In this document: one piece after another, positions 1-64,000 of the stretch
Numbering within the stretch: position 1 is the first letter of the stretch
Layout: each line of letters opens with the position of its first letter
NCBI RefSeq assembly: GCF_013364215.1
Contig: NZ_CP054923.1
Span: forward strand, 6,696,001-6,760,000
Origin: Verrucosispora sp. NA02020
GTDB taxonomy: Bacteria > Actinomycetota > Actinomycetes > Mycobacteriales > Micromonosporaceae
Direction: 5' to 3'
DNA: 64,000 nucleotides
The notes under the pieces: model-generated
The model's input: the letters and a program-made list of their open reading frames with translations, nothing else
Told to the model about the DNA's origin: nothing
Database searches by the model: none
Position numbers and translations under genes: made by a program

Positions 1-296
1 TCTACGTACCGCCGCCGGACGCCGAGGCGCGGACGGCGATCCTGCGGGCCGCGGCCCGCAACGTACCGCTCGCCGAGGACGTCGACCTGCCCTCGCTCGG
101 CGCGGAGCTGGACGGCTTCTCCGCCGCCGACTGCGCGGCGCTGGTCCGGGAGGCGGCGCTGGCCGCGATGCGCGAGTCGCTGACCGCCGCCACGGTCACC
201 GCCGACCACGTCGCCACCGCCCGATCCCGGGTACGCCCGTCCCTGGACCCCGACCAGGTCGCCTGGCTGGCCGCCTACGCCGACAAACGCAGCTGA
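1..296 (+). CDS. CDC48-like AAA+ ATPase, C-terminal end (partial)
   Basis: The reading frame is open from base 3 to the TGA at 294-296 and gives about 97 residues of the C-terminal part of an AAA+ ATPase. The segment GFSAADCAALVREAALAAMRE matches the helical lid (sensor 2 region) of CDC48/p97-like ATPases, where the usual form is GYSGADC. The following S-x-R-P-S stretch is also typical of this family. These ATPases unfold proteins in the cytoplasm using ATP. The nucleotide-binding motifs lie outside the window, so the subfamily and the number of ATPase domains cannot be judged. The gene converges on the acetyltransferase and shares a hairpin with it. Confidence 0.75.
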   Translation, partial: YVPPPDAEARTAILRAAARNVPLAEDVDLPSLGAELDGFSAADCAALVREAALAAMRESLTAATVTADHVATARSRVRPSLDPDQVAWLAAYADKRS

Positions 297-319
297 CCCC
301 ACCACGGGGGTGGGGTCAG
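293..319. terminator. Bidirectional hairpin terminator
   Basis: An 11-bp perfect inverted repeat (CTGACCCCACC / GGTGGGGTCAG) with a 5-nt loop spans the stop codons of the two convergent genes, the AAA+ ATPase and the acetyltransferase. It has no T-tract, as is usual in high-GC actinomycetes. Confidence 0.6.
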
Positions 320-816
320 GGGGCGGGGTTGAGGGCGATCTCGGCGTACACCCGGTCGCCGTCCTCGCGCAGTTTGGCGCCGCACCTCTCCAGCACGTAC
401 AGGGCACCGTGGTTGTCCGCCGTGGTGTCCGCGACCACGGTCCGCACTCCGACGTCCGGCGCGAGGTTCATCAGCTCGCACAGCGCCGCCCGCCCGATGC
501 CCTGGCCCCGGGCGGACTGGCCCAGCCACATGCCCACCTCGACGGTGTCCGGGGCGTCCCGCCGGGTCATCCGGATCATGCCGACCACCTCACCGCCGGC
601 CAGGATGGCGTACATGGCGGTGCGTGTGGGCCCGTCGAGCCCGCCGAAGCTGGCGCGGTGGAACTCCCGGAACGCCTCCCGCCGCGCGTGCGACCAGCCC
701 GCCGGTGCCTCCACCGGCGGCATCACCTCGGCCGGTTCCGCCTCGGCCGCCGCTACGGAGAGCAACGGTTCGAGGTTCTTCTCGTCTACCGGCTCCAACC
801 GGACCGCACCCGTCAC
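316..816 (-). CDS. GNAT family N-acetyltransferase
   Basis: This 166-residue protein is the usual length for a single GNAT domain, which moves an acetyl group from acetyl-CoA to an amine. The acetyl-CoA loop is visible as QSARGQGIGRAAL, matching the Q/R-x-x-G-x-G/A consensus. It is preceded by the strand VEVGMWLG and followed by the ADTTADNHGALYVLERCGA segment typical of the RimJ/RimL-like branch. The start is a GTG at 816 with only a weak purine run upstream. The substrate cannot be predicted. It converges with the AAA+ ATPase, and its stop lies in the shared hairpin. Confidence 0.85.
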   Translation of the reverse strand: MTGAVRLEPVDEKNLEPLLSVAAAEAEPAEVMPPVEAPAGWSHARREAFREFHRASFGGLDGPTRTAMYAILAGGEVVGMIRMTRRDAPDTVEVGMWLGQSARGQGIGRAALCELMNLAPDVGVRTVVADTTADNHGALYVLERCGAKLREDGDRVYAEIALNPAP

Positions 817-919
817 GTGCCGCAGTCTCCCGCGCCCGACGCCGCAAGTCCACCCGGTCCGCGTCGACCGACCCCTCCGGCGGACGGGTTCGACCGGTCG
901 GACCGGATTTCGTCCGACC

Positions 920-1891
920 TCACGCTCCGCTGTCGTCCGACCGAGTGAATTCGCAGTAGACGGCAGACGCGTCGTCGGCCGGCTTGTGCCGGCGCAGCCG
1001 GTCGGGGTGCTCCCGCTCGGCCGACCGGACCAGGTCGACGAGCGCGCCCGGACCGCCGGTGGACACCACGTCCAGCAGGCCGGCCCAGTCGAAGAGGCCG
1101 AACTCCTCGACGGCGGCGGAGGCCCCGTCGGTGAGCAGCACCGCGCGCCGCAGCGCCTCCGGGCCCCGCAAGGGCAGTGTGCCGACCACCGCCTGGTAGG
1201 CGGCGTCCGGATCGGCGGCGGCGACCCAGTAACCGTGCGTACGGTTCATCCGCTCGCGCTGCGCGGTGACGGCGTGCCGGAAGCGGGTCGCCCGGTCCGT
1301 CGAGTCGGGCAGTGCGGTGGCGACGGCGCGCAACCGGGCCACCGAGGCGGCCAACCGGTCGTCGGTGACCACCCCGACCCGACCACCGATGTCGAGCACC
1401 AGGGGGCTGTCGCAGAGCACCAGGTAGTCGACCTGGTCACCACCGTCGCGCAGCAGGCACACCGTGCTCGACGGCGTTCCGGGGTGGTCGAGATCACACT
1501 GCCCGCCGTGGTCGGAGCGGACCGCCAGGATCGCCGCCGCCAGGTTGCTCACCAGCGTCGCCGCCGGGCGCGCCGCCTCGGCCAGCCCCAGTCGGGCGGC
1601 CAGGTGCCGGACGTACCACTGCGGCCCGTGTACGCAGCCGGTGTCGAAGCCCTCCGGCACGGTCGCCCCGTCCAGGACCCCGACCAGCGGGCCGAACCGG
1701 AACACCAGGTCCTCGTTGACCGCCCGGCCCGGTGGCGGGGCGGACGCGGAGCGTACCCGCATGGTCGGCGCGGCACCGACCGCCGGGCCCCGCCGACGTT
1801 CCTCGGAGACGGCCTCGGGCAGCCCCGCGTCCGTCCTCGGATACGTCACCTGTGCGGTACGCCCCGGTCGCGTCGGGCCTGATCCGGTCAT
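920..1891 (-). CDS. PP2C-like phosphatase domain protein
   Basis: The product is 323 residues. The stretch NEDLVFRFGPLVGVLDGA resembles the metal-binding N-terminal motifs of PP2C-type protein phosphatases (N-E-D and D-G-A), and the C-terminal KPADDASAVYCEF resembles the DDxT/SAV motif that supplies the last metal-binding Asp. Family members dephosphorylate Ser/Thr, and in actinomycetes they oppose Hanks-type kinases, but no kinase gene is nearby. The start chosen at 1891 (ATG, MTGSGPTRP) has a strong GGAGGTGG site about 6 nt upstream; an in-frame ATG at 1936 has no such site. The protein could also be a catalytically weak PP2C-fold protein, since the middle motifs are less clear. Confidence 0.6.
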   Translation of the reverse strand: MTGSGPTRPGRTAQVTYPRTDAGLPEAVSEERRRGPAVGAAPTMRVRSASAPPPGRAVNEDLVFRFGPLVGVLDGATVPEGFDTGCVHGPQWYVRHLAARLGLAEAARPAATLVSNLAAAILAVRSDHGGQCDLDHPGTPSSTVCLLRDGGDQVDYLVLCDSPLVLDIGGRVGVVTDDRLAASVARLRAVATALPDSTDRATRFRHAVTAQRERMNRTHGYWVAAADPDAAYQAVVGTLPLRGPEALRRAVLLTDGASAAVEEFGLFDWAGLLDVVSTGGPGALVDLVRSAEREHPDRLRRHKPADDASAVYCEFTRSDDSGA

Positions 1892-1945
1892 CGTCGCCAC
1901 CTCCGTGCCCCGGCTACCCGCCGCACGGTCCGACATTCTCCCCGG

Positions 1946-2368
1946 TCAGCGGCGCCTGTTGCGTGCGCGGGAAGCGCGCAGCCGGACCAGCCGGCCCACC
2001 AGCACCGGGTCTGCCGCCAGCGCGGCCGGGTTGTCCAGCAACGCGTTCAGCAACTGGTAGTAGCGGGTCGCGGAGAGCCCGAAACGGTCCCGGATGGCCT
2101 GTTCCTTCGCACCGGCGTGTCGCCACCACTGGCGTTCGAAGGCGAGGATCTCGCGGTCCCGGTCGGCGAGCCCCCCGGCGGGCGGAACGGCTGCCTCGGG
2201 GGCACTCTCCGCTGCGGCGTCCTCGGCGGTGTCCTCGGATCCTTCGGGGCCGACGACACCCGCGTCCGGCGCCCGGGTCGACTCCACCTCGGGGGCGGAC
2301 CGTGGCGGCGGCACCGTGACGGCGTCCGGACCGGTCTCCGCTGTCTCAGCGGCGTCGGCGGGCTGCAT
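1946..2368 (-). CDS. DUF3263 domain protein
   Basis: This is a 140-residue protein. The first 65 residues are an acidic, proline-rich tail. The rest (LADRDREILAFERQWWRHAG, then a segment ending SATRYYQLLNALLDNP and LVGRLVRLRASRA) is the actinobacterial DUF3263 domain, a small helical, probably helix-turn-helix, module of unknown function. The ATG at 2368 was chosen over an upstream in-frame start at 2449 because an AGAGGAG site precedes it closely. It lies 54 bp upstream of the PP2C-like gene on the same strand, so co-transcription is likely. DNA binding is only an inference from the fold. Confidence 0.7.
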   Translation of the reverse strand: MQPADAAETAETGPDAVTVPPPRSAPEVESTRAPDAGVVGPEGSEDTAEDAAAESAPEAAVPPAGGLADRDREILAFERQWWRHAGAKEQAIRDRFGLSATRYYQLLNALLDNPAALAADPVLVGRLVRLRASRARNRRR

Positions 2369-2464
2369 GGGGCTCCTCTGCGAGGGGCGGCCGGCACGAG
2401 CAGCGCCGACCGGGTCCACCAGCCTAACCAGGGGCCTCTTCCGACGCATCGCGACGCGTACGCA

Positions 2465-2503
2465 CCACCGCCACCACCGACCCGAGGGCGGTGGTGGCGG
2501 TGG
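2465..2503 (-). terminator. Hairpin terminator of the ABC transporter operon
   Basis: Perfect 15-bp arms (CCACCGCCACCACCG and its complement) with a 9-nt loop lie 18 bp past the stop of the ABC permease gene, before the DUF3263 gene. Confidence 0.65.
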
Positions 2504-2521
2504 CGTCCGCAGTCGGTCGAG

Positions 2522-3529
2522 TCAGTTGATGTCGCGGCGGCGCATCGCCCACATCGCCGCGCCGAGGAAGAGCACGACGCCGACCGTGAACAGCAGCGAC
2601 GAGTGCTGCCAGGTGATCGCCAGCGTCGCCGGCTCACAGTTGCCCGTGTACGAGGCGTCGCAGGAGCGCCAGTCCTGGAGCTCGATCTCCTTGGTCATCC
2701 AGGCGTACGCGTAGGTGGGCAGCAGCCACGCGTCGAGGTACCGCACCTGGATCATGCTCAGCAGGACGGCGATCGCCATCTGACCGACCACCAGCACCCC
2801 GATCGCTCCGCCGAGCGCCATCGCGGTGTGCCGACCCAGCGACGCCAGGGCGAAGCCCACCGTCGCCGCCACCAGTGCCAGCACGATGCCGCGAAGCCCG
2901 GTGAGCAGGAACGACTGCCAGGCGCCGGAGGTCATCTGCTCGGTGCTGCCGCGCAGGTTGGCGACCAGCCACATGCTGCCGAACCAGGCCACCGTGGCGG
3001 GCAGCGCCAGGGCGAGCAGCCCGGTGAGCAGCGCGCCGAGCTTGGTCAGCAGCACGGTCAGCCGTTTCGGTCGCCAGAGCAGCAGGTTCATCATCCCGCC
3101 GGTGCTCCACTCGGCGCCCACGAAGGAGGCGCCGACCACGAACCCGATCAGGGCCAGGATCGCGGCGAGCGGGATCAGCATGTCGCCGAAGCTCTCGCGG
3201 AAGTCGAACGTCGAGGGCAGGAACCACTCCGCCTCGATGTCCTCACGTGCCGGCGGGCTGATCTCCGCGCAGTTGGTGGTGTAGAACTCCTCGCCCGTCG
3301 TCTTCGCCCGCTCGCAGGCGACGCGCTCCTGCTCGGCCCAGCGGACCTGCTCCTGGTACTGCCGGTCGGCGGACCGTTCCGCCGCGGCCCACTGGTCCGG
3401 GCCGATCTTCTGGTTGCTGACGAACATGCCGACCACGACGACGGCCAGCACCAGCAGGCCCCCCACCGCCATCCAGCGGGCGAAGCGTCGTTTGGCGAGC
3501 CGGCGCAGCTCGGTACGGAAGAGACTCAC
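2522..3529 (-). CDS. ABC-2 type transporter permease
   Basis: The 335-residue protein has a basic N-terminus, a first membrane segment near residues 19-38 (WMAVGGLLVLAVVVVGMFV), a polar loop of about 100 residues, and a cluster of hydrophobic segments to the end. This is the ABC-2 permease layout (one helix, large extracytoplasmic loop, then several helices). It forms the membrane part of an exporter with the ATPase encoded just upstream. The GTG start at 3529 overlaps the ATPase stop as GTGA, and an AGGAGG sits 9 nt upstream; the longer TTG start at 3538 would abut that AGGAGG and is rejected. The transported substrate is unknown. Confidence 0.85.
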   Translation of the reverse strand: MSLFRTELRRLAKRRFARWMAVGGLLVLAVVVVGMFVSNQKIGPDQWAAAERSADRQYQEQVRWAEQERVACERAKTTGEEFYTTNCAEISPPAREDIEAEWFLPSTFDFRESFGDMLIPLAAILALIGFVVGASFVGAEWSTGGMMNLLLWRPKRLTVLLTKLGALLTGLLALALPATVAWFGSMWLVANLRGSTEQMTSGAWQSFLLTGLRGIVLALVAATVGFALASLGRHTAMALGGAIGVLVVGQMAIAVLLSMIQVRYLDAWLLPTYAYAWMTKEIELQDWRSCDASYTGNCEPATLAITWQHSSLLFTVGVVLFLGAAMWAMRRRDIN

Positions 3530-4536
3530 GCGCCCCAACCTCCTGCGGTGGGCGCGGACGGTGCCGCCCCGTCGATTCGTACGGACTGGTCGACCTGCCG
3601 GTGCTGACCGGGGACCGGTGCGGTGGCGGTCAGTTCGAGGAAGACGCTCTCCAGGTCGACCGCGATCGGTGCGAGTTCGCTGACGTAGAGCCCCTGCTCG
3701 GCGAGGAGCCGGGTGACGGTGGCCGGCTTGTCCACCCCGGCGAGCATCAGGTGGTCGGCGTTCGTGGTGACCCGTACGCCCGCCTGGGTCAGCGCGGCGG
3801 CGGCGACCGGCAGGTCGGTCACGGCCTCCAGCCGGACCCGCACCCCGCCCGAAGAGTGCTGCGCCAGCACCTCGTCGACCGGGCCGAAGGCGACCCGGCG
3901 ACCCAACGAGATGATGGTGACCGAGTCGCAGATGAGCTGGATCTCGCCGAGGATGTGGCTGGACAGCACCACCGTCATGCCGGATTCGGAGAGATTGCGC
4001 ATCAGGGAGCGCATCTCCCGGATGCCGCCCGGGTCGAGGCCGTTGGCCGGCTCGTCCAGGATCAGCAGCCGTGGGTTCTTGAGCAGCGCCGAGGCGACCG
4101 CGAGCCGCTGCTTCATGCCGAGCGAGTACGTCTTGACCCGCTCCCCGGCCCGGTCGCGCAAGCCGACCAGTTCCAGCACCTCGTCGACCCGCTGCGCGGG
4201 CACGTCACCGGCGCCGGCCAGCAGCGACAGGGTGTCCTTGGCGCTGAAGTGCGGGAAGAACTGCGGGCTCTCCACGATCGCGCCGACCTGACCGGCGACC
4301 TGCGGCAGCGCTGCGGGCACCTCGTGCCCGAGGATCGCCATCCGGCCGCCGTCGGGCCGGATCAGGCCGAGCAGCGTACGCAGTGTGGTGGTCTTGCCCG
4401 ACCCGTTGGGGCCGAGGAAGCCGTGCACCTGTCCCGCCTCGACGCGCATGTCGAAGCCGTCCAAGGCGTTGCGGGTGCCACGGCGTCGGCTCCGGTACGT
4501 CTTTCGTAGACCTTCGATTTCCAGGACAGCTGGCAA
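3526..4536 (-). CDS. ABC transporter ATP-binding protein
   Basis: This 336-residue ATPase drives the adjacent ABC-2 permease. It shows the Walker A motif GPNGSGKT at residues 42-49, the signature-like YSLGMKQRLAVA, Walker B LLILDEPANGLD and the switch histidine in SSHILGEIQ. The C-terminal third is the accessory domain seen in drug and antibiotic exporters of this class. The start is taken as TTG at 4536 because a GGGGGAGG site lies 6 nt upstream; the ATG at 4578 lies inside the predicted -10 box and has no ribosome site. The two genes overlap by 4 bp, so translation is probably coupled. Export of a hydrophobic compound is plausible but not shown. Confidence 0.88.
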   Translation of the reverse strand: MPAVLEIEGLRKTYRSRRRGTRNALDGFDMRVEAGQVHGFLGPNGSGKTTTLRTLLGLIRPDGGRMAILGHEVPAALPQVAGQVGAIVESPQFFPHFSAKDTLSLLAGAGDVPAQRVDEVLELVGLRDRAGERVKTYSLGMKQRLAVASALLKNPRLLILDEPANGLDPGGIREMRSLMRNLSESGMTVVLSSHILGEIQLICDSVTIISLGRRVAFGPVDEVLAQHSSGGVRVRLEAVTDLPVAAAALTQAGVRVTTNADHLMLAGVDKPATVTRLLAEQGLYVSELAPIAVDLESVFLELTATAPVPGQHRQVDQSVRIDGAAPSAPTAGGWGA

Positions 4537-4573
4537 GCTGCACCTCCCCCGTTGGTGTGTGGGCGACGACGAC

Positions 4574-4601
4574 ACCATACGCGGTATGCAGCGGAAGGCA
4601 A
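4574..4601 (-). promoter_or_regulatory. Promoter of the ABC transporter operon
   Basis: On the minus strand a -35 TTGCCT (4601-4596) and a -10 TATGGT (4579-4574) are separated by 16 bp. Transcription would start near 4567, leaving a leader of about 30 nt before the TTG start. It is embedded in the duplicated operator-like sites. Confidence 0.5.
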
Positions 4602-4615
4602 TACCCGGTATGCAG
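4577..4615. promoter_or_regulatory. Duplicated operator-like sites over the ABC promoter
   Basis: Two copies of a 15-mer, ATACGCGGTATGCAG (4577-4591) and ATACCCGGTATGCAG (4601-4615), lie 24 bp apart. The second contains the perfect 11-bp palindrome ATACCCGGTAT. One copy overlaps the -10 box and the other touches the -35 box, the expected arrangement for a repressor. The regulator is not encoded next door. Confidence 0.5.
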
Positions 4616-4633
4616 TGCCACGCCGGGGGTGTT

Positions 4634-4686
4634 GTTAGCAGGGGTCCCCTGCTCTACCGGAGGCGTTAGGAGGGGGCCCTTCCTTG
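4634..4686. repeat. Intergenic palindromic repeat, copy A
   Basis: This is an imperfect palindrome built from GGGGTCCCCT-like blocks around a central CCGGAGGCGTTAG. Its reverse complement shares the core CCCTCCTAACGCCTCCGG with the copies at 14487, 39831 and 42368. It lies between the ABC operon promoter and the end of the DeoR-type gene. Confidence 0.7.
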
Positions 4687-4690
4687 CACG

Positions 4691-5476
4691 TCAGGCGCAG
4701 ATGACGTGGACACCGGCGACGCGGAAGGCATCGACCACCTCGGGTGCCGCACCCGAGTCGGTGACCAGCGTCTCGACCCGTTCCACGGAGCAGATGCGGG
4801 CGAAGGCGTGACCGCCCAGTTTGGACGAGTCCGCAATGATCACGACCCGCTTGGCGCGGGCCACCATCAGGTTGTTCATCGCCGCCTCACCCTCGTGGTG
4901 GGCGGCGGCGCCGAGCTGCGGATCGATGGCGTCCACGCCGAGCAGCGCCACGTCGAGAGTGACCTCGCGCAGCAGCGCCCCACCCAACGGGCCGACCAGC
5001 TCGAACGACTTCGGCCGCACCACCCCGCCGGCCACCACGACCTTCATCCGGGACCGGACCAGCAGCTCGTTGGCGATGTTCAGGGCGTTGGTGACCACGG
5101 TCAGCTGCGCGCCCTCGGCATTGGTGTTGAGATCCGGGCGGACGGCCAGCGCCCGCGCCACCTCGGTGCTGGTGGTGCCGCCGTTGAGGCCGACCACGGT
5201 GCCCGGGGACACCAGCGCGGCGGCGGCCGCGCCGATCCGCTGCTTCTCGGCGGAGTGCTTGGCGGTCTTGTAGCGCAGCGGCAGGTCGTACGAGACACCG
5301 TTGGCGACCGCGCCACCCCGGGTACGCGTGATCATCTGCTGTTGGGCGAGCTGGTCGAAGTCGCGGCGGATGGTGGCCTGCGAGACGTCCAGGCGTTCGG
5401 CGGCCTCCTCGACGGTGACCCGACCGGAGTCGGTCAGCATTTCGAGCAGGGCGTTCCATCTCGCGTAGCGGTCCAC
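4691..5476 (-). CDS. DeoR/GlpR family transcriptional regulator
   Basis: The product is 261 residues. An N-terminal DeoR-type winged helix (residues about 1-58, with VSQATIRRDFDQLAQQ as the recognition part) is followed by a sugar-phosphate-sensing domain carrying GLNGGTTSTEVARAL, VTNALNIANEL and LLGVDAIDP, the conserved elements of the family. The GTG at 5476 was chosen because GGAGG lies 7 nt upstream. The gene is divergent from the SIS-ROK-NagA operon, so it probably represses amino-sugar use, with a sugar phosphate as inducer, in the way AgaR and NagR-like proteins do. The 17-bp repeat array in the shared intergenic region is its likely binding site. Confidence 0.88.
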   Translation of the reverse strand: MDRYARWNALLEMLTDSGRVTVEEAAERLDVSQATIRRDFDQLAQQQMITRTRGGAVANGVSYDLPLRYKTAKHSAEKQRIGAAAAALVSPGTVVGLNGGTTSTEVARALAVRPDLNTNAEGAQLTVVTNALNIANELLVRSRMKVVVAGGVVRPKSFELVGPLGGALLREVTLDVALLGVDAIDPQLGAAAHHEGEAAMNNLMVARAKRVVIIADSSKLGGHAFARICSVERVETLVTDSGAAPEVVDAFRVAGVHVICA

Positions 5477-5619
5477 CCCGGAGCCTCCGTCACTGCACGA
5501 TCCGTGATTGGTTGCGTGCACAGTAGTGCGCGAAACTACGATGAGGCAAAACCTCTGGCTGCGCGTTCACCCCTGCGGTTGCCATTACCACCGCGTTTCG
5601 AGCAGAATGGCGCTCGAAA

Positions 5620-5721
5620 GATGCGGTTAACGAGCCGTATTGCGCAGCCAGCGGCAACACACGTCGAGCCGCACTGCGCAACAAGCCGTGCTACGCGACA
5701 AGCTGCACTGCGCAACGAAGG
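5620..5721. promoter_or_regulatory. Tandem 17-bp repeat array, likely DeoR-type operator
   Basis: Six consecutive 17-bp units run to 36 bp before the SIS gene start. The best are GCACTGCGCAACAAGCC (5671-5687) and GCACTGCGCAACGAAGG (5705-5721), with GTGCTACGCGACAAGCT between them and decaying units upstream (5637-5653, 5654-5670, 5620-5636). Direct repeats at fixed spacing are the known operator style of DeoR-family regulators such as GlpR and AgaR. A related inverted element (GGTTGCGTGCA and GTGCGCGAAAC) lies near 5510-5536, close to the regulator gene. Confidence 0.55.
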
Positions 5722-5756
5722 GCATGACGCAGCGAACTGGCCTGCGAGGAGTTCTC

Positions 5757-6686
5757 ATGGCGTACGTTTCCGCGGAGATCACGAGCCAGCCGGACTGCTG
5801 GCGCCAGGCGGCCGACCTGGCCCCCTCGGTGGTCGACCGGCTCCCCCGCACCGGCGAACGGGTCGCCGTCGTCGGCTGTGGCACCTCGTGGTTCATGGCC
5901 ACCGCGTACGCGGCCCGCCGCGAGGCCGTCGGGCACGGCGAGACCGACGCCTTCCAGGCCAGCGAGTTCCCCGCCGGACGGCGGTACGACCGGCTGCTGG
6001 CGATCACCCGCTCCGGCACCACGACCGAGGTCCTCGACCTGCTCACCGCCGTACGCGGACAGATCCCGACCACCGTGCTGGTGGGCGACCCCGCCGCACC
6101 GGCCGTCGACATCGCCGACGCCAGCGTCACCATGCCCTTCGCCGACGAACGTGCGGTGATCCAGACCCGCTTCCCCACCACCGCGCTGGCGCTGCTCCGC
6201 GCCCACCTGGGTGACAACATCACCGCGCTGGTCGCCGACGCGGAGGTCGCGGTCCGCGCCCCGCTGCCGATCGACCCGAGCCTGATCGAGCAGGTCACCT
6301 TCCTCGGCCGGGGCTGGACGATCGGGCTGGCCCAGGAGGCGGCGCTCAAGTGCCGCGAGGCGGCCACCTTCTGGGCCGAGGCGTACCCGGCGATGGACTA
6401 CCGGCACGGCCCGATCTCCGTCGCCGCACCGGGCCGGCTGGTCTGGGCCTTCGGCGAGCTGCCCGACGGGCTGCCCGAGGACGTCGCCGCCACCGGTGCC
6501 GCCTTCGCGCACAGCCGCACCCACGGTGTCCGTACCGTGCTGGGCCGCTGGGCCGCCGGGCGTACCCCGGTCGACCCGATGGCCGACCTGATCCTGGCGC
6601 AACGCTTCGCCGTCGCCCTGGCCACCAGTCGCGGGCTCGACCCCGACGCACCCCGGCACCTGAGCAGGTCCGTGGTACTCACGTGA
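5757..6686 (+). CDS. SIS domain sugar-phosphate isomerase/deaminase (AgaS/GlmS-C like)
   Basis: The 309-residue protein has two SIS domains without a glutaminase domain. Phosphosugar-binding segments are VVGCGTSW (38-45) and ITRSGTTTE (83-91), and the C-terminal MDYRHGPIS resembles the catalytic tail of GlmS and AgaS. In this operon it most likely converts glucosamine-6-phosphate to fructose-6-phosphate and ammonia, taking the place of NagB. The ATG at 5757 has GAGGAG five nt upstream; the open frame extends upstream into the operator array, which argues against a longer protein. It overlaps the ROK kinase gene by GTGA. Confidence 0.85.
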   Translation: MAYVSAEITSQPDCWRQAADLAPSVVDRLPRTGERVAVVGCGTSWFMATAYAARREAVGHGETDAFQASEFPAGRRYDRLLAITRSGTTTEVLDLLTAVRGQIPTTVLVGDPAAPAVDIADASVTMPFADERAVIQTRFPTTALALLRAHLGDNITALVADAEVAVRAPLPIDPSLIEQVTFLGRGWTIGLAQEAALKCREAATFWAEAYPAMDYRHGPISVAAPGRLVWAFGELPDGLPEDVAATGAAFAHSRTHGVRTVLGRWAAGRTPVDPMADLILAQRFAVALATSRGLDPDAPRHLSRSVVLT

Positions 6687-7651
6687 CCGCAGATCACGAG
6701 CGGGTCGTCGTCGCGTTGGACGTCGGCGGCACCGGGATGAAGTGCGCGCTGATCCGGCCCGACGGTGCCGTGGTGCACGCCGAACGGCACCCCACCGAGG
6801 CGGCCCGGGGTGCCGAGGCGGTCGTCGACACGATCCTCGCCGTGGCCGAGGGGCTGGCCGACAAGGCCCGCGCCGACGGCCTCGCCCCGGCCGCGCTCGG
6901 CGTCGTGGTACCGGGCGTCGTCGACGAGGCACGCGGCGTCGCGGTCTGGTCGGCGAACGTGGGCTTCCGGGACGTACCCCTGCGGGAACTGGCCACGGCA
7001 CGCCTCGGCCTGCCCACGGCGCTCGGGCACGACGTGCGGGCCGGCGGGCTCGCCGAGGCGCGCCTCGGCGCCGGCCGCGACGCCGGGCACGTGCTCTTCG
7101 TGGCCATCGGCACCGGCATCGCCGCCGCGCACGTGGTCGCCGGGTCGGCCGCCACCGGCGCACACGGCGCGGCCGGGGAACTCGGCCACATCCTGGTCCG
7201 CCCGGACGGCCCGCCCTGCGGCTGCGGCCGGGCCGGCTGCCTGGAGTCGATCGCCTCCGCCTCGGCCGTCGCCCGCCGCTACGCCGCACTCACCGCCGGG
7301 TCGGACGTCGGGTGCGCCACCGGTTCCGGTACGCCGCCGACGATGGTGAGCGCCGCCGAGGTGGCCGCCCGCGCGGCTGCCGGTGAGGAGATCGCCAGCC
7401 GGGTGTGGCGGGAGGCCGTCGCGGCATTGGCCGACGGGCTGGCCACCGGCCAGGCCCTCTTCGACGTGGAGACGATCGTCCTGGGCGGTGGGCTCGCCCA
7501 GGCCGGTGCCGGGCTGTTCGACCCGCTGCGTGCCGCGCTGCGGGACCGGCTGACGTTCCACCGGGAGCCACGACTGGTCCCGGCCGCCCTCGGCGACGAG
7601 GCGGGCTGCCTCGGTGCCGCCCTGCTCGCCCTCGACCAGCTGGAGACGTGA
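6683..7651 (+). CDS. ROK family sugar kinase, probable N-acetylglucosamine kinase
   Basis: The product is 322 residues with the ROK plan: phosphate-binding DVGGTGMKCALI (13-24), a catalytic Asp in GHD (D117), and the zinc motif CGCGRAGCLE around residues 177-187. ROK kinases phosphorylate hexoses and N-acetylhexosamines; sitting between a SIS enzyme and NagA, the likely product is N-acetylglucosamine-6-phosphate. The GTG start overlaps the preceding stop as GTGA, and its TGA overlaps the ATG of nagA (TGATG), so the three genes are tightly coupled. A cytosolic kinase here would make a PTS unnecessary. Specificity for GlcNAc rather than ManNAc or glucose is inferred only from context. Confidence 0.85.
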   Translation: MTADHERVVVALDVGGTGMKCALIRPDGAVVHAERHPTEAARGAEAVVDTILAVAEGLADKARADGLAPAALGVVVPGVVDEARGVAVWSANVGFRDVPLRELATARLGLPTALGHDVRAGGLAEARLGAGRDAGHVLFVAIGTGIAAAHVVAGSAATGAHGAAGELGHILVRPDGPPCGCGRAGCLESIASASAVARRYAALTAGSDVGCATGSGTPPTMVSAAEVAARAAAGEEIASRVWREAVAALADGLATGQALFDVETIVLGGGLAQAGAGLFDPLRAALRDRLTFHREPRLVPAALGDEAGCLGAALLALDQLET

Positions 7652-8760
7652 TGACCGTACGGGTTAACGGCAAGGTGGTGACCCCGAGCGGGGTGATCCG
7701 GCAGGGTTGCGTCGAGGTCCGGGACGACCGGATCAGCGCTGTCGCCGAGTACCCGTCGGTCCAGGACGGCCACTGGGTGGTGCCCGGCTTCGTCGACATG
7801 CACACCCACGGCGGCGGTGGGCACACCTTCACCACCGGCGACGCCGACCAGGCCCGTGCCGCCGCCGCGTTCCACCTGCGGCACGGCACCACCAGCCTGC
7901 TCGCCAGCCTGGTCAGCGCGCCGTTCGACCTGATGCGCGCGGCCACCACCGCGTTCGCCCCGCTGGTGGGCGACGGCGTGCTGGCCGGTATCCACTTCGA
8001 GGGGCCGTACCTCTCCGCCGCCCGGTGCGGCGCGCAGAACCCGGAGTTCCTCCGCGATCCGTCCACGGACGAGCTGAACGAGTTGATCAAGCTCGGTGAC
8101 GGCGCGGTGCGGATGGTCACCCTCGCCCCGGAGCGCCCGGGCGCGCTGGAGGCCATCGAGCTGCTCACCCGGCAGGGCGTGGTCGCCGCCGTCGGGCACA
8201 CCGACGCGACGTACGAGCAGACCGTCGCCGCGGTGGCGGCCGGGGCGAACGTCGGCACCCACCTGTTCAACGGGATGCGTCCGGTGCACCACCGCGAGCC
8301 GGGACCGGTGGTGGCGTTGCTGACCGCCCCGAACGTCGTGTGCGAGCTGGTCGCCGACGGGGTGCACCTGCACCAGGGCACGTTGACCTTCGCCACCGGC
8401 ACCGCCGGTCCGGAACGCTGTGCGCTGATCACCGATGCGATGGCCGCCGCCGGGATGCCCGACGGCGAGTACGAGCTGGGCGGGCAGGCGGTGACCGTGA
8501 CCGACGGAGAGGCCCGGCTGGCCCGGGACGGGGCGATCGCCGGCAGCACCCTGACCATGGACGCGGCGCTGCGCAACGCGGTGGCCGCCGGGATCCCGGT
8601 GCCCGACGCGGTGCGCATGGTGTCCACCACGCCGGCGCTCGCGATCGGCCTCGGCGACCAGGTAGGCGCCCTCCAGCCCGGCCTCCGCGCCGACCTGGTG
8701 GTGCTCGACGACGACCTGCGGGTCGTCCGGGTGATGCGCGGTGGCGACTGGGTCGAGTGA
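7651..8760 (+). CDS. nagA: N-acetylglucosamine-6-phosphate deacetylase
   Basis: This 369-residue amidohydrolase removes acetate from GlcNAc-6-phosphate to give glucosamine-6-phosphate. It shows the metal motif HTH (51-53) in FVDMHTHGGGG, the Glu of HFEGPYLS (about residue 117), VGHTDAT, HLFNGMRPVHHREPG and the catalytic Asp of LITDAMAAAGMPDG. Length and motif order match NagA. It is the last gene of the amino-sugar operon, sharing one base with the kinase gene, and it converges with the DUF4032 gene 9 bp downstream. Confidence 0.93.
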   Translation: MTVRVNGKVVTPSGVIRQGCVEVRDDRISAVAEYPSVQDGHWVVPGFVDMHTHGGGGHTFTTGDADQARAAAAFHLRHGTTSLLASLVSAPFDLMRAATTAFAPLVGDGVLAGIHFEGPYLSAARCGAQNPEFLRDPSTDELNELIKLGDGAVRMVTLAPERPGALEAIELLTRQGVVAAVGHTDATYEQTVAAVAAGANVGTHLFNGMRPVHHREPGPVVALLTAPNVVCELVADGVHLHQGTLTFATGTAGPERCALITDAMAAAGMPDGEYELGGQAVTVTDGEARLARDGAIAGSTLTMDAALRNAVAAGIPVPDAVRMVSTTPALAIGLGDQVGALQPGLRADLVVLDDDLRVVRVMRGGDWVE

Positions 8761-8769
8761 CCTGGCCGG

Positions 8770-9981
8770 TCAGCGGGGCGCCGGGATCTCCACGCCGAGC
8801 ACCGCCTGCTCGTCGGGGCGGTGCACCAGCACGTCGCCGAGGAACGAGTGCACGGCGTGCCGCATGCCGACGTCCCGCCCGGCCTCCTCGGAGAGCAGCC
8901 ACTTGTGCTCGATGATCTGCGCGAACAGCTCCTGCGGCTCCAGCTTGCGCCGCAGGTGCGCGGGCACGGCGCGGACCACCGGCTCGAACACCTCGGTCAG
9001 CCAGCGGTGCGCAGCCTGCTGCTCGTCGATCAGGTCGCTCTCCGCCCGGTACGCGTCGAGGTCGTTGAGCAGCCGGCGGGCCTGGTTCTCCTCGGCGTCC
9101 AGACCGGTGAGCCGGAGCAGCCGCCGGTGGTGGTAGCCGGCGTCGACCACCTTCGGCCGGATGAGGTACCGCCCGTTGTCGATCGTCGACATGGCCACCT
9201 CGGCCACGTCGAAGCCCATCTCGTTGAGTCGCCGGATCCGGCCCTCGACGTCGTGCCGACCGTCCCGCTCCACCTGCTGTTCGTAGGTGATCTCGTGCCA
9301 GAGCCGCTCGTACCGCTGCACGACCTCCTCGCAGACCACCTCCGGGTCGATCGAGTCGTGCAGCAGGCCGGCAGCGGCGAGGTCGAGCGCCTCGCCGAAG
9401 ATGTTGACCCGGGCGATCTCCAGGTCCTCGCCACGCTGGCCGTTGGAGAGCGCGCTGCGCAGCGCCCCGGTCTCGGCGTCGACCAGGTACGCGGCGAACG
9501 CGCCCGCGTCCCGCCGGAACAGCGTGTTCGACAGCGAGCAGTCGCCCCAGAAGAAGCCGGTCAGGTGCATCCGGACCAGCAGCGCGGCGAGCGCGTCCAG
9601 CAGCCGGCCCATCGTCTCCGGCCGCAGCGTGTGCGAGAACAACGCCCGGTACGGCAGGGAGAACTGGAGGTGCCGGGTGATCAGCACCGGGTCGAGCGGC
9701 TCACCGGCGTCGGACTGCCGGTCGGCGACGATCGCCACCGCCTGCACCGACGGGAAGTCGATCCGTTCCAGCGCCCGCAGCAGGTCGTACTCCCGCTCGG
9801 CCACCCGCTCGCCGGTCTCCTTGACCGCGTAGACGAACCCGCCGAGGCGGACGAAACGCACCACGTGCCGGGAGATGCCCTGCGGAAGTGCGACCAGATG
9901 TTCGGCCGGCCACTCCTCCAACGGTGTCGACCAGGGCAGGTCGAGCAACGCCGGGTCTACGAGGGCCGAAGTGATCCGCAC
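8770..9981 (-). CDS. DUF4032 kinase-like protein
   Basis: The 403-residue protein matches the actinobacterial family in which a lipopolysaccharide-kinase-like domain is joined to DUF4032. The kinase-like part shows the Lys of YAVKETGER, a catalytic-loop-like FWGDCSLSNTLF and a DFG-equivalent AYLVDAETGA, so phosphotransfer is possible. The C-terminal DUF4032 includes VDAGYHHRRLLRLTGL and IIEHKWLLSE. The GTG start at 9981 was chosen where similarity begins; the frame stays open far upstream only as a shadow of the PAP2 gene. No clear ribosome site is visible. The function in the cell is unknown. Confidence 0.8.
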   Translation of the reverse strand: MRITSALVDPALLDLPWSTPLEEWPAEHLVALPQGISRHVVRFVRLGGFVYAVKETGERVAEREYDLLRALERIDFPSVQAVAIVADRQSDAGEPLDPVLITRHLQFSLPYRALFSHTLRPETMGRLLDALAALLVRMHLTGFFWGDCSLSNTLFRRDAGAFAAYLVDAETGALRSALSNGQRGEDLEIARVNIFGEALDLAAAGLLHDSIDPEVVCEEVVQRYERLWHEITYEQQVERDGRHDVEGRIRRLNEMGFDVAEVAMSTIDNGRYLIRPKVVDAGYHHRRLLRLTGLDAEENQARRLLNDLDAYRAESDLIDEQQAAHRWLTEVFEPVVRAVPAHLRRKLEPQELFAQIIEHKWLLSEEAGRDVGMRHAVHSFLGDVLVHRPDEQAVLGVEIPAPR

Positions 9982-10092
9982 GGCGTCAAGTCTGACGGCT
10001 CGCCGCCCGGAACGCTTCCCCGCGTGGTCGGCCCCACAGTGCCGGGACGGAGGCGCGGTCGATCCACCCCGACGGCCCGGTAGCGTGGCGGG

Positions 10093-10848
10093 GTGCGGGA
10101 AACGACACCCCGGAGGCTGCGCCCGGCGCCGGTACGCCCGGCCGGCTGGTGGTGCGACGCCCTGCTGATCGCCGGGTTCGCGGCGCTGACCGCCGTGCTC
10201 GCCACCGGCCGGTTCTACGGCCTCGACCTCGCGGTGAGCGAGTGGGCCTTCGCTCACGCACCCACCCCGCTGTACTGGATCGCCCGAGCGTTCAACCTGC
10301 TCGGTCAGGGCGGTGGGCTGCTGCTGCCGCTCTCCGGCGGACTCGCGGTGGCGGTGGCCTGGCGACGCCGTACGATCCGGCCGTTCCTGCTGGTGGGTGC
10401 CGCTCTCGTGGTCACCACGCTGACGATCGGTCCGCTCAAGCTCTGGACCGACCGGGCCGCCCCGACCGCCTCGGTCAAGGAGCCGTTCCTGGCACCGGAG
10501 GAGGCGGTACGGATCTTCCACGAGCTGCCACCGGACGCCTACTCGCTGTCGTACCCGTCGGGCCACGTCGCGAACGCGATCGTCTGGTACGGCGTGATCG
10601 CCGCACTGCTGCTCGCGCTGACCGCCGGCCGGCTCCGGACCGGGCTCTACCGACTGGTCCGGTACGCGCCCCCGGCGATCCTGCTGGTCACCACCACGTA
10701 CCTGAACTTCCACTGGCTCACCGACGGGCTCGCCGCCCTGCTGCTGGGCCTGCTGCTGGACCGGCTGCTGCACCGGGTGCCCTGGGACGGGTTGCCGCTC
10801 CCCGAACGGCTACGCCACTGGAGCGCTCCGTTCACCGAACGCCCCTAG
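10093..10848 (+). CDS. PAP2 family membrane phosphatase
   Basis: This 251-residue integral membrane protein carries the three parts of the PAP2 phosphatase signature: KLWTDRAAP, YPSGHVANAI and a final TYLNFHWLTDG with the His and Asp. Members hydrolyse phosphatidic acid, undecaprenyl diphosphate or similar lipid phosphates at the outer face of the membrane. About five to six hydrophobic segments are visible. The GTG start sits 6 nt after TAGCGT, so the message is probably leaderless. The APC permease follows after 10 bp with its own -10-like box. Confidence 0.87.
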   Translation: MRETTPRRLRPAPVRPAGWWCDALLIAGFAALTAVLATGRFYGLDLAVSEWAFAHAPTPLYWIARAFNLLGQGGGLLLPLSGGLAVAVAWRRRTIRPFLLVGAALVVTTLTIGPLKLWTDRAAPTASVKEPFLAPEEAVRIFHELPPDAYSLSYPSGHVANAIVWYGVIAALLLALTAGRLRTGLYRLVRYAPPAILLVTTTYLNFHWLTDGLAALLLGLLLDRLLHRVPWDGLPLPERLRHWSAPFTERP

Positions 10849-10858
10849 GCTGCGGGCC

Positions 10859-12091
10859 GTGGAACGGTTGGTGCGGCGGCTGGGCGTACCGGATGCGGTC
10901 GTCATCGGTCTGGGCTCGATGCTCGGCGCGGGCGTCTTCGTGGTCTTCGCTCCGGCCGCCGCGGCAGCCGGCGGCACCGGACTGCTGGTCGCGCTGGCGC
11001 TGGCCGGTGCGGTGGCGTTCTGCAACGCGACCAGCTCGGCCCGGTTGGCGGCCCGCTACCCGGAGTCCGGCGGCACCTACGTCTACGGGCGGGAACGGCT
11101 CGGCCCGTTCGCCGGGTTCGTCGCCGGCTGGGGGTTCGTGGTCGGCAAGACGGCGAGTTGCGCGGCGATGGCGCTGACCGTCGGGGCGTACCTCTGGCCC
11201 GGACAGGCCCGGCTCGTGGCCGTCGCCGCCGTCGTCGCGGTGACCGGCGTGAACCTGCGCGGCGTCGCCAAGACCGCCACCGCCACCCGGCTCCTGGTGC
11301 TGGTCGTGCTGGCGGTGCTGGCCCTGGTGGCGGTGGCCGGCGCGACCGGCGTCCAGCTCGCTCGGATCGACCAGCCCGGCGGCTCCGCGCGCGGCGTGCT
11401 CACCGCCGCCGGCCTGCTCTTCTTCGCCTTCGCCGGATACGCCCGGATCGCCACCCTCGGCGAGGAGGTCCGGGAGCCGGAGCGGACCATCCCCCGGGCG
11501 GTGCCGCTGGCGCTCGGCCTGGTGCTGGTGGTCTACCTGGTGCTGGCCGTGATCGCACTCGGTGTGCTCGGGCCGGACCGGCTCGCCGGGTCGACCGCGC
11601 CGCTGGCCGACGTGGTGAGCGCCGCCGGGCTGCCCGGCCTGGCCTGGGTGGTCCGCGCCGGGGCGACCGTCGCGGTGACCGGGGTGCTGCTGTCCCTGCT
11701 GGCCGGGGTGGGTCGCACCACGCTGGCGATGGCCCGCCGCCGCGACCTGCCCGCCGCCCTGGCCACCGTGCACCCCGTACACCGGGTGCCGCACCGCGCC
11801 GAACTGGCCGTCGCCGCCGTGGTGATCCTGGTGGTGGCGCTCGGTGACGTCCGGGCCGCGATCGGCTTCTCCAGCGTCACCGTGCTGGTCTACTACGCGA
11901 TCACCAACGCGGCGGCGCTGACCCTCGGCCGGGACCCGGAGCGGAGACTGCCGGTGCGGGCCCTCGCCGTGCTGGGGCTGGTCGGCTGTGTCCTGCTCGC
12001 GGTCAACCTGCCGCTGACCAGCGTGCTCGCCGGCCTCGGCGTACTCGCCCTCGGCGCCGCCTGGTACGCGCTGCGCCCCACCCGCGCCTGA
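10859..12091 (+). CDS. APC family amino acid permease
   Basis: The 410-residue protein has about 12 hydrophobic segments and the N-terminal APC signature GLGSMLGAGVFVVFAPAAAA, in which the broken first helix binds the substrate amine and carboxylate. ARLAARYPESGGTYVYGRE and FAFAGYARIATLGEEVREPE are the other conserved family stretches. These carriers import amino acids or amines in symport or exchange. GTG at 10859 lies 7 nt past TAGGCT and is probably leaderless. There is no biosynthetic or catabolic partner next to it to suggest a substrate. Confidence 0.9.
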   Translation: MERLVRRLGVPDAVVIGLGSMLGAGVFVVFAPAAAAAGGTGLLVALALAGAVAFCNATSSARLAARYPESGGTYVYGRERLGPFAGFVAGWGFVVGKTASCAAMALTVGAYLWPGQARLVAVAAVVAVTGVNLRGVAKTATATRLLVLVVLAVLALVAVAGATGVQLARIDQPGGSARGVLTAAGLLFFAFAGYARIATLGEEVREPERTIPRAVPLALGLVLVVYLVLAVIALGVLGPDRLAGSTAPLADVVSAAGLPGLAWVVRAGATVAVTGVLLSLLAGVGRTTLAMARRRDLPAALATVHPVHRVPHRAELAVAAVVILVVALGDVRAAIGFSSVTVLVYYAITNAAALTLGRDPERRLPVRALAVLGLVGCVLLAVNLPLTSVLAGLGVLALGAAWYALRPTRA

Positions 12092-12124
12092 CCCGAGCTG
12101 CTCACTCGGTGGTGGCCGGTGCCG

Positions 12125-13912
12125 TCACTCCTCGGCCTCGCGCGGCACCGGTGGGCCGGTCGGTGCCGGCGGCTCCGGCTCGGGTGGAGCGACCTCGCGG
12201 AGCAGGGAGTTCAGCCCGGCCCGGCGGGCCATCACGGTCAGCCGGTCCCCCGCCGAGACCATCATCCGCCGGTCCGGTGACCAGTCGAGACGCTGCCCGA
12301 CCCGGGCGTGCGCGAGCAACCGGACGCTGCCCGGTCGGCCGACGCTGGCGAGTGTCCGGCCGTCCAGCCTCGAACCGGCCGCCACCGCGACCTCGGTGAC
12401 CAGCAGCGCGTGCCGGCCGACCGGGATGGTGGCGATCACCGCGCGGTCCAGCAGGGCCGCCGCGAACGACGGTGCCGCCAGATAGGAGACGCTGCGGGAG
12501 GTGCCGATGCCGAAGGCCCGCTGCACCCGCTCGGCGAAGTCGCCGTCGAAGAGCCGCAGCACCACCCGGAGCTGGTCGTTCACCGTCCGGCCGTTCAGCG
12601 CCGCCCGCAGGTTGGCGCCGTCGTCGGTGGAGACCACCACCAGCGCCTGGCAGGTGGCGATCGAGGCGGCGCGCAGCGTCTCCTCCTGCGCCGCGTCGCC
12701 CACCACCAGCGGTACGCCCAGCCGCCGGGCCAACCCGGCACCCCGGGCGTCGGCGTTGCTGTCGATCGCGACCACCTCGACGCCGAAGTCGTTGAGCTGG
12801 GCCATCACCCGGGTGCCGATGTTGCCCAGGCCGACCACCACGACGTGCCCGGAACGCTCGACAAAGTTCCGCCCGGCGTGCAGGGCCAGCCTCGCCCGGA
12901 CCACACCGTCGACGACCACCGCCGTGATCAGCGGGATCAGGGCCACCCCGGCGAGGTTGAGCACCACCTGCATGACCTTCTCGGCCCTGTCCTTCTCGAT
13001 GTCCGGGTCCTGCCCGGTGAGCGTGGTGACCATGGTCAGGTAGAGCGCATTGGCCCAGGAGACGTGAGCGGCGCGCCCGTAGAGGGCACCAAACGCGGCG
13101 ATCACGGCGAGCAGCACGAACACCGCGATGCCGATCTTGCGGGTGGCGAAGCCGCGTACGGCCCCGAGCAGCATCGCCACCGGGCGCCGTCGACGCCGGG
13201 CCCGGACCAGCCGGCGGGCGGCCAACTCGGTGCCGGCCGGGCGGCCGACGGCCTCCGCGAGCACCACGTCGGCGTCCTCGTCGTCGGCGGGAAGCACCAG
13301 GTCCTGCTGGGGGTCGCGGGTGTCGGCCACCCCGCAGACGATCTCGCTCGGGCGGACGTCGTCGCGGCGGGCCACGTACAGGGTGCGCCCGCCGTGTCGG
13401 AAGTGCGTCGGCGCGACCTCGCCGAGCGCGGCGGCCACGAAGGCCGGGGCGGCCATCGAGGCGTCGGAGAGCACCGACGAGTCGGGGAAGATCTGCCGTA
13501 CGCCGTTGGCCAGGCCGGTGTTGAACATCCGCACGACCAGCCGCAGCCGGGGCTCGACCTCCTGCGCGCAGAGGGCGGCCTGCATGTTGCCCACGTCGTC
13601 CTGGTGCAACAGGGCCAACCCGGCCGCGCCGGCCAACCCGGCCCGGCGGAACGTCGCCTCGTCCAGCCGGTCGGCCGGGACCACCTCGATGCCGGGCAGG
13701 TCACGCCCGTCCGGGCCGGGCGACCGCTGCCGCTCGGGCACGACGAGGGTGATCCTCAACCGCCCGGTCTGCGTCTCGCTGGCCAGCATCGCCCGCACCA
13801 CCCAGTACGCCAGCGGATCCTGGCCGCAGACCACGTAGTGCGCCCGTGGCTCGCCGTTGACCCGCAACCGGCGGCCTGCCCGCCGGGCGCGATCGATCAG
13901 CGGCTCCGCCAT
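12125..13912 (-). CDS. RCK-domain ion channel-like protein
   Basis: The 595-residue protein is built as RCK (TrkA-N like) domain, a pair of membrane segments near residues 260-350, and a second RCK domain starting at GHVVVVGLGNIGTRVMAQL, which has a clear NAD-binding GxGxxG and the acidic end VVAIDSNAD. The pore region between the two helices reads LTMVTTLTGQDPD instead of the potassium filter TVGYG, so ion selectivity is doubtful; CASTOR/POLLUX-like channels are a possible comparison. ATG at 13912 follows TACCAT by 7 nt and is chosen over the ATG at 13921. It converges with the APC permease. Confidence 0.8.
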   Translation of the reverse strand: MAEPLIDRARRAGRRLRVNGEPRAHYVVCGQDPLAYWVVRAMLASETQTGRLRITLVVPERQRSPGPDGRDLPGIEVVPADRLDEATFRRAGLAGAAGLALLHQDDVGNMQAALCAQEVEPRLRLVVRMFNTGLANGVRQIFPDSSVLSDASMAAPAFVAAALGEVAPTHFRHGGRTLYVARRDDVRPSEIVCGVADTRDPQQDLVLPADDEDADVVLAEAVGRPAGTELAARRLVRARRRRRPVAMLLGAVRGFATRKIGIAVFVLLAVIAAFGALYGRAAHVSWANALYLTMVTTLTGQDPDIEKDRAEKVMQVVLNLAGVALIPLITAVVVDGVVRARLALHAGRNFVERSGHVVVVGLGNIGTRVMAQLNDFGVEVVAIDSNADARGAGLARRLGVPLVVGDAAQEETLRAASIATCQALVVVSTDDGANLRAALNGRTVNDQLRVVLRLFDGDFAERVQRAFGIGTSRSVSYLAAPSFAAALLDRAVIATIPVGRHALLVTEVAVAAGSRLDGRTLASVGRPGSVRLLAHARVGQRLDWSPDRRMMVSAGDRLTVMARRAGLNSLLREVAPPEPEPPAPTGPPVPREAEE

Positions 13913-14014
13913 GCTTCGCATGGTAAACAGCCGGTCGCAGTCCGCGCAGCCCCGCGACGATCATGAAGACCCCTGCCCGGCATGTCCGGGTCGAGGACGG
14001 GTACGGCAAGCCCC

Positions 14015-14491
14015 ATGCAGACCTTCCTGCCGTACCCGGACTTCCTGGCCAGCGCCGGCACGCTGGACCAACGGCGGCTCGGCAAGCAGCGGGTGGAGGC
14101 GATCCAGGTGCTGCGTGGACTGACCCGCCCCGGGTACGGCTGGCGGCACCACCCCGCGGTGAAGATGTGGACCGGCTACGAGGAGGCCCTCACCCGGTAC
14201 GGCCTGGACGTCTGCGCGGTCTGGAGCGCCACCGGACGGGCCGACACCTGCGCAATCACGCTGACCGTCGACCTCGCCGACGCCCGGGACATCACGCGGG
14301 TCCGTACCCAGCAGGAGCTGGCCGAGGCGGGTGAGCTGCCGCCCTGGCTCGGTCGCGCCGACCTGCACCTGAGCCACCGCTCGTCGCTGCTGCGCAAGGA
14401 TCCCGCGCACTACCGCCCGATCTTCGGGGACGACACCCCCATCGACGTCGAGTACGTCTGGCCCGACTCCGACCGCCGCCCCGCCGTGTAA
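14015..14491 (+). CDS. MSMEG_6728 family protein
   Basis: This 158-residue protein begins MQTFLPYPDFLASAGTLDQR and continues RRLGKQRVEAIQVLRGL, the hallmark of the small actinobacterial/phage MSMEG_6728 family, sometimes noted as pyrimidine-dimer DNA glycosylase related. Conserved features also include the WRHHPAVKMWTGYE stretch and HRSSLLRKDPAHYRPIFG near the end, both rich in His, Arg and Lys and compatible with nucleic acid binding. Start ATG at 14015 is where similarity begins; an in-frame ATG at 13982 would add 11 unrelated residues. Its stop codon lies inside the intergenic repeat copy B. Confidence 0.75.
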   Translation: MQTFLPYPDFLASAGTLDQRRLGKQRVEAIQVLRGLTRPGYGWRHHPAVKMWTGYEEALTRYGLDVCAVWSATGRADTCAITLTVDLADARDITRVRTQQELAEAGELPPWLGRADLHLSHRSSLLRKDPAHYRPIFGDDTPIDVEYVWPDSDRRPAV

Positions 14492-14543
14492 GGAAGGGCC
14501 CCCTGCTATCGCCTCGTGTATTACAGGGGTCCCCTCCTTACAC
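14487..14543. repeat. Intergenic palindromic repeat, copy B
   Basis: An imperfect palindrome beginning TGTAAGGA and ending TCCTTACA, with internal GGGCCCCCTGCT and AGGGGTCCCCT blocks. It is related to copies A, C and D. It supplies the TAA stop of the upstream gene and may act as a terminator there. Confidence 0.7.
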
Positions 14544-14600
14544 GCGGCAGGGCGCTGCCGACCGCGTCGGGCAGACTGTGGGGCGATCGGGAGGTGCGGT

Positions 14601-16127
14601 GTGAAGCTGTCTCAGGTGTTCGGTCGGCTCATCGGCGTACGGCCGCACCAGGTGGACCCGGGCGGCGGTGGCGCGACCCGGGTGCCGCGTCCCGTGCAGG
14701 CGGTCGTGGTCGGTGGCGGCATCGCCGGCATGTCGGCGGCGGTGGTGCTCGCCGAACGCGGTGTCGAGGTGACGGTGCTGGAGGCCGCGCCGACGCTCGG
14801 CGGCCGGCTCGGCGCCTGGCCCGACGCGCTCGCCGACGGCACCCCGCAGGTCGACGAACACGGCTTCCACGCCTTCTTCCGGCAGTACTACAACTGGCGC
14901 AACATCCTGCGTCGGGTCGATCCGACGCTGCGGTTCCTGCGCCCGATGCCCGGTTACCCGGTGCTCAGCGCGCAGTGGCCGACCGAGGAGTTCGGACGGT
15001 TGCCACCCGCCCCGCCGGCCAACCTGCTCACCCTGCTCGCCCGCAGCCCCAGCCTGCGGCTGCGTGACCTGCGCACGATGGACCGCGACGCCGCCCTGCC
15101 GCTGCTGACCTTCCACCCGGAGCGCACCTACGCCGAGTTCGACCACCGCACCGCCGACGAACTGCTCACCTCGCTGCGGCTGCCGGACCGCGCCCGGGCC
15201 ATGCTCTTCGAGGTCTTCTCGCACTCGTTCTTCAACCACGAGGCGCAGATGTCGGCCGCCGAGATGATCGCGCAGTTCCACTTCTATCTGCTCGGCAACC
15301 CCGAGGGGCTGGCCTTCGACTGCCCGGACGAGGACTACGCCACCGCGATCTGGCAGCCGCTGACCCGGTACGTGGAGCGCCACGGCGGTCGCGTCCGCAC
15401 CGGTGTCGCGGCGACCGCGCTGGACCGTGAGGGCACCGGCTGGCGGGTACGCACCACCGACGGCTCGTACCCGGCCCGGCACGTGGTGCTGGCCCTCGAC
15501 CCGCCGGCCCTGGCCGACCTGGTCGCCGCCGCACCGGCACTGGCCGAGGAGGCACCGACGCTGGCGGCGGCGATGCCCGCGTACGGTCGGCCCGGCCCGC
15601 CGTACGCGGTGGCGAGGCACTGGTGCGACGGGGACGTGGCCCCGGGTCGGGCGACCTTCAACGGGGTGTCCCGGCAGGCCACCCTGGACTCGGTGACGCT
15701 GTACCACCGGTTGGAGGAGGAGCCGCGACGCTGGGCCGCGCAGACCGGCGGCTCGGTGATCGAGCTGCACGCGTACGCCTGCGATCCGGACGTGCCCGCC
15801 GACGAGGTGGCCGACCGGATGTGGGCCGAGCTGGGCGCGCTCTGGCCGGAGGCGCACCGGCTGCGGGTCCGCGAGCGGCGTGCCCGGGTCGAGGCCAAGG
15901 CCCCCGCCTTCACCCCCGGCAGTCATCCCGGCCGGCCCGGGGTACGCACCGAGGCCGCCGGGCTCTACCTGGCCGGCGACGGCATCCGCACCGACTTCCC
16001 CAGCGCGCTGATGGAACGGTCCGCGGCCACCGGCATCCTGGCCGCCAACCACATCCTGCGGGCCGAGGGGGGCGCGGCCGAGCCGATCCACTCGGTACGC
16101 CCCCGAGGTCTGCTCGCCCGTCCCTGA
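14601..16127 (+). CDS. CrtU/phytoene-desaturase-like FAD oxidoreductase
   Basis: The 508-residue flavoprotein has an N-terminal dinucleotide fold VVVGGGIAGMSAAVVLAERG (residues about 34-53) ending in VTVLEA, and a C-terminal FAD-binding GLYLAGDGIRTDFPSALMERSAATG. The block DEHGFHAFFRQYYNWRNILRRVD is characteristic of the CrtU branch (beta-carotene desaturase/methyltransferase, isorenieratene synthase) rather than CrtI. In those proteins it aromatises the carotenoid end ring. No other carotenoid gene is present in this window, so a carotenoid substrate is uncertain. It ends in a hairpin shared with the convergent crotonase-like gene. Confidence 0.75.
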   Translation: MKLSQVFGRLIGVRPHQVDPGGGGATRVPRPVQAVVVGGGIAGMSAAVVLAERGVEVTVLEAAPTLGGRLGAWPDALADGTPQVDEHGFHAFFRQYYNWRNILRRVDPTLRFLRPMPGYPVLSAQWPTEEFGRLPPAPPANLLTLLARSPSLRLRDLRTMDRDAALPLLTFHPERTYAEFDHRTADELLTSLRLPDRARAMLFEVFSHSFFNHEAQMSAAEMIAQFHFYLLGNPEGLAFDCPDEDYATAIWQPLTRYVERHGGRVRTGVAATALDREGTGWRVRTTDGSYPARHVVLALDPPALADLVAAAPALAEEAPTLAAAMPAYGRPGPPYAVARHWCDGDVAPGRATFNGVSRQATLDSVTLYHRLEEEPRRWAAQTGGSVIELHAYACDPDVPADEVADRMWAELGALWPEAHRLRVRERRARVEAKAPAFTPGSHPGRPGVRTEAAGLYLAGDGIRTDFPSALMERSAATGILAANHILRAEGGAAEPIHSVRPRGLLARP

Positions 16128-16144
16128 ACCGTCGGGGCGAGCAG
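16110..16144. terminator. Bidirectional hairpin between convergent genes
   Basis: Perfect 10-bp arms CTGCTCGCCC and GGGCGAGCAG with a 15-nt loop. They overlap the last codons of the CrtU-like gene and reach the stop of the crotonase-like gene. Confidence 0.55.
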
Positions 16145-16145
16145 G

Positions 16146-16913
16146 TCAGCCGGTGGTCGGCGGGGTCCAGCCGAACCGGGCCGGACGCCGTTCGTGGAAG
16201 GCCGCGACGCCCTCCCGAGCCTCGCCGCTGTCCCGCGCCTGCCCGTGCCACCAGGCGACGCGGTCCGCGTCGGCCCGACCGTCCACGATCTCCTTGGCGG
16301 CGGCGACGCTGAGCTGTGAACGCTCGGCGATCGTCGCGGTGAGTGCGTCGACCCGGGCGGCCAGACCGTCGCCGGGCAGCACCTCGTCCACCAGGCCGGT
16401 CCGCAGCGCCCGGCCGGCGTCGACCAGCTCACCGGTGAAGAGCAGGTGTTTGGCCGTCGACGGGCCGACCAGCCGGGTCAGCCGTCGGGTGGCCGGCGCC
16501 GGATAGACCAGGCCGAGCCGCGCAGGCGGTACGCCGAACCGCGCGTCGTCGGCGGCCAGCCGCAGGTCACAGGCGACGGCGAGCAGGCAGCCGCCGCCGA
16601 CGCAGGCACCCCGCACCGCGGCGACGGTCGGCTTGGCGACGTCGGCCAGCCGTTGCTCCGCCACGTCCACCACGTTGCCGTCACCGGGGTCCAGCACCTC
16701 GTCGAGGTCACCCAGATCGGCACCGGCGCAGAAGGCGCCGTCCGCGCCGGTGAGCACCAGGACGCGTACCGCCGGATCGGCCTCCAGGCCGTCGAGCAGC
16801 ACCGGCAGCTGCCGCCACATCGCCGTCGTCATCGCGTTGCGGCGACCCGGGTTGCGGATCACCACCGTGGCCACCGGGCCGGTCACCTCGACCACGAGTT
16901 CCGCGTCCGCCAC
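16146..16913 (-). CDS. Enoyl-CoA hydratase/isomerase (crotonase fold), atypical
   Basis: The 255-residue protein has the crotonase fold: the oxyanion-hole segments GAFCAGADLGDL and GACVGGGCLLAVACDLRLA are clear. However the two acids of classical enoyl-CoA hydratase are missing: GGGCEL is GGGCLL here, and the PE(I/V)xLG block reads VPPARLG. It may therefore be an isomerase, a hydrolase or a protein that uses other residues. GTG at 16913 was chosen because AGGAGG lies 9 nt upstream. It stands alone on its strand, between a CrtU-like gene and a glycosyltransferase operon. Confidence 0.8.
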   Translation of the reverse strand: MADAELVVEVTGPVATVVIRNPGRRNAMTTAMWRQLPVLLDGLEADPAVRVLVLTGADGAFCAGADLGDLDEVLDPGDGNVVDVAEQRLADVAKPTVAAVRGACVGGGCLLAVACDLRLAADDARFGVPPARLGLVYPAPATRRLTRLVGPSTAKHLLFTGELVDAGRALRTGLVDEVLPGDGLAARVDALTATIAERSQLSVAAAKEIVDGRADADRVAWWHGQARDSGEAREGVAAFHERRPARFGWTPPTTG

Positions 16914-17090
16914 CGTCCACCCCCTCCTGCCGACGGCCTGAGGGTAACCCGCACCGCCGCCGGGTCCGCCGGCCGTCCGGTGACCCGAGGTGTACGCCTG
17001 GTAGCTGCCCGGCATTCACCGGCGGGCCGCCCACGCCTGACAGCGTCGTCCTGCGCGCACCTCCCACCCGGCCCGAGCGAGCAGGTGAGC

Positions 17091-18098
17091 ATGGTTTCCA
17101 CACCCCAGGTCAGCGTGGTCGTGCCGACCTTCGCCCGGCCCGCGTTGGTGACCCGCGCGGTCCGCAGCGTCCTCGCCCAGACCGTGACCGACATCGAGGT
17201 CATCGTGGTCGTCGACGGACCGGACGCCGCCACCGGCGCGGCCCTCGCCGAGATCGGCGACCCCCGGGTACGCGTGGTGGAGCTGCCCGGCCGGGGCGGC
17301 GCGCCGAACGCCCGCAACACCGGCGTACGCGAGGCCCGCGCGCCGTGGACGGCACTGCTCGACGATGACGACGAATGGCTGCCCACCAAGCTCGCCGTCC
17401 AGCTCGACCTGGCCCGACGCACCCGCGTGCCCAGCCCGGTCGTGGCCAGCCGTCTGATCAACAAGACGCCCCGGGCGGAGTTCGTGCTGCCCCGCCGCCT
17501 CCCCGAGCCGGGCGAGCCGATCAGCGAGTACCTGACCGTGCGCCGGGGCCTGTTCCACGGTGACGGCTTCATCCAGACCTCGACGATCATGGCACCGACC
17601 GAGTTGCTGCGCCGGGTCCCGTTCACCGTCGGCCTACGCCGGCAGCAGGAACTCGACTGGACCGTCCGCGCCACCGGCCACCCCGACGTCGCACTGGTCT
17701 TCGCCGCCGAACCGCTGGTGCTGTGGCACCAGGACGAGGACCGTCCCCGGATCAGCCTCAGCTCGCCGTGGGAGGCGCAACTCGCCTGGCTGCGCGGCAT
17801 CCGGCCGCTGATCACCCCGCGCGCGTACGCGGCGATCACGATGAGCATCATCAGCTCGATGGCCGCGCCCACCCGCAGTCTCCGGGTCTTCCGCCTGCTG
17901 CTGGCCGAGGCACACCGGCACGGCGACCCGGGGCCGGTCGACTACCTCACGTTCGCGCAGATCTGGCTGATCCCACCGTCCCTGCGCCACCGGGTACGCG
18001 ATCGCATCCTCGGCCGTCGACCCGTACGCCCCGTCCCTGCCCCGCCTCCCACCTCGGGCCCGGTGGCGGCGGAGCCCGGAGCCGATGTCCGGCGATAG
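17091..18098 (+). CDS. Family 2 glycosyltransferase
   Basis: This 335-residue GT-A enzyme opens with VSVVVPTFARPALVTRAVRS, has the donor-binding GAPNARNTGV and the metal-binding acid run ALLDDDDEW (residues about 83-91). It transfers a sugar from a nucleotide donor, probably to a cell-surface glycan or a natural product. It has no membrane segment, and the C-terminus is a proline-rich tail. The ATG at 17091 follows an AGG; a GTG two codons upstream is possible. Its 3' end overlaps the next glycosyltransferase gene by 14 bp, so the two probably act in one pathway. Confidence 0.88.
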   Translation: MVSTPQVSVVVPTFARPALVTRAVRSVLAQTVTDIEVIVVVDGPDAATGAALAEIGDPRVRVVELPGRGGAPNARNTGVREARAPWTALLDDDDEWLPTKLAVQLDLARRTRVPSPVVASRLINKTPRAEFVLPRRLPEPGEPISEYLTVRRGLFHGDGFIQTSTIMAPTELLRRVPFTVGLRRQQELDWTVRATGHPDVALVFAAEPLVLWHQDEDRPRISLSSPWEAQLAWLRGIRPLITPRAYAAITMSIISSMAAPTRSLRVFRLLLAEAHRHGDPGPVDYLTFAQIWLIPPSLRHRVRDRILGRRPVRPVPAPPPTSGPVAAEPGADVRR

Positions 18099-19191
18099 GG
18101 TCGTGGTGGTCTGGCGGAGTTGCCTGCTGCCCGGGTCGGAGACGTTCGTCCGCCACCAGGCAGACGCGCTGCCCACCTGGCGCGCGGTCCACCTGGGTGC
18201 GGTCCGGGTCGACTCGCCGTTGAGCCGGGACACCGACGTCCTGCTCTGCCCGGACACCCCCCGTGGCCGCCGGGACTGGCTGCGGCTCCGGCTGACCGGC
18301 GAGCTGCCCCGCCTGCACCGGATGCTGGCCCGGCTCCGGCCCGACGTGGTCCACGCCCACTTCGGCGGAGACGGCTGGCTGGTCAGCCGCACCGCGACCC
18401 GGCTCGGCATCCCGCTGGTGATCACCCTGCACGGGCTGGACGTCACCCGACAGCCGTCCACCCCGGGTTGGCGGGGCACCCGCCACCGACGTCACCTCCG
18501 GACCGCCTTCGACCGGGCCGCGGTGATCCTGGCCGTCTCCGGCCCGATCCGCGACCGGGCGCTGGAGCTGGGCGCGGACCCGACCAAGGTACGTGTCCAC
18601 CACACCGGCGTACCCGTACCGGCCGAGCCGCCCACCGGCCCCAAGAACTGGGACGTCGTCTTCGTCGGCCGCTTCGTCGAGAAGAAGGGCGTGGACGACC
18701 TCGTCGAGGCCGTGAGCCTGCTCGACGATCTGCGCCCCCGGGTACTGCTCATCGGCACCGGTCCACTGCACGCCCACGTACGCGCCCAGGCCGAACGGTC
18801 GGGAGTGGACGCCACCTTCGCCGGGGCACTGCCACCGGACGAGGTGATGCGACACATCGCCGGATCCCGGGTGCTCGCCGCCCCGTCCCGTACCGCCGCC
18901 GACGGCGACACCGAGGGGCTGCCCACCACGATCCTGGAGGCGGCGAGTCTGGGCGTACCGGTGGTGTCGACGCACCACAGTGGCATCCCCGAAGCGGTCA
19001 CGCACGAGGTGAACGGCCTGCTCGGACCCGAGGCCGATCCACCCGCTCTCGCCGCCAACCTCCGTCGGCTCCTCACCGACACACGCCTACGCCACCGTCT
19101 CGGTGACCAGGCTCACCGTCACGCCGCCACCCGCTTCGACCTCCACCGCCAAACCCGCACCCTGGAATCCCTCTACGCCGCCCTCCGCTGA
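18085..19191 (+). CDS. Family 4 glycosyltransferase
   Basis: The 368-residue protein is a GT-B retaining glycosyltransferase. DVVHAHFGGDGWL belongs to the acceptor domain, VVFVGRFVEKKGVDDLVEAV begins the donor domain, and DTEGLPTTILEAASLGVPVV carries the nucleotide-sugar-binding EGLP...E element. It overlaps the family 2 gene by 14 bp with GGAG just before its ATG. The pair may extend an exopolysaccharide or cell-wall glycan, but no polymerase, flippase or sugar-nucleotide gene is close by, so the product is unknown. Confidence 0.88.
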   Translation: MSGDRVVVVWRSCLLPGSETFVRHQADALPTWRAVHLGAVRVDSPLSRDTDVLLCPDTPRGRRDWLRLRLTGELPRLHRMLARLRPDVVHAHFGGDGWLVSRTATRLGIPLVITLHGLDVTRQPSTPGWRGTRHRRHLRTAFDRAAVILAVSGPIRDRALELGADPTKVRVHHTGVPVPAEPPTGPKNWDVVFVGRFVEKKGVDDLVEAVSLLDDLRPRVLLIGTGPLHAHVRAQAERSGVDATFAGALPPDEVMRHIAGSRVLAAPSRTAADGDTEGLPTTILEAASLGVPVVSTHHSGIPEAVTHEVNGLLGPEADPPALAANLRRLLTDTRLRHRLGDQAHRHAATRFDLHRQTRTLESLYAALR

Positions 19192-19225
19192 CCTCGTCGC
19201 CCCGCCCCCGCCCCCCTCTTCCCTC

Positions 19226-19299
19226 GGCGATCATGGAGTGGTGGTAGGCGATACGCACCTTTGAGCCCTCTTTGCACTCACCACCACTCCATGATCGCC
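19226..19299. terminator. Long inverted repeat between convergent operons
   Basis: Perfect 20-bp arms (GGCGATCATGGAGTGGTGGT at 19226-19245 and its complement at 19280-19299) surround a 34-nt AT-richer spacer. It lies between the glycosyltransferase operon and the opposing unknown pair, so it may stop transcription from both sides. Its regular arms also make it look like a mobile repetitive extragenic element. Confidence 0.5.
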
Positions 19300-19333
19300 G
19301 GAATCCGGGCGGCGCGGGGCGGGTGGGGTGGGG

Positions 19334-21022
19334 TCAGGTGGGGTGGCGGAGGTGGTGGAGGGCGGTGCGGGCGGTACGACGGGCGGTGCGGGCACCGGCC
19401 AGCAGGATTCGGCCGGCACGGGCGGTCGGGGTGCCACTCACCAGCGAGACGATCCGCCGCAACCGGGTCAACTCGCGGTCCCGCTCGGTCAGCGTCCGCT
19501 CGTACCACTGCGCCAGGGCGCGGGCCTCGGCCACCTCCCGGGCCAGATCGTCCCGGTCGACGAGCAGTTCCCGCCACCCCCCTGCGACCGCCTGCGCACG
19601 GTCGTCGGCGAACGGCACCGGATCCCGCCCCGCCAGGGTGGCCAGAGTGGACGCCAGCTCACCGGCCGGCCAGAGGTACGCCAGCCCGGCATCGGTCATC
19701 CGGGACGCCAACCGGCGCAACACCACGTCCGACCCGACCTCCCGCGACTCCCCCTCCACCGGCCCGGTCGGGGACTCGGTGCGGCCCGTCGCCTCGGCGT
19801 ACGCCCGCCGGACCACCTCGGTCGGCTCGGCCGCCGTCACGGCGTGCCAGGCACCGTGCGGTGGGACCACCACCTGGTCCGCCGGCACGTCCGCGAGCGG
19901 ACCGGCCTGCCAGGCCGTCAACAGCGCACGCAGCGCGGGCACCTCCCGCCGCGCCGTCGCGGCAAGCACCAGATCCTCGGCGGTACGCCCCGACGGCACC
20001 ACCGCCCCGTCGGCGTACCGCCATCCGCCAGCCGGACCACGGTGGACCTCTCGCCCCCGCCGGCCGCCCCAGCTCAGCACCGCCGTCGGCGGTCGACTCC
20101 CGACCGGATCGGCGCCCTCGTCCGAGTCGTCATGCCGTTCCGGAGTGGTGTTGGTGCCGGAGAGTCGCTCGGCCAGCACCACCCAGCCGGGGGCCAGCTC
20201 CGTGGCGCCCCCGTGCCGGAGCGCCACCACGGCCAACCGCGCCGGATCGGCGAGCGGCGGCACGGATCGGCCCAGTTCGGCGAGCGGGCCCAGGTCGGCG
20301 GGCGGAGGCACGGAAGGTCCCGGATCGGTCGCGCTCAGGGCTGCCTGGAGAAAGCCGGTCAGGTCGGTGTCGGCCAGCAGGTTGGTACCGAGCAGGGCGG
20401 TCGGCGTACGCGGGCCGGGGAACGTGGCCCAGGTGCCGACGGTCCACAGACCGGACGCGGCCAGCCGGTCCCGCAGCCGGGGCAGGCCGCCAGGGCGGGT
20501 GTGGTCGTACTCCTCCGGCGCGGTCCAGTCGGAGTCGGTGCGTTCCGGCGGCGGCCACGGCAGCCGGTGCAGCCCGAGGAGGTTCTCCGCTCCGAGCAGC
20601 AGTCGACCGGTGGGGCGCAGCATCGACACCAGCAGGTCGAACAGGTCCGTCCAGCTCAGATCCGACCCTTCGACCGAGGTGAGCCGACCCAGGCCGTCCA
20701 GGGCGACCAGGGTGTCGTACTGCGGCGAGGCGGGCAGCTTCTCGGGGCTGCCGCAGTACACCTGGACTTCCGGCCGATCGGCGTACCGGGTGGTCAGTGT
20801 CTCGGCGTCCGGCAGCCCGCGTACCAGGATCGTCAGGTCGGGCGACGGCACCGCGTCGAGCAGGTCGGGGTGGTGCGGGCCGACCACCAGGGTGCGTCCG
20901 CCGACGGCGGTCAGCAGCCCGGTCAACGTCGGACCGCCCACCGGGCCGGGGCCACGCGATCCGTCGAGGTCCGACCAGGCGAGCATCTCGCCGCCGAGCA
21001 GGCGCGGGCTTCCGGAGGTCAT
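19334..21022 (-). CDS. Uncharacterised protein with methyltransferase-like domain
   Basis: The 562-residue product is not recognised as a named family. Residues 35-150 look like a class I Rossmann methyltransferase: GGRTLVVGPHHPDLLDAV, then YDTLVALDGLGRL and SMLRPTGRLLLGAENLLGL, which resembles the late strand of such folds. The central part is variable, and residues about 480-540 (TLTERDRELTRLRRIVSLV) may form a coiled coil like those in surface glycan enzymes. The ATG overlaps the upstream stop as ATGA, so it is coupled with the next gene. A role in modifying a surface polysaccharide is only a guess from the flanking glycosyltransferases. Confidence 0.55.
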   Translation of the reverse strand: MTSGSPRLLGGEMLAWSDLDGSRGPGPVGGPTLTGLLTAVGGRTLVVGPHHPDLLDAVPSPDLTILVRGLPDAETLTTRYADRPEVQVYCGSPEKLPASPQYDTLVALDGLGRLTSVEGSDLSWTDLFDLLVSMLRPTGRLLLGAENLLGLHRLPWPPPERTDSDWTAPEEYDHTRPGGLPRLRDRLAASGLWTVGTWATFPGPRTPTALLGTNLLADTDLTGFLQAALSATDPGPSVPPPADLGPLAELGRSVPPLADPARLAVVALRHGGATELAPGWVVLAERLSGTNTTPERHDDSDEGADPVGSRPPTAVLSWGGRRGREVHRGPAGGWRYADGAVVPSGRTAEDLVLAATARREVPALRALLTAWQAGPLADVPADQVVVPPHGAWHAVTAAEPTEVVRRAYAEATGRTESPTGPVEGESREVGSDVVLRRLASRMTDAGLAYLWPAGELASTLATLAGRDPVPFADDRAQAVAGGWRELLVDRDDLAREVAEARALAQWYERTLTERDRELTRLRRIVSLVSGTPTARAGRILLAGARTARRTARTALHHLRHPT

Positions 21023-21855
21023 ACCGGAGCCGGTACGACGGCAGGGTGCGGCCAGCGGAACAGGTGGCGCATCTCGGCGGGGGTGAGCAGGCGGTCGGCA
21101 CCCAGCTCGGCGTCGGCCAGTTCGCGGGCGACGGTCACCTCGACCCGGGAGCCGTGCAGGTCGGCCCACTGGCGACGGATGCGTGGCTGGCCGCCCCAGA
21201 CGGGAGTCTCCCCGGCCAGTTCCATCGGGTCGCCGTACACGGCGGGCTCGCAGCCGGCCAGGACGCCGTAGAGGATCGCGCTGCACAGCCGGTTGGAGGC
21301 GACCCGCCGGTGCCGGCGCAGTTCGGTGAGCTGCCGGCCGAGGAACTCCGGGTCGAGGTCGGTCCACCGGCCACCCCGGTAGCCGTGGCAGACGACCCGG
21401 AACCCGGCCCGCTCGTAGTACGTGCGGACCCGCTTCGACCGGTGCTCCTGCCAGTAGAGGCAGACCGTCACCGGGCCCGGCTCCACGGCCCGGATCTCGT
21501 CGACCAGCCGGCCGTGGTCGCCGAGGATCCGCTGTCCCTCCCAGCCGTGGAAGGGGTACCAGATGGTGCCCTCCCGCCGGGACGGCTCCTCGGGCGTCAG
21601 GGCGGCCAGGTACGCGAAGGGCGCGCCGACCACGTACGTCCGCCGGTGCCCGAGGGACCAGGCGCGTCGACGCGTCCGCTCGGACCAGAGGAACAACGGC
21701 ACCCCGGGTACGAACTCGTGGTCGGGAGCCATCCCGTCGCCGATGTTCCAGCCGTGTTGCAGGTAACCGGGTACGCGGGGCGGCTCCCGGTCGTCGAGTC
21801 CGCAGTAGCGGGACAGCACGTGGGAGTGCCCGTAGTAGTGGTTCGCGTGGTGCAC
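21019..21855 (-). CDS. Uncharacterised protein, possible GT-B-like glycan enzyme
   Basis: The 278-residue protein is not firmly recognised. Its N-terminal NHYYGHSHVLSRYCGL, the motif GYLQHGWN and the late SNRLCSAILYGVLAGCEPAV followed by YGDPM resemble polysaccharide-type transferases in which a conserved His-Gly loop and a C-terminal binding motif contact the donor. There is no signal peptide. A GTG start at 21855 with a weak AGGGA upstream is used. It overlaps the following methyltransferase-like gene by 4 bp, so the two proteins likely work together, possibly on a cell-surface carbohydrate. Confidence 0.5.
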   Translation of the reverse strand: MHHANHYYGHSHVLSRYCGLDDREPPRVPGYLQHGWNIGDGMAPDHEFVPGVPLFLWSERTRRRAWSLGHRRTYVVGAPFAYLAALTPEEPSRREGTIWYPFHGWEGQRILGDHGRLVDEIRAVEPGPVTVCLYWQEHRSKRVRTYYERAGFRVVCHGYRGGRWTDLDPEFLGRQLTELRRHRRVASNRLCSAILYGVLAGCEPAVYGDPMELAGETPVWGGQPRIRRQWADLHGSRVEVTVARELADAELGADRLLTPAEMRHLFRWPHPAVVPAPV

Positions 21856-21965
21856 GGCGGTGGGTGTCCCTGGTGGTGGCGGGGGCGTTCAGGCGGACGG
21901 TAACCAGCCCGCCTGAACGCCCGGCCACGACGAGGTGTCGCCCGGTGTTCCGTGCGCGATACGGA

Positions 21966-22042
21966 TGGAGCCCCCGGCCGGGATCGAACCGGCGACATCC
22001 CGCTTACAAGGCGGGTGCTCTGGCCAGCTGAGCTACAGGGGC
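21966..22042 (-). tRNA. tRNA-Thr (anticodon TGT)
   Basis: The minus strand folds into a standard 77-nt tRNA. The acceptor stem is GCCCCTG paired with CGGGGGC; the D arm contains GCTCAGCTGG; the anticodon stem is CCCGC/GCGGG with loop CTTGTAA, and the T arm is GCCGGTTCGATCCCGGC. The anticodon TGT (complement of 22006-22008) reads ACA, a threonine codon rare in high-GC genomes. The 3' CCA is encoded (21966-21968). No other tRNA is adjacent. Confidence 0.95.
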
Positions 22043-22366
22043 GTTGTTTCCCGGTCAGCATAGCGACCGACGTCTGCTTTTCCCGCTCGGCAGGGGTCCC
22101 GAGCACGGGAAACGTCAACATCCCGACCCGCAGGCGTCGATTCGTGTCCGACCGTGCCCGAGTGACCGGAATGCGAATGCTCTCAGTCCCATGCATCGTC
22201 CCGAACCTTGGCATTGCGGCGAAAGCCGTTTACCGTGCAGTGACACGGACGACACCGGGGTTCGCCTCACGTCGTCCGTCGCGCCGGTACGGGTCTCCTG
22301 TGCCGGTCGCTCCTTCACTCGGATCGTCCGGCACGTTCCTGCCGGTGAAAGGAAGCGCACCCCCTC
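22043..22366 (+). promoter_or_regulatory. Leader and promoter region of the sugar ABC ATPase gene
   Basis: This 324-bp stretch holds no ORF that looks coding. A good promoter is visible on the plus strand: -35 TTGGCA (22208-22213), 17-bp spacer, -10 TACCGT (22231-22236), giving a leader of roughly 125 nt before the gene at 22367. No riboswitch or clear operator was recognised. Confidence 0.5.
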
Positions 22367-23458
<1,092 letters not shown>

Positions 23459-23470
23459 CGTAGCAACCGC

Positions 23471-23506
23471 GAAGGGGCGGCCCGCCGATCGGCGGGCCGC
23501 CCCTTC
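23471..23506. terminator. Perfect hairpin terminator
   Basis: A 36-bp perfect palindrome with core GGGGCGGCCCGCC / GGCGGGCCGCCCC around GATC lies 12 bp past the sugar ATPase stop and before the end of the convergent rlmB. Confidence 0.75.
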
Positions 23507-23534
23507 CGCGTACTCCTCGTGGCTCGTGACGGGG

Positions 23535-24656
23535 TCAGAGCTCGACGGCGCGGCGACGCGCCACCTCGGCGAGCGTCACCGCGGCGGCGACGCTCGCGTT
23601 GAGCGACTCCACCTCGGAGATCATCGGGATGCTCACCGTCAGGTCACAGGTCTGCCCGACCAACCGGGACAGCCCGCGCCCCTCCGAGCCGACCACCACG
23701 ACCAGCGGGCCGACGGCGGCCTCCAGGTCGTAGAGGTCCGTCTCACCGTCGGCGTCCAGGCCGACGACCAGGAAACCGGCGTCCTGGCACGCCTTCAGCG
23801 AACGGGTCAGGTTGGTGACCTGCGCCACCGGCACCCGGGCCGCCGCGCCGGCACTGGTCCGCCAGGCGGTCGCGGTGATCCCGGCAGCCCGCCGCTCGGG
23901 TACGAACACACCCTGCGCGCCGAACGCGGCGGCCGAGCGGATCACCGCGCCGAGGTTGCGCGGGTCGGTGACGCCGTCCAGCGCCACCAGCAGCGGCGCC
24001 GCCTGCTCCACCGCCGCCGCGACCAGGTCCTCGAACGGCTGGTACGCGAACGGCGGCACCTGGAGGCCGACGCCCTGGTGCAGCACGCCCCCGGTCATCC
24101 GGTCCAGCTCGGCGCGGCTGACCTCAAGGATCGCGATGCCCCGGTCGGCCGCCGTCCGGACGATCTCCTTCATCCGGTCGTCGACGTCGATGCCCTGCGC
24201 GGTGTAGAGCGCGGTGGCCGGCACCTGGGCGCGCAGCGCCTCCAGCACCGGGTTGCGCCCGACCAGCAGCTCCGGCGTGTCCTTCGCCGGGTTCGACTTG
24301 CGGCCCGGCGCGACCCGGGGGCCGCCACGCCCGGCGGGCTGCTTACCCCGGGCCGGTTTGGCCGCAGGGGTGCCCCGACCGCCGCCACGACCCCAGGTGG
24401 TGTCCTTGCTGCCGGGCTGGCCGATCTTGGGGGCGCGCCCCTCCTCGGCCGCCGCCCGACGCTCCTTCTCCTGCTTCCAGGCGGTGCGCTGGGGCAGCTT
24501 CTCGGTGCCCGAGTAACCCTTGTGCCAGGGACGTTCGTCGGCCGGCAGGGTCCGGCCACGCCCGGCGAGGGAGTCCCGGTTCTTGCCGCCGGAGCCCTTC
24601 GGGGCCCCCGCCTTCGACGTCATCCGCCGGCCACGGCGTTGCGAATTGCCGGCCAT
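23535..24656 (-). CDS. rlmB: 23S rRNA (guanosine 2'-O) methyltransferase RlmB/TrmH family
   Basis: The 373-residue protein has a basic, disordered N-terminal extension of about 125 residues (many K, R, G), as is common in actinomycetes, then the substrate-binding domain ([14 protein letters not shown]) and a SPOUT methyltransferase domain. The SPOUT motifs are [31 protein letters not shown] and [18 protein letters not shown], which form the trefoil-knot SAM site. It methylates the ribose of a guanosine, G2251 in E. coli numbering. It is coupled to cysS by a TGATG overlap, a widely conserved actinobacterial arrangement. Confidence 0.92.
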
Positions 24657-26071
24657 CAGTCATGTTCTCCAATTGTCCAACGCGGGCCCTGCGGGGTGTC
24701 CTCGACCACCACACCGGCTCGCTTGAGTTGATCCCGCAGCGCGTCGGCGGCGGCCCAGTCCTTGCGGACCCGGGCCTGTGCGCGCTGTTCGAGTGCCAGG
24801 GCGACCAGGGAGTCCACCACACCACGGAGGTCGCTCGCCCGGGCGCCGCCCGCCCACGCCGGGTCGAGCGGGTCGACGCCGAGGATATCCAGCATGGCCC
24901 GGACGTCGGCGAGCGTCGTGCGGACGGTCACATCGTCCGCGCACGCCAACGCGGAGTTGCCGTCGCGCAGCACGTCGTGCAGCACGGCCAGCGCGGCCGA
25001 GGTGTTGAGGTCGTCGTCCATCGCCGCCGCGAACGCCGCCGGCACCTCGCCGACCTGGCCGACCCCGACCCGTTCGACGGCCCGCTGGACGAAGCCCTCG
25101 ATCCGCCGGTACGCGACCGCAGCCTCCCGCAACGCGTCCTCGGAGTAGTCGATCCGGGAGCGGTAGTGCGCGGCCACGTAGTAGTAGCGCAGCTCGACCG
25201 GGCGTACCCCGAGCGAGGCGACGTAGGCGAGGTCGAGGGTGTTGCCCAGCGACTTGCCCATCTTGGTCCCGCCGATGCCGAGCAGGCCGTGGTGCACCCA
25301 GTACCGGGCGAACGGCAGGTCGGCGGCCTGCGACTGGGCCAGCTCGTTCTCGTGGTGCGGGAAGATCAGGTCCAGCCCGCCGCCGTGGATGTCGAACTCG
25401 GCGCCGAGGTAGCGCCAGCACATCGCCGAGCACTCGATGTGCCAGCCGGGACGTCCCCGTCCCCACGGCGACGACCAGTAGGCGTCGGTCGGCTCGTCCG
25501 GTTTCGCACCCTTCCAGAGTGCGAAGTCACGCGGGTCCCGCTTGCCGCGTTCCGGGCCCTCGCAGGCGGAGAGCATGTCGTCCGGCGACTGGTTGGACAA
25601 CGCGCCGTACGCCGACCAGGACCGCACGTCGAAGTAGACGTCCCCGGAGTCGTCGGTGGCCGGGTACGCGTGCCCCCGGTCGATCAACTCCGCGATGAGC
25701 TGGTGCATCTCCGGGATGTGCCCGGTGGCGCGCGGTTCGTAGGTCGGCGGCAGCACGTTCAACGCCCGGTACGCCTCGCCGAGCTTCAACTCGTTGGCGT
25801 ACGCGATCGACCAGAACGGCTGCGCCTGCTCCTGCGCCTTGACCAGGATCTTGTCGTCGATGTCGGTCAGGTTGCGGACGAAGGTGACCTCGAAACCGGC
25901 GGCCAGCAGCCAACGCCGTAACACGTCGTAGTTGACGCCGGAACGGAGATGGCCGATGTGCGGCGGTGCCTGGAGGGTGAGACCACACAGGTAGACCCCC
26001 ACCTTGCCGGCTTCCCGCGGGACGAAGTCCCGCACCGATCGGGTGGCGGTGTCATACAGGCGTAGCGTCAC
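24656..26071 (-). CDS. cysS: Cysteinyl-tRNA synthetase
   Basis: The 471-residue class I synthetase charges tRNA-Cys. HIGH appears as [10 protein letters not shown], the KMSKS loop as [10 protein letters not shown], and zinc-binding residues are in [18 protein letters not shown] and [11 protein letters not shown]. The C-terminal DALR-like anticodon domain ([20 protein letters not shown]) is complete. Length separates it from MshC. The GTG start at 26071 lies 6 nt past TACCCT, suggesting a leaderless transcript that also carries rlmB. Confidence 0.95.
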
Positions 26072-26134
26072 CGTACAAGGGTAGCCGTCCGTCGTTTTCC
26101 GGGTCCGCCGGAGCCGGGTCGTACGCTGCTGCTC

Positions 26135-26815
26135 GTGGACTCCGCAGCGACACCCGACATCGATCCGCCGTCACCCGCCGTACCCGGTGGCGAGACGTCG
26201 CAGACGTTGGACCGGGGTCTGCGGCTGCTGCACCTGGTCGCGGAGGCGTCGGGCGGGCTGACGGTCACCGAGGCGGCGACCCGGCTGGGCATCGGTCGGG
26301 CGGCCGTCTACCGTCTGGTCGGCCCGCTGGCCGGGCACGGGATGCTGCGCCGGGACGCCGCAGGTCGACTCCGCCTCGGTGCCGGCGTGCTGCACCTGGC
26401 CCGGCGGGCCCAACCGCTGCTCGCCGAGGGGGCGCTGCCCGCGCTGCGTCGCCTGGCCGAGCAGGCCGGGGCCACCGCCCACCTGACCGTGGTGGAGGGC
26501 GGCGAGGGGGTGGCGCTGGCGGTGGTCGAGCCGAGTTGGACGTCGTTCCACGTCGCGTACCGGACCGGGGCCCGGCACCCGCTGGAGCGGGGTGCCGCCG
26601 GGCAGGCCATCCTCGCCGGGCGGACCGGCGCCGTCGGCCCGGTGAGCACCGCCGGTGAGCTGCAACCCGGCGCGTACGGGGTGGCCGCGCCGGTGCTCGG
26701 GGTGCCCGGTCTGGAGGCGAGCGTGGGGGTCGTCGCGCTGGCTCCACTGGATGCCGAGGCGGTCGGTGCGCAGGTGCTCGCCGCCGCCACCGCGATCGCC
26801 ACCGCGCTGAGCTGA
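26135..26815 (+). CDS. IclR family transcriptional regulator
   Basis: The 226-residue protein has an N-terminal winged helix (TLDRGLRLLHLVAEASGGLT, then EAATRLGIGRAAVYRLVGPL) and a C-terminal IclR effector domain with AHLTVVEGGEGVALAVVEPS and AYRTGARHPLERGAAGQAI. The effector domain is shorter than average for the family. GTG at 26135 follows TACGCT by 7 nt and is probably leaderless. It is divergent from cysS but unlikely to control it; no catabolic operon adjoins it, so its target may be distant. Confidence 0.87.
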   Translation: MDSAATPDIDPPSPAVPGGETSQTLDRGLRLLHLVAEASGGLTVTEAATRLGIGRAAVYRLVGPLAGHGMLRRDAAGRLRLGAGVLHLARRAQPLLAEGALPALRRLAEQAGATAHLTVVEGGEGVALAVVEPSWTSFHVAYRTGARHPLERGAAGQAILAGRTGAVGPVSTAGELQPGAYGVAAPVLGVPGLEASVGVVALAPLDAEAVGAQVLAAATAIATALS

Positions 26816-26931
26816 CCGCATACCACATCACGCGCACTCGGTGAGCGTTGTCCGCAGGCGGTGGTCCCGGTCGTCGTCGCGGTTGTCCACAGGGGTCGCC
26901 CGGTCGGTGAGCCGGACCGCAGGCTGCTGTC

Positions 26932-27792
26932 ATGCCAGTTCGCACACAGCCACCGGACGCCCTGGCGTGGCAGGTCTTCCGCGGGTCGGACGTCGTCCGC
27001 CGAGGTCTGCTCACCGCCCACCAACTCCGCAACTCCGCCTGGGTCCGACTGCGGCACGACGTCTACGCCGACGCGCGGCTCGACCGCGACCACACCCTGG
27101 CCTGCCGCGCAGCGGCCCTGCAACTGCCCGCCGGGGCGGCCGTCGCCGGGCCCTCCGCGGCCTACCTGCACGGCATCGGGCACGCCGCCGACTTCGACCA
27201 GGCCGTCCACGTCCTGGTGCCACCCCGGGCCGGGCTGCGCAGTCAGCGTGGGCTCCAGGTGCACACCGAGCCCCCGCAGTCGCTGGCCGGGTTGACGATC
27301 AAGGGCGTCCCCCCGCACACCGACACCGCCCGCGCCGCCTGGGAGAGCGCGGTGTGGTTGGAGCCGAGCCGCTCGGTCGGCATCGTGGACGCGCTGCTGG
27401 GCCGGGGGCTGACCACCCGGGCGGCGTTGGACGAGGTGGCGGCCGTGAACGACGACCGTCCCGGCGGACGCCGGGCGCGCTGGGTGTTCGATCTGGCCGA
27501 CCCGGCCGCGCAGTCCCCCGACGAGTCGCGGCTGCGGGTCGGGCTGGTGTTGGCCGGTCTGCCCCGCCCGGTCGCCCACCATCCGGTGCCCCTGCCCGGC
27601 GGCGTGGTGCTGCGGCCCGGCCTGGCCTGGCCGGAGCAGCGCGTGGCGGTGGAGTTCGACGGTCAGCGGCTCTATCCACTGGTCGGTGCGGGCTGGCTGG
27701 TGCGACATGTGACCGGCCGGCGCCTGCACCAGGACCTCCCCGGGGTCGCTCGCGAGATCGGCAGCGCGCTTCTCGACGGTGACCGCCGGTGA
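26932..27792 (+). CDS. AbiEi/DUF559-like protein of unknown function
   Basis: The 286-residue protein follows a pattern common in actinobacteria. An N-terminal winged-helix-like part (SDVVRRGLLTAHQLRNSAWV, then LRHDVYADARL) resembles AbiEi-type antitoxin/regulator proteins. A C-terminal part resembles the Vsr/DUF559 endonuclease fold (VAVEFDGQRLYPLVGAGWLV). In typical members a longer D-x-x-R-x-N-x-L helix lies between these strands; here that region is missing, so nuclease activity is doubtful. No toxin gene is next to it. ATG at 26932; the frame remains open to 27792. Confidence 0.55.
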   Translation: MPVRTQPPDALAWQVFRGSDVVRRGLLTAHQLRNSAWVRLRHDVYADARLDRDHTLACRAAALQLPAGAAVAGPSAAYLHGIGHAADFDQAVHVLVPPRAGLRSQRGLQVHTEPPQSLAGLTIKGVPPHTDTARAAWESAVWLEPSRSVGIVDALLGRGLTTRAALDEVAAVNDDRPGGRRARWVFDLADPAAQSPDESRLRVGLVLAGLPRPVAHHPVPLPGGVVLRPGLAWPEQRVAVEFDGQRLYPLVGAGWLVRHVTGRRLHQDLPGVAREIGSALLDGDRR

Positions 27793-27808
27793 CGGAGCAG
27801 AACGGGGG

Positions 27809-27841
27809 ACGGCCCGGCCGGGGGCAACCCGGCCGGGCCGT
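27809..27841. terminator. Bidirectional hairpin terminator
   Basis: Perfect 14-bp arms (ACGGCCCGGCCGGG and its complement) with a 5-nt GGCAA loop lie between the AbiEi/DUF559-like gene and the convergent subtilase gene. Confidence 0.75.
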
Positions 27842-27875
27842 GTGTTCGCCCGTCGAGGGCGGGTGTCCTACCCGG

Positions 27876-29555
27876 TCACCGGCGCAGCGGGGCGGTCACC
27901 GCCGCGTACGCGTCGATGATGCCGTGGCCGTAGAAGCCGTTGAAGTTCACCGAACCGTCGCAGTACGCGTCGAACTCGGCCGGCCGGCCCTCGTCGGTGT
28001 AGGTCTGCAACCGAGGTTCGGGGCAGGCCCGCTCGGTGGCGGTGCGGAGCAGGTGCTTCTCGACCAGCTTCGGAGCCAGGCCGAAGCCGCCCCGGCCCTG
28101 CGGCTTGCCGAACCTGCTCACGATGAGCGCGGCCACGCCGGAGGCGTGCGGAGCGGCCATCGAGGTGCCCTGGAGGTACGTGTAGTAGCCGCACTGCCCG
28201 TTGGCCTTGCACTCCTTGAACACGAAGGTCTCGGCGCCCGGCACCACGTTGCCGGCCTCGTCGACCGTCCCCTCCTCCTGGAGCACCTTCTTCGGGTAGG
28301 TGGAGAGGATCATGTTGGCGTCGGTGCGGAACGTGTCGGTGCCGAACCCGTCGCGGAACCATCCACCCGGTGCGGCCACCGCCGTCTGCTCGGTGCCGTA
28401 GTTGGAGTAGTCGGCCTTCTTGCCGGACGGGCCGACCGAGGACACGCTGATCACGTGCGGCCCCTCGGCGGGCAGGTCCCAGCAGCTGTCGTTGTCGATC
28501 TCCCGGGGGTACGGCGCGACGTCACCGTAGTTCGGGCTGGACACGTCGGTCCGGGGGTCGCCCAGGTCCTCGTGGTTGTTGCCGAGCGCGCCGACCAGGG
28601 TCACGCCCCGGTTGTGGGCATAGGTCAGGGCCCGCTTCATGGCGCGGATGGTGGCCCGCTGCGCCGCCTGCGCCTCCGGGGAGTCGGCCGGGTTGGCGGT
28701 GCAGTTATAGAGCCACGGGTCGACGTAGAACGACATGTTCACCACGTCCAGGCCCGACCGGCCGGCGTGCAGCAGCGCGTTGACCACCGGGTTCAGGAAG
28801 AAGTACCCGGAGTCCTGGCCGCCCTTGAGGTTGACCAGGGAGACCTTCGGGGCGACGCCGGAGAGGCCGAAGCCGTTGGCGGCGGCACCGATGGTGCCGG
28901 CGACGTGCGTACCGTGCCCGCCGTCGTCGGTGCCGGCCGGGTCGAGGCAGCTCGCCACCTCGCACTCCCCGTCGATCTCGGGGATGTCCGGGGCGAAGTT
29001 GCGCGACAGGGCCCAGTTGAAGTTGGGCGCGATGTCCGGGTGGGCGGCGTCGACGCCGGTGTCCAGCACACCGACGGTCACCCGACGGTCGCCCGGCTCG
29101 ATCTTGCGCGCCTTGTCGGCCCGGATCATCTCCAGGCCCCAGAGCTTGTCGTCGAGTGGGTCCAGCTTCTTGCCCCGCTGCTTACCGGTCCCCTTCGCGG
29201 CGGCCACGGCCAGCAGGTGTTCCTGCTCGACCCGGTCCAGCTTGGGCTTGCGGCCGATCGCCTTCTGCTCGGCGGCGCCGATCAGAGCAGCGGCGGCCGT
29301 CGCCTTCGTCGCGAAGTCGGCCCGGTCACTGGTCACCTGGAACACGCCGACCTCGTCGGTGCGGGACACCACGGTCCCGCCGGCCGACCGGATCGCGGCG
29401 AGGGCCGCGTCGGCGGAGAACCCGTCCTCCGCGACCACGGTGAACGTTCGGACGGTCGTCGGCTCGGCGCTGGCCGGCACGCCCAAACCCGTCACCGTGA
29501 GTGCCAGTGCCGCCGCGGTCGCGACGACACCGACGGTGAAGCGCTTGCTCACCAC
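27876..29555 (-). CDS. Secreted S8 (subtilisin-like) serine peptidase
   Basis: This 559-residue exported protease has a signal peptide (VVSKRFTVGVVATAAALALT, cleavage probably after ASA), an inhibitor-I9-like propeptide, and a catalytic domain with the triad in VGVLDTGVD (D165), GGHGTHVAG (H214) and LQGTSMAAP (S465); oxyanion Asn is in VGALGNN. The catalytic domain carries many Cys residues, likely disulfides. The GTG at 29555 has AGAGAGGA 6 nt upstream; the next GTG codon is equally possible. It stands alone, between a hairpin and the HAD hydrolase gene. Confidence 0.9.
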   Translation of the reverse strand: MVSKRFTVGVVATAAALALTVTGLGVPASAEPTTVRTFTVVAEDGFSADAALAAIRSAGGTVVSRTDEVGVFQVTSDRADFATKATAAAALIGAAEQKAIGRKPKLDRVEQEHLLAVAAAKGTGKQRGKKLDPLDDKLWGLEMIRADKARKIEPGDRRVTVGVLDTGVDAAHPDIAPNFNWALSRNFAPDIPEIDGECEVASCLDPAGTDDGGHGTHVAGTIGAAANGFGLSGVAPKVSLVNLKGGQDSGYFFLNPVVNALLHAGRSGLDVVNMSFYVDPWLYNCTANPADSPEAQAAQRATIRAMKRALTYAHNRGVTLVGALGNNHEDLGDPRTDVSSPNYGDVAPYPREIDNDSCWDLPAEGPHVISVSSVGPSGKKADYSNYGTEQTAVAAPGGWFRDGFGTDTFRTDANMILSTYPKKVLQEEGTVDEAGNVVPGAETFVFKECKANGQCGYYTYLQGTSMAAPHASGVAALIVSRFGKPQGRGGFGLAPKLVEKHLLRTATERACPEPRLQTYTDEGRPAEFDAYCDGSVNFNGFYGHGIIDAYAAVTAPLRR

Positions 29556-29587
29556 ATCGAATCCTCTCTTTGAGGGACGTGGCGTCA

Positions 29588-30328
29588 TCAGACATCAACG
29601 CATGACGTTTCGCCAGACCGGCGTCGCTTACGCGGAGGAAGATCCGCTTCGCCGGAAAGGCCGACCAGGACGGCAGGCAACTCCGCGAGCGAGGACACTG
29701 TCGCGTCCGGCAGCACACCGGCCGGGAGCGAGTCGCCCCGTCGGTTCAGCCAGATCGCCCGCAGACCGGCCCGCTGCGCCCCGACCACGTCGAACGCCGG
29801 GTTGTCCCCGACGTGCACCACCTGCGACGGCGGCACCCCGGCAGCTGCGCACACCGCTTCGTAGAACTCGGGCGCCGGCTTCTTGGGCAGGCCGTCCTCG
29901 TGTGCGTACACCTCGAAGGAGAACTCACCGGCCAGGCCGCAGCGTTCCGCGCGGCTGTTGCCGTTCGTCGCGAAGCCGAGCGCCCACCGCGCCCGCAGTG
30001 CGGTGAGCGCGGGCAGCACGTCGGGGAAGGGCCGGGTGAGCGCGAAGCGGCGGGCGAAGAAGACCCCGGCCAACTCGTCCAGGTGGCCGCCGAGGTCCGC
30101 ACGGGCCAACGAACGGGCCAGTGCCGCCCGACGGATCTCCGTCACCGGCGCCGAGGCCAGATCACCGAAGACGGCGTCCCAGTCCGACTCCAGGTCGGCG
30201 AGCGACACCTCGGCCGCCGCCGGGGTCAGTCGCCGCATCTCGTCGAGTACGGTCACCAACCCGCCGGCGACGGCCGGACGCAGATCCAGCAGAGTCTCGT
30301 CGGCGTCGAACACCACCGTGCTCAGCAT
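29588..30328 (-). CDS. HAD superfamily hydrolase
   Basis: The 246-residue protein has the HAD motifs: VVFDADETLLDL (motif I, nucleophile D8 and D10), FATNGNS (motif II), a Lys in GLPKKPAPEFY (motif III) and HVGDNPAFDVVGAQRAG (motif IV). An insertion after motif I forms an alpha-helical C1 cap. Such enzymes remove phosphate from small metabolites; the specificity is not predictable. The C-terminal tail is basic and unusual. It is 13 bp downstream of the EamA transporter on the same strand, so they may share a transcript. Confidence 0.87.
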   Translation of the reverse strand: MLSTVVFDADETLLDLRPAVAGGLVTVLDEMRRLTPAAAEVSLADLESDWDAVFGDLASAPVTEIRRAALARSLARADLGGHLDELAGVFFARRFALTRPFPDVLPALTALRARWALGFATNGNSRAERCGLAGEFSFEVYAHEDGLPKKPAPEFYEAVCAAAGVPPSQVVHVGDNPAFDVVGAQRAGLRAIWLNRRGDSLPAGVLPDATVSSLAELPAVLVGLSGEADLPPRKRRRSGETSCVDV

Positions 30329-30341
30329 GCCGAAAAGGGTG

Positions 30342-31301
30342 TCATGTCAGGGCGGGCTCCGCCGCCTTCGCCTGGTCGGGGATGACGGGTGCGCGCAGTT
30401 CGTCGAGGCGGACCAGGGCCACCCCGGCGACGATCAACGCCCCGCCGAGCAGTTGCACGACCGTCGGCAGCTCACCCAGCACCAGCCAGGCGATCAGCAC
30501 CGCGAACATCACCTCGGTGAGCCCGACGAAGGAGGCCATCCGGGCACCGAGGACGCGGGCCGCAGCGATCCCGGCCAGATATGCGACCACCGCCGCCACC
30601 AGCGCGAGGCCGACGATCGGCACCAGCCAGCTCGTCTCCCGCCCGGCGAACTCGACCGTGCCGAAGTCGGCCCGCAGTGGTAGCGCGCCGAGCAGGCCGA
30701 GCAGCAGCAGTGCGCCGGCACCGACGGCCATCCCGCCACTGGCCATGACCACCGACGGCAGTGCGGCGTCGACCCGGCCGGCCAGTACGAAGTAGCCGGC
30801 CAGCCCGACCGCCGCGCCCAACCCCCAGAGCACCCCGATCGGGTCGAGCCGCCCGGCTCCGGTGAGATCGAGCACGAAGAAGAGGCCGGCGAGGGCAGCC
30901 GCCGAGCCGGCCACGGTCAGCCGGCGGGGGCGCTGCCCCTGGATCAGCCAGGTCCAACCGACCACGAGGATGATGCCGAGGTACTCCAGCAGCAGCGCGA
31001 CCCCGACCGGCAGGTAACGGACCGCGTTGAAGAAGCACACCTGGGCGAGCGCCACCCCGAGCAGCCCGAAGACACCGATCGAGGCGATGTTGCGGCGCAG
31101 CACCGCCCACCGGCCCCGCAGCACCAGCAGAGCCGGCCCGGCCAGCACCAGAGCCGCGATGCCGACCCGGGCGACGACGACCGCCTCGGCGGACCAGCCA
31201 TCATTGATCAACGAACGGGCGAAGGTGCCCGAGGTGGCGAACGTGACCGCGGAGAGCAGGGCCAGGGCGAGCCCGGCCCCCGCGACGGGGGAATGACGCA
31301 T
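30342..31301 (-). CDS. EamA/DMT superfamily transporter
   Basis: The 319-residue protein shows about ten hydrophobic segments arranged as two EamA repeats, with the ends of each repeat marked by PVGVALLLEYLGIILVVG and GLTEVMFAVLIAWLVLGE. Such proteins export amino acids or metabolites, or import nucleotide sugars. AAGGAGAG stands just before the ATG at 31301. It is divergent from the CGNR protein gene, which could be its regulator. No substrate can be assigned. Confidence 0.88.
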   Translation of the reverse strand: MRHSPVAGAGLALALLSAVTFATSGTFARSLINDGWSAEAVVVARVGIAALVLAGPALLVLRGRWAVLRRNIASIGVFGLLGVALAQVCFFNAVRYLPVGVALLLEYLGIILVVGWTWLIQGQRPRRLTVAGSAAALAGLFFVLDLTGAGRLDPIGVLWGLGAAVGLAGYFVLAGRVDAALPSVVMASGGMAVGAGALLLLGLLGALPLRADFGTVEFAGRETSWLVPIVGLALVAAVVAYLAGIAAARVLGARMASFVGLTEVMFAVLIAWLVLGELPTVVQLLGGALIVAGVALVRLDELRAPVIPDQAKAAEPALT

Positions 31302-31385
31302 CGACTCTCCTTGGCACGGTCGCCCGCCATGGGCAAACTAGGCTTACACCGATGACGCTAAAGCGGGGCCACGACAGGAGTCAAG

Positions 31386-31931
31386 TTGCTTTTCGCCCAT
31401 GACACCGAATGTTCGCTCACCGCCGCCGCCGCGCTGGTCAACACCGACGGGCGGGACGGCGACAAGCTGCCCGACGTCGCCGCGCTGGACGCGTTCTACG
31501 TCACCCACTCCTACAGCGGCCGGCACGAGCACAGCGAGGCCGAGCTCCGCGCGGTACGCGCCCTGCGCCCCCGGCTGCGACGATTCTGGTCCGCCGACAT
31601 CGACGAGATCGTCGAGATCGTCAACGGGCTGCTCCGCGAGCATCGCGCGCTGCCGCAGCTCATCACGCACGACGACGAGCCGTACCATCTGCACGCCGTC
31701 CCCCGCGACGCCCCACTGGCCACCCGGATGGCGGTCGAGGCGGCGATGGCGATCGCCGACGTGGTCCGGGGCGGCGAGCTGCGCCGACTGCGGACCTGCG
31801 ACCACCCCGCCTGCGACAACGTACTGGTCGACCTCTCGAAGAACCGGTCCCGCCGGTTCTGCGAGGCGGGTTGCGGCAACCGGGCCGCCGTCAGCGCCTA
31901 CCGCGCCCGCAAGGCCGCCGCCCGCACCTGA
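31386..31931 (+). CDS. CGNR zinc finger protein (ABATE domain)
   Basis: The 181-residue protein has an N-terminal ABATE-like domain and a C-terminal zinc finger with the four Cys of RTCDHPACDNVLVD and RRFCEAGCGNRAAV, including the name-giving CGNR. These proteins are thought to be DNA-binding regulators. The start is TTG at 31386 with AGGAG five nt upstream. It is divergent from the EamA transporter, 84 bp away, so control of that transporter is a fair inference. Confidence 0.85.
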   Translation: MLFAHDTECSLTAAAALVNTDGRDGDKLPDVAALDAFYVTHSYSGRHEHSEAELRAVRALRPRLRRFWSADIDEIVEIVNGLLREHRALPQLITHDDEPYHLHAVPRDAPLATRMAVEAAMAIADVVRGGELRRLRTCDHPACDNVLVDLSKNRSRRFCEAGCGNRAAVSAYRARKAAART

Positions 31932-31932
31932 C

Positions 31933-31987
31933 CTGCCCGTCGCCCCGTCCTGCCCACCGCGCCAAGCTGCCCGTCGCCCCGTCCTGC
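31933..31987 (+). repeat. Duplicated 21-bp element
   Basis: Two identical 21-bp copies at 31933-31953 and 31967-31987, each beginning CTGCCCGTCGCC and ending CCGTCCTGC, separated by 13 bp. The first begins just before the end of the region following the CGNR stop. Confidence 0.75.
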
Positions 31988-32012
31988 TGAGCTCGGAGTC
32001 AAGGTCTAGCCA

Positions 32013-32083
32013 CCAAGGCCACGCTCAGGGTCGAGGTCCTGCCCCAAGGCCACGCGGGGTCGGTGTCTCCGCCAAGGTCACGC
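32013..32083 (+). repeat. Three spaced direct repeats
   Basis: CCAAGGCCACGC at 32013-32024 and 32044-32055, and CCAAGGTCACGC at 32072-32083, spaced by 31 and 28 bp. The third leads directly into the cruciform-like inverted repeat. Confidence 0.65.
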
Positions 32084-32142
32084 TCGATCCAGGATCGAGT
32101 GGCATCGGCCGTCCGCGATGACCACTCGATCCTGGATCGAGC
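32082..32142. repeat. Nested inverted repeat (cruciform-like)
   Basis: Outer arms of about 25 bp (32082-32106 and 32117-32142) differ by one inserted base. Each arm is itself a palindrome of 17 bp, CTCGATCCAGGATCGAG in the left and CTCGATCCTGGATCGAG in the right. It may be a repetitive extragenic element or a protein-binding site. Confidence 0.65.
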
Positions 32143-32366
32143 ATGTTCATGGCGTCCCGAGGCACACGGAGCCGACGGGACAGCATGCCTCGCCCTCCGC
32201 CCGCTCCCCCGGCCGGGCGGTCCCACTGCCGGGGGCGATGGCATATCCGACTCAGCTCGACAGGACACCCGTGCCGTGTCCTGGCCCGCCCGCGCGACCT
32301 GGCTCCGCAGCATCCGCCGCAATCAGCGGCCCGCCGCACCCCCGCAGAACCGTCCCTCGCGGGGCC

Positions 32367-33767
32367 TCAGGGGTGGGTCATCCGGAGCAGGTCGAGCGCC
32401 TCGTCCAACTGGGTTTCGCTGAGTTTGCCGGACTCGACGTGGCCACGAGAGACCACCACCTCCCGGATGGAGACCTGCTTCTCCAGCGCCTCCTTGGCGA
32501 TCGAGGCGGCCTCGTCGTACCCGAGGTGGCGGTTGAGCGGGGTGACGATCGACGGCGAGCCCTCGGCGTACGACAGACAGACCTCGGCGTCCGCGACCAG
32601 GCCGACCACGCAGCGGTCGGCGAGCAGGCGGCTCGACGCGGCGATCAACCGGATCGACTCCAGGAGGTTGCGGCCCATCACCGGCAGCATGACGTTCAGT
32701 TCGAAGTCGCCCTGCGAGCCGGCGAAGGCCACCGTGGCGTCGTTACCGATCACCTGCGCGCAGACCTGCCGGACCGCCTCACAGACCACCGGGTTGACCT
32801 TGCCCGGCATGATCGACGAGCCCGGCTGGAGGTCGGGGATGCGCAGTTCGCGCAGGCCGGCGCGCGGACCGGAGCCCATCCAGCGGATGTCGTTGGCGAT
32901 CTTGTAAAGCCCCACCGCGACGGTCCGCAACTGGCCCGAGGTCTCCACCAGGGCGTCGCGGGCGCCCTGCGCCTCGAAGTGGTTCCGCGCCTCGCTCAGC
33001 GGCAGCCCGGTCGAGTCACGCAGCTTGTCGATCACGCGGGCGGCGAACCCGAGCGGCGTGTTGATGCCGGTGCCCACCGCCGTACCACCCAGCGGCAGCT
33101 CGGCCAGCCGGGGCAGCACGCCCTCCACCCGCTCCAGGCCGTAGCGGATCTGGGCGGCGTACCCGCCGAACTCCTGCCCGAGGGTCACCGGCGTGGCGTC
33201 CATCAGGTGGGTACGCCCGGCCTTGACCACGGTCTCGAACTCCGACGCCTTCGCCTCCAGCGCGGCGGCCAGGTGGTCGAGTGCCGGTAGCAGGTCCCGT
33301 ACGACGGCCTCGGTGGCCGCCAGGTGGATCGAGGAGGGGAAGACGTCGTTGCTGGACTGCGAGGCGTTGACGTCGTCGTTGGGATGGACGGCGTTGCCCA
33401 GTTCCCGCCCGGCCAGCGTGGCGATCACCTCGTTGGTGTTCATGTTGGACGACGTGCCGGAGCCGGTCTGGAACACGTCGACCGGGAACTGGTCGTCGTA
33501 CCCGCCGTCGGCCACGTGCGCGGCGGCTGCGGCGATCGCGGCGGCCACGTTCGCGTCGATCACGCCCAGATCCCCGTTGACCTCGGCCGCCGCGCCCTTG
33601 ATCTGCGCGAGTGCCCGGATCTGCGCCGGCTCGATCCCCCGGCCCGAGATCGGGAAGTTCTGCACCGCCCGCTGCGTCTGGGCCCGCCAGAGCGCCTCGG
33701 CGGGCACCTCCACCTCGCCCATCGAGTCGCGTTCGATCCGGTAGCCCGTCGTCTCTGGAGTCGTCAC
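32367..33767 (-). CDS. fumC: Class II fumarate hydratase
   Basis: The 466-residue iron-independent fumarase interconverts fumarate and malate in the citric acid cycle. The superfamily signature [11 protein letters not shown] is clear, with [34 protein letters not shown] and the catalytic His region [20 protein letters not shown] at 33767 is preferred because AGGA lies 8 nt upstream, while the ATG at 33776 directly abuts that AGGA; either gives a normal length. A second, unrelated fumarase is encoded 2.7 kb away, at 36425. Confidence 0.93.
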
Positions 33768-33943
33768 GCGTTCCATCCTGCCCCGCCGGGCGGGGACGTG
33801 CAGATGATCGCCCCAGCCGCTCGACCTGAGATCGAACAGCAACCGGCCGGGAGGCACCGTTCCACCCGAAAGTGCGGCGCGGCCAAGACAACGATTCTTT
33901 TAAGATCTTCGAGGTCTGCCACTCTCATCGAAGGGTTCACGCC

Positions 33944-36364
33944 TTGCAGGACAACGGGGGCAACACCGGCGTGCGTGCCGCGCGCCGACGGCGTACACCG
34001 CGTCGATTCCTCATCACGGGCGCGGTCGCCCTGCTGACCGTACCGGTCGCCGTGCTCGTCACCAGCGCGCCGGCGACCGCCGGGGTGACCAGGTTCGAAC
34101 GCCCGACGAGCATCAGTCACACCGACCTCAAGCAGCCATCCGTCGCATTTCCGGTGGGCACCACCGACAAGGTGCCGGTCGGCACCTGGACGTCCGACGG
34201 AGGCAAGCACACCTCGCGGGCGTACTTCACCTTCGATCTCACGCGCTATCAGGGCAAGGAGATCATCAACGCGTACGGAGTCGTCGGCGAATCGTCGGTG
34301 ACCGACTGCGGCCAGCCTCGCAAGATCGAGATCTGGCGTACCGACACGCCGTCGACGCCGCCCACCTGGCAGACCGCGCCGCAGGTGCACGAGCGGGGTG
34401 GTGACGTCTACAACTCCCCCGCCTGCCCGGCCAGTCGCCTCGAACTCGATCTCACCGAGACGCTGCGCCAGGCACTAGCCGGCGGTCAGGACAGCCTCAC
34501 CCTGATGGCTCGGATCGCCGGGAACCACGAGAAGAACAAGCGCCTCAGCCGGTGGATCACGCCGCTGGGCATCTCGATCGAGGCCAACGCCGCACCCGAC
34601 GTGCCCAGCGCGCGGATGGTCGCTGGCCTGGCCTGCGCGGACGGCCGCCGGATCGGCACCACCGAGCCGGTGCTCAGCGCCCAAGTCACCGACCCGGACG
34701 CGGTAGACGGGTTCGCCGGAGATCCGGTGACCGCGACCTTCGCCTGGTGGCCCGTCGATCGGCCCACCGAGCGCACCGAGTGGACGTCCTACCGCATCTC
34801 CGCGCCGAGCCGCTTCTTCTACACGGTGCCGGCGGGTGGGATGGTCAACGGCGGCACGTACGCCTTCTCGGTGCGCGCCGCCGACCAGCACGCCAGTTCC
34901 GACTGGTCGCCGGAGTGCCGGTTCACCGTCGACACGGTACGCCCACCGGCCCCCACGGTCGCCTCCACCGACTACCCGTCCGGCTGGGGCCAGCCAGGTC
35001 ACGGCGGTCCGGGTATCCCCGGCACCTTCCACTTCTCCGCGCCAGGCGCGGACGACATCGCCGGCTTCTACTACGGCGAGAGCAGTCCGATCCACTATGT
35101 GGCCGCCGACGGGTCGGGGACGGCCACCATCAGCCACACGCCGACGCACAGCCGCTTCAACCAGCTGTACGTGCAGGCCGCGGACCGGACCGGCAACCGC
35201 TCGGCGCAGATGAGGTATGAGTTCACGGTGCGCGACACCGCACCTCAGGTAACCGACGGGAACCCGGACGGCGCGATCGGCGAGCCCCGCGAGCTGACGT
35301 TCACGCCCGGCATGGATGACGTAGTCGAGTACACCTACCGGCTCAACGACGGCGAGCCGGCCACCGTGCCCGCCAGCGCGAACGGCACTGCCACGGTGAC
35401 GATCACCCCCCGCAAGTCCGGCATGAACCGGGTCACCGTGACCAGTCGGACCTCCGGTGGACTTCCCAGCGGCGAGGCGCGGTTGGAGTTCTATCTAGCG
35501 ACTGAGCCCACCGTCTCGTCCGAGCAGTACCCCATCGGCGGCGGCGAGGGCGCCTTCGTCGGCACCGCCGGCACGTTCGTCTTCCGCCCTGGCATGCCCG
35601 GCGTGACCGAGTACGTCTGGTCGGTGGCCGGCGGGCCGGAACGGACGGTCATGGCCGAGGCGGACGGCACGGCGAGCGTGACCTTCACCTCCACCTTCGG
35701 CGGGTTCCACTGGATGGAGGTCTACAGTCGGACCGCCGACGGCACCGTCTCCGGGACCGCCTCGGCGTACTTCCAGGCGACCTCGTGGGCACCGACGATC
35801 GAGTCGGCGGACTATCCCGAATACCAGGCGAGCGGCGGGCCGGGGGTCACCGGTGAGTTCACCTTCCGCCCGGCCCGTGAAGGGGTGACCGGTTACGTCT
35901 ACACCTTCGAGGGCGAGGAGGAGCGGACGGTCACGGCGGGCGCCGACGGAGTGGCCAAGGTCGACTGGACGCCGCAGTCCTACCCCACCGATCGTTCCGG
36001 CTGGGTGCGGCTGACCGTACGCGCCACGTCGGGATCGCTGGTCTCGGACCAGGTCGAGTACGCCTTCGCCCTCAACTCGTTGACGCCGACGGTCACCAGC
36101 GCGGACTATCCGCCCACCGGCGGCGGTGCCCCGAACGTTCCAGGTCAGTTCACGCTGACCGCGCAGATGCCGGGCAGCACCGAGTTCGTCTACCGGTACA
36201 ACGGGGAGGAGCGGACGGTCGCTGCGGGAGCCGACGGCACGGCCACGATCACGCTGACCCCGCAGTACGACGGCGGCAACTACCTGTTCGTGTCGAGCAG
36301 GACCGCGTCGGGCATCACGTCCGGCGAGGACTACTACTACTTCTACGTGCGCAGCCAGAGCTGA
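33944..36364 (+). CDS. Large exported protein with tandem beta-sandwich repeats
   Basis: The 806-residue protein has a basic N-terminus and a signal peptide (RRFLITGAVALLTVPVAVLV) with likely cleavage after ATA. Residues about 50-210 resemble a DNRLRE-like carbohydrate-binding module (SRAYFTFDLTRYQGKEIINA). A fibronectin-III-like region follows, then five units of 87-100 residues beginning near 336, 435, 522, 616 and 714, each with a SADYP-like start, a GxFTFRPG turn and a GADGTAxVTxTP stretch. There is no membrane anchor or sortase signal, so it is probably secreted and may bind glycans. The TTG at 33944 follows GAAGG. No enzyme domain is visible. Confidence 0.75.
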   Translation: MQDNGGNTGVRAARRRRTPRRFLITGAVALLTVPVAVLVTSAPATAGVTRFERPTSISHTDLKQPSVAFPVGTTDKVPVGTWTSDGGKHTSRAYFTFDLTRYQGKEIINAYGVVGESSVTDCGQPRKIEIWRTDTPSTPPTWQTAPQVHERGGDVYNSPACPASRLELDLTETLRQALAGGQDSLTLMARIAGNHEKNKRLSRWITPLGISIEANAAPDVPSARMVAGLACADGRRIGTTEPVLSAQVTDPDAVDGFAGDPVTATFAWWPVDRPTERTEWTSYRISAPSRFFYTVPAGGMVNGGTYAFSVRAADQHASSDWSPECRFTVDTVRPPAPTVASTDYPSGWGQPGHGGPGIPGTFHFSAPGADDIAGFYYGESSPIHYVAADGSGTATISHTPTHSRFNQLYVQAADRTGNRSAQMRYEFTVRDTAPQVTDGNPDGAIGEPRELTFTPGMDDVVEYTYRLNDGEPATVPASANGTATVTITPRKSGMNRVTVTSRTSGGLPSGEARLEFYLATEPTVSSEQYPIGGGEGAFVGTAGTFVFRPGMPGVTEYVWSVAGGPERTVMAEADGTASVTFTSTFGGFHWMEVYSRTADGTVSGTASAYFQATSWAPTIESADYPEYQASGGPGVTGEFTFRPAREGVTGYVYTFEGEEERTVTAGADGVAKVDWTPQSYPTDRSGWVRLTVRATSGSLVSDQVEYAFALNSLTPTVTSADYPPTGGGAPNVPGQFTLTAQMPGSTEFVYRYNGEERTVAAGADGTATITLTPQYDGGNYLFVSSRTASGITSGEDYYYFYVRSQS

Positions 36365-36378
36365 CCTCCGCAACGACA

Positions 36379-36406
36379 GGGGCGCCGGGCTTCCGCCCGG
36401 CGCCCC
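36379..36406. terminator. Hairpin terminator
   Basis: Perfect 12-bp arms GGGGCGCCGGGC / GCCCGGCGCCCC with a TTCC tetraloop lie between the repeat-built exported protein gene and the convergent class I fumarase gene. Confidence 0.8.
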
Positions 36407-36424
36407 TCGTCATGTCGGGTGTAC

Positions 36425-38088
<1,664 letters not shown>

Positions 38089-38092
<4 letters not shown>

Positions 38093-38172
38093 GACCGCAC
38101 TCCGCTTCGCTCCGCGCCGCCATGAGGCACCGCCGCACTGCGCTGATTATTCGCTCGCTGGCGCTCGCTCAT
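38089..38172 (-). CDS. Possible leader mini-ORF coupled to the class I fumarase
   Basis: The ORF encodes 27 residues starting [16 protein letters not shown] and ends in a TGA that overlaps the fumarase ATG (ATGA). In frame upstream, a second copy of the unit from 38253 ([14 protein letters not shown]) would extend it to 54 residues. Similar peptides precede the acyl-CoA-dehydrogenase-like gene at 59315. Translation is unproven; it may be a by-product of a repeat. Confidence 0.35.
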
Positions 38173-38253
38173 GACGACACTCCGCTCCGCTGCGTGCCGC
38201 CATGAGGCCATCACCGCACCGAATTGATGATTCGCTCGCTGGCGCTCGCTCAT
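38093..38253 (-). repeat. Two tandem 80/81-bp repeat units before the class I fumarase gene
   Basis: On the minus strand each unit starts ATGAGCGAGCGCCAGCGAGC and ends with a CGGAGTG-containing block before the next ATGAGC. Units begin at 38253 and 38172, and the fumarase start ATGAGC at 38092 sits where a third unit would begin. It is related to the 80-bp repeats at 60476-60635. Confidence 0.75.
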
Positions 38254-38342
38254 GACCGCAAAGCCTAGGGCAGACAGGTCGGTCGGTCCCACCCGCCGGG
38301 TGAGGTGGTGGGGCGTTGCACTCGGCCGCCCCGCCGACCGGC

Positions 38343-39776
38343 TCACTTGCCGGAATCGGGAGCCGTGCAGAGTTCGTTCTTGGGGCCGCAGCTTTCCTGG
38401 GGCTGCGGCACCTGCCCGGTACCGGCGGGACCCGGTACTCCCCCGTTACCGTCGCGTGCCGGGTCGCCCGTGGCGCCGAAGCGGACGTACCCGATCTCGC
38501 GGCCCTCGCCGATCACCATGCCGGCGGGGCCGACCGCGAGGGCGTTGGCGGAGGTCCGCAGCACGACCAGTTCCCGGCCGGTACGCGGATCGAGCGCCAC
38601 CAGCCGGTTCGGTTTCTCGTCGGTGAGCACGGTCGCGTACGGGGTCAGCGCGGCGCCCGTCTTCTCCCCGGTGGGCCGGTTCCACCTGGTCCGGTCGGTG
38701 CCGAGTTCCCGGCCGGAGACGGTGTCCCCGTCGGCGGTCCGCACCACGGCGTACCGGTCGTCGACTGCCAGTACCCGCTCCCCCTCGGCGGCCACCAGCA
38801 GCAGCCGCCCGTCGTAGCCGTCGAGGACCGTCTCCCGGCCGTCGGGCGCTACTCCGATCAGCACGTTGCGGGCACCGTACGGGTCCTCCCGCTGCACGCA
38901 GCCCGCGCTGTCGGCGGTCCGCAGGTTGATCCCGGACCGCCGCCACGCCTCCTGGCCGGTGGCCGGGTCGCGGCCGGTGATGGCGAAGTAGCAGTTGCCG
39001 TCCTGCGAGCGGGCGGCGATGTGCAGCAGGCGCCCGCCGATCACGGCCAGCCGCTCGTCCCGGCCGGGCTCGACGTTCTGGAGTACCCGGCCGGTGGCGG
39101 TGTCGACCACGTGCACCCGGCCGTCGACCGGGAACCCGAGCAGCGGCGGCACCGACTCCGGGCCGGCCACCTCCTCGTGGATGCGGTTCGTGCCGAGGCG
39201 GCGGGTGTCCAGCAGGTTCGGGTTGTCGGCGAGCAGGCCGCTGCTGACCCCGGGCAGGAACGCGGTCCAGATCGGGGCGGTGCCGCGCGGGTCCCAGGCG
39301 CTCAGCGTGCAGTCGGTGGCCTCCACGCAGCGCGCGTCGAGCAGCAGGTTCCGGTACGTCCAGACGGCCACCGCGTCGTCGTCGCGTCGTCGCGTCACGC
39401 CGGTGCTCGGGTCGAGGACCTCGTACCCCTTGACCAGCAACTTGCCCACGGCGACGACGGACTCCGGGCCGACGCCGGCCACCGCGCTCCAGTCGGCCTT
39501 GCGTTCCCAGAGCTGGGAGCCGGTGGCCAGGCTGCGGGCCTCGACGCGGGTGCGCTGCTCGACGATCACCGCCTCACCGGCGATCGTGACGCTGCGCGGG
39601 GTGCCGCCGATGCGCTGCTGCCACTGCACATCAGGGGAGGAGATGGGCTGTCGCCGGTTCACCCAGTCCCACATGGTCGGGAAGGGGTTCCAGACGCCGG
39701 TCGCGGCGAGCGCCACCACCGTGGCGAGGCCGAGCAGCAGCCAGCCACGTACGCCGAGCCCGCTGCCCTTCGCCAC
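38343..39776 (-). CDS. Membrane-anchored PQQ-like beta-propeller protein
   Basis: The 477-residue protein has one N-terminal membrane segment (GWLLLGLATVVALAATGVW) and then repeated W-like blades: ATGSQLWERKADWSAVAGV, DPATGQEAWRRSGI, LGTDRTRWNRPTGEKTG and DPRTGRELVVLRTSA. This is a PQQ-type beta-propeller facing outside, without evidence of cofactor binding. GTG at 39776 follows TACCGT by 6 nt and is probably leaderless. A similar protein is encoded at 47367. The function is unknown; such proteins often act in extracytoplasmic binding or scaffolding. Confidence 0.72.
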   Translation of the reverse strand: MAKGSGLGVRGWLLLGLATVVALAATGVWNPFPTMWDWVNRRQPISSPDVQWQQRIGGTPRSVTIAGEAVIVEQRTRVEARSLATGSQLWERKADWSAVAGVGPESVVAVGKLLVKGYEVLDPSTGVTRRRDDDAVAVWTYRNLLLDARCVEATDCTLSAWDPRGTAPIWTAFLPGVSSGLLADNPNLLDTRRLGTNRIHEEVAGPESVPPLLGFPVDGRVHVVDTATGRVLQNVEPGRDERLAVIGGRLLHIAARSQDGNCYFAITGRDPATGQEAWRRSGINLRTADSAGCVQREDPYGARNVLIGVAPDGRETVLDGYDGRLLLVAAEGERVLAVDDRYAVVRTADGDTVSGRELGTDRTRWNRPTGEKTGAALTPYATVLTDEKPNRLVALDPRTGRELVVLRTSANALAVGPAGMVIGEGREIGYVRFGATGDPARDGNGGVPGPAGTGQVPQPQESCGPKNELCTAPDSGK

Positions 39777-39830
39777 CGGATCACGGTAGCCACCCGCGCC
39801 CCCAACCGCCCGCACCACCCCGCGTGTCGT

Positions 39831-39884
39831 GAAAGGAAGGGACCCTTGCTAACGCCTCCGGTGGTAAAAGGGTCCCTTCCTAAC
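39831..39884. repeat. Intergenic palindromic repeat, copy C
   Basis: Related to copies A, B and D: AAGGAAGGGACCCTTGCTAA, CGCCTCCGG, then AAAAGGGTCCCTTCCTAAC. It lies in the intergenic space between the PQQ-like and MFS genes and runs straight into the 13-bp tandem repeat. Confidence 0.7.
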
Positions 39885-39946
39885 CGCACACCGCAACCGC
39901 ACACCGCAACCGCACACCGCAACCGCACACCGCAACCGCACACCGC
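39882..39946 (+). repeat. 13-bp tandem repeat, five copies
   Basis: AACCGCACACCGC is repeated five times without error (39882-39946), followed by degenerate units to about 39985, just beyond the MFS gene stop. The array has the look of a variable-number tandem repeat. Confidence 0.85.
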
Positions 39947-39989
39947 GACGGCGCACGGCGGCAGCACACGGCGACCGAACGCCGCGACC

Positions 39990-41273
39990 TCATGCGGCGG
40001 CACCTCCCGCGCCGACCGAACGCGGGCGGCCGGTCGGGGCGAGCACCGGCCACAGGATCAGCGTCGCCGTGGCCGACGCCGCGCCGGCCAACGCCATCAC
40101 GAGGCCCGGCGCGAGCACCTCGCTGAGCGCGCCCGCACCCGCCGCAGCCAGCCCCTGCATCGCCATCATGCCGGTGCTCACCAGCCCGAACGCCTGCCCA
40201 CGCCGGCCTTCGGGCACCGCGGCGAGGAACCGTCGGGCCAACCCGAGCTGGTAGGCGAAGCCTGCGGTCGCCACCGCGAACAGGGCTGCCGCCGGCACCA
40301 GCGACGGCCGGGCCACGAACGCGAGCATCGGTACGCCGAGCAGCAGCGCGAGCCAGGGCGTCCACCGTTCCCGCCGGGCCGGCGCGACGAACCGCCCCAC
40401 CAGCAGGTCACCGACGAGCATGCCGCCCGCCCCGGCCATCAGCAGTACGCCCGCGCTGGCGCCCGGCCCGAGGTCGGCCGCGTACGGCACGGCCACCCCC
40501 TCCGCGCCCACCAGCAGCGAGCCGGGCAGCCACTGGGCGAGCAGCAGTCCCCGGATCCGCCGGTCGGCGAGCAGGCTCCGGTTGACCCGCAGGGTCTCGC
40601 GTACCGCCCCGCGCGCCGGCTTGTCGGTCGCCATCGGGGCGTAGTGGATGCGGGCCGGGCGTCGGGTGAGACCGATCCGCACCAGCAGCGCCGAGAGCCC
40701 GCAGGTCACCGCAGTCAGCCAGAGCGCACCGTACGGGCCGACGAGCCCGAGTAGCAGCCCGCCGACCGCGAACCCGGCGACCTGGGTCCCGCCGGAGGCG
40801 ACCGAGAGCAGCGAGCGTCCGAGCACGTACGCGTCGCCGTGCAGCACCTCGGGCAACAGCGCGGTGCGGGCGGCGTTGCTGACCGGGCCGAAGAGGGCCA
40901 CCACCGCGACCAGCCCGAGCATGGCCGACGGGGAGAGCGCCCCGACGGCGAGTACCGCCACCATGACCATCCGCAGCAGGTCGTAGCCGACCATCATGGC
41001 TCGGGCCGGCCACCGGTCGGCCAGCGCCAGCAGGAACACCCCGCCCAGGGCGTGCGGCAGGAACCCGGTCACGTACGCCAGGGCGGCCAGCAGGCCGGAC
41101 CCGGTGCGCTCGTAGACGAGCACGGACAGGGCGAGCATCTTCACCGTCTCGCCGATCATGAAGACGCTGAAGCTGGCGAAGATCACCCGGAACTCGCTGA
41201 CGGCGAAGACGTCCCGGAACGTCGCCGGACGTTCGGCAGCCCTCTGAGCTGCGGTGGTGCTGGTGCTGTTCAC
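39990..41273 (-). CDS. MFS transporter, drug-exporter type
   Basis: The 427-residue protein has 12 hydrophobic segments and resembles the MFS branch typified by MdtH/EntS-like exporters (ASFSVFMIGETVKMLALSVL at the start, ALADRWPARAMMVGYDLLRM as the loop 2-3 motif). The second half begins after a basic central loop. It uses a GTG start at 41273. The divergent regulator at 41341 shares its promoter region, so this is probably an inducible exporter. The substrate is unknown. Confidence 0.87.
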   Translation of the reverse strand: MNSTSTTAAQRAAERPATFRDVFAVSEFRVIFASFSVFMIGETVKMLALSVLVYERTGSGLLAALAYVTGFLPHALGGVFLLALADRWPARAMMVGYDLLRMVMVAVLAVGALSPSAMLGLVAVVALFGPVSNAARTALLPEVLHGDAYVLGRSLLSVASGGTQVAGFAVGGLLLGLVGPYGALWLTAVTCGLSALLVRIGLTRRPARIHYAPMATDKPARGAVRETLRVNRSLLADRRIRGLLLAQWLPGSLLVGAEGVAVPYAADLGPGASAGVLLMAGAGGMLVGDLLVGRFVAPARRERWTPWLALLLGVPMLAFVARPSLVPAAALFAVATAGFAYQLGLARRFLAAVPEGRRGQAFGLVSTGMMAMQGLAAAGAGALSEVLAPGLVMALAGAASATATLILWPVLAPTGRPRSVGAGGAAA

Positions 41274-41311
41274 GCCGGCAAGCTTCGTGCGCGTACCCGG
41301 TCCGGCTCTAT

Positions 41312-41333
41312 CCTTTCGCCAGGGAACGAAAGG
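41312..41333. promoter_or_regulatory. Inverted repeat in the MFS/regulator promoter region
   Basis: CCTTTCG (41312-41318) and CGAAAGG (41327-41333) form a 7-bp inverted repeat with an 8-bp spacer, ending 7 bp before the regulator start. It is a likely operator for the ArsR-like protein, controlling itself and the exporter. Confidence 0.5.
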
Positions 41334-41340
41334 TCGTGGT

Positions 41341-42333
41341 GTGCGGATCGAGGTGACCCCGGCCGACCTGGCGGCGAGCCGGTTCGCCGTCTCACCGCTG
41401 GGTGAGACGGTCTCCGCGCTGCGGCTGCTGGCCGGGCTGAACAGCGCCCCCGGGCTCGCCCCCTGGGTGGCCCGGCAACGGCCGGTATACGAGCGGCTGC
41501 GGCGCGAGCTGCCGGAGGTGGGCGCGCTGCTGGCGCTGATGCGCCGGGGCGGCTACAACGCCGACTTCATCCATCCGCCACCAGCCGACACCGCCCAGGA
41601 CTTCGCCGACGAACTGGCGGTGGTCCGGGCCACCCCGCTCGCCCAGGCCCGGGACGAGCTGGCCCGCAACCTCGTCGCCCCGCACACCACACCCCCCGGG
41701 TACGCCCTCCGGATCTACCGGTCGCCGCACGTGGTGGACCTGCTCGCGGACGCGATCGAGGCGGCCTGGACGACACTCGTACAGCCGGACTGGCCCCGCC
41801 TGCGCGCGGTTCTCGAACGCGACCTGCTGCACCGGGCCGGTCGGCTGCTCGCGTACGGCTGGGGTGCGGCCATCGCGGGCCTGGATCCCCGGATGCGCTG
41901 GGTGCCCGGTGGCGACGTGGGCACCATCGAGGTCGACGACCCGCTCCAGGAGGAGACGCACTCGCTGGCCGGGCGGGGACTTCTCTTCGTCCCCACCGTA
42001 TTCGGCATCCTGATCAAGTACCTCGAACCGCCGTGGCCGTTCGCGATCGTCTACCCGGCCTACGGTGCGGCGGAACTGCTCGGGCCACCCGATCCGAGCC
42101 GTCCGGACGACCACCTGGACCGCCTGCTCGGGCGGTCCCGTGCGGCGGTGCTGCGGGCGCTCGCGCTGCCCGCCACCACCAGTCAGCTCGTCGCCCAACT
42201 CGGGCTGAGTCTGGGCGGGGTCGGTGACCACCTGACCGTGCTGCGCGGGGCGGGCCTGGTCAGCCGGGTACGTTCCGGCCGGGCCGTCCGCTACCGACGC
42301 ACCCCGCTCGGCGACGCCCTCGCCGAGCGCTGA
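41341..42333 (+). CDS. ArsR-like winged helix regulator (DUF5937 type)
   Basis: The 330-residue protein has a long N-terminal domain (VRIEVTPADLAASRFAVSPL, then ALRLLAGLNSAPGLAPWVAR) found in actinobacterial regulators and a C-terminal ArsR-type winged helix: ALPATTSQLVAQLGLSLGGV then DHLTVLRGAGLVSRVRSGRA. GTG at 41341 is used because the family start VRIEVTPADL matches; upstream frame residues overlap the MFS promoter. It probably represses the divergent exporter gene through the inverted repeat in front of it. The effector is unknown. Confidence 0.82.
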   Translation: MRIEVTPADLAASRFAVSPLGETVSALRLLAGLNSAPGLAPWVARQRPVYERLRRELPEVGALLALMRRGGYNADFIHPPPADTAQDFADELAVVRATPLAQARDELARNLVAPHTTPPGYALRIYRSPHVVDLLADAIEAAWTTLVQPDWPRLRAVLERDLLHRAGRLLAYGWGAAIAGLDPRMRWVPGGDVGTIEVDDPLQEETHSLAGRGLLFVPTVFGILIKYLEPPWPFAIVYPAYGAAELLGPPDPSRPDDHLDRLLGRSRAAVLRALALPATTSQLVAQLGLSLGGVGDHLTVLRGAGLVSRVRSGRAVRYRRTPLGDALAER

Positions 42334-42367
42334 CCACTCCCGCACCGTCGCGTGCAGCGCGCCCGGA

Positions 42368-42446
42368 TGTAAGCAGGGGTCCCTTCCTATACACCAGGCG
42401 TTAGCAGGGGACCCCTCCTTACATCAGCACCCCTCCTTACATCAGC
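42368..42446. repeat. Intergenic palindromic repeat, copy D, with 18-bp duplication
   Basis: 42368-42424 matches copies A-C in inverse orientation: TGTAAGCAGGGGTCCCTTCC, then CCAGGCGTTAGCAGGGGACC and CCTCCTTACA. Its end is duplicated: ACCCCTCCTTACATCAGC occurs at 42411-42428 and 42429-42446. It lies between two convergent regulator genes. Confidence 0.75.
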
Positions 42447-42464
42447 ACCCGCTGGGCGGGGGGC

Positions 42465-42950
42465 TCATGCGACGGCGGAGCGGACCAGGGGGAGGACGCG
42501 GTAGGGGATCTGCTCGGCGAGCGCGATGATCGTCGAGGCGCGGGTGATCCCCTCGTACGCCACGATCTGGTCGATCACCCGCTGGAGGTCGGTGTTCGAC
42601 CGGGCCACGATCCGGCAGAGCACGTCGCCCGAGCCGGTGATGGTGTGCGCCTCCAGCACCTCGGGGATCGCCGCGAGGTGGCGGGTCACCGGGTCGTGCC
42701 CGAGCCGCTGGCTGATCTCCAGCGTGACGAAGCTGGTCACCGTGAAGCCGAGGGCGGCGGGTCCGAGGTCCGGTCCGAAGCCGGCGATCACGCCCCGGCC
42801 GACCAGCTTGTCCAGCCGGGCCTGGACGGTGCCCCGGGCCACCCGGAGTCGGCGGGAGCACTCCAGCACACCGATCCGCGGTTCCTCCGCGAGCAACTCG
42901 ATCAGTCTCGCGTCCAGCGCATCGAGCTGTACAACCTGTCCAGGGTTCAT
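42465..42950 (-). CDS. Lrp/AsnC family regulator
   Basis: This 161-residue protein has an N-terminal helix-turn-helix (LDARLIELLAEEPRIGVLEC, then RLRVARGTVQARLDKLVGRG) and a C-terminal RAM/AsnC effector domain (VTSFVTLEISQR, AHTITGSGDVLCRIVA). ATG at 42950 lies 8 nt past TATGGT and is probably leaderless. It is divergent from the hydroxyphenylpyruvate dioxygenase gene, so control of tyrosine catabolism in response to an aromatic amino acid is the natural inference. A palindrome overlaps its own start codon, suggesting autoregulation. Confidence 0.9.
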   Translation of the reverse strand: MNPGQVVQLDALDARLIELLAEEPRIGVLECSRRLRVARGTVQARLDKLVGRGVIAGFGPDLGPAALGFTVTSFVTLEISQRLGHDPVTRHLAAIPEVLEAHTITGSGDVLCRIVARSNTDLQRVIDQIVAYEGITRASTIIALAEQIPYRVLPLVRSAVA

Positions 42951-42958
42951 GCGTGAAC
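42945..42958. promoter_or_regulatory. Palindrome over the Lrp-type regulator start
   Basis: GTTCATGCGTGAAC has 5-bp arms GTTCA/TGAAC and includes the ATG of the Lrp gene. It could serve as an autoregulatory site in the divergent region. Confidence 0.35.
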
Positions 42959-43011
42959 ACCATACCGTTTGCGCAACCTGACCAGCGTAGGCGGAGAGTG
43001 TTGCCCAGTGA

Positions 43012-44295
<1,284 letters not shown>

Positions 44296-44306
44296 CACTG
44301 TCCAGC

Positions 44307-45089
44307 GTGACCCAGCCTCCCGTGCACCCGTCGCCGGCCGGCGGGCCTACGCCCCCTGCCGGCGGCGCACCGCCGCCCCTCGGCCCGCCGCATCCGATTC
44401 CGCCCCAGTACGCACCACCGGGCCACTCGCCACCCGGTCATCCGCCACCGCCCGGCTGGCCGGGTCCACCTGGACCGCAGCAGCCGCCGGGCGCGGGCTG
44501 GGCGGGTCCGCCCGGACAGCAGCAGCCGGGCTGGGCACCGGGAGTGGCGCCACCGGTCCTCGGGCCGGGCGGGCAGCCGCTGGCCGGCTTCGGCGAGCGG
44601 CTGGCCGCGTACATGATCGACTCGTTGGTCGCCGGCGTGGTGCTGATGGTGCTCTTCGTGCCGGCCTTCGTCTTCATCTGGCTCCGGATGTTCAGCGCGA
44701 TGACCCGGACGAACCCGGACGGCACCCTGGCCGAACCGGACCCGGGAACGGTCTTCACCGAGTTCCTGCTGCCGCTCCTGCTGCTCCAGGTCGGTCTCTT
44801 CGTGGTGATGTTCGCGCTGTACTGGGTCTACCACGTGGAGTACCTGATCCGGAACGGCGGGCAGAGCGTCGGCAAGCGGGTGATGAACCTGCGGGTGGTG
44901 ATGCTCGACCCGACGCACGGCCTGGACCGCCGGGCGGCCGGCAAGCGGTACCTCGTGCAGTTCGTCGGCGGTTCCCTGGTGCCGGGTGGCAGTTACCTCG
45001 ACGGGCTCTGGCAGTTGTGGGACAAGCCCTGGCAGCAGTGCCTCCACGACAAGTTCGCCGGGACCGTCGTCGTTAAGGTGTCGAGGTGA
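44307..45089 (+). CDS. RDD family membrane protein
   Basis: The 260-residue protein has a proline/glycine-rich cytoplasmic tail of about 90 residues and then an RDD domain: GFGERLAAYMIDSLVAGVVL provides the first Arg and Asp, with hydrophobic segments at about 105-135 and 155-180 and a conserved GQSVGKRVMNLRVV stretch. RDD proteins are poorly understood; some act as Na+/H+ antiporters. A GTG start lies 11 bp after the hppD stop. Its stop overlaps a 9-codon mini-ORF that leads to the second RDD gene. Confidence 0.85.
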   Translation: MTQPPVHPSPAGGPTPPAGGAPPPLGPPHPIPPQYAPPGHSPPGHPPPPGWPGPPGPQQPPGAGWAGPPGQQQPGWAPGVAPPVLGPGGQPLAGFGERLAAYMIDSLVAGVVLMVLFVPAFVFIWLRMFSAMTRTNPDGTLAEPDPGTVFTEFLLPLLLLQVGLFVVMFALYWVYHVEYLIRNGGQSVGKRVMNLRVVMLDPTHGLDRRAAGKRYLVQFVGGSLVPGGSYLDGLWQLWDKPWQQCLHDKFAGTVVVKVSR

Positions 45090-45115
45090 ACGAGCGCAGC
45101 GAGGCCGCGACGTGA
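45086..45115 (+). CDS. Bridging mini-ORF between two RDD genes
   Basis: GTG-started ORF of nine codons (MNERSEAAT) that overlaps the upstream stop as GTGA and the downstream GTG as GTGA, filling the gap between the two RDD genes exactly. It resembles the MSERQRA mini-ORFs found elsewhere in the window. It probably keeps ribosomes moving between genes rather than making a useful peptide. Confidence 0.3.
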   Translation: MNERSEAAT

Positions 45116-46155
45116 GCGTGGCACCCGGTTGGTACGTCGACCCCGCCGATCCCGAGACCCGCAGGTACTGGGACGGCGAGGGTTGGATCGGCGCGCCCAT
45201 CCCGGTGGACGTCACCCCACCCGAAGGCCCACCCCCGCCGGAACCCGAGCCCACGCCCGAACCCGAGCCGGCGACCCCGGCCGCCGGGACCGCCTCGCCG
45301 ACCGGCGCACCCGCCGAGCCGGGCCCGCACACCACCTGGCCCGGCCAGCCCACCGGCACACCCGGCTGGCCCGGCCAGCCCGGCGGCACGCCCGGACCAC
45401 AGCCGGGCCCACCTGGCGGCACACCCGATCAGCACGGCGGCCACCCCGGACAGCAATCGGGCTGGCCGCCCGGCTCGGGACCGCCTCCCGGCTGGCCGTA
45501 CCCGACCTGGCCGGGCACACCACCACCGCCCCGGCCGCACGGGTTGCCGCTGGCCTCGTTCGGTGCCCGGTTCGGTGCCCGGCTGATCGACTTCGGCATC
45601 GTCTTCCTGCTCAACGTGTTCGTGAACGGCTTCTTCGTCTATCGGCTGGCGCAGGAGTACGCCACTCCGCTGAACGAGTTCTGGCGGCGGGTCGAGGCGC
45701 AGGACCGCACCACCGACCCGCTGCCCCCGGCGGGCGACCAGGCCGGCTCGCTGGTGGTGGTGATCCTGCTGCTGGCCACCGCGCTCTGGTTGGCGTACGA
45801 GGTCCCGGCGATGGCGGCCAGCGGGCAGACCTTCGGCAAGCGGCTGCTCCGGGTCAAGGCGGTGCCGATGGAGGCGGACGCACCGCTGGGCTTCGGTCGG
45901 GCTCTGCGTCGCTGGAACACGCTCGGCCTGCCCACGCTGCTCTGGTACTGCTGCGGCCTCGGCCTGTTGCTCCAGTTGATCGACGCGCTCTCGCCGCTCT
46001 TCGACCATCCGCTACGGCAGGCCCTGCACGACAAGCGGGCACAGACCGTGGTGGTCCAGCTTTCCCGCACCCCCGACGACCGCACCCCCGACCACCGCAG
46101 CCCCGACCACCGCAGCCCCGACGACCGTGCCGACACATCGGGAGACACCCCATGA
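45112..46155 (+). CDS. DUF2510-RDD family membrane protein
   Basis: The 347-residue protein begins with a DUF2510 domain (APGWYVDPADPETRRYWDGE then W), continues in a Pro/Gly-rich linker of about 110 residues with PGWPGQPGGTPG repeats, and ends in an RDD domain (ASFGARFGARLIDFGIVFLL, SGQTFGKRLLRVKAV). A hydrophilic tail repeats DHRSPDHRSPDDR. The GTG at 45112 is chosen because it overlaps the mini-ORF stop. Its ATGA end overlaps the aminotransferase start. Being a second RDD gene in tandem suggests the two may form a heteromer. Confidence 0.82.
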   Translation: MSVAPGWYVDPADPETRRYWDGEGWIGAPIPVDVTPPEGPPPPEPEPTPEPEPATPAAGTASPTGAPAEPGPHTTWPGQPTGTPGWPGQPGGTPGPQPGPPGGTPDQHGGHPGQQSGWPPGSGPPPGWPYPTWPGTPPPPRPHGLPLASFGARFGARLIDFGIVFLLNVFVNGFFVYRLAQEYATPLNEFWRRVEAQDRTTDPLPPAGDQAGSLVVVILLLATALWLAYEVPAMAASGQTFGKRLLRVKAVPMEADAPLGFGRALRRWNTLGLPTLLWYCCGLGLLLQLIDALSPLFDHPLRQALHDKRAQTVVVQLSRTPDDRTPDHRSPDHRSPDDRADTSGDTP

Positions 46156-47252
46156 CCGACACCGGACGACAGCCGGCACCCCGGTTGACCCGCGCCGACC
46201 TGGACGCACTGCCCAACTACGTACCCGGACGCAGCCCGGCCGACCTGGCCCGGGAGCTGGGTCTGCCCGAGGCCATCAAGCTGGCCAGCAACGAGGTGCC
46301 GTACGGCCCGCTCCCCGGGGTCGTGGAGGCGGTCGCCGAGGCGGTCGCCGGTGTGCACCGCTACCCGGACATGGGCGTCGTCGCGCTGCGTCAGGCGTTG
46401 GCCGACCGGTACGACGTGGCCCCGGACCGGATCGCGACCGGCTGCGGCTCGGTGGCGCTGGCCGAGCACCTGGTCCGGACCACCTGTCTGCCCGGTGACG
46501 AGCTGGTCTACTCGTGGCGTTCCTTCGAGGCGTACCCGATCATCGCGGCGACCAGCGGCGCGACCAGCGTGCAGGTGCCCAACGCGGCCGGGCACGGGCA
46601 CGACCTGTCCGCGATGGCCACGGCGGTGACCGACCGGACGCGGATGATCCTGGTCTGCAACCCGAACAACCCGACCGGCACCGCGGTACGCCGGGCCGAG
46701 CTGGACCGCTTCCTGGACGCCGTCCCGGACGACGTGCTGGTGGTCATCGACGAGGCGTACCGGGAGTTCGTCACGGATCCGGAGGTGCCGGACGGGCTGA
46801 CCTACGCCGACCGGCCGAACGTGGCGGTGCTGCGCACCCTCTCCAAGGCGTGGGGCCTGGCGGGTCTGCGGATCGGTTTCCTCGTCGCGCAGCCGCAGGT
46901 GGCGGCGGCGGTCCGCAAGGTCGTCACGCCGTTCTCCACCAGCATGGCGGCGCAGGCGGGCGCGCTGGCCGCGTTGGCCCAGGCCGACGAGGTGCAGCGA
47001 CGGTGTGCGCTGGTGGTGGCCGAGCGGGACCGGGTCACCGAGGCGCTGCGCAAGCTCGTCCCGGACGTGCCCACCAGTCAGGCGAACTTCGTCTGGCTGC
47101 CGTTGGGCGACCGGTCGGTGGCGTTCGGCAAGGCGTGCGAGTCGCGGGGCGTGATCGTCCGGCCGTTCGCGGGTGACGGGGTGCGGGTGACCGTCGGTAC
47201 GCCGGAGGAGAACGACGCGTTCCTGGCCGCCGCCGAGTCCGCCCTGGTCTGA
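46152..47252 (+). CDS. HisC-like aminotransferase, probably aromatic amino acid transaminase
   Basis: This 366-residue fold-type I PLP enzyme belongs to the HisC/Pat group. Landmarks are KLASNEVPYGPLP, CNPNNPTGT, the Asp of VVIDEAYREFV and the Schiff-base Lys of RTLSKAWGLAGLRIGF, with the C-terminal Arg in GDGVRVTVGTPEEND. No other histidine genes are nearby; it is four cistrons downstream of hppD, so it more likely converts tyrosine or phenylalanine to the 2-oxoacid. The ATG overlaps the RDD gene stop (ATGA). Histidinol-phosphate activity cannot be excluded from sequence alone. Confidence 0.85.
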   Translation: MTDTGRQPAPRLTRADLDALPNYVPGRSPADLARELGLPEAIKLASNEVPYGPLPGVVEAVAEAVAGVHRYPDMGVVALRQALADRYDVAPDRIATGCGSVALAEHLVRTTCLPGDELVYSWRSFEAYPIIAATSGATSVQVPNAAGHGHDLSAMATAVTDRTRMILVCNPNNPTGTAVRRAELDRFLDAVPDDVLVVIDEAYREFVTDPEVPDGLTYADRPNVAVLRTLSKAWGLAGLRIGFLVAQPQVAAAVRKVVTPFSTSMAAQAGALAALAQADEVQRRCALVVAERDRVTEALRKLVPDVPTSQANFVWLPLGDRSVAFGKACESRGVIVRPFAGDGVRVTVGTPEENDAFLAAAESALV

Positions 47253-47265
47253 GCCACGAGCGGTG

Positions 47266-47302
47266 CCGGGCCGATCCGCCATCCCCCAGCGGACCGGCCC
47301 GG
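47266..47302. terminator. Bidirectional hairpin terminator
   Basis: Fourteen-bp arms CCGGGCCGATCCGC / GCGGACCGGCCCGG with one mismatch and a 9-nt loop lie between the aminotransferase and the convergent beta-propeller gene. Confidence 0.65.
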
Positions 47303-47366
47303 AAGCCCACCGAGAGCATACGTAACTTTTGTCCGATTTGCCCGAGACTCGCTGTCGCCCCGCCGG

Positions 47367-48617
47367 TCAGGTAGCCGCCAGCACCAGCGGCTCCGAGGTG
47401 AGGAAGTAGCGCTGGTCGTCGGCGTCCGGAACCGGCGGCTGCCGGAGCCGCTCCAGCGCCAGGTAGCCGCCGCTCGCGTACGCCGCCCCGGGCGCCCAGC
47501 CCACCCCGTCGGCCCCCACGTTCAGCACGAAGCGGGACCGCTCGACCCCGGTGGCCGGGTCCACGGTGATCAGGTCGTTCGTCTCGGTGAGCAGGTGCAC
47601 GCGGCCGGGCTGGACGGCCACGATCCGGACCGCCCCGAGGTCGGCACGCCGCCAGACCTCGTCGCCGTCGCGGGCGGAGCGTCCGGTGACCACGCCGTCC
47701 GCAGCCCGGACGACCCACTCCCCGTGCAGTTCGGCGTCGGTCGGGTCGAGTGCGGGTGCGGCCACCGGGCCGTCGGCGGCCAGCAGCCAACCTCGCCCCC
47801 CGTCGTCACCCGGGCCGGTGACGCGCAGGCCACCACAGCGCACGCCCTCGGTGACGCAGCCGACCGGCGTGACGCTCCACTCGGCAGCGGCGCCCGGCGG
47901 CTCCCAGCGGTCCACCGGCGTACCCGTGCGCACGTCGAGGAACTCGACCACCGCCGGCCCCCCGCACCGGTCCACCACAGCGAACCGACCGGTCGTGGTG
48001 GTGCCCACGTCGCTGCGGCAGTCGTCGTCCACCTCCGTGGACCAGAGGAGCCGGCCGTCGTCGAGCGCGAAGGCGGCGAGGCGCTCCGGCCCGGAGACCA
48101 CGAGCGTCGACGCGCCGCCGGCTCCGGTATGGAAGAGACCGGCCGGGCTCCAGACCGCCCCGGCACCGGTGCGGCGCGCGGTCCACCCCTCGGCGGGCAC
48201 CGGGCCGTCGACCTGCCAGGCCACCCGTCCGGTACGCGCGTCCAGCGCCACCAGCTTCCCGTCCGACCAGTGGCTGACCACCGTGGTCCCGTCCGCCACG
48301 ACCCCGCTCACCTCGGCCGGCCACCGCCGGTACGACCAGTACGGCGTACCCCGGTGGCGGGCGTCCACCGGCCCGTCGGAGTACACCTGGCGCTGTGCGG
48401 CGTACACCCGGAGGCGGCCGTCGACGATCAGCGGCGCCACCGGCAGCCGGCCGACCACCCCGGCCTCCCGGTCGGCGGCGGCCGGATACTCGCCCCGCGC
48501 GGTCGTGCTGACCTCGGCCGGAGCGAGCACGCGGTACGCGGTGACCGCGGTGACCGCGACCATGACAGCCACGGACACCACCGCCACGATCCGTCGCCGG
48601 CCCGTCGTCAACCCCAT
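47367..48617 (-). CDS. Membrane-anchored PQQ-like beta-propeller protein
   Basis: The 416-residue protein has an N-terminal membrane anchor (VAVVSVAVMVAVTAVTAYRV) and several propeller blades marked by VALDARTGRVAWQVDG, FALDDGRLLWSTEVDD, GRSARDGDEVWRRADL and ITVDPATGVERSRF. Several paired Cys residues in the extracellular part fit disulfides. GGAGG lies 6 nt before the ATG. It is similar in design to the protein at 38343 but is not a close copy. The biochemical role is unknown; it is not obviously linked to the tyrosine genes. Confidence 0.75.
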   Translation of the reverse strand: MGLTTGRRRIVAVVSVAVMVAVTAVTAYRVLAPAEVSTTARGEYPAAADREAGVVGRLPVAPLIVDGRLRVYAAQRQVYSDGPVDARHRGTPYWSYRRWPAEVSGVVADGTTVVSHWSDGKLVALDARTGRVAWQVDGPVPAEGWTARRTGAGAVWSPAGLFHTGAGGASTLVVSGPERLAAFALDDGRLLWSTEVDDDCRSDVGTTTTGRFAVVDRCGGPAVVEFLDVRTGTPVDRWEPPGAAAEWSVTPVGCVTEGVRCGGLRVTGPGDDGGRGWLLAADGPVAAPALDPTDAELHGEWVVRAADGVVTGRSARDGDEVWRRADLGAVRIVAVQPGRVHLLTETNDLITVDPATGVERSRFVLNVGADGVGWAPGAAYASGGYLALERLRQPPVPDADDQRYFLTSEPLVLAAT

Positions 48618-48721
48618 CCCGCACCTCCGACCGGCACCCTATCCAGCCGGGCTGAGTGCGCGGGGGTACGGCCCCGAGGGCGGGCGTCACGCTCCGGTCG
48701 GGGCCGACGCGGCACGGGAAG

Positions 48722-48764
48722 CGGCCGTGTCCCACGAGAGCGGTGCACTCGCGGGACACGGCCG
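48722..48764. terminator. Hairpin terminator after the DUF397 gene
   Basis: Twelve-bp arms CGGCCGTGTCCC / GGGACACGGCCG with a 19-nt loop that itself contains CGAG/CTCG pairing, 6 bp past the DUF397 stop. Confidence 0.65.
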
Positions 48765-48770
48765 ACGGCG

Positions 48771-48980
48771 TCAGCGGGTGAAGTGCCCGGCCCGGATCGC
48801 GCCGACGAACGACGTCCAGTCCGGCGGGCTGACCACCAGGACCGGCCCGGCCTGGTCCTTGGAGTCGCGTATGCCCACCACACCGTGGACACGGGCCAGG
48901 TTGTCGGCCACCTCCACACAGAGACCCTGGTCGTTCGAGCGGCTGCTGGTACGCCAGACCGCGCCCACGAGTTCGTGCAT
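48771..48980 (-). CDS. DUF397 domain protein
   Basis: This 69-residue protein is a single DUF397 domain (WRTSSRSNDQGLCVEVADN, then VGIRDSKDQAGPVLVVSPP and DWTSFVGAIRAG). Such genes in actinomycetes normally follow an XRE-type regulator with which they form an antitoxin-like or signalling pair (BldB-like). No such regulator is in this window next to it. The ATG at 48980 has GAGGAG 6 nt upstream; the ATG at 48986 abuts the purine run. Confidence 0.85.
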   Translation of the reverse strand: MHELVGAVWRTSSRSNDQGLCVEVADNLARVHGVVGIRDSKDQAGPVLVVSPPDWTSFVGAIRAGHFTR

Positions 48981-49149
48981 CGTCATCTCCTCGGTTTGTG
49001 ACGTGTCGCCACCGGGCCGGGCCGACCGGAACGGGGGGCACCGGCCGGCCCGGCGCGTCGTGGCGACGCGATTCCGAGGGCATCAACGAAGAGAGTGACG
49101 GTCCTTGATCGCACATCGAGTGCGATCAAGGAATTGTGTCGGGTTGGGG

Positions 49150-50346
49150 TCAGTTCGCGGGCGTGACCGTGCCGGTGACCTCACCCAGCTCGACGGTGCT
49201 GCCGTCCGGTCCGGGAGCGGTCGCGGTGACGGTCACCGTGTCCCCGTCGGCGAGGAAGGTGCGCTCCGCCCCGTCGACCACGACCGGCTCGGTGCCGCCC
49301 CAGGTGAGTTCCAGGAACGAACCGACCTGGTCCCGGCGCGGGCCGGAGACGGTGCCGGAGGCGTACAGGTCGCCGGTGCGCAGCGAGGCGCCGTTGACGG
49401 TCAGGTGCGCCAACTGCTGGGCCGGCGTCCAGTACATGCCGGCGAACGGCGGCTCGCTGACCGCCTCGCCGTTCCAGCGCACCGTGAGCCGCAGGTCCAG
49501 CCCCAGGCGGGACTCCTCACGCAGGTAGTCGACCACCGGCGGGTCCTGCTCCGGGGCGGGCACGAAGGCGTGTCGCAGCGCGTCCAACGGAGTGATCCAC
49601 GCGGCCACCGAGGTGGCGAACGACTTGCCGAGGAAGGGCCCGAGCGGTTGGTACTCCCACGCCTGGATGTCCCGGGCCGACCAGTCGTTGACCAGCACCA
49701 CCCCGAAGACGTGGTCGGCGAAGTCGGCGGCGGCCACCCGCCGGCCGAGTGGACTCGGTACGCCCACCACGAACCCGACCTCGGCCTCGATGTCCAGGCG
49801 CGCGGACGGTCCGTAGACCGGCCCCTGCGGACCGGGCCGCTGGCCGTGCGGGCGGATCACCGGGGTGCCGGAGACCACCACCGTGCCGGCCCGGCCGTGG
49901 TAGCCGATCGGCAGGTGCTTCCAGTTCGGCAGCAGCGGCGGCTGGCCCGGCCGGAAGATCAGTCCGACGTTCGAGGCGTGGTGCTCCGAGGAGTAGAAGT
50001 CGACGTAGTCGGCCACCTCGAAGGGCAGTTCCATCGTCACCTCGGCCAGCGGCACCAGCAACGGTTCCACCGCCGCGCGGTGGGCCTCGTCGGTGAGCAG
50101 CTCGGTGATCCGCTGCCGGGCGGCGGTCCACTGCGGGCGACCCAGCGCCAGGAACGCGTTGAGCGTGGACTGCCGCAACGCGCCACCGGCCAGCACCAGG
50201 CCGGCCTCCTCCGCGCCCGCCAGGTCCAGCACGAGGTCCCCGACGCGTACGCCGATCCGGGGCTCGCCGGAATCCACCCGGAACACCCCGTACGGCAGGT
50301 GGTGCGTCCCGTACCCGGAGCCCTCGGCACCCGTCACCCAGCTCAC
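49150..50346 (-). CDS. fahA: Fumarylacetoacetase
   Basis: The 398-residue hydrolase splits fumarylacetoacetate into fumarate and acetoacetate, the last step of tyrosine breakdown. It has the N-terminal FAH domain and the catalytic domain with VDFYSSEHHASNVG (Asp and catalytic His), IEAEVGFVVG and VLVNDWSARDIQAWEYQPLG then GPFLGKSF. GTG at 50346 was chosen because GGAGGG lies about 6 nt upstream and because it overlaps the stop of a mini-ORF as GTGA. It is joined through that mini-ORF to the unknown gene upstream. Confidence 0.94.
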   Translation of the reverse strand: MSWVTGAEGSGYGTHHLPYGVFRVDSGEPRIGVRVGDLVLDLAGAEEAGLVLAGGALRQSTLNAFLALGRPQWTAARQRITELLTDEAHRAAVEPLLVPLAEVTMELPFEVADYVDFYSSEHHASNVGLIFRPGQPPLLPNWKHLPIGYHGRAGTVVVSGTPVIRPHGQRPGPQGPVYGPSARLDIEAEVGFVVGVPSPLGRRVAAADFADHVFGVVLVNDWSARDIQAWEYQPLGPFLGKSFATSVAAWITPLDALRHAFVPAPEQDPPVVDYLREESRLGLDLRLTVRWNGEAVSEPPFAGMYWTPAQQLAHLTVNGASLRTGDLYASGTVSGPRRDQVGSFLELTWGGTEPVVVDGAERTFLADGDTVTVTATAPGPDGSTVELGEVTGTVTPAN

Positions 50347-50381
50347 GCCGACCCTCCGTTCCACCGTGCCCACTCGCTCAT
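50343..50381 (-). CDS. Bridging mini-ORF between the unknown gene and fahA
   Basis: A 12-codon ORF (MSEWARWNGGSA) starts with ATGA overlapping the stop of the gene at 50378 and ends in GTGA overlapping the fahA start. It contains the GGAGGG ribosome site of fahA. It probably serves translational coupling. Confidence 0.35.
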   Translation of the reverse strand: MSEWARWNGGSA

Positions 50382-51238
50382 GCCTCGAATCCTCCGTTCA
50401 CCAGCCCGAGCCGGATCAGGTCGGTCAGTGGTTCACTGATGCTGCACGAGCCGAAGCCCACCCAGAGCGGACGCGCCGAGTCGTGGCGTCCCTCGGTGCC
50501 CTGGACCAGCGGTCGCTCGTCGCGCACGGTGAGCAGATCGGCGACGGTCTCCACCGTGGCCCCGTCGGCGGCGGCCAGCGTGGCGGCCAGCACGTTGCCG
50601 AAGCCGTGGTGGGTGAAACCGGTCTCCGGATCCACCTGCCGCACGGCGTGGTGCAGACCGGCGGTCAGCTTGAACGGCAGCCGCCGGTCCCGGCAGGCGC
50701 AGATCACCGCGGCCAGTTCGGCGGGGGTGGGGAACAGCTCGGCGGCGAGCCCGCCGGTGCGGAACTTCGCGGCGACCGGCAGCCCACCGGCCCGCGCCTC
50801 GGCCAGCGCGTCCAGCGCCCCCATCAGCCCGAAGGTCAGCGGGATCTCCGCATAGACGGGTACGCCGTCCAGCCGTTCGGTCAGCGTCACCAGCTCGGCC
50901 AGGCCGGGCTGCGGGTCCTCGCCACGCCGCGCGACGGGCGCCTCGATCTGCCGGGCGGTCACGCCGAGCGGAGGCAGGCAGGAGAGCGCGAGGGGCAGGC
51001 GGTCGAGACCGGTGTCGCCGATCAGCCCGATGGCGAGCCCGGGATCGACGAGTCCGTCCAGTTCACCTGCGGCCACGGTCGAGGCCGGCAGCAGCAGCGG
51101 GCCGACGAGGTCGGCGTACCAGGCGGCGCGGTGCTGCCGGTGGGCGGCGAGGGCGTCGGGCAGCGACGCGCTGCCCGGCGGGAAGACGGCGGCGTCGTCG
51201 ACCAGTCCGGTGACGAGCGCGGGCAGCTGCGTTGACAC
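50378..51238 (-). CDS. Uncharacterised protein of the homogentisate cluster, barrel-like
   Basis: The 286-residue protein is not assigned to a named enzyme family. Alternating hydrophobic strands and helices (LVGPLLLPAS, LAIGLIGDTG, LPLALSCLPPL, VPVYAEIPLT, LPVAAKFRTGG, LPFKLTAGLHHAVR, LWVGFGSCSI) suggest a TIM barrel. KFRTGG and KLTAGLHHAVR carry Lys, Arg and His that could be catalytic. It lies divergent from hmgA and directly upstream of fahA, so a role in handling maleylacetoacetate is a reasonable inference, given that no GST-type isomerase gene is present. GTG at 51238 follows TACATT by 8 nt. Confidence 0.6.
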   Translation of the reverse strand: MSTQLPALVTGLVDDAAVFPPGSASLPDALAAHRQHRAAWYADLVGPLLLPASTVAAGELDGLVDPGLAIGLIGDTGLDRLPLALSCLPPLGVTARQIEAPVARRGEDPQPGLAELVTLTERLDGVPVYAEIPLTFGLMGALDALAEARAGGLPVAAKFRTGGLAAELFPTPAELAAVICACRDRRLPFKLTAGLHHAVRQVDPETGFTHHGFGNVLAATLAAADGATVETVADLLTVRDERPLVQGTEGRHDSARPLWVGFGSCSISEPLTDLIRLGLVNGGFEA

Positions 51239-51278
51239 GAGACAAGAATGTACGGGACGCTCTAAGAAGCGGACAACA

Positions 51279-51297
51279 GCGTCCGATTATCGGACGC
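51279..51297. promoter_or_regulatory. Perfect 19-bp palindrome between hmgA and the divergent gene
   Basis: GCGTCCGATTATCGGACGC has 9-bp arms around a single T, in the 78-bp divergent promoter region. A related half site, GGACGCT, lies at about 51255. It is a likely operator controlling both sides of the homogentisate genes. Confidence 0.6.
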
Positions 51298-51316
51298 GCT
51301 GGTGACGGGAGGCGAG

Positions 51317-52483
51317 ATGCCGTACTACCGCAGCGTCGGTGAGGTGCCACGGAAACGTCACACCCAGTTCCGGCAACCCGACGGCAGCCTCTACACCGAG
51401 GAGCTGATGGGCCAGGAGGGCTTCTCCTCCGACTCGTCCCTGCTCTACCACCGGTACGCGCCGACCGCGATCGTCGCCGCCGAGGAGTTCACCCCACCGG
51501 CGGTGACCCGTACGCCCAACCTGCCGCTCAAGCCCCGGCACCTGCGGACCCACAAGCTCGACGGCACCGGCGCCGACCCGGTCCTCGGCCGGCGCTACCT
51601 GCTCGCCAACGACGACGTCCGGATCGCGTACGTGCTGGCCGACCGGCCCTCCCCGCTGTTCCGCGACGCCACCGGCGACCACTGCCTCTACGTCGAGTCC
51701 GGGGCACTACGGGTCGAGTCGACCTTCGGGGTGCTGGACGTGACCGCCGGCGACTACGTGATCATCCCGACCTCGACGGTGCACCGGCTGGTACCGACCG
51801 GTGACACGCCGACCCGGCTGCTCGCCGTCGAGGCGTCCGGCCACATCGGCCCGCCCAAGCGCTACCTCTCCGTACGCGGCCAGTTCCTGGAGCACTCGCC
51901 GTACTGCGAGCGCGACGTCCGGGGACCGGACACGCCGCTGCTGGTCGACGGCACCGACGTGGACGTGCTGGTCCGTCACCGTCGCGGGTGGACCCGACAC
52001 GTCTTCGCGAACCACCCGTTCGACGTGGTCGGCTGGGACGGGCACATGTATCCGTGGGCGTTCTCCATCCACGACTTCGAGCCGATCACCGGCCGGGTCC
52101 ACCAGCCGCCACCGGTGCACCAGACGTTCCAGGGGCCGAACTTCGTGATCTGCTCGTTCGTCCCGCGCAAGGTCGACTACCACCCGGGCGCCATCCCGGT
52201 GCCGTACCACCACCACAACGTCGACTCCGACGAGATGCTCTTCTACACCGGCGGCAACTACGAGGCCCGGCGCGGCTCCGGCATCGAGCAGGGGTCCATC
52301 TCGCTGCACCCGTCCGGCTTCACGCACGGCCCGCAGCCCGGCGCCGCGGAGCGCTCGATCGGCGTGGACTTCTTCGACGAGCTGGCGGTCATGGTCGACA
52401 CGTTCCGGCCACTCGACCTGTGCGACGCGGCGAGCGAGTGCGAGGACGACGCGTACGCCTGGACCTGGGCCCGCCGCCCCTGA
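51317..52483 (+). CDS. hmgA: Homogentisate 1,2-dioxygenase
   Basis: The 388-residue iron enzyme opens the ring of homogentisate to maleylacetoacetate. The central cupin-like region is complete, with PYHHHNVDSDEMLFYTGGN supplying His and Glu ligands and SLHPSGFTHGPQPG the last His. The N-terminal MPYYRSVGEVPRKRHTQFR is typical of actinobacterial members, which are shorter than the human enzyme. ATG at 51317 follows GGGAGG by 4 nt; an in-frame GTG at 51302 lacks a site. It converges with the TPR protein gene. Confidence 0.95.
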   Translation: MPYYRSVGEVPRKRHTQFRQPDGSLYTEELMGQEGFSSDSSLLYHRYAPTAIVAAEEFTPPAVTRTPNLPLKPRHLRTHKLDGTGADPVLGRRYLLANDDVRIAYVLADRPSPLFRDATGDHCLYVESGALRVESTFGVLDVTAGDYVIIPTSTVHRLVPTGDTPTRLLAVEASGHIGPPKRYLSVRGQFLEHSPYCERDVRGPDTPLLVDGTDVDVLVRHRRGWTRHVFANHPFDVVGWDGHMYPWAFSIHDFEPITGRVHQPPPVHQTFQGPNFVICSFVPRKVDYHPGAIPVPYHHHNVDSDEMLFYTGGNYEARRGSGIEQGSISLHPSGFTHGPQPGAAERSIGVDFFDELAVMVDTFRPLDLCDAASECEDDAYAWTWARRP

Positions 52484-52496
52484 CCCGGCCCCGACC

Positions 52497-52526
52497 CACC
52501 CGGCCGGTCAGGCGACCGGTCGGGTG
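52497..52526. terminator. Hairpin between convergent hmgA and TPR genes
   Basis: Thirteen-bp arms CACCCGGCCGGTC / GACCGGTCGGGTG with one mismatch and a 4-nt loop, overlapping the last codons of the TPR gene. Confidence 0.55.
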
Positions 52527-53971
52527 ATGATCGCGAGTTGCGCGGCCATCGCCACCCCGATCGCCAGCACCAGCGGCCACGGGGTGCCCAGCAGGGCGTA
52601 GAGCAGGATCAGCACCGGTGCCACGCAGGCCCCGTAGACGGCGAACGCGAGCGTCCGGTCGGTGCGCCGCAGCACCGGCAGGACCGTCCGGGTCAGCCCG
52701 GGCAACCGCGACGCCTGCCGCCACACCACGAAGCCGCCGCCGGCTGCGGCCAGCACCGCCATCATGCGGGAGAAGCCGGACCCGGTGGCGGCCGAGCAGG
52801 CGACCAGCACGGCGGCGATCACCGACCATCCGGCGCCCCAGACGACGAGCTGCCGCAGCGCCGCCGGCACGGTGCGGTCGGCGATCGGACCCACCGGACC
52901 CGCGCCGCCCGGCGCGGCGAAGGGATCACCCTGGTACCCGCCGGCCGACCCGCTCTCGGACGGCCACGTCGGCGGCTCGTCCCGCCCGTCGGCGGACCGA
53001 CCGACGCCCTCCCCGGCCTGATTCGCGCCACCCTGACCCGGTCCGCCCTGGGCCCCGCCAGGCCCGCTCAGGCCGTCCGGCTGGCCGGTGACGGGGTCCG
53101 GCCGACCTGTCCCGCCCTGACCCGCCGTGGGCCAGCTCAGCCCGCCGGTGGGCCAACTCAGGCCGGTCTGACCCGCCGTCGGCCCGCCAGGCCCACTCTG
53201 GCCCGGTTTCCGCCCGTCCGGGGTCTCCGGGTCGTTCCGGGACTGGTCGAGACCGCTCAGGTCGTCCGGGACAGTGTCGGTCCGGTTCGGGTTGGTTCGC
53301 GTACCGTCGCGGCGGTTCGGGTCGTTCGACGGCAGGCTGGCCACCGCCGCCTCCGCGAGCTGTTCCAGCGTCGCGCTCCACCGGCGCTGCTCCAACCGCA
53401 GCACACCGACGTCGTCGCCCACCTCGGCCAGCCGGGGGTCCAGCCGCAGCGCCTCCCGGTAGGCGCGCTCGGCCAGGTCGTACATCTGCATGTTGGCCGC
53501 CACCAGGCCGAGCACCAGATGTGCCTGCGGCTCCTCGGGCGCCAGCTCCACCCCGTGCCAGGCCGCGTTCAGCGCCGGCTGTCCGTTGCGGGAGCCGGCC
53601 AGGATCGCCGCCGCGCTGCGCTGCGCGTACGCGTCCTCCGGCCCCAACGCCAGGATCTCGTCGGCGGTACGCGCGGCGTCTGCGTACCGTTCCAGGTCGC
53701 CCAGGGCCAGGCCCCGCACGACGAGTGGGGCGAGCTGTCCCGGCGCGGCTGCCACGGCGGTCTCGGCGGCGGTCAGCGCCTCGGCCGGGCGGCCTGCGGC
53801 CAGGTGCACCCGGGCCAGCATCGTCGACACCTCGACGGCGGCCGGGTCGAGGGCGAGGGCGAAACCCAGCTCGGCGGCGGCCTCGTCGTAACGGCCCAAT
53901 TCGCCGAGGAGGGTGGCGCGCTCCAGGTAGCCGTCGGCGGCGGGCGGATCGGTGGGGACGTCGGCGGACAT
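52508..53971 (-). CDS. TPR repeat membrane protein
   Basis: The 487-residue protein has four to five tetratricopeptide repeats in residues 15-200 (for example ATLLGELGRYDEAAAELGFA and YREALRLDPRLAEVGDDVGV), a low-complexity Gly/Pro/Asn linker of about 150 residues with short internal duplications (GLSWPTGGLSWPTAGQ), and a C-terminal membrane region of about four helices. TPRs bind other proteins in the cytoplasm; the partner is unknown. ATG at 53971 follows TAGGCT by 6 nt and is probably leaderless. Its end is next to ispF but transcription is in the same direction and separate. Confidence 0.78.
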   Translation of the reverse strand: MSADVPTDPPAADGYLERATLLGELGRYDEAAAELGFALALDPAAVEVSTMLARVHLAAGRPAEALTAAETAVAAAPGQLAPLVVRGLALGDLERYADAARTADEILALGPEDAYAQRSAAAILAGSRNGQPALNAAWHGVELAPEEPQAHLVLGLVAANMQMYDLAERAYREALRLDPRLAEVGDDVGVLRLEQRRWSATLEQLAEAAVASLPSNDPNRRDGTRTNPNRTDTVPDDLSGLDQSRNDPETPDGRKPGQSGPGGPTAGQTGLSWPTGGLSWPTAGQGGTGRPDPVTGQPDGLSGPGGAQGGPGQGGANQAGEGVGRSADGRDEPPTWPSESGSAGGYQGDPFAAPGGAGPVGPIADRTVPAALRQLVVWGAGWSVIAAVLVACSAATGSGFSRMMAVLAAAGGGFVVWRQASRLPGLTRTVLPVLRRTDRTLAFAVYGACVAPVLILLYALLGTPWPLVLAIGVAMAAQLAIITRPVA

Positions 53972-53980
53972 CGCGCGAGC

Positions 53981-54460
53981 CTAGCTCGCCTGCTCGTGGA
54001 CCAGGGCCACCGCGATGCCGGCGAGCCCCTCACCGCGCCCGGTGAAGCCCAGGCCGTCGGTGGTGGCGGCGGAGACGGTGACCGGTGCGCCGACCGCCTC
54101 GGAGAGCACCCGCTCGGCCTCCGCGCGACGCGGGCCGATCTTCGGGCGTACGCCCACCACCTGCACCGACACGTTGCCGATGGCGAAACCGGCGGCCCGG
54201 ACCCGACGGGCCGACTCGGTCAGCAGCGCCACCCCGCTGGCACCCGCCCACTCGGGCTGGTCCACTCCGAAGTTGGCGCCCAGATCACCGAGACCGGCGG
54301 CGGAGAGCAACGCGTTGCAGGCGGCGTGGGCGGCGACGTCCGCGTCCGAGTGCCCCGCCAGGCCATCCTGGTCGGGCCAGTGCAGACCGGCCACCCAACA
54401 CGGCCGACCAGCCTCGAAGGCGTGCACGTCGGTGCCGATGGCCACCCGAGGAACGATCAT
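53981..54460 (-). CDS. ispF: 2-C-methyl-D-erythritol 2,4-cyclodiphosphate synthase
   Basis: The 159-residue enzyme cyclises CDP-methylerythritol phosphate in the MEP isoprenoid pathway. Zinc ligands fit D11 and H13 (GTDVHAFE) and H45 ([10 protein letters not shown]), and [13 protein letters not shown] is the conserved C-terminal loop. The ATG lies 6 nt past TACCCT, so it may have its own leaderless message besides being downstream of ispD by 16 bp. The isoprenoid units could feed the UbiA cluster at 58-62 kb. Confidence 0.95.
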
Positions 54461-54476
54461 GAAACGAGGGTACGCG

Positions 54477-55172
54477 CTAGGCGCCGACGGAGAGCAGGTG
54501 CTCGGCCAGCGCCAGGTCGAAGGGCCGGGTGATCTTCAGGGCGTGATCCGACCCGGGTACGCAGTACACCGGTGTCCCGCGCTTCTCGACCAGCCCGGCA
54601 TCGTCGGTGAGCGGGTCACCGGCGGCGGCGTGCGCGTCGGTCAGCACCGCCCGGCGGAAGCCCTGCGGGGTCTGCACGGCCCGCAACGCGGCCCGGTCGA
54701 CGGTGCCGAGCACCACCTCGCCCGCGTCGACCTCCTTGATCGTGTCGACCACCGGCAGCACGGGGATCACCGCGTCGTGACCGGTCCGGACCGCGGCGGC
54801 CACCGACTCCACGAGTGCCGGTGGGGTCAACGCACGGGCCGCGTCGTGCACCAGGACGATCTCGGGGCCGTCCGGCACGGCGGCCAGGGCGGCGGCCACC
54901 GACGCCTGCCGTTCCGCCCCGCCCGGCACCACCGTCACCGGCGCGACCGGGGCGAGCAGTTCGCGTACCGCCGCGACGTCGGCGACCGGGGCGGCCACCA
55001 CGATCGTGTGGACCGACGGGGCGGCGGCGAGCCGGCGGACCGCGTGCACCAGCAGCGGCTCGCCGGCCAACAGCCGGAGTGCCTTCGGACGGCCGGGCCC
55101 CAGGCGTACGCCGGCACCGGCCGCAGGCACGAGGACCGCGACGTCACCGCGCGGATTCAGCTGCGCGGTCAC
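54477..55172 (-). CDS. ispD: 2-C-methyl-D-erythritol 4-phosphate cytidylyltransferase
   Basis: This 231-residue enzyme joins CTP to methylerythritol phosphate. The CTP-binding loop [18 protein letters not shown], the [13 protein letters not shown] motif, [13 protein letters not shown] and [10 protein letters not shown] match IspD throughout. GTG at 55172 has GAGGA 7 nt upstream. It lies between carD and ispF, a conserved actinobacterial order. A downstream ispF gene on the same strand makes an operon likely. Confidence 0.95.
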
Positions 55173-55228
55173 GTCGCGGTCCTCGATGGTTTCTTCGCTA
55201 CGAAGTGGGTACGACGATGCTGTGCGGA

Positions 55229-55714
55229 CTAGGCCTCGGTCAGCACCTTGTCGAGCAGCGTCTCCGCCTCGTCCTTGGTGCTCTTCTCGGCCAGCGCGAC
55301 CTCGCCGACGAGAATGTCGCGGGCCTTGGCGAGCATCCGCTTCTCACCTGCGGACAACCCGCGCTCCCGCTCCCGGCGCCACAGGTCACGCACGACCTCG
55401 GCCACCTTCAGCGGGTTACCGGAGGCCAGCTTCTCCAGATTTGCCTTGTAACGTCGCGACCAGTTGGTCGGCTCCTCGGTGTGCGGAGCCCGGAGAACGT
55501 CGAAGACCTTGCCGAGACCCTCTTCGCCGACCACCTCGCGCACACCCACGATCTCGGCGTTCTCGGCGGGCACCCGGACCGTCAGGTCACCCTGCGCGAC
55601 CCTCAGGACGAGGTACTGCTTCGGCTCGCCCTTGATGACCCGAGTCTCGATTGCCTCGATGAGTGCGGCCCCGTGGTGGGGGTAAACAACGGTCTCGCCG
55701 ACACTGAAAACCAT
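55229..55714 (-). CDS. carD: CarD family RNA polymerase-binding regulator
   Basis: The 161-residue protein matches actinobacterial CarD in length: an N-terminal RNA polymerase interaction domain ([20 protein letters not shown] then AI) and a helical C-terminal DNA-binding domain with the key W in [20 protein letters not shown]. CarD stabilises the open promoter complex at rRNA and many housekeeping promoters. A purine run AAAGGGG stands 10 nt before the ATG, and a TACCCT box about 28 nt upstream may be its -10. It begins the carD-ispD-ispF group. Confidence 0.95.
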
Positions 55715-56111
55715 AGGTTCGAAACCCCTTTCGCTGTGTCTAGGGTAACACGCTCAGGCACCGATGTCTCACCGCTGTCCTGACCGTTGGCGCAGCTCAG
55801 GGGCCCTGTGAGAGGTATTTCTTCGGCTTGACAGACCGCCCAAACAATGATTTGACCACTCTGCGTAATCAGAAGATGACCCCCGGACGTCGTCCGGTGA
55901 GGAACATCGAAGATCACGACTGGCATCGCACATCAGGGCCTACGCCACCCGCCCTATGATATCCCGCCGTTGCGGAGTGTGGGCAGCGGTAGCGGGACCC
56001 GGGCCTGGTACGGGACGCTGGAGGGTGCCCGCGCACGCGCACCCGCGACGGTCGAGAGCGACCGGCGAGAGGGTGGTGAAGGCAGCGCGGGAACCGTCCG
56101 AGGGGGTGGTG
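55715..56111. other. 397-bp divergent promoter region, no gene
   Basis: Between carD and the plus-strand membrane protein no convincing coding sequence is seen. The left part holds the carD promoter (TACCCT on the minus strand, 55747-55742). On the plus strand TATGAT at 55955-55960 is a plausible -10 without a good -35. Plus-strand frames from 55956 to the chosen start have no family features. Confidence 0.4.
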
Positions 56112-56792
56112 ATGGACAAGGCCGACGCCGACGGTCCCGGGTTGCCCGACCTGCCGCCCGAGTGGGGCCGGGTGGTCGTACCCGACGATGCCGCCGCGCT
56201 CGCGGACGAGGCCGAAGAGCTACGCCGGGAGCTGCGCGGCCGAGCCGCCGGGTACGCCCGCCGGTGGCGTCCGTCCGCGTTGCCCGTGCTCGCGCTGCTG
56301 CTCGCCGTCGTGGCGACCGTCGCCGGTCTGGCCGCCGCCACCTGGCCCCGCACCGGCCGCTCGCCCGGACCGACCACCAGCAGCACCCCCGACCCGGCAC
56401 CGGTCCGGCTCACCGGCCGGTCACTGCCCGCACTGGACCTGGTCGACGGCGGGCAGGCCCCGGTGCCGCTACGCGGCCTGGTGCCGACCGTGGTGCTGCT
56501 GGTCGACGGCTGCGCCTGCCCGGAGCGGGTCGCCGAGGCAGCGGCGGCGGCACCGCCCGGAGTGAGCGTGGTCACCGTCGCCACCACCCGCCCCCGGGCC
56601 GCGCCGCCCGGCACCGCCGTCCGCGCGCTGGCCGACCCGGCCGGCGGCCTCCGCGACTTCCTGCACCTGCCGGCCCGGTCGGACACCGTGACCGCCCTGC
56701 TCGCCGACCGCACCGGCCGGGTCGTCCTGGTCGTGCCCGAGCTCGGCTCCCTCACCGACTACCAGGCCGAACTGGCCCGCCTGGCGGGCTGA
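56112..56792 (+). CDS. Membrane-anchored protein with thioredoxin-like outer domain
   Basis: The 226-residue protein has an acidic cytoplasmic N-terminus, one membrane segment (ALPVLALLLAVVATVAGLAA) and an outer domain. The strand VPTVVLLVDGCACPERV followed by VSVVTVATTR and the late TALLADRTGRVVLVVPELG resembles a thioredoxin/TlpA fold, with CAC in place of CxxC. Redox activity is therefore doubtful. The ATG at 56112 was chosen; GTG codons at 56106 and 56109 are alternatives behind the same GAGG. It converges on the paralog pair. Confidence 0.55.
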   Translation: MDKADADGPGLPDLPPEWGRVVVPDDAAALADEAEELRRELRGRAAGYARRWRPSALPVLALLLAVVATVAGLAAATWPRTGRSPGPTTSSTPDPAPVRLTGRSLPALDLVDGGQAPVPLRGLVPTVVLLVDGCACPERVAEAAAAAPPGVSVVTVATTRPRAAPPGTAVRALADPAGGLRDFLHLPARSDTVTALLADRTGRVVLVVPELGSLTDYQAELARLAG

Positions 56793-56824
56793 CCGACCGC
56801 GCCTCGCAGAGCCGACCGGTGAGT

Positions 56825-56851
56825 CGGTGGCCGGACCCGACCCGGCCACCG
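56825..56851. terminator. Hairpin between convergent genes
   Basis: Perfect 10-bp arms CGGTGGCCGG / CCGGCCACCG with a 7-nt loop, midway between the thioredoxin-like gene and the first tandem paralog. Confidence 0.6.
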
Positions 56852-56884
56852 CCGCGATACCCAGCCTGGCCTGCACGACCGATG

Positions 56885-57574
56885 TCAGGACCGGGAGACC
56901 AGGCGGGCCACCAGTTGGGCCTGCGCCGCCTCGCCGGGATGGAACGTGACCCGCAGCGGGCCACCGGCAGCGGTGATCCCGATCGTCGACACCGCCCCCG
57001 TGCACTCGACCCGGTGTGGGTAGAACGCACCCCGGGCACCGTCGACGGCGACGTTGACGTCGCCCGAGCCGGTGCAACTGACGCGCAACACCAACTGGTC
57101 ACCGTCGGCGGCCCGAGCCGTACGGACCACGGGCTCCTCCGGGCGCAACACCGATCGGTCGAACCACACCACGTTGCCGCCGCCTCCCCGGCGCCGGCCC
57201 GACTCTCCGGTCTCGGGAGCGCTGACGTCACCCGAACCCGCCCCGGCCAGCACGCGCACCTTGTCGCCATCCATTTCGAGCACGAGCGAGGAACCGGTGG
57301 CCGGATCCACCCAGAACGACGCCCCGGTAGCTGGATCCACCCGGAACGTCGCCGTCACCTCTGGTTGGGGCGAGTCGGTACCGCGATACTGCCGGGCCCC
57401 GGTGAGCGGATCCACCCGCCAGCCGGTCGCCTGGGAAACGCTGCTGGGCCCGGCCCCGACACCCGACCCGGTCGGTGCGGTCGCCTGCCACCACACGCCA
57501 CCGGCAGCCAGCGCCACCACCCCCACACCGGCCAGCAGGACACCTCGGAGCCGATGGCGGGGATCGTCATGCAT
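56885..57574 (-). CDS. Membrane-anchored protein of unknown function, paralog 1
   Basis: The 229-residue protein has a short basic start (MHDDPRHRLRGVLLAGVGVV) leading into one membrane helix, then a low-complexity middle with three VDPATGA/S-like repeats and a conserved C-terminal domain (RVSCTGSGDVNVAVDGAR, a second Cys in RVECTGAVST). It is a tandem paralog of the gene at 57602. ATG at 57574 lies 7 nt past TACTCT, so it is probably leaderless with its own promoter. No known family was recognised. Confidence 0.55.
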   Translation of the reverse strand: MHDDPRHRLRGVLLAGVGVVALAAGGVWWQATAPTGSGVGAGPSSVSQATGWRVDPLTGARQYRGTDSPQPEVTATFRVDPATGASFWVDPATGSSLVLEMDGDKVRVLAGAGSGDVSAPETGESGRRRGGGGNVVWFDRSVLRPEEPVVRTARAADGDQLVLRVSCTGSGDVNVAVDGARGAFYPHRVECTGAVSTIGITAAGGPLRVTFHPGEAAQAQLVARLVSRS

Positions 57575-57601
57575 GCCGAGAAGAGTAGAGGCCCGAACGG
57601 C

Positions 57602-58204
57602 TCAGGACGGCGCGATCAGGCGGGCCTCCAGGTGCAACGGCTCCGCACCGGCGGTGGAGAACGAGATGCGTACCGGGCCGCCGGTGCCGGTCACCTCCGT
57701 CGTGGCCACCGCACTGTCGCAGCCGATCGTGATCGGGTCCGCCGCCCGTGCTCCGTCGACCGTCACCAACAGGTCTCCCGGCCCGACGCACCGGAAGCGG
57801 AGCCGGAACGACTCGCCGTACCCGATCGGGGCCTGTCGGACCACCGACGCACCCTCGCTGAGCTTCGTCGACTCGGTCCACACCACGTTCTGGACCTCCG
57901 CCCGTCGTACGCTCCGATGGCCGGCGTCGGACGAGGCGTCCGCCGGGCCGTCGGGCGGCGCGTACGCCCGGTCGGGAGAGACCGAGACGACGGAGCCGGT
58001 GCGCGAGTCGAGTACGCTCATCCTCGCTCCGGGCGCCGTCCGCCACGTCGTCGCGTGCCTGACCGCGGCACCGGAACCGATCGACACCGTGGTGCTCGGG
58101 GTCGGTGCCTGCGTCTGCCACCACCAGCCCCCGAGCACCAGCGCGACCGCACCGATCCCGGCGAGCAGAGCGCCGCGCAGCCGATGAACCGGATCGACGT
58201 GCAT
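57602..58204 (-). CDS. Membrane-anchored protein of unknown function, paralog 2
   Basis: The 200-residue protein parallels its neighbour: MHVDPVHRLRGALLAGIGAV start and helix, a variable linker, then RFRCVGPGDLLVTVDGAR with a second Cys in PITIGCDSAVATT. The two Cys are conserved between the paralogs and may form a disulfide outside the membrane. ATG at 58204 follows TACCCT by 7 nt. Both genes appear to have their own promoters, so the duplication copied the promoter too. Confidence 0.55.
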   Translation of the reverse strand: MHVDPVHRLRGALLAGIGAVALVLGGWWWQTQAPTPSTTVSIGSGAAVRHATTWRTAPGARMSVLDSRTGSVVSVSPDRAYAPPDGPADASSDAGHRSVRRAEVQNVVWTESTKLSEGASVVRQAPIGYGESFRLRFRCVGPGDLLVTVDGARAADPITIGCDSAVATTEVTGTGGPVRISFSTAGAEPLHLEARLIAPS

Positions 58205-58230
58205 GAGTTCCAGGGTAGCCGCCCGCCCGG

Positions 58231-59280
58231 TCAGATGTGCCGTTCCAGCAGCACCGCGTAGAGAGTCAGACCGGGTCCGAAGGCGAGCATCACCACCCGG
58301 CGGGGCGAGGGCGCGGCCCGCATCAGACGGTCGAGGATCAGCAGCACCGTCGGGGACGAGCAGTTGCCGTGCTCGTCCAGCGTCGCCCGGGACGCCGCCA
58401 ACCCGGTCGGCGGCAGCTCCAGTTCGCGCTCCACCACGTTGAGGATGCGCGGGCCGCCCGGGTGCACCGCCCAGCCGTCCACCCCGGACACCGTGGCGCC
58501 GTGCCGGGCCAGCAGGTCCTCCACCAACCCGCGTACGTGGGTCGACAGCACCTGCGGCACCTTCGGCGAGAGCCCCATCCGGAAGCCGGTGTCGGTCACG
58601 TCCCACGTCATGTGGTCGGCGGTGGAGGTGTCGGTGACCGAGGTGACCTCGCGTACCGCGTACCCCCGGCCACCGGGCAGGAGCACGGCGGCGACGGCGG
58701 CGTCCGAGAAGAGCGCGTGGGAGACGATCTGCTGGGTGTCCACCCGGGCCGACGAGGGTTGCAGGTGCAGGCTGGTCAACTCGGCGCAGAGCAGCAGCGC
58801 CGGGCGGCCCCGGGAGACCACGAAGTCACTCGCCGCACCCAACCCGGGCAGGGCCGCGTAGCACCCCATGTGACCGACGAACATCCGCTGCGTCGTCGGG
58901 GACATACCCAGGTCACGGGCGAGCAGGATGTCCAGCCCCGGGGTGGCGTACCCGGTGCAGGAGCAGACCACGAAAAGACCGACGTCCCCGGCGTCCAGGC
59001 CGGCCGAGGTCAGCGCACGGCCGACCGCCTCCTTGCCCAGCGGCAGCGCCTCCACCTGGTAGCGGCGCATCCGCCGCTCGGTCGGCCAGTCCGAGACGTC
59101 CTCGATCAGCGGACTCACCGCCGCCTGCCGGCAGGTCACCCCCGAGTTCGCGAAGATCCGCTCGGCGAGCGCCCGGGTGGTGCCGGAGTAGTGCCGGGAG
59201 AAGAACTTGTCCCATAGTTCCTGCTGGTCGGCCGAGGGCGGATGAGCCGTACCCACACCCGCGATCACCGGTACGGTCAC
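58231..59280 (-). CDS. Type III polyketide synthase
   Basis: The 349-residue enzyme has the catalytic triad C140 (VGHMGCYAALPGL), H273 (WAVHPGGPRIL) and N306 (DEHGNCSSPT) and the C-terminal GPGLTLYAVLL. It builds a short polyketide from acyl- and malonyl-CoA and cyclises it, here probably an alkylresorcinol or alkylpyrone. The GTG at 59280 has GGAAGG 7 nt upstream; the open frame extends further only as overlap with the neighbour. It lies 34 bp after the flavoprotein gene, in an apparent operon with it and the methyltransferase. Confidence 0.92.
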   Translation of the reverse strand: MTVPVIAGVGTAHPPSADQQELWDKFFSRHYSGTTRALAERIFANSGVTCRQAAVSPLIEDVSDWPTERRMRRYQVEALPLGKEAVGRALTSAGLDAGDVGLFVVCSCTGYATPGLDILLARDLGMSPTTQRMFVGHMGCYAALPGLGAASDFVVSRGRPALLLCAELTSLHLQPSSARVDTQQIVSHALFSDAAVAAVLLPGGRGYAVREVTSVTDTSTADHMTWDVTDTGFRMGLSPKVPQVLSTHVRGLVEDLLARHGATVSGVDGWAVHPGGPRILNVVERELELPPTGLAASRATLDEHGNCSSPTVLLILDRLMRAAPSPRRVVMLAFGPGLTLYAVLLERHI

Positions 59281-59314
59281 CGTCCCACCTTCCGCTCGCT
59301 CGGGCTCCTCACGC

Positions 59315-60478
59315 TCACCAACGAGGAGCCGACCCGTCACGGTCCGGGTCACCGCCGAGCGCGGCGATCCCCAACCAGTCGGCGCAGACATCGGAGGTGG
59401 CCGGGTGCAGTGATCCGCAACGGGCGTCCCGGTAGAGGCGCTCCAACGGGTGACCACGCCGGGTGGCGGAGGTGCCGGCCGCCTCCAGCATGGACGCGGC
59501 AACCTCCGCCGCAGTCGTACCGGCCAGCAGCTTGGCCCGCCACACCCAGCGGTTCGTCTCGGCGTCACCCGGCGCCTCGTCCACCCGACGGGCCGCCTCG
59601 GTGACCGCGAGCTGCGCCGCCGCCACCGCCGCGTCGGCCCGCCCCAACCGGGCACGGACCGCCGGCAGATGCGTCAGACCCCGGGCGTGCAGGTGTTCCG
59701 CCGCCGCGTCGATCGACGCCTGCGCCACCCCGACGTAGACGGCGGCGTAGCTGGCCACCAGCCAGTGCGGCATCAGCTGGGCGACCACCAGGGCCAGGCC
59801 CTCCACCCCGCCGAGCAGCCGGTCGGCGGGCACGGTGACGTCCAGGTGCAGGTCGTGCGAGGCGGTCGCGCGCATGCCGAGCGCGTCCCAGGTCGGCTCG
59901 ACGGTCAGACCGTCACCGGCCGGGACCAGGAACTGCGAGACCACCGACGGGTCGGCCGCGCTCCGGGCCGCCACCAGGTAACCGTCGGCGTGACCGGCAC
60001 CCGAGCAGAAGGTCTTGCTGCCCTTGATCCGCCAGCCGCCGTCGACCGGCTCGTAGACCGTGGTGAGCTGGGACAACCGGGCACCGGCGCCGCGCTCGCT
60101 CATCGCGACCGCGTACCACGCGCCCTCGGCCGCCGCCCGCAGCAACCGGTCGCGGGCGGCGAGCGCCTCCTCCGGTACGCCCAACGCCTCGGCCAGTTCC
60201 TCGGTGACCGCGCCCAGGGCGCCGGTGACCGAGGCGTGCATGTTGAACACCAGCGCCGTGGCGCCGTTGCCCCGCGCCAGTTCGGTGGCGACGGCCGCGT
60301 ACCCGGCGAACGTCGCCCCGATGCCGCCCAGCTCGGCGGGGACCATCAGCCCGAACAGCCCGGCCGCACCGAGATCGGCGAAGTCGTCGACCGGGAACGA
60401 ACCGTCCCGGTCGTGCTCCGCCGCCCGGGCGGCCAGCCGGGGCGACAGCCTCCGCGCGGCGTCCCACGCTTCACTCAT
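59315..60478 (-). CDS. Acyl-CoA-dehydrogenase-fold flavoprotein of the type III PKS cluster
   Basis: The 387-residue protein has the three-part ACAD fold: helical start (AAGLFGLMVPAELGGIGATF), a middle beta domain (VAMSERGAGARLSQLTTVYE; KGSKTFCSGAGHADG) and a C-terminal helical bundle. The usual catalytic E in YEGT is replaced: the end reads RDARCGSLHPATSDVCADWL. This pattern is shared with ACAD-fold hydroxylases and monooxygenases, so ring hydroxylation of the polyketide product is likelier than fatty-acid oxidation. The ATG overlaps the stop of an 80-bp-repeat mini-ORF (ATGA). Confidence 0.8.
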   Translation of the reverse strand: MSEAWDAARRLSPRLAARAAEHDRDGSFPVDDFADLGAAGLFGLMVPAELGGIGATFAGYAAVATELARGNGATALVFNMHASVTGALGAVTEELAEALGVPEEALAARDRLLRAAAEGAWYAVAMSERGAGARLSQLTTVYEPVDGGWRIKGSKTFCSGAGHADGYLVAARSAADPSVVSQFLVPAGDGLTVEPTWDALGMRATASHDLHLDVTVPADRLLGGVEGLALVVAQLMPHWLVASYAAVYVGVAQASIDAAAEHLHARGLTHLPAVRARLGRADAAVAAAQLAVTEAARRVDEAPGDAETNRWVWRAKLLAGTTAAEVAASMLEAAGTSATRRGHPLERLYRDARCGSLHPATSDVCADWLGIAALGGDPDRDGSAPRW

Positions 60479-60558
60479 GCCGGCACTCCGCTGCGCTGCG
60501 TGCCGCCATGAGACACCCACGCACCGAGCCGACGACTCGCTCGCTGACGCTCGCTCAT
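60475..60558 (-). CDS. Leader mini-ORF, repeat copy 1
   Basis: 27 codons beginning MSERQRASRRLGAWVSHGG. Its TGA overlaps the start of the flavoprotein gene (ATGA), and its own ATG overlaps the stop of the next upstream copy. It lies within a tandem repeat; translation is unproven. Confidence 0.35.
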   Translation of the reverse strand: MSERQRASRRLGAWVSHGGTQRSGVPA

Positions 60559-60635
60559 GCCGGCACTCCGCTACGCTCCGCGCCGCCATGAGACACCCAC
60601 GCACCGAGCCGACGACTCGCTCGCTGACGCTCGCT
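60476..60635 (-). repeat. Two tandem 80-bp repeats upstream of the flavoprotein gene
   Basis: Units 60476-60555 and 60556-60635 differ at only a few bases near TGCGCTGCGTGC versus TACGCTCCGCGC. On the minus strand each begins ATGAGCGAGCGTCAGCGAGC. The flavoprotein gene start takes the place of a third unit. It is related to the repeat before the class I fumarase. Confidence 0.85.
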
Positions 60636-60638
60636 CAT
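60555..60638 (-). CDS. Leader mini-ORF, repeat copy 2
   Basis: A near-identical 27-codon ORF, one unit upstream. It ends in ATGA overlapping copy 1, so the two would be read in series before the flavoprotein. Confidence 0.3.
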   Translation of the reverse strand: MSERQRASRRLGAWVSHGGAERSGVPA

Positions 60639-60679
60639 GGAACCCCCTTCTCGGCTTCCCTTACCCCCGCCCGGACCGG

Positions 60680-61417
60680 CTACCCGCCGTACACCCCGCG
60701 TCCCTGGTAGAGCACGGCCGGCGAACCGGTCGGCACGATCCGCGGCGTCTGGCCGGGTGGGGTCGCCGCGCCGCGTACCTGCCGGAGCAGCCAGCGCAGC
60801 AGGCCCGGCACCGCCGGACGGACACCCCGGACCCGCAGGTCCACACCGTGCAGGGCGCACTCGGCCACCAGCTCACGATGGTCCACGAACAACCGTGGGT
60901 CGTGGATGCCGCGCGGCACGGTCGGCAGCCGTTCGGCGATGCGGACCGCGACCAGCCGACACAGCGCGGTGTCGTTGAGCGTGTCCAGCACCAGCAGCCC
61001 GCCGGGACGCAGCAGGCGACACGCCTGCGCCACCACGGCCCGCCAGTCGGGTACGTGTTCCAGCAGCTCACCGGCGGCCACCACGTCGGCGCAGCCGTCG
61101 ACGAGGGGCACCCGGGTGGCGTCGCCGTTGACCACCGTCACGCCGTGCGCGGCGGCCTGGTTCAGCGCGGAGCGGGTCAGGTCCACCCCCACGTGCCGGT
61201 AGCCCTTGCCGACCAGGTGCGGGGCGAGCAGACCGGCGCCGCACCCGAGGTCGACCAGGAGCGCGTCGGGCCGCGTCGCCGGTGGGACCATCGCCGCCCG
61301 CGCCTCGGCCAGCCAGTGCAGCATGGCGAACGCGCCGTCCGGTCGCCACCATTCGCCGGCCAGGTCGTCGTACTGACGCGGGTCGTTGCGGGGCAGGCTC
61401 AGGCCGGCGTCACGCAT
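60680..61417 (-). CDS. UbiG-like SAM-dependent methyltransferase
   Basis: This 245-residue class I methyltransferase starts with NDPRQYDDLAGEWWRPDGAF, typical of UbiG-type O-methyltransferases, then the SAM motif LLVDLGCGAGLLAPHL, acidic GVDLTRSAL, VNGDATRVPL and the post-motif LRPGGLLVLDTLND. It likely methylates a phenolic hydroxyl of the polyketide-derived ring. The ATG at 61417 stands 45 bp from the divergent prenyltransferase gene. It probably heads the three-gene operon methyltransferase - flavoprotein - polyketide synthase, although the tandem repeats separate it from the flavoprotein gene. Confidence 0.88.
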   Translation of the reverse strand: MRDAGLSLPRNDPRQYDDLAGEWWRPDGAFAMLHWLAEARAAMVPPATRPDALLVDLGCGAGLLAPHLVGKGYRHVGVDLTRSALNQAAAHGVTVVNGDATRVPLVDGCADVVAAGELLEHVPDWRAVVAQACRLLRPGGLLVLDTLNDTALCRLVAVRIAERLPTVPRGIHDPRLFVDHRELVAECALHGVDLRVRGVRPAVPGLLRWLLRQVRGAATPPGQTPRIVPTGSPAVLYQGRGVYGG

Positions 61418-61462
61418 TCACCGAGCGTGGCACGACTAGCCGGTAACGACCAGACTTCCGTT

Positions 61463-62302
61463 ATGTCGTCCACGGTGTTAGGGCTGGTCAGAGCGAGCCA
61501 TCCGGAACCGACGGCGGCCGTCACCACAGTGGCCGGTCTGCTCGCGGCCGGCGTCGGGCATCCGCCCGGCGGGATCGCCGTGGTGGCGCTGACCGTGGCG
61601 GCGAGCCAGTTCGCGGTGGGGTGGACGAACGACGCGCTCGACGCCGACCGGGACGCCGCGGTGGGGCGTACCGACAAGCCGGTGGCCGCCGGTGCGGTCA
61701 GCCGGCGGGTCGTCGCGGTGGCCGCCGTGCTGGCCGCCGCCACCACCGTGGCGCTGGCCCTGACCACGAACCCGGCCGCAGCCCTCTGCGCCGTCGTCGC
61801 GCTGGTCTCGGCCCTGCTGTACGACTGGCCGCTCAAGTGGACCCCGGTCTCGGTGCTGCCGTACGCGATCTCCTTCGGCGCGCTGCCCGCCTTCGTGGTG
61901 CTGGCGCTGCCCGGCGCGCCGACGCCGCCGGGGTGGCTGGTCACCGCAGCGGCCCTGCTCGGCGCCGGTGCGCACTTCGCCAACGTGCTGCCCGATTTCG
62001 CCGACGATGCCCGGACCGGGGTGCGCGGTCTGCCGCACCGGGTGGGTCCGGCGGGCAGCCGGGCGGCCGCCGTCGGGCTGCTCGTCGCGGCGACCGTCAC
62101 GCTGGTGCTGGGTCCGCCCGGTCCGCCGTCCGGCCTGGGCCTCGCGGCGGTCGTCGCCGCCGTGGTCATCCTGGTTCTCGCCTGGTACGCCGGACGCACC
62201 GCCGACCGACCCGGCGCCCGCTCGGCGGCGGCCTTCCGGGCGGTCATGCTGGTCGCCCTGATCGATGTCGTCCTGCTGGTCACGAGCGGTCGACTGGTCT
62301 GA
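61463..62302 (+). CDS. UbiA family prenyltransferase
   Basis: The 279-residue membrane enzyme transfers a prenyl chain to an aromatic or phenolic acceptor. The first Asp-rich motif NDALDADRD is at 56-64 and the second, LPDFADDARTG, near 175-185; about eight to nine membrane helices are visible. ATG at 61463; the open frame upstream is a shadow of the methyltransferase gene. It is divergent from that gene and probably co-regulated through the 45-bp gap. The prenyl donor could be supplied by the MEP pathway, including ispD and ispF in this window. Confidence 0.9.
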   Translation: MSSTVLGLVRASHPEPTAAVTTVAGLLAAGVGHPPGGIAVVALTVAASQFAVGWTNDALDADRDAAVGRTDKPVAAGAVSRRVVAVAAVLAAATTVALALTTNPAAALCAVVALVSALLYDWPLKWTPVSVLPYAISFGALPAFVVLALPGAPTPPGWLVTAAALLGAGAHFANVLPDFADDARTGVRGLPHRVGPAGSRAAAVGLLVAATVTLVLGPPGPPSGLGLAAVVAAVVILVLAWYAGRTADRPGARSAAAFRAVMLVALIDVVLLVTSGRLV

Positions 62303-62444
62303 CCACGTCCCCCGGCAGGTGGCAGCACCGGGTCGCCGTGCGGGCCACGATCAGCTCCAACTACGCTGGGAAGCGGTCTGTGCGGGGGCATGGCCAGCGG
62401 TTCCGGCGACGGCGCCGGGTGTGATCGTGACGAGGAGGACCGAC

Positions 62445-63188
62445 GTGACGCGCTCGATCAGGGGTTCCCGGCGGGCTGCCGTACTGCTGCCCGGGATCGC
62501 GGCGGCAGCCGGGATGCTGCTGCTGTCGGGATGCGGCACCGGTCAGATCTCCGAGACGGCGAACAAGGTCCCGTCGATCCAGGGCGTCGACCTCCAGGCC
62601 GAGGACGGCCGGTACGGCGTCCGCAGCGTGCTGATCTCGTACCCCGGTGTCGAGGGCTACCAGGCCGGCGACGACGCGATCCTGAACGCGCTCTTCTACA
62701 ACGACTCGCCCGACCCGGTCACCGTGACCGTCACCTCGTCGGACGCCCGCGAGGTCGTGCTCACCACGGTCCAGGCCGCGACCAGCCCCTCGCCCAGCGC
62801 CTCGCCCTCGCCGACCGGCTCCCCGTCGCCGGACCCGTCCCCGGAGGGCACCCCCTCCCCGGGCAGTTCCCCGTCGCCGGACGAGACGCCCTCCCCCGAC
62901 GAGACGCCCTCCCCGGACGAGACCGAGTCGTCGGCCGGCGGCCCGGCCCGGATCGAGATCCCGCCGCTGAGCTACGTGCAGCTCAACACCGAGGGCGAGC
63001 AGGTGCTCCAGCTCCTCGGGCTCAACTCGGCACTGCTCGCCGGTCAGAACGTCACGATCAGCTTCGACTTCGGCGACGGCAACACGATCACCAGCCCGGC
63101 CCCGGTGGCCGTGCCGCTCAGCCCGGCTCCGCCGCCGTCGCCGATCATCGAGCGGCACACCGAGTTCGAGGGCGAAGGCGGGCACTGA
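62445..63188 (+). CDS. Secreted lipoprotein of unknown function
   Basis: The 247-residue protein has a lipoprotein signal (AAVLLPGIAAAAGMLLLSGC) with the lipobox LSGC, so it is lipid-anchored outside the membrane. A beta-rich domain (VDLQAEDGRYGVRSVLISYP, then VTVTVTSSDAREVVL) is interrupted by a Ser/Pro-rich linker with a DETPSP repeat (SPDETPSPDETPSPDET), followed by IEIPPLSYVQLNTEGEQVL and VTISFDFGDG, an arrangement reminiscent of the PCuAC copper-chaperone fold, but without clear Met/His ligands. GTG at 62445 has AGGAGG 6 nt upstream. A lipoprotein before radA is common in related genomes. Confidence 0.7.
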   Translation: MTRSIRGSRRAAVLLPGIAAAAGMLLLSGCGTGQISETANKVPSIQGVDLQAEDGRYGVRSVLISYPGVEGYQAGDDAILNALFYNDSPDPVTVTVTSSDAREVVLTTVQAATSPSPSASPSPTGSPSPDPSPEGTPSPGSSPSPDETPSPDETPSPDETESSAGGPARIEIPPLSYVQLNTEGEQVLQLLGLNSALLAGQNVTISFDFGDGNTITSPAPVAVPLSPAPPPSPIIERHTEFEGEGGH

Positions 63189-63279
63189 CCCGTCCTGCCG
63201 GAATGTCCGACGGCACCGTCGGCGTGGTGAACCCATGCCGGCGGTGCCGTCGTCGTACCGGGGGGTTAGCGTCGCTCGG

Positions 63280-64000
63280 GTGAGCATCTCCCGATCGACC
63301 CCGGCCCGGGGAGCGGGTGGCGGGCGCGGCAGGGCCGCCGCTCGCGAGCCCCGCCCCGCGTACGAGTGCGACGCCTGCGGGCACCAGCCACCCAAGTGGG
63401 TGGGCCGCTGCCCCGAGTGCGGCGAATGGGGCTCGGTGGTCGAGTGCACCGTCACCGGCCCGACCGTCTCCGGCCGTGTGGTCAGCTCCCGGATGCCCGC
63501 CGAGCCGGCCCGCCCCATCGCCACCATCAGCGCCGCACCGGCCCGCGCCCGCCCCACCGGCGTCAGCGAGCTGGACCGGGTGCTCGGCGGCGGGCTGGTG
63601 CCCGGGGCGGTGGTGCTGCTCGCCGGTGAGCCCGGGGTCGGCAAGTCCACCCTGCTGCTCGACGTCGCCCAGCAGTGGGCCGTCGGCGCGGGCAGCCCCT
63701 CGCTGGTGGTCAGCGGCGAGGAGTCGGTCAGCCAGGTGCGCCTGCGGGCCGAACGCATGGGCACCCTGCACGACCAGCTCTACCTCGCCGCCGAGAGCGA
63801 CCTCGCGGCGGTGCTCGGCCACCTCGACGCGGTCAAGCCGGGCCTGCTGGTGCTCGACTCGGTCCAGACCATCTCCACCACCGGCACCGAGGGCGTGCCG
63901 GGCGGGGTGACCCAGGTGCGGGCGGTCACCGCCGCACTGGTGGCGGTCGCCAAGGAGCGCGGCATCGCGACCGTGCTGGTGGGGCACGTGACCAAGGACG
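63280..64000 (+). CDS. radA: DNA repair protein RadA, N-terminal part
   Basis: The reading frame runs off the window end. It shows the RadA zinc finger with C30, C33, C44 and C47 (YECDACGHQPPKWVGRCPEC), the linker and the RecA-like ATPase start LAGEPGVGKSTLLLD (Walker A at 116-124), SGEESVSQVRLRAERMG and LLVLDSVQTIST. RadA processes recombination intermediates. The KNRFG motif and Lon-like domain are beyond the window. GTG at 63280 lies 7 nt past TAGCGT and is probably leaderless. In related genomes disA follows. Confidence 0.93.
   Translation, partial: MSISRSTPARGAGGGRGRAAAREPRPAYECDACGHQPPKWVGRCPECGEWGSVVECTVTGPTVSGRVVSSRMPAEPARPIATISAAPARARPTGVSELDRVLGGGLVPGAVVLLAGEPGVGKSTLLLDVAQQWAVGAGSPSLVVSGEESVSQVRLRAERMGTLHDQLYLAAESDLAAVLGHLDAVKPGLLVLDSVQTISTTGTEGVPGGVTQVRAVTAALVAVAKERGIATVLVGHVTKD

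Follow-up and report, generated by a model that had tools for sequence, protein, structure and literature searches.

The four genes at positions 58231–62302 of the window (the whole stretch of DNA that was analysed, 64,000 nucleotides, at 6696001–6760000 in its genome) belong to a cluster that is already known: judged from its sequence, the window carries an ordinary member, an orthologue of the agq/los cluster, and it is very probable that this orthologue encodes a pathway with 6-alkyl-4-O-dihydrogeranyl-2-methoxyhydroquinones as its most likely product. The point worth following is the flavoprotein step, which looks optional while the rest of the set is nearly fixed in the genus, and whose role can be tested by a comparison of species.

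Four intact genes and their surroundings

In agreement with the original prediction of a compact four-gene set, all four genes were recovered as intact open reading frames (ORFs), and each of the four proteins gave Pfam matches above the family cut-off. The features of the locus and its flanks are as follows.

53981–55714, minus strand: ispF and ispD of the MEP isoprenoid pathway, and carD; their order is conserved (Pfam; synteny)
55956–56792, plus strand: conserved protein between carD and the synthase gene, putatively thioredoxin-like by reading; no Pfam match
56885–57574 and 57602–58204, minus strand: a pair of small membrane proteins, paralogues of each other, encoded between carD and the synthase gene
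58231–59280, minus strand: type III polyketide synthase (PKS; AgqA/LosA orthologue), 349 aa; longest ORF 58231–59655; Pfam Chal_sti_synt N and C
59315–60478, minus strand: flavoprotein of the acyl-CoA-dehydrogenase (ACAD) fold, 387 aa, likely a flavin monooxygenase that hydroxylates the ring; longest ORF to 60604; Pfam Acyl-CoA_dh N, M and C
60471–60630: tandem duplication of 80 bp (copies 95% identical), spanning the start of the flavoprotein gene and the sequence upstream of it
60680–61417, minus strand: UbiG-like O-methyltransferase (MT), 245 aa; Pfam Methyltransf_11
61463–62302, plus strand: UbiA-family prenyltransferase, 279 aa; longest ORF from 60557; Pfam UbiA
62445–63188, plus strand: putative lipoprotein, by reading; no Pfam match
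From 63235: radA, identified by its domains and by the PMC7587189 table

The shorter starts given for the PKS, the ACAD-fold protein and UbiA were our choice over the longest ORFs. The methyltransferase and UbiA genes are divergent, with 45 bp between them. Against the NCBIfam UbiG family, the methyltransferase scored 94.9 bits (cut-off, 102.95). Residues C140, H273 and N306 of the PKS, which we take to be the Cys-His-Asn catalytic triad, were invariant in all rows of two alignments (61/61 and 15/15), and the type III PKS C-terminal family had a single match in the whole host genome of 7.28 Mb. A chance arrangement of the four genes was excluded, since orthologues keep the same order in relatives. 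A promoter scan at the locus found nothing, and the single terminator-like site detected was within chance expectation.

With regard to the flanks, the second small membrane protein (57602–58204) was weakly DUF6023-like, under the Pfam cut-off, and in most fetched relatives the queries for both small membrane proteins hit one stretch or nothing. A 25-base piece of the 80-bp duplication occurred twice in the genome of the window, both times within 60471–60630, and in none of 20 relatives; by this test the repeat does not appear to be a dispersed element. Elsewhere in the same genome, positions 252001–271999 and 401614–421612 were identical (19,999/19,999 bases), as were 300000–317074 and 449613–466687 (17,075/17,075 bases), in both cases 149,613 bp apart. 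This repetition, ending near 317,074 and judged from a comparison of these two pairs of stretches, is either a real duplication or an assembly artefact.

Orthology to the agq and los clusters

According to Table 1 of PMC7587189, the losA region of M. endolithica reads DisA, RadA, hypothetical, UbiA, methyltransferase, acyl-CoA dehydrogenase, losA, two hypotheticals, CarD, IspD and IspF. Identities between the window and the M. endolithica JCM 12677 locus (L194) were 89% for the PKS, 92% for the ACAD-fold protein, 86% for the MT and 77% for UbiA; a low identity to alkylresorcinol synthases, which would have counted against the original prediction, was thus not seen. The proposed comparison with Actinoplanes gave 72%, 81%, 60% and 60%, respectively, at the presumed A. 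missouriensis locus (L197), where the same genes stand in the same order. The likeness to Actinoplanes in gene content thus held. In contrast, the flavoprotein, put forward as a possible novelty, turned out to be an ordinary component of the known cluster.

A. missouriensis 431T makes 6-alkyl-4-O-dihydrogeranyl-2-methoxyhydroquinones (PMC3569393). PMC7692728 describes agqA in Phytohabitans, with agqB–agqD as the next three locus tags; on the P. suffuscus chromosome (L187), the synthase is followed by the ACAD-fold protein, MT and UbiA, and because this order matches those locus tags, agqB would be the ACAD gene. Hence, flavoprotein, MT and UbiA accompany the AgqA/LosA orthologue in L194, L197 and L187, and the chromosomal place is the same as in the window in L194 and L197. 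Further, according to PMC5765111 every Micromonospora strain studied there has the cluster, and PMC8698034, PMC9967187 and PMC9181873 report agq-like clusters in further strains.

UbiA was expected not to be of the menaquinone or heme type, and the NCBIfam comparisons agreed: it scored 36.6 bits against the heme O family (cut-off, 210.3) and 28.7 bits against the DHNA polyprenyltransferase family (cut-off, 264). Pieces of other genes in the same genome passed a heme O cut-off (365.5 vs. 246) and that of the menaquinone family MqnP (420.3 vs. 420). With UbiA itself scoring far under the cut-offs, a menaquinone or heme role was rejected. PMC4044012 cites a membrane-bound enzyme, from a rare actinomycete, that O-prenylates a small polyketide.

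Proposed pathway

The synthase would extend a long-chain acyl starter by condensation with three molecules of malonyl-CoA and so form a 5-alkylresorcinol, as suggested by its closeness to the losA-locus PKS; alkylresorcinols were obtained with losA (PMC7587189). The ACAD-fold protein, acting as a flavin monooxygenase, may then hydroxylate the ring carbon adjacent to the alkyl chain, which would convert the resorcinol into a hydroquinone. The UbiG-like enzyme is predicted to O-methylate one resorcinol oxygen and the UbiA enzyme to O-prenylate the other, the latter being a step that other authors have described for the cluster of Actinoplanes. Across the family, hydroxylation would be optional, and a strain without the flavoprotein would be expected to make the same ether lipid minus the hydroquinone hydroxyl.

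Distribution of the cluster

In the genus (Micromonospora), the synthase was matched in 151/151 genomes, in one of them (G076) cut by a contig end. The methyltransferase and UbiA were each found in 148/151, at identities of at least 78% and at least 71%, respectively, several of them partly covered; the missing three were the same for both (G010, G023 and G052), with contigs ending there. The apparent losses in these four genomes were counted as contigs ending inside or beside the cluster. The flavoprotein was full-length or nearly so, at 88% identity or more, in 136/151 genomes, a contig-edge fragment in G010 and split into two frames in G050 (locus L073), while an orthologue was absent in 13/151. 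At all 13 loci without it, the gap between synthase and methyltransferase was 98–305 bp.

Among the 200 genomes of the family, the genus included, the synthase was matched at an E value of 1e-90 or better in 175, only weakly in 21 and not at all in four, and 10 of the 44 genus codes had no match at 1e-90; with 25/200 genomes thus having no strong synthase match, not every member of the family has the locus. Forty loci from other genera (L077–L116) were chosen from genomes with strong hits. In 36 of them carD accompanied the synthase, and in eight the flavoprotein was missing. Among 80 loci from named species, five had no flavoprotein gene between the synthase and methyltransferase genes, including those of M. 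rubida (L176), M. mirobrigensis (L140) and Actinoplanes regularis (L154); others were cut by contig ends. The flavoprotein is thus the member of the block that is missing most often. L099, one of the eight loci from other genera without the flavoprotein, also had no visible UbiA and a rearranged block. At the A. rectilineatus locus (L136), synthase and flavoprotein were kept and the methyltransferase and UbiA were not found, which is the reverse of the usual loss.

In the order (298 genomes), at least nine of 15 other family codes included synthases whose identity was roughly 55% or higher. Of 18 loci from outside the family, some on short contigs, eight had carD beside the synthase (L242–L248 and L253), and five loci of one family (f10) had no flavoprotein. 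Three loci of another family (f16; L249, L250 and L259) had only synthase and methyltransferase; the two sit together at a distance from carD, and neither a flavoprotein nor UbiA was found on the same stretch. This pair is possibly a minimal version of the cluster. In two loci (L260 and L261) of families for which our sample contained no such synthase, ispF-ispD-carD was followed after about 300 bp by the lipoprotein gene and radA, and the block was absent.

Pairwise distances of the four proteins co-varied across the 115 rows with all four genes (r = 0.80–0.94; best of 300 permutations, 0.22), indicating that the flavoprotein is mostly inherited together with the other genes. A recently acquired cluster was rejected on the basis of these correlated distances and of the shared place in most relatives.

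Recurrent absence of the flavoprotein and selection on the remaining genes

A quick tree of the synthase, methyltransferase and prenyltransferase comprised 155 rows (150 different, as some strains were present twice under two loci), of which 118 had the flavoprotein, 36 did not, and one (L073, with its two frames) was not counted; eight of 162 loci without a usable synthase or methyltransferase, including L136, were left out. Presence of the flavoprotein required 14 changes on this tree, of which branches with an SH-aLRT value of at least 95 made 12 unavoidable, compared to a mean near 33 after shuffling. The tree alone cannot tell gain from loss, and remnants of 9–12% of the gene in two loci (L058 and L059) favour loss. 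Flavoprotein presence therefore seems to have changed at least 12 times across the order, the gene being dropped repeatedly with the others mostly kept.

Median dN/dS values were compared in seven small groups that we picked from the tree; the flavoprotein was present in five of them and lacking in two. In the groups without and with it, respectively, they were 0.31 and 0.20 vs. 0.09–0.18 for the PKS, 0.23 and 0.24 vs. 0.12–0.24 for the MT, and 0.30 and 0.39 vs. 0.12–0.42 for UbiA; the flavoprotein itself, where present, had 0.06–0.11. The controls gave 0.17 and 0.19 vs. 0.09–0.19 for ispD, 0.14 and 0.22 vs. 0.07–0.12 for ispF, and 0.03–0.12 overall for radA. The remaining genes are thus under purifying selection in both tested groups without the flavoprotein. 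The synthase was looser in both of these groups, in the first also relative to ispD, which may reflect relaxed selection. Since the flavoprotein is repeatedly absent and the other genes are still constrained, the hydroquinone hydroxyl is probably a decoration that the lipid can do without.

Monooxygenase or dehydrogenase

The position of the MCAD/SCAD-type Glu, which is presumably the catalytic Glu of acyl-CoA dehydrogenases, was Pro359 in the flavoprotein and Pro in 170/170 rows of the alignment; in a profile alignment to PDB, the Glu of 4n5f aligned with Pro359. On these grounds a classical acyl-CoA dehydrogenase, with its Glu at the MCAD/SCAD position, was rejected; isovaleryl-CoA dehydrogenase has its Glu at an alternative position. 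Pro359 fits a flavin monooxygenase without proving one. The residue preceding it was His in 110/170 and Gln in 60/170 rows, so a His like that of DszC is not a general feature of the flavoprotein.

Profile scores against PDB were 159 bits for 5z8t, 124 for 4n5f, about 101 for DszC, 66.5 for hydroxylase C2 and 62 for XiaF. The closest PDB relatives, equally close by sequence, were 5z8t, titled flavin-containing monooxygenase, and 5gj7, titled putative acyl-CoA dehydrogenase, and a fold comparison of the predicted structure did not rank monooxygenases above dehydrogenases. All 18 NCBIfam matches, acryloyl-CoA reductase and acyl-CoA dehydrogenase profiles among them, were far under the cut-off. 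Flavin monooxygenases of this fold work with reduced flavin supplied by a partner reductase, and no such reductase was found among the scanned genes of the cluster and its flanks. To our knowledge, no activity is known for the flavoprotein of this cluster.

Alternative explanations

The ACAD-fold protein could act on the isoprenoid or acyl side, converting geranyl to dihydrogeranyl or oxidizing the acyl starter, with the ring hydroxylated by a gene elsewhere. The known agq product does bear a reduced geranyl, the Pfam scan of cluster and flank genes detected no flavin reductase or geranyl reductase, and both the reductase and dehydrogenase profile hits and the title of 5gj7 point the same way. 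However, the invariant Pro, the equally close 5z8t and the low scores of all NCBIfam matches argue against this possibility, which we regard as unlikely.

We give even less credit to the idea that the cluster makes plain loseolamycin-type alkylresorcinols as antibiotics and that the neighbouring genes are unrelated. In the experiments described in PMC7587189, activation of losA gave loseolamycins active against B. subtilis, and the products reported were undecorated resorcinols only. This outcome may be due to the promoter having been inserted before losA, the last of three co-directed genes, so that MT and ACAD may have stayed unexpressed; moreover, the wild-type M. endolithica of that study showed no loseolamycins, and the four genes, whose order is mostly preserved in the family, co-vary in distance and match agq. 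The same silence of the wild type, together with the absent or interrupted flavoprotein gene of some species, might instead indicate a dead or decaying cluster. This is highly improbable, given the four intact frames in the window, the synthase match in every genus genome and the low dN/dS medians of the cluster genes in the seven groups, set against those of ispD, ispF and radA.

Significance

Our broader reading, tentative and rated at somewhat less than even chances, is that this is a lipid locus passed on largely by vertical descent in Micromonospora, most sampled family genera and some sister families, placed between carD and lipoprotein-radA, rather than a typical secondary-metabolite cluster; synthase, methyltransferase and prenyltransferase would be its core, and the hydroxylase a decoration changed a dozen times or more, mostly by loss. 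It is weakened by the 25 family genomes and 10 genus codes without an orthologue-level synthase, and by the loss of other genes in L136 and L099. If it is true, the function that has been conserved belongs to an ether lipid which is capped and redox-inactive, and the hydroquinone is an option taken up by particular lineages. PMC10896814 calls the function of the Actinoplanes lipids enigmatic. One locus kept through most of a family, with many natural one-step absences, provides a set of comparisons already in place: a species that has the flavoprotein and one that lacks it are predicted to differ in a single hydroxyl, and this difference would reveal the role of the protein and whether the hydroquinone matters.

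Comparison with known systems

The losA locus of M. endolithica, as tabulated in PMC7587189, matches the window in gene order and in its flanks (ispF-ispD-carD and radA); the two differ by species-level sequence changes, and the 80-bp duplication before the flavoprotein gene belongs to the window. The agq cluster, at the presumed A. missouriensis locus, has all four genes with order and flanks as in the window, at 60–81% identity. With regard to the ACAD-fold flavin monooxygenases DszC, p-hydroxyphenylacetate hydroxylase C2, XiaF and 5z8t, the flavoprotein shares with them the fold and the missing dehydrogenase Glu that characterize this class, but they are remote from it in sequence, and true dehydrogenases score in the same range.
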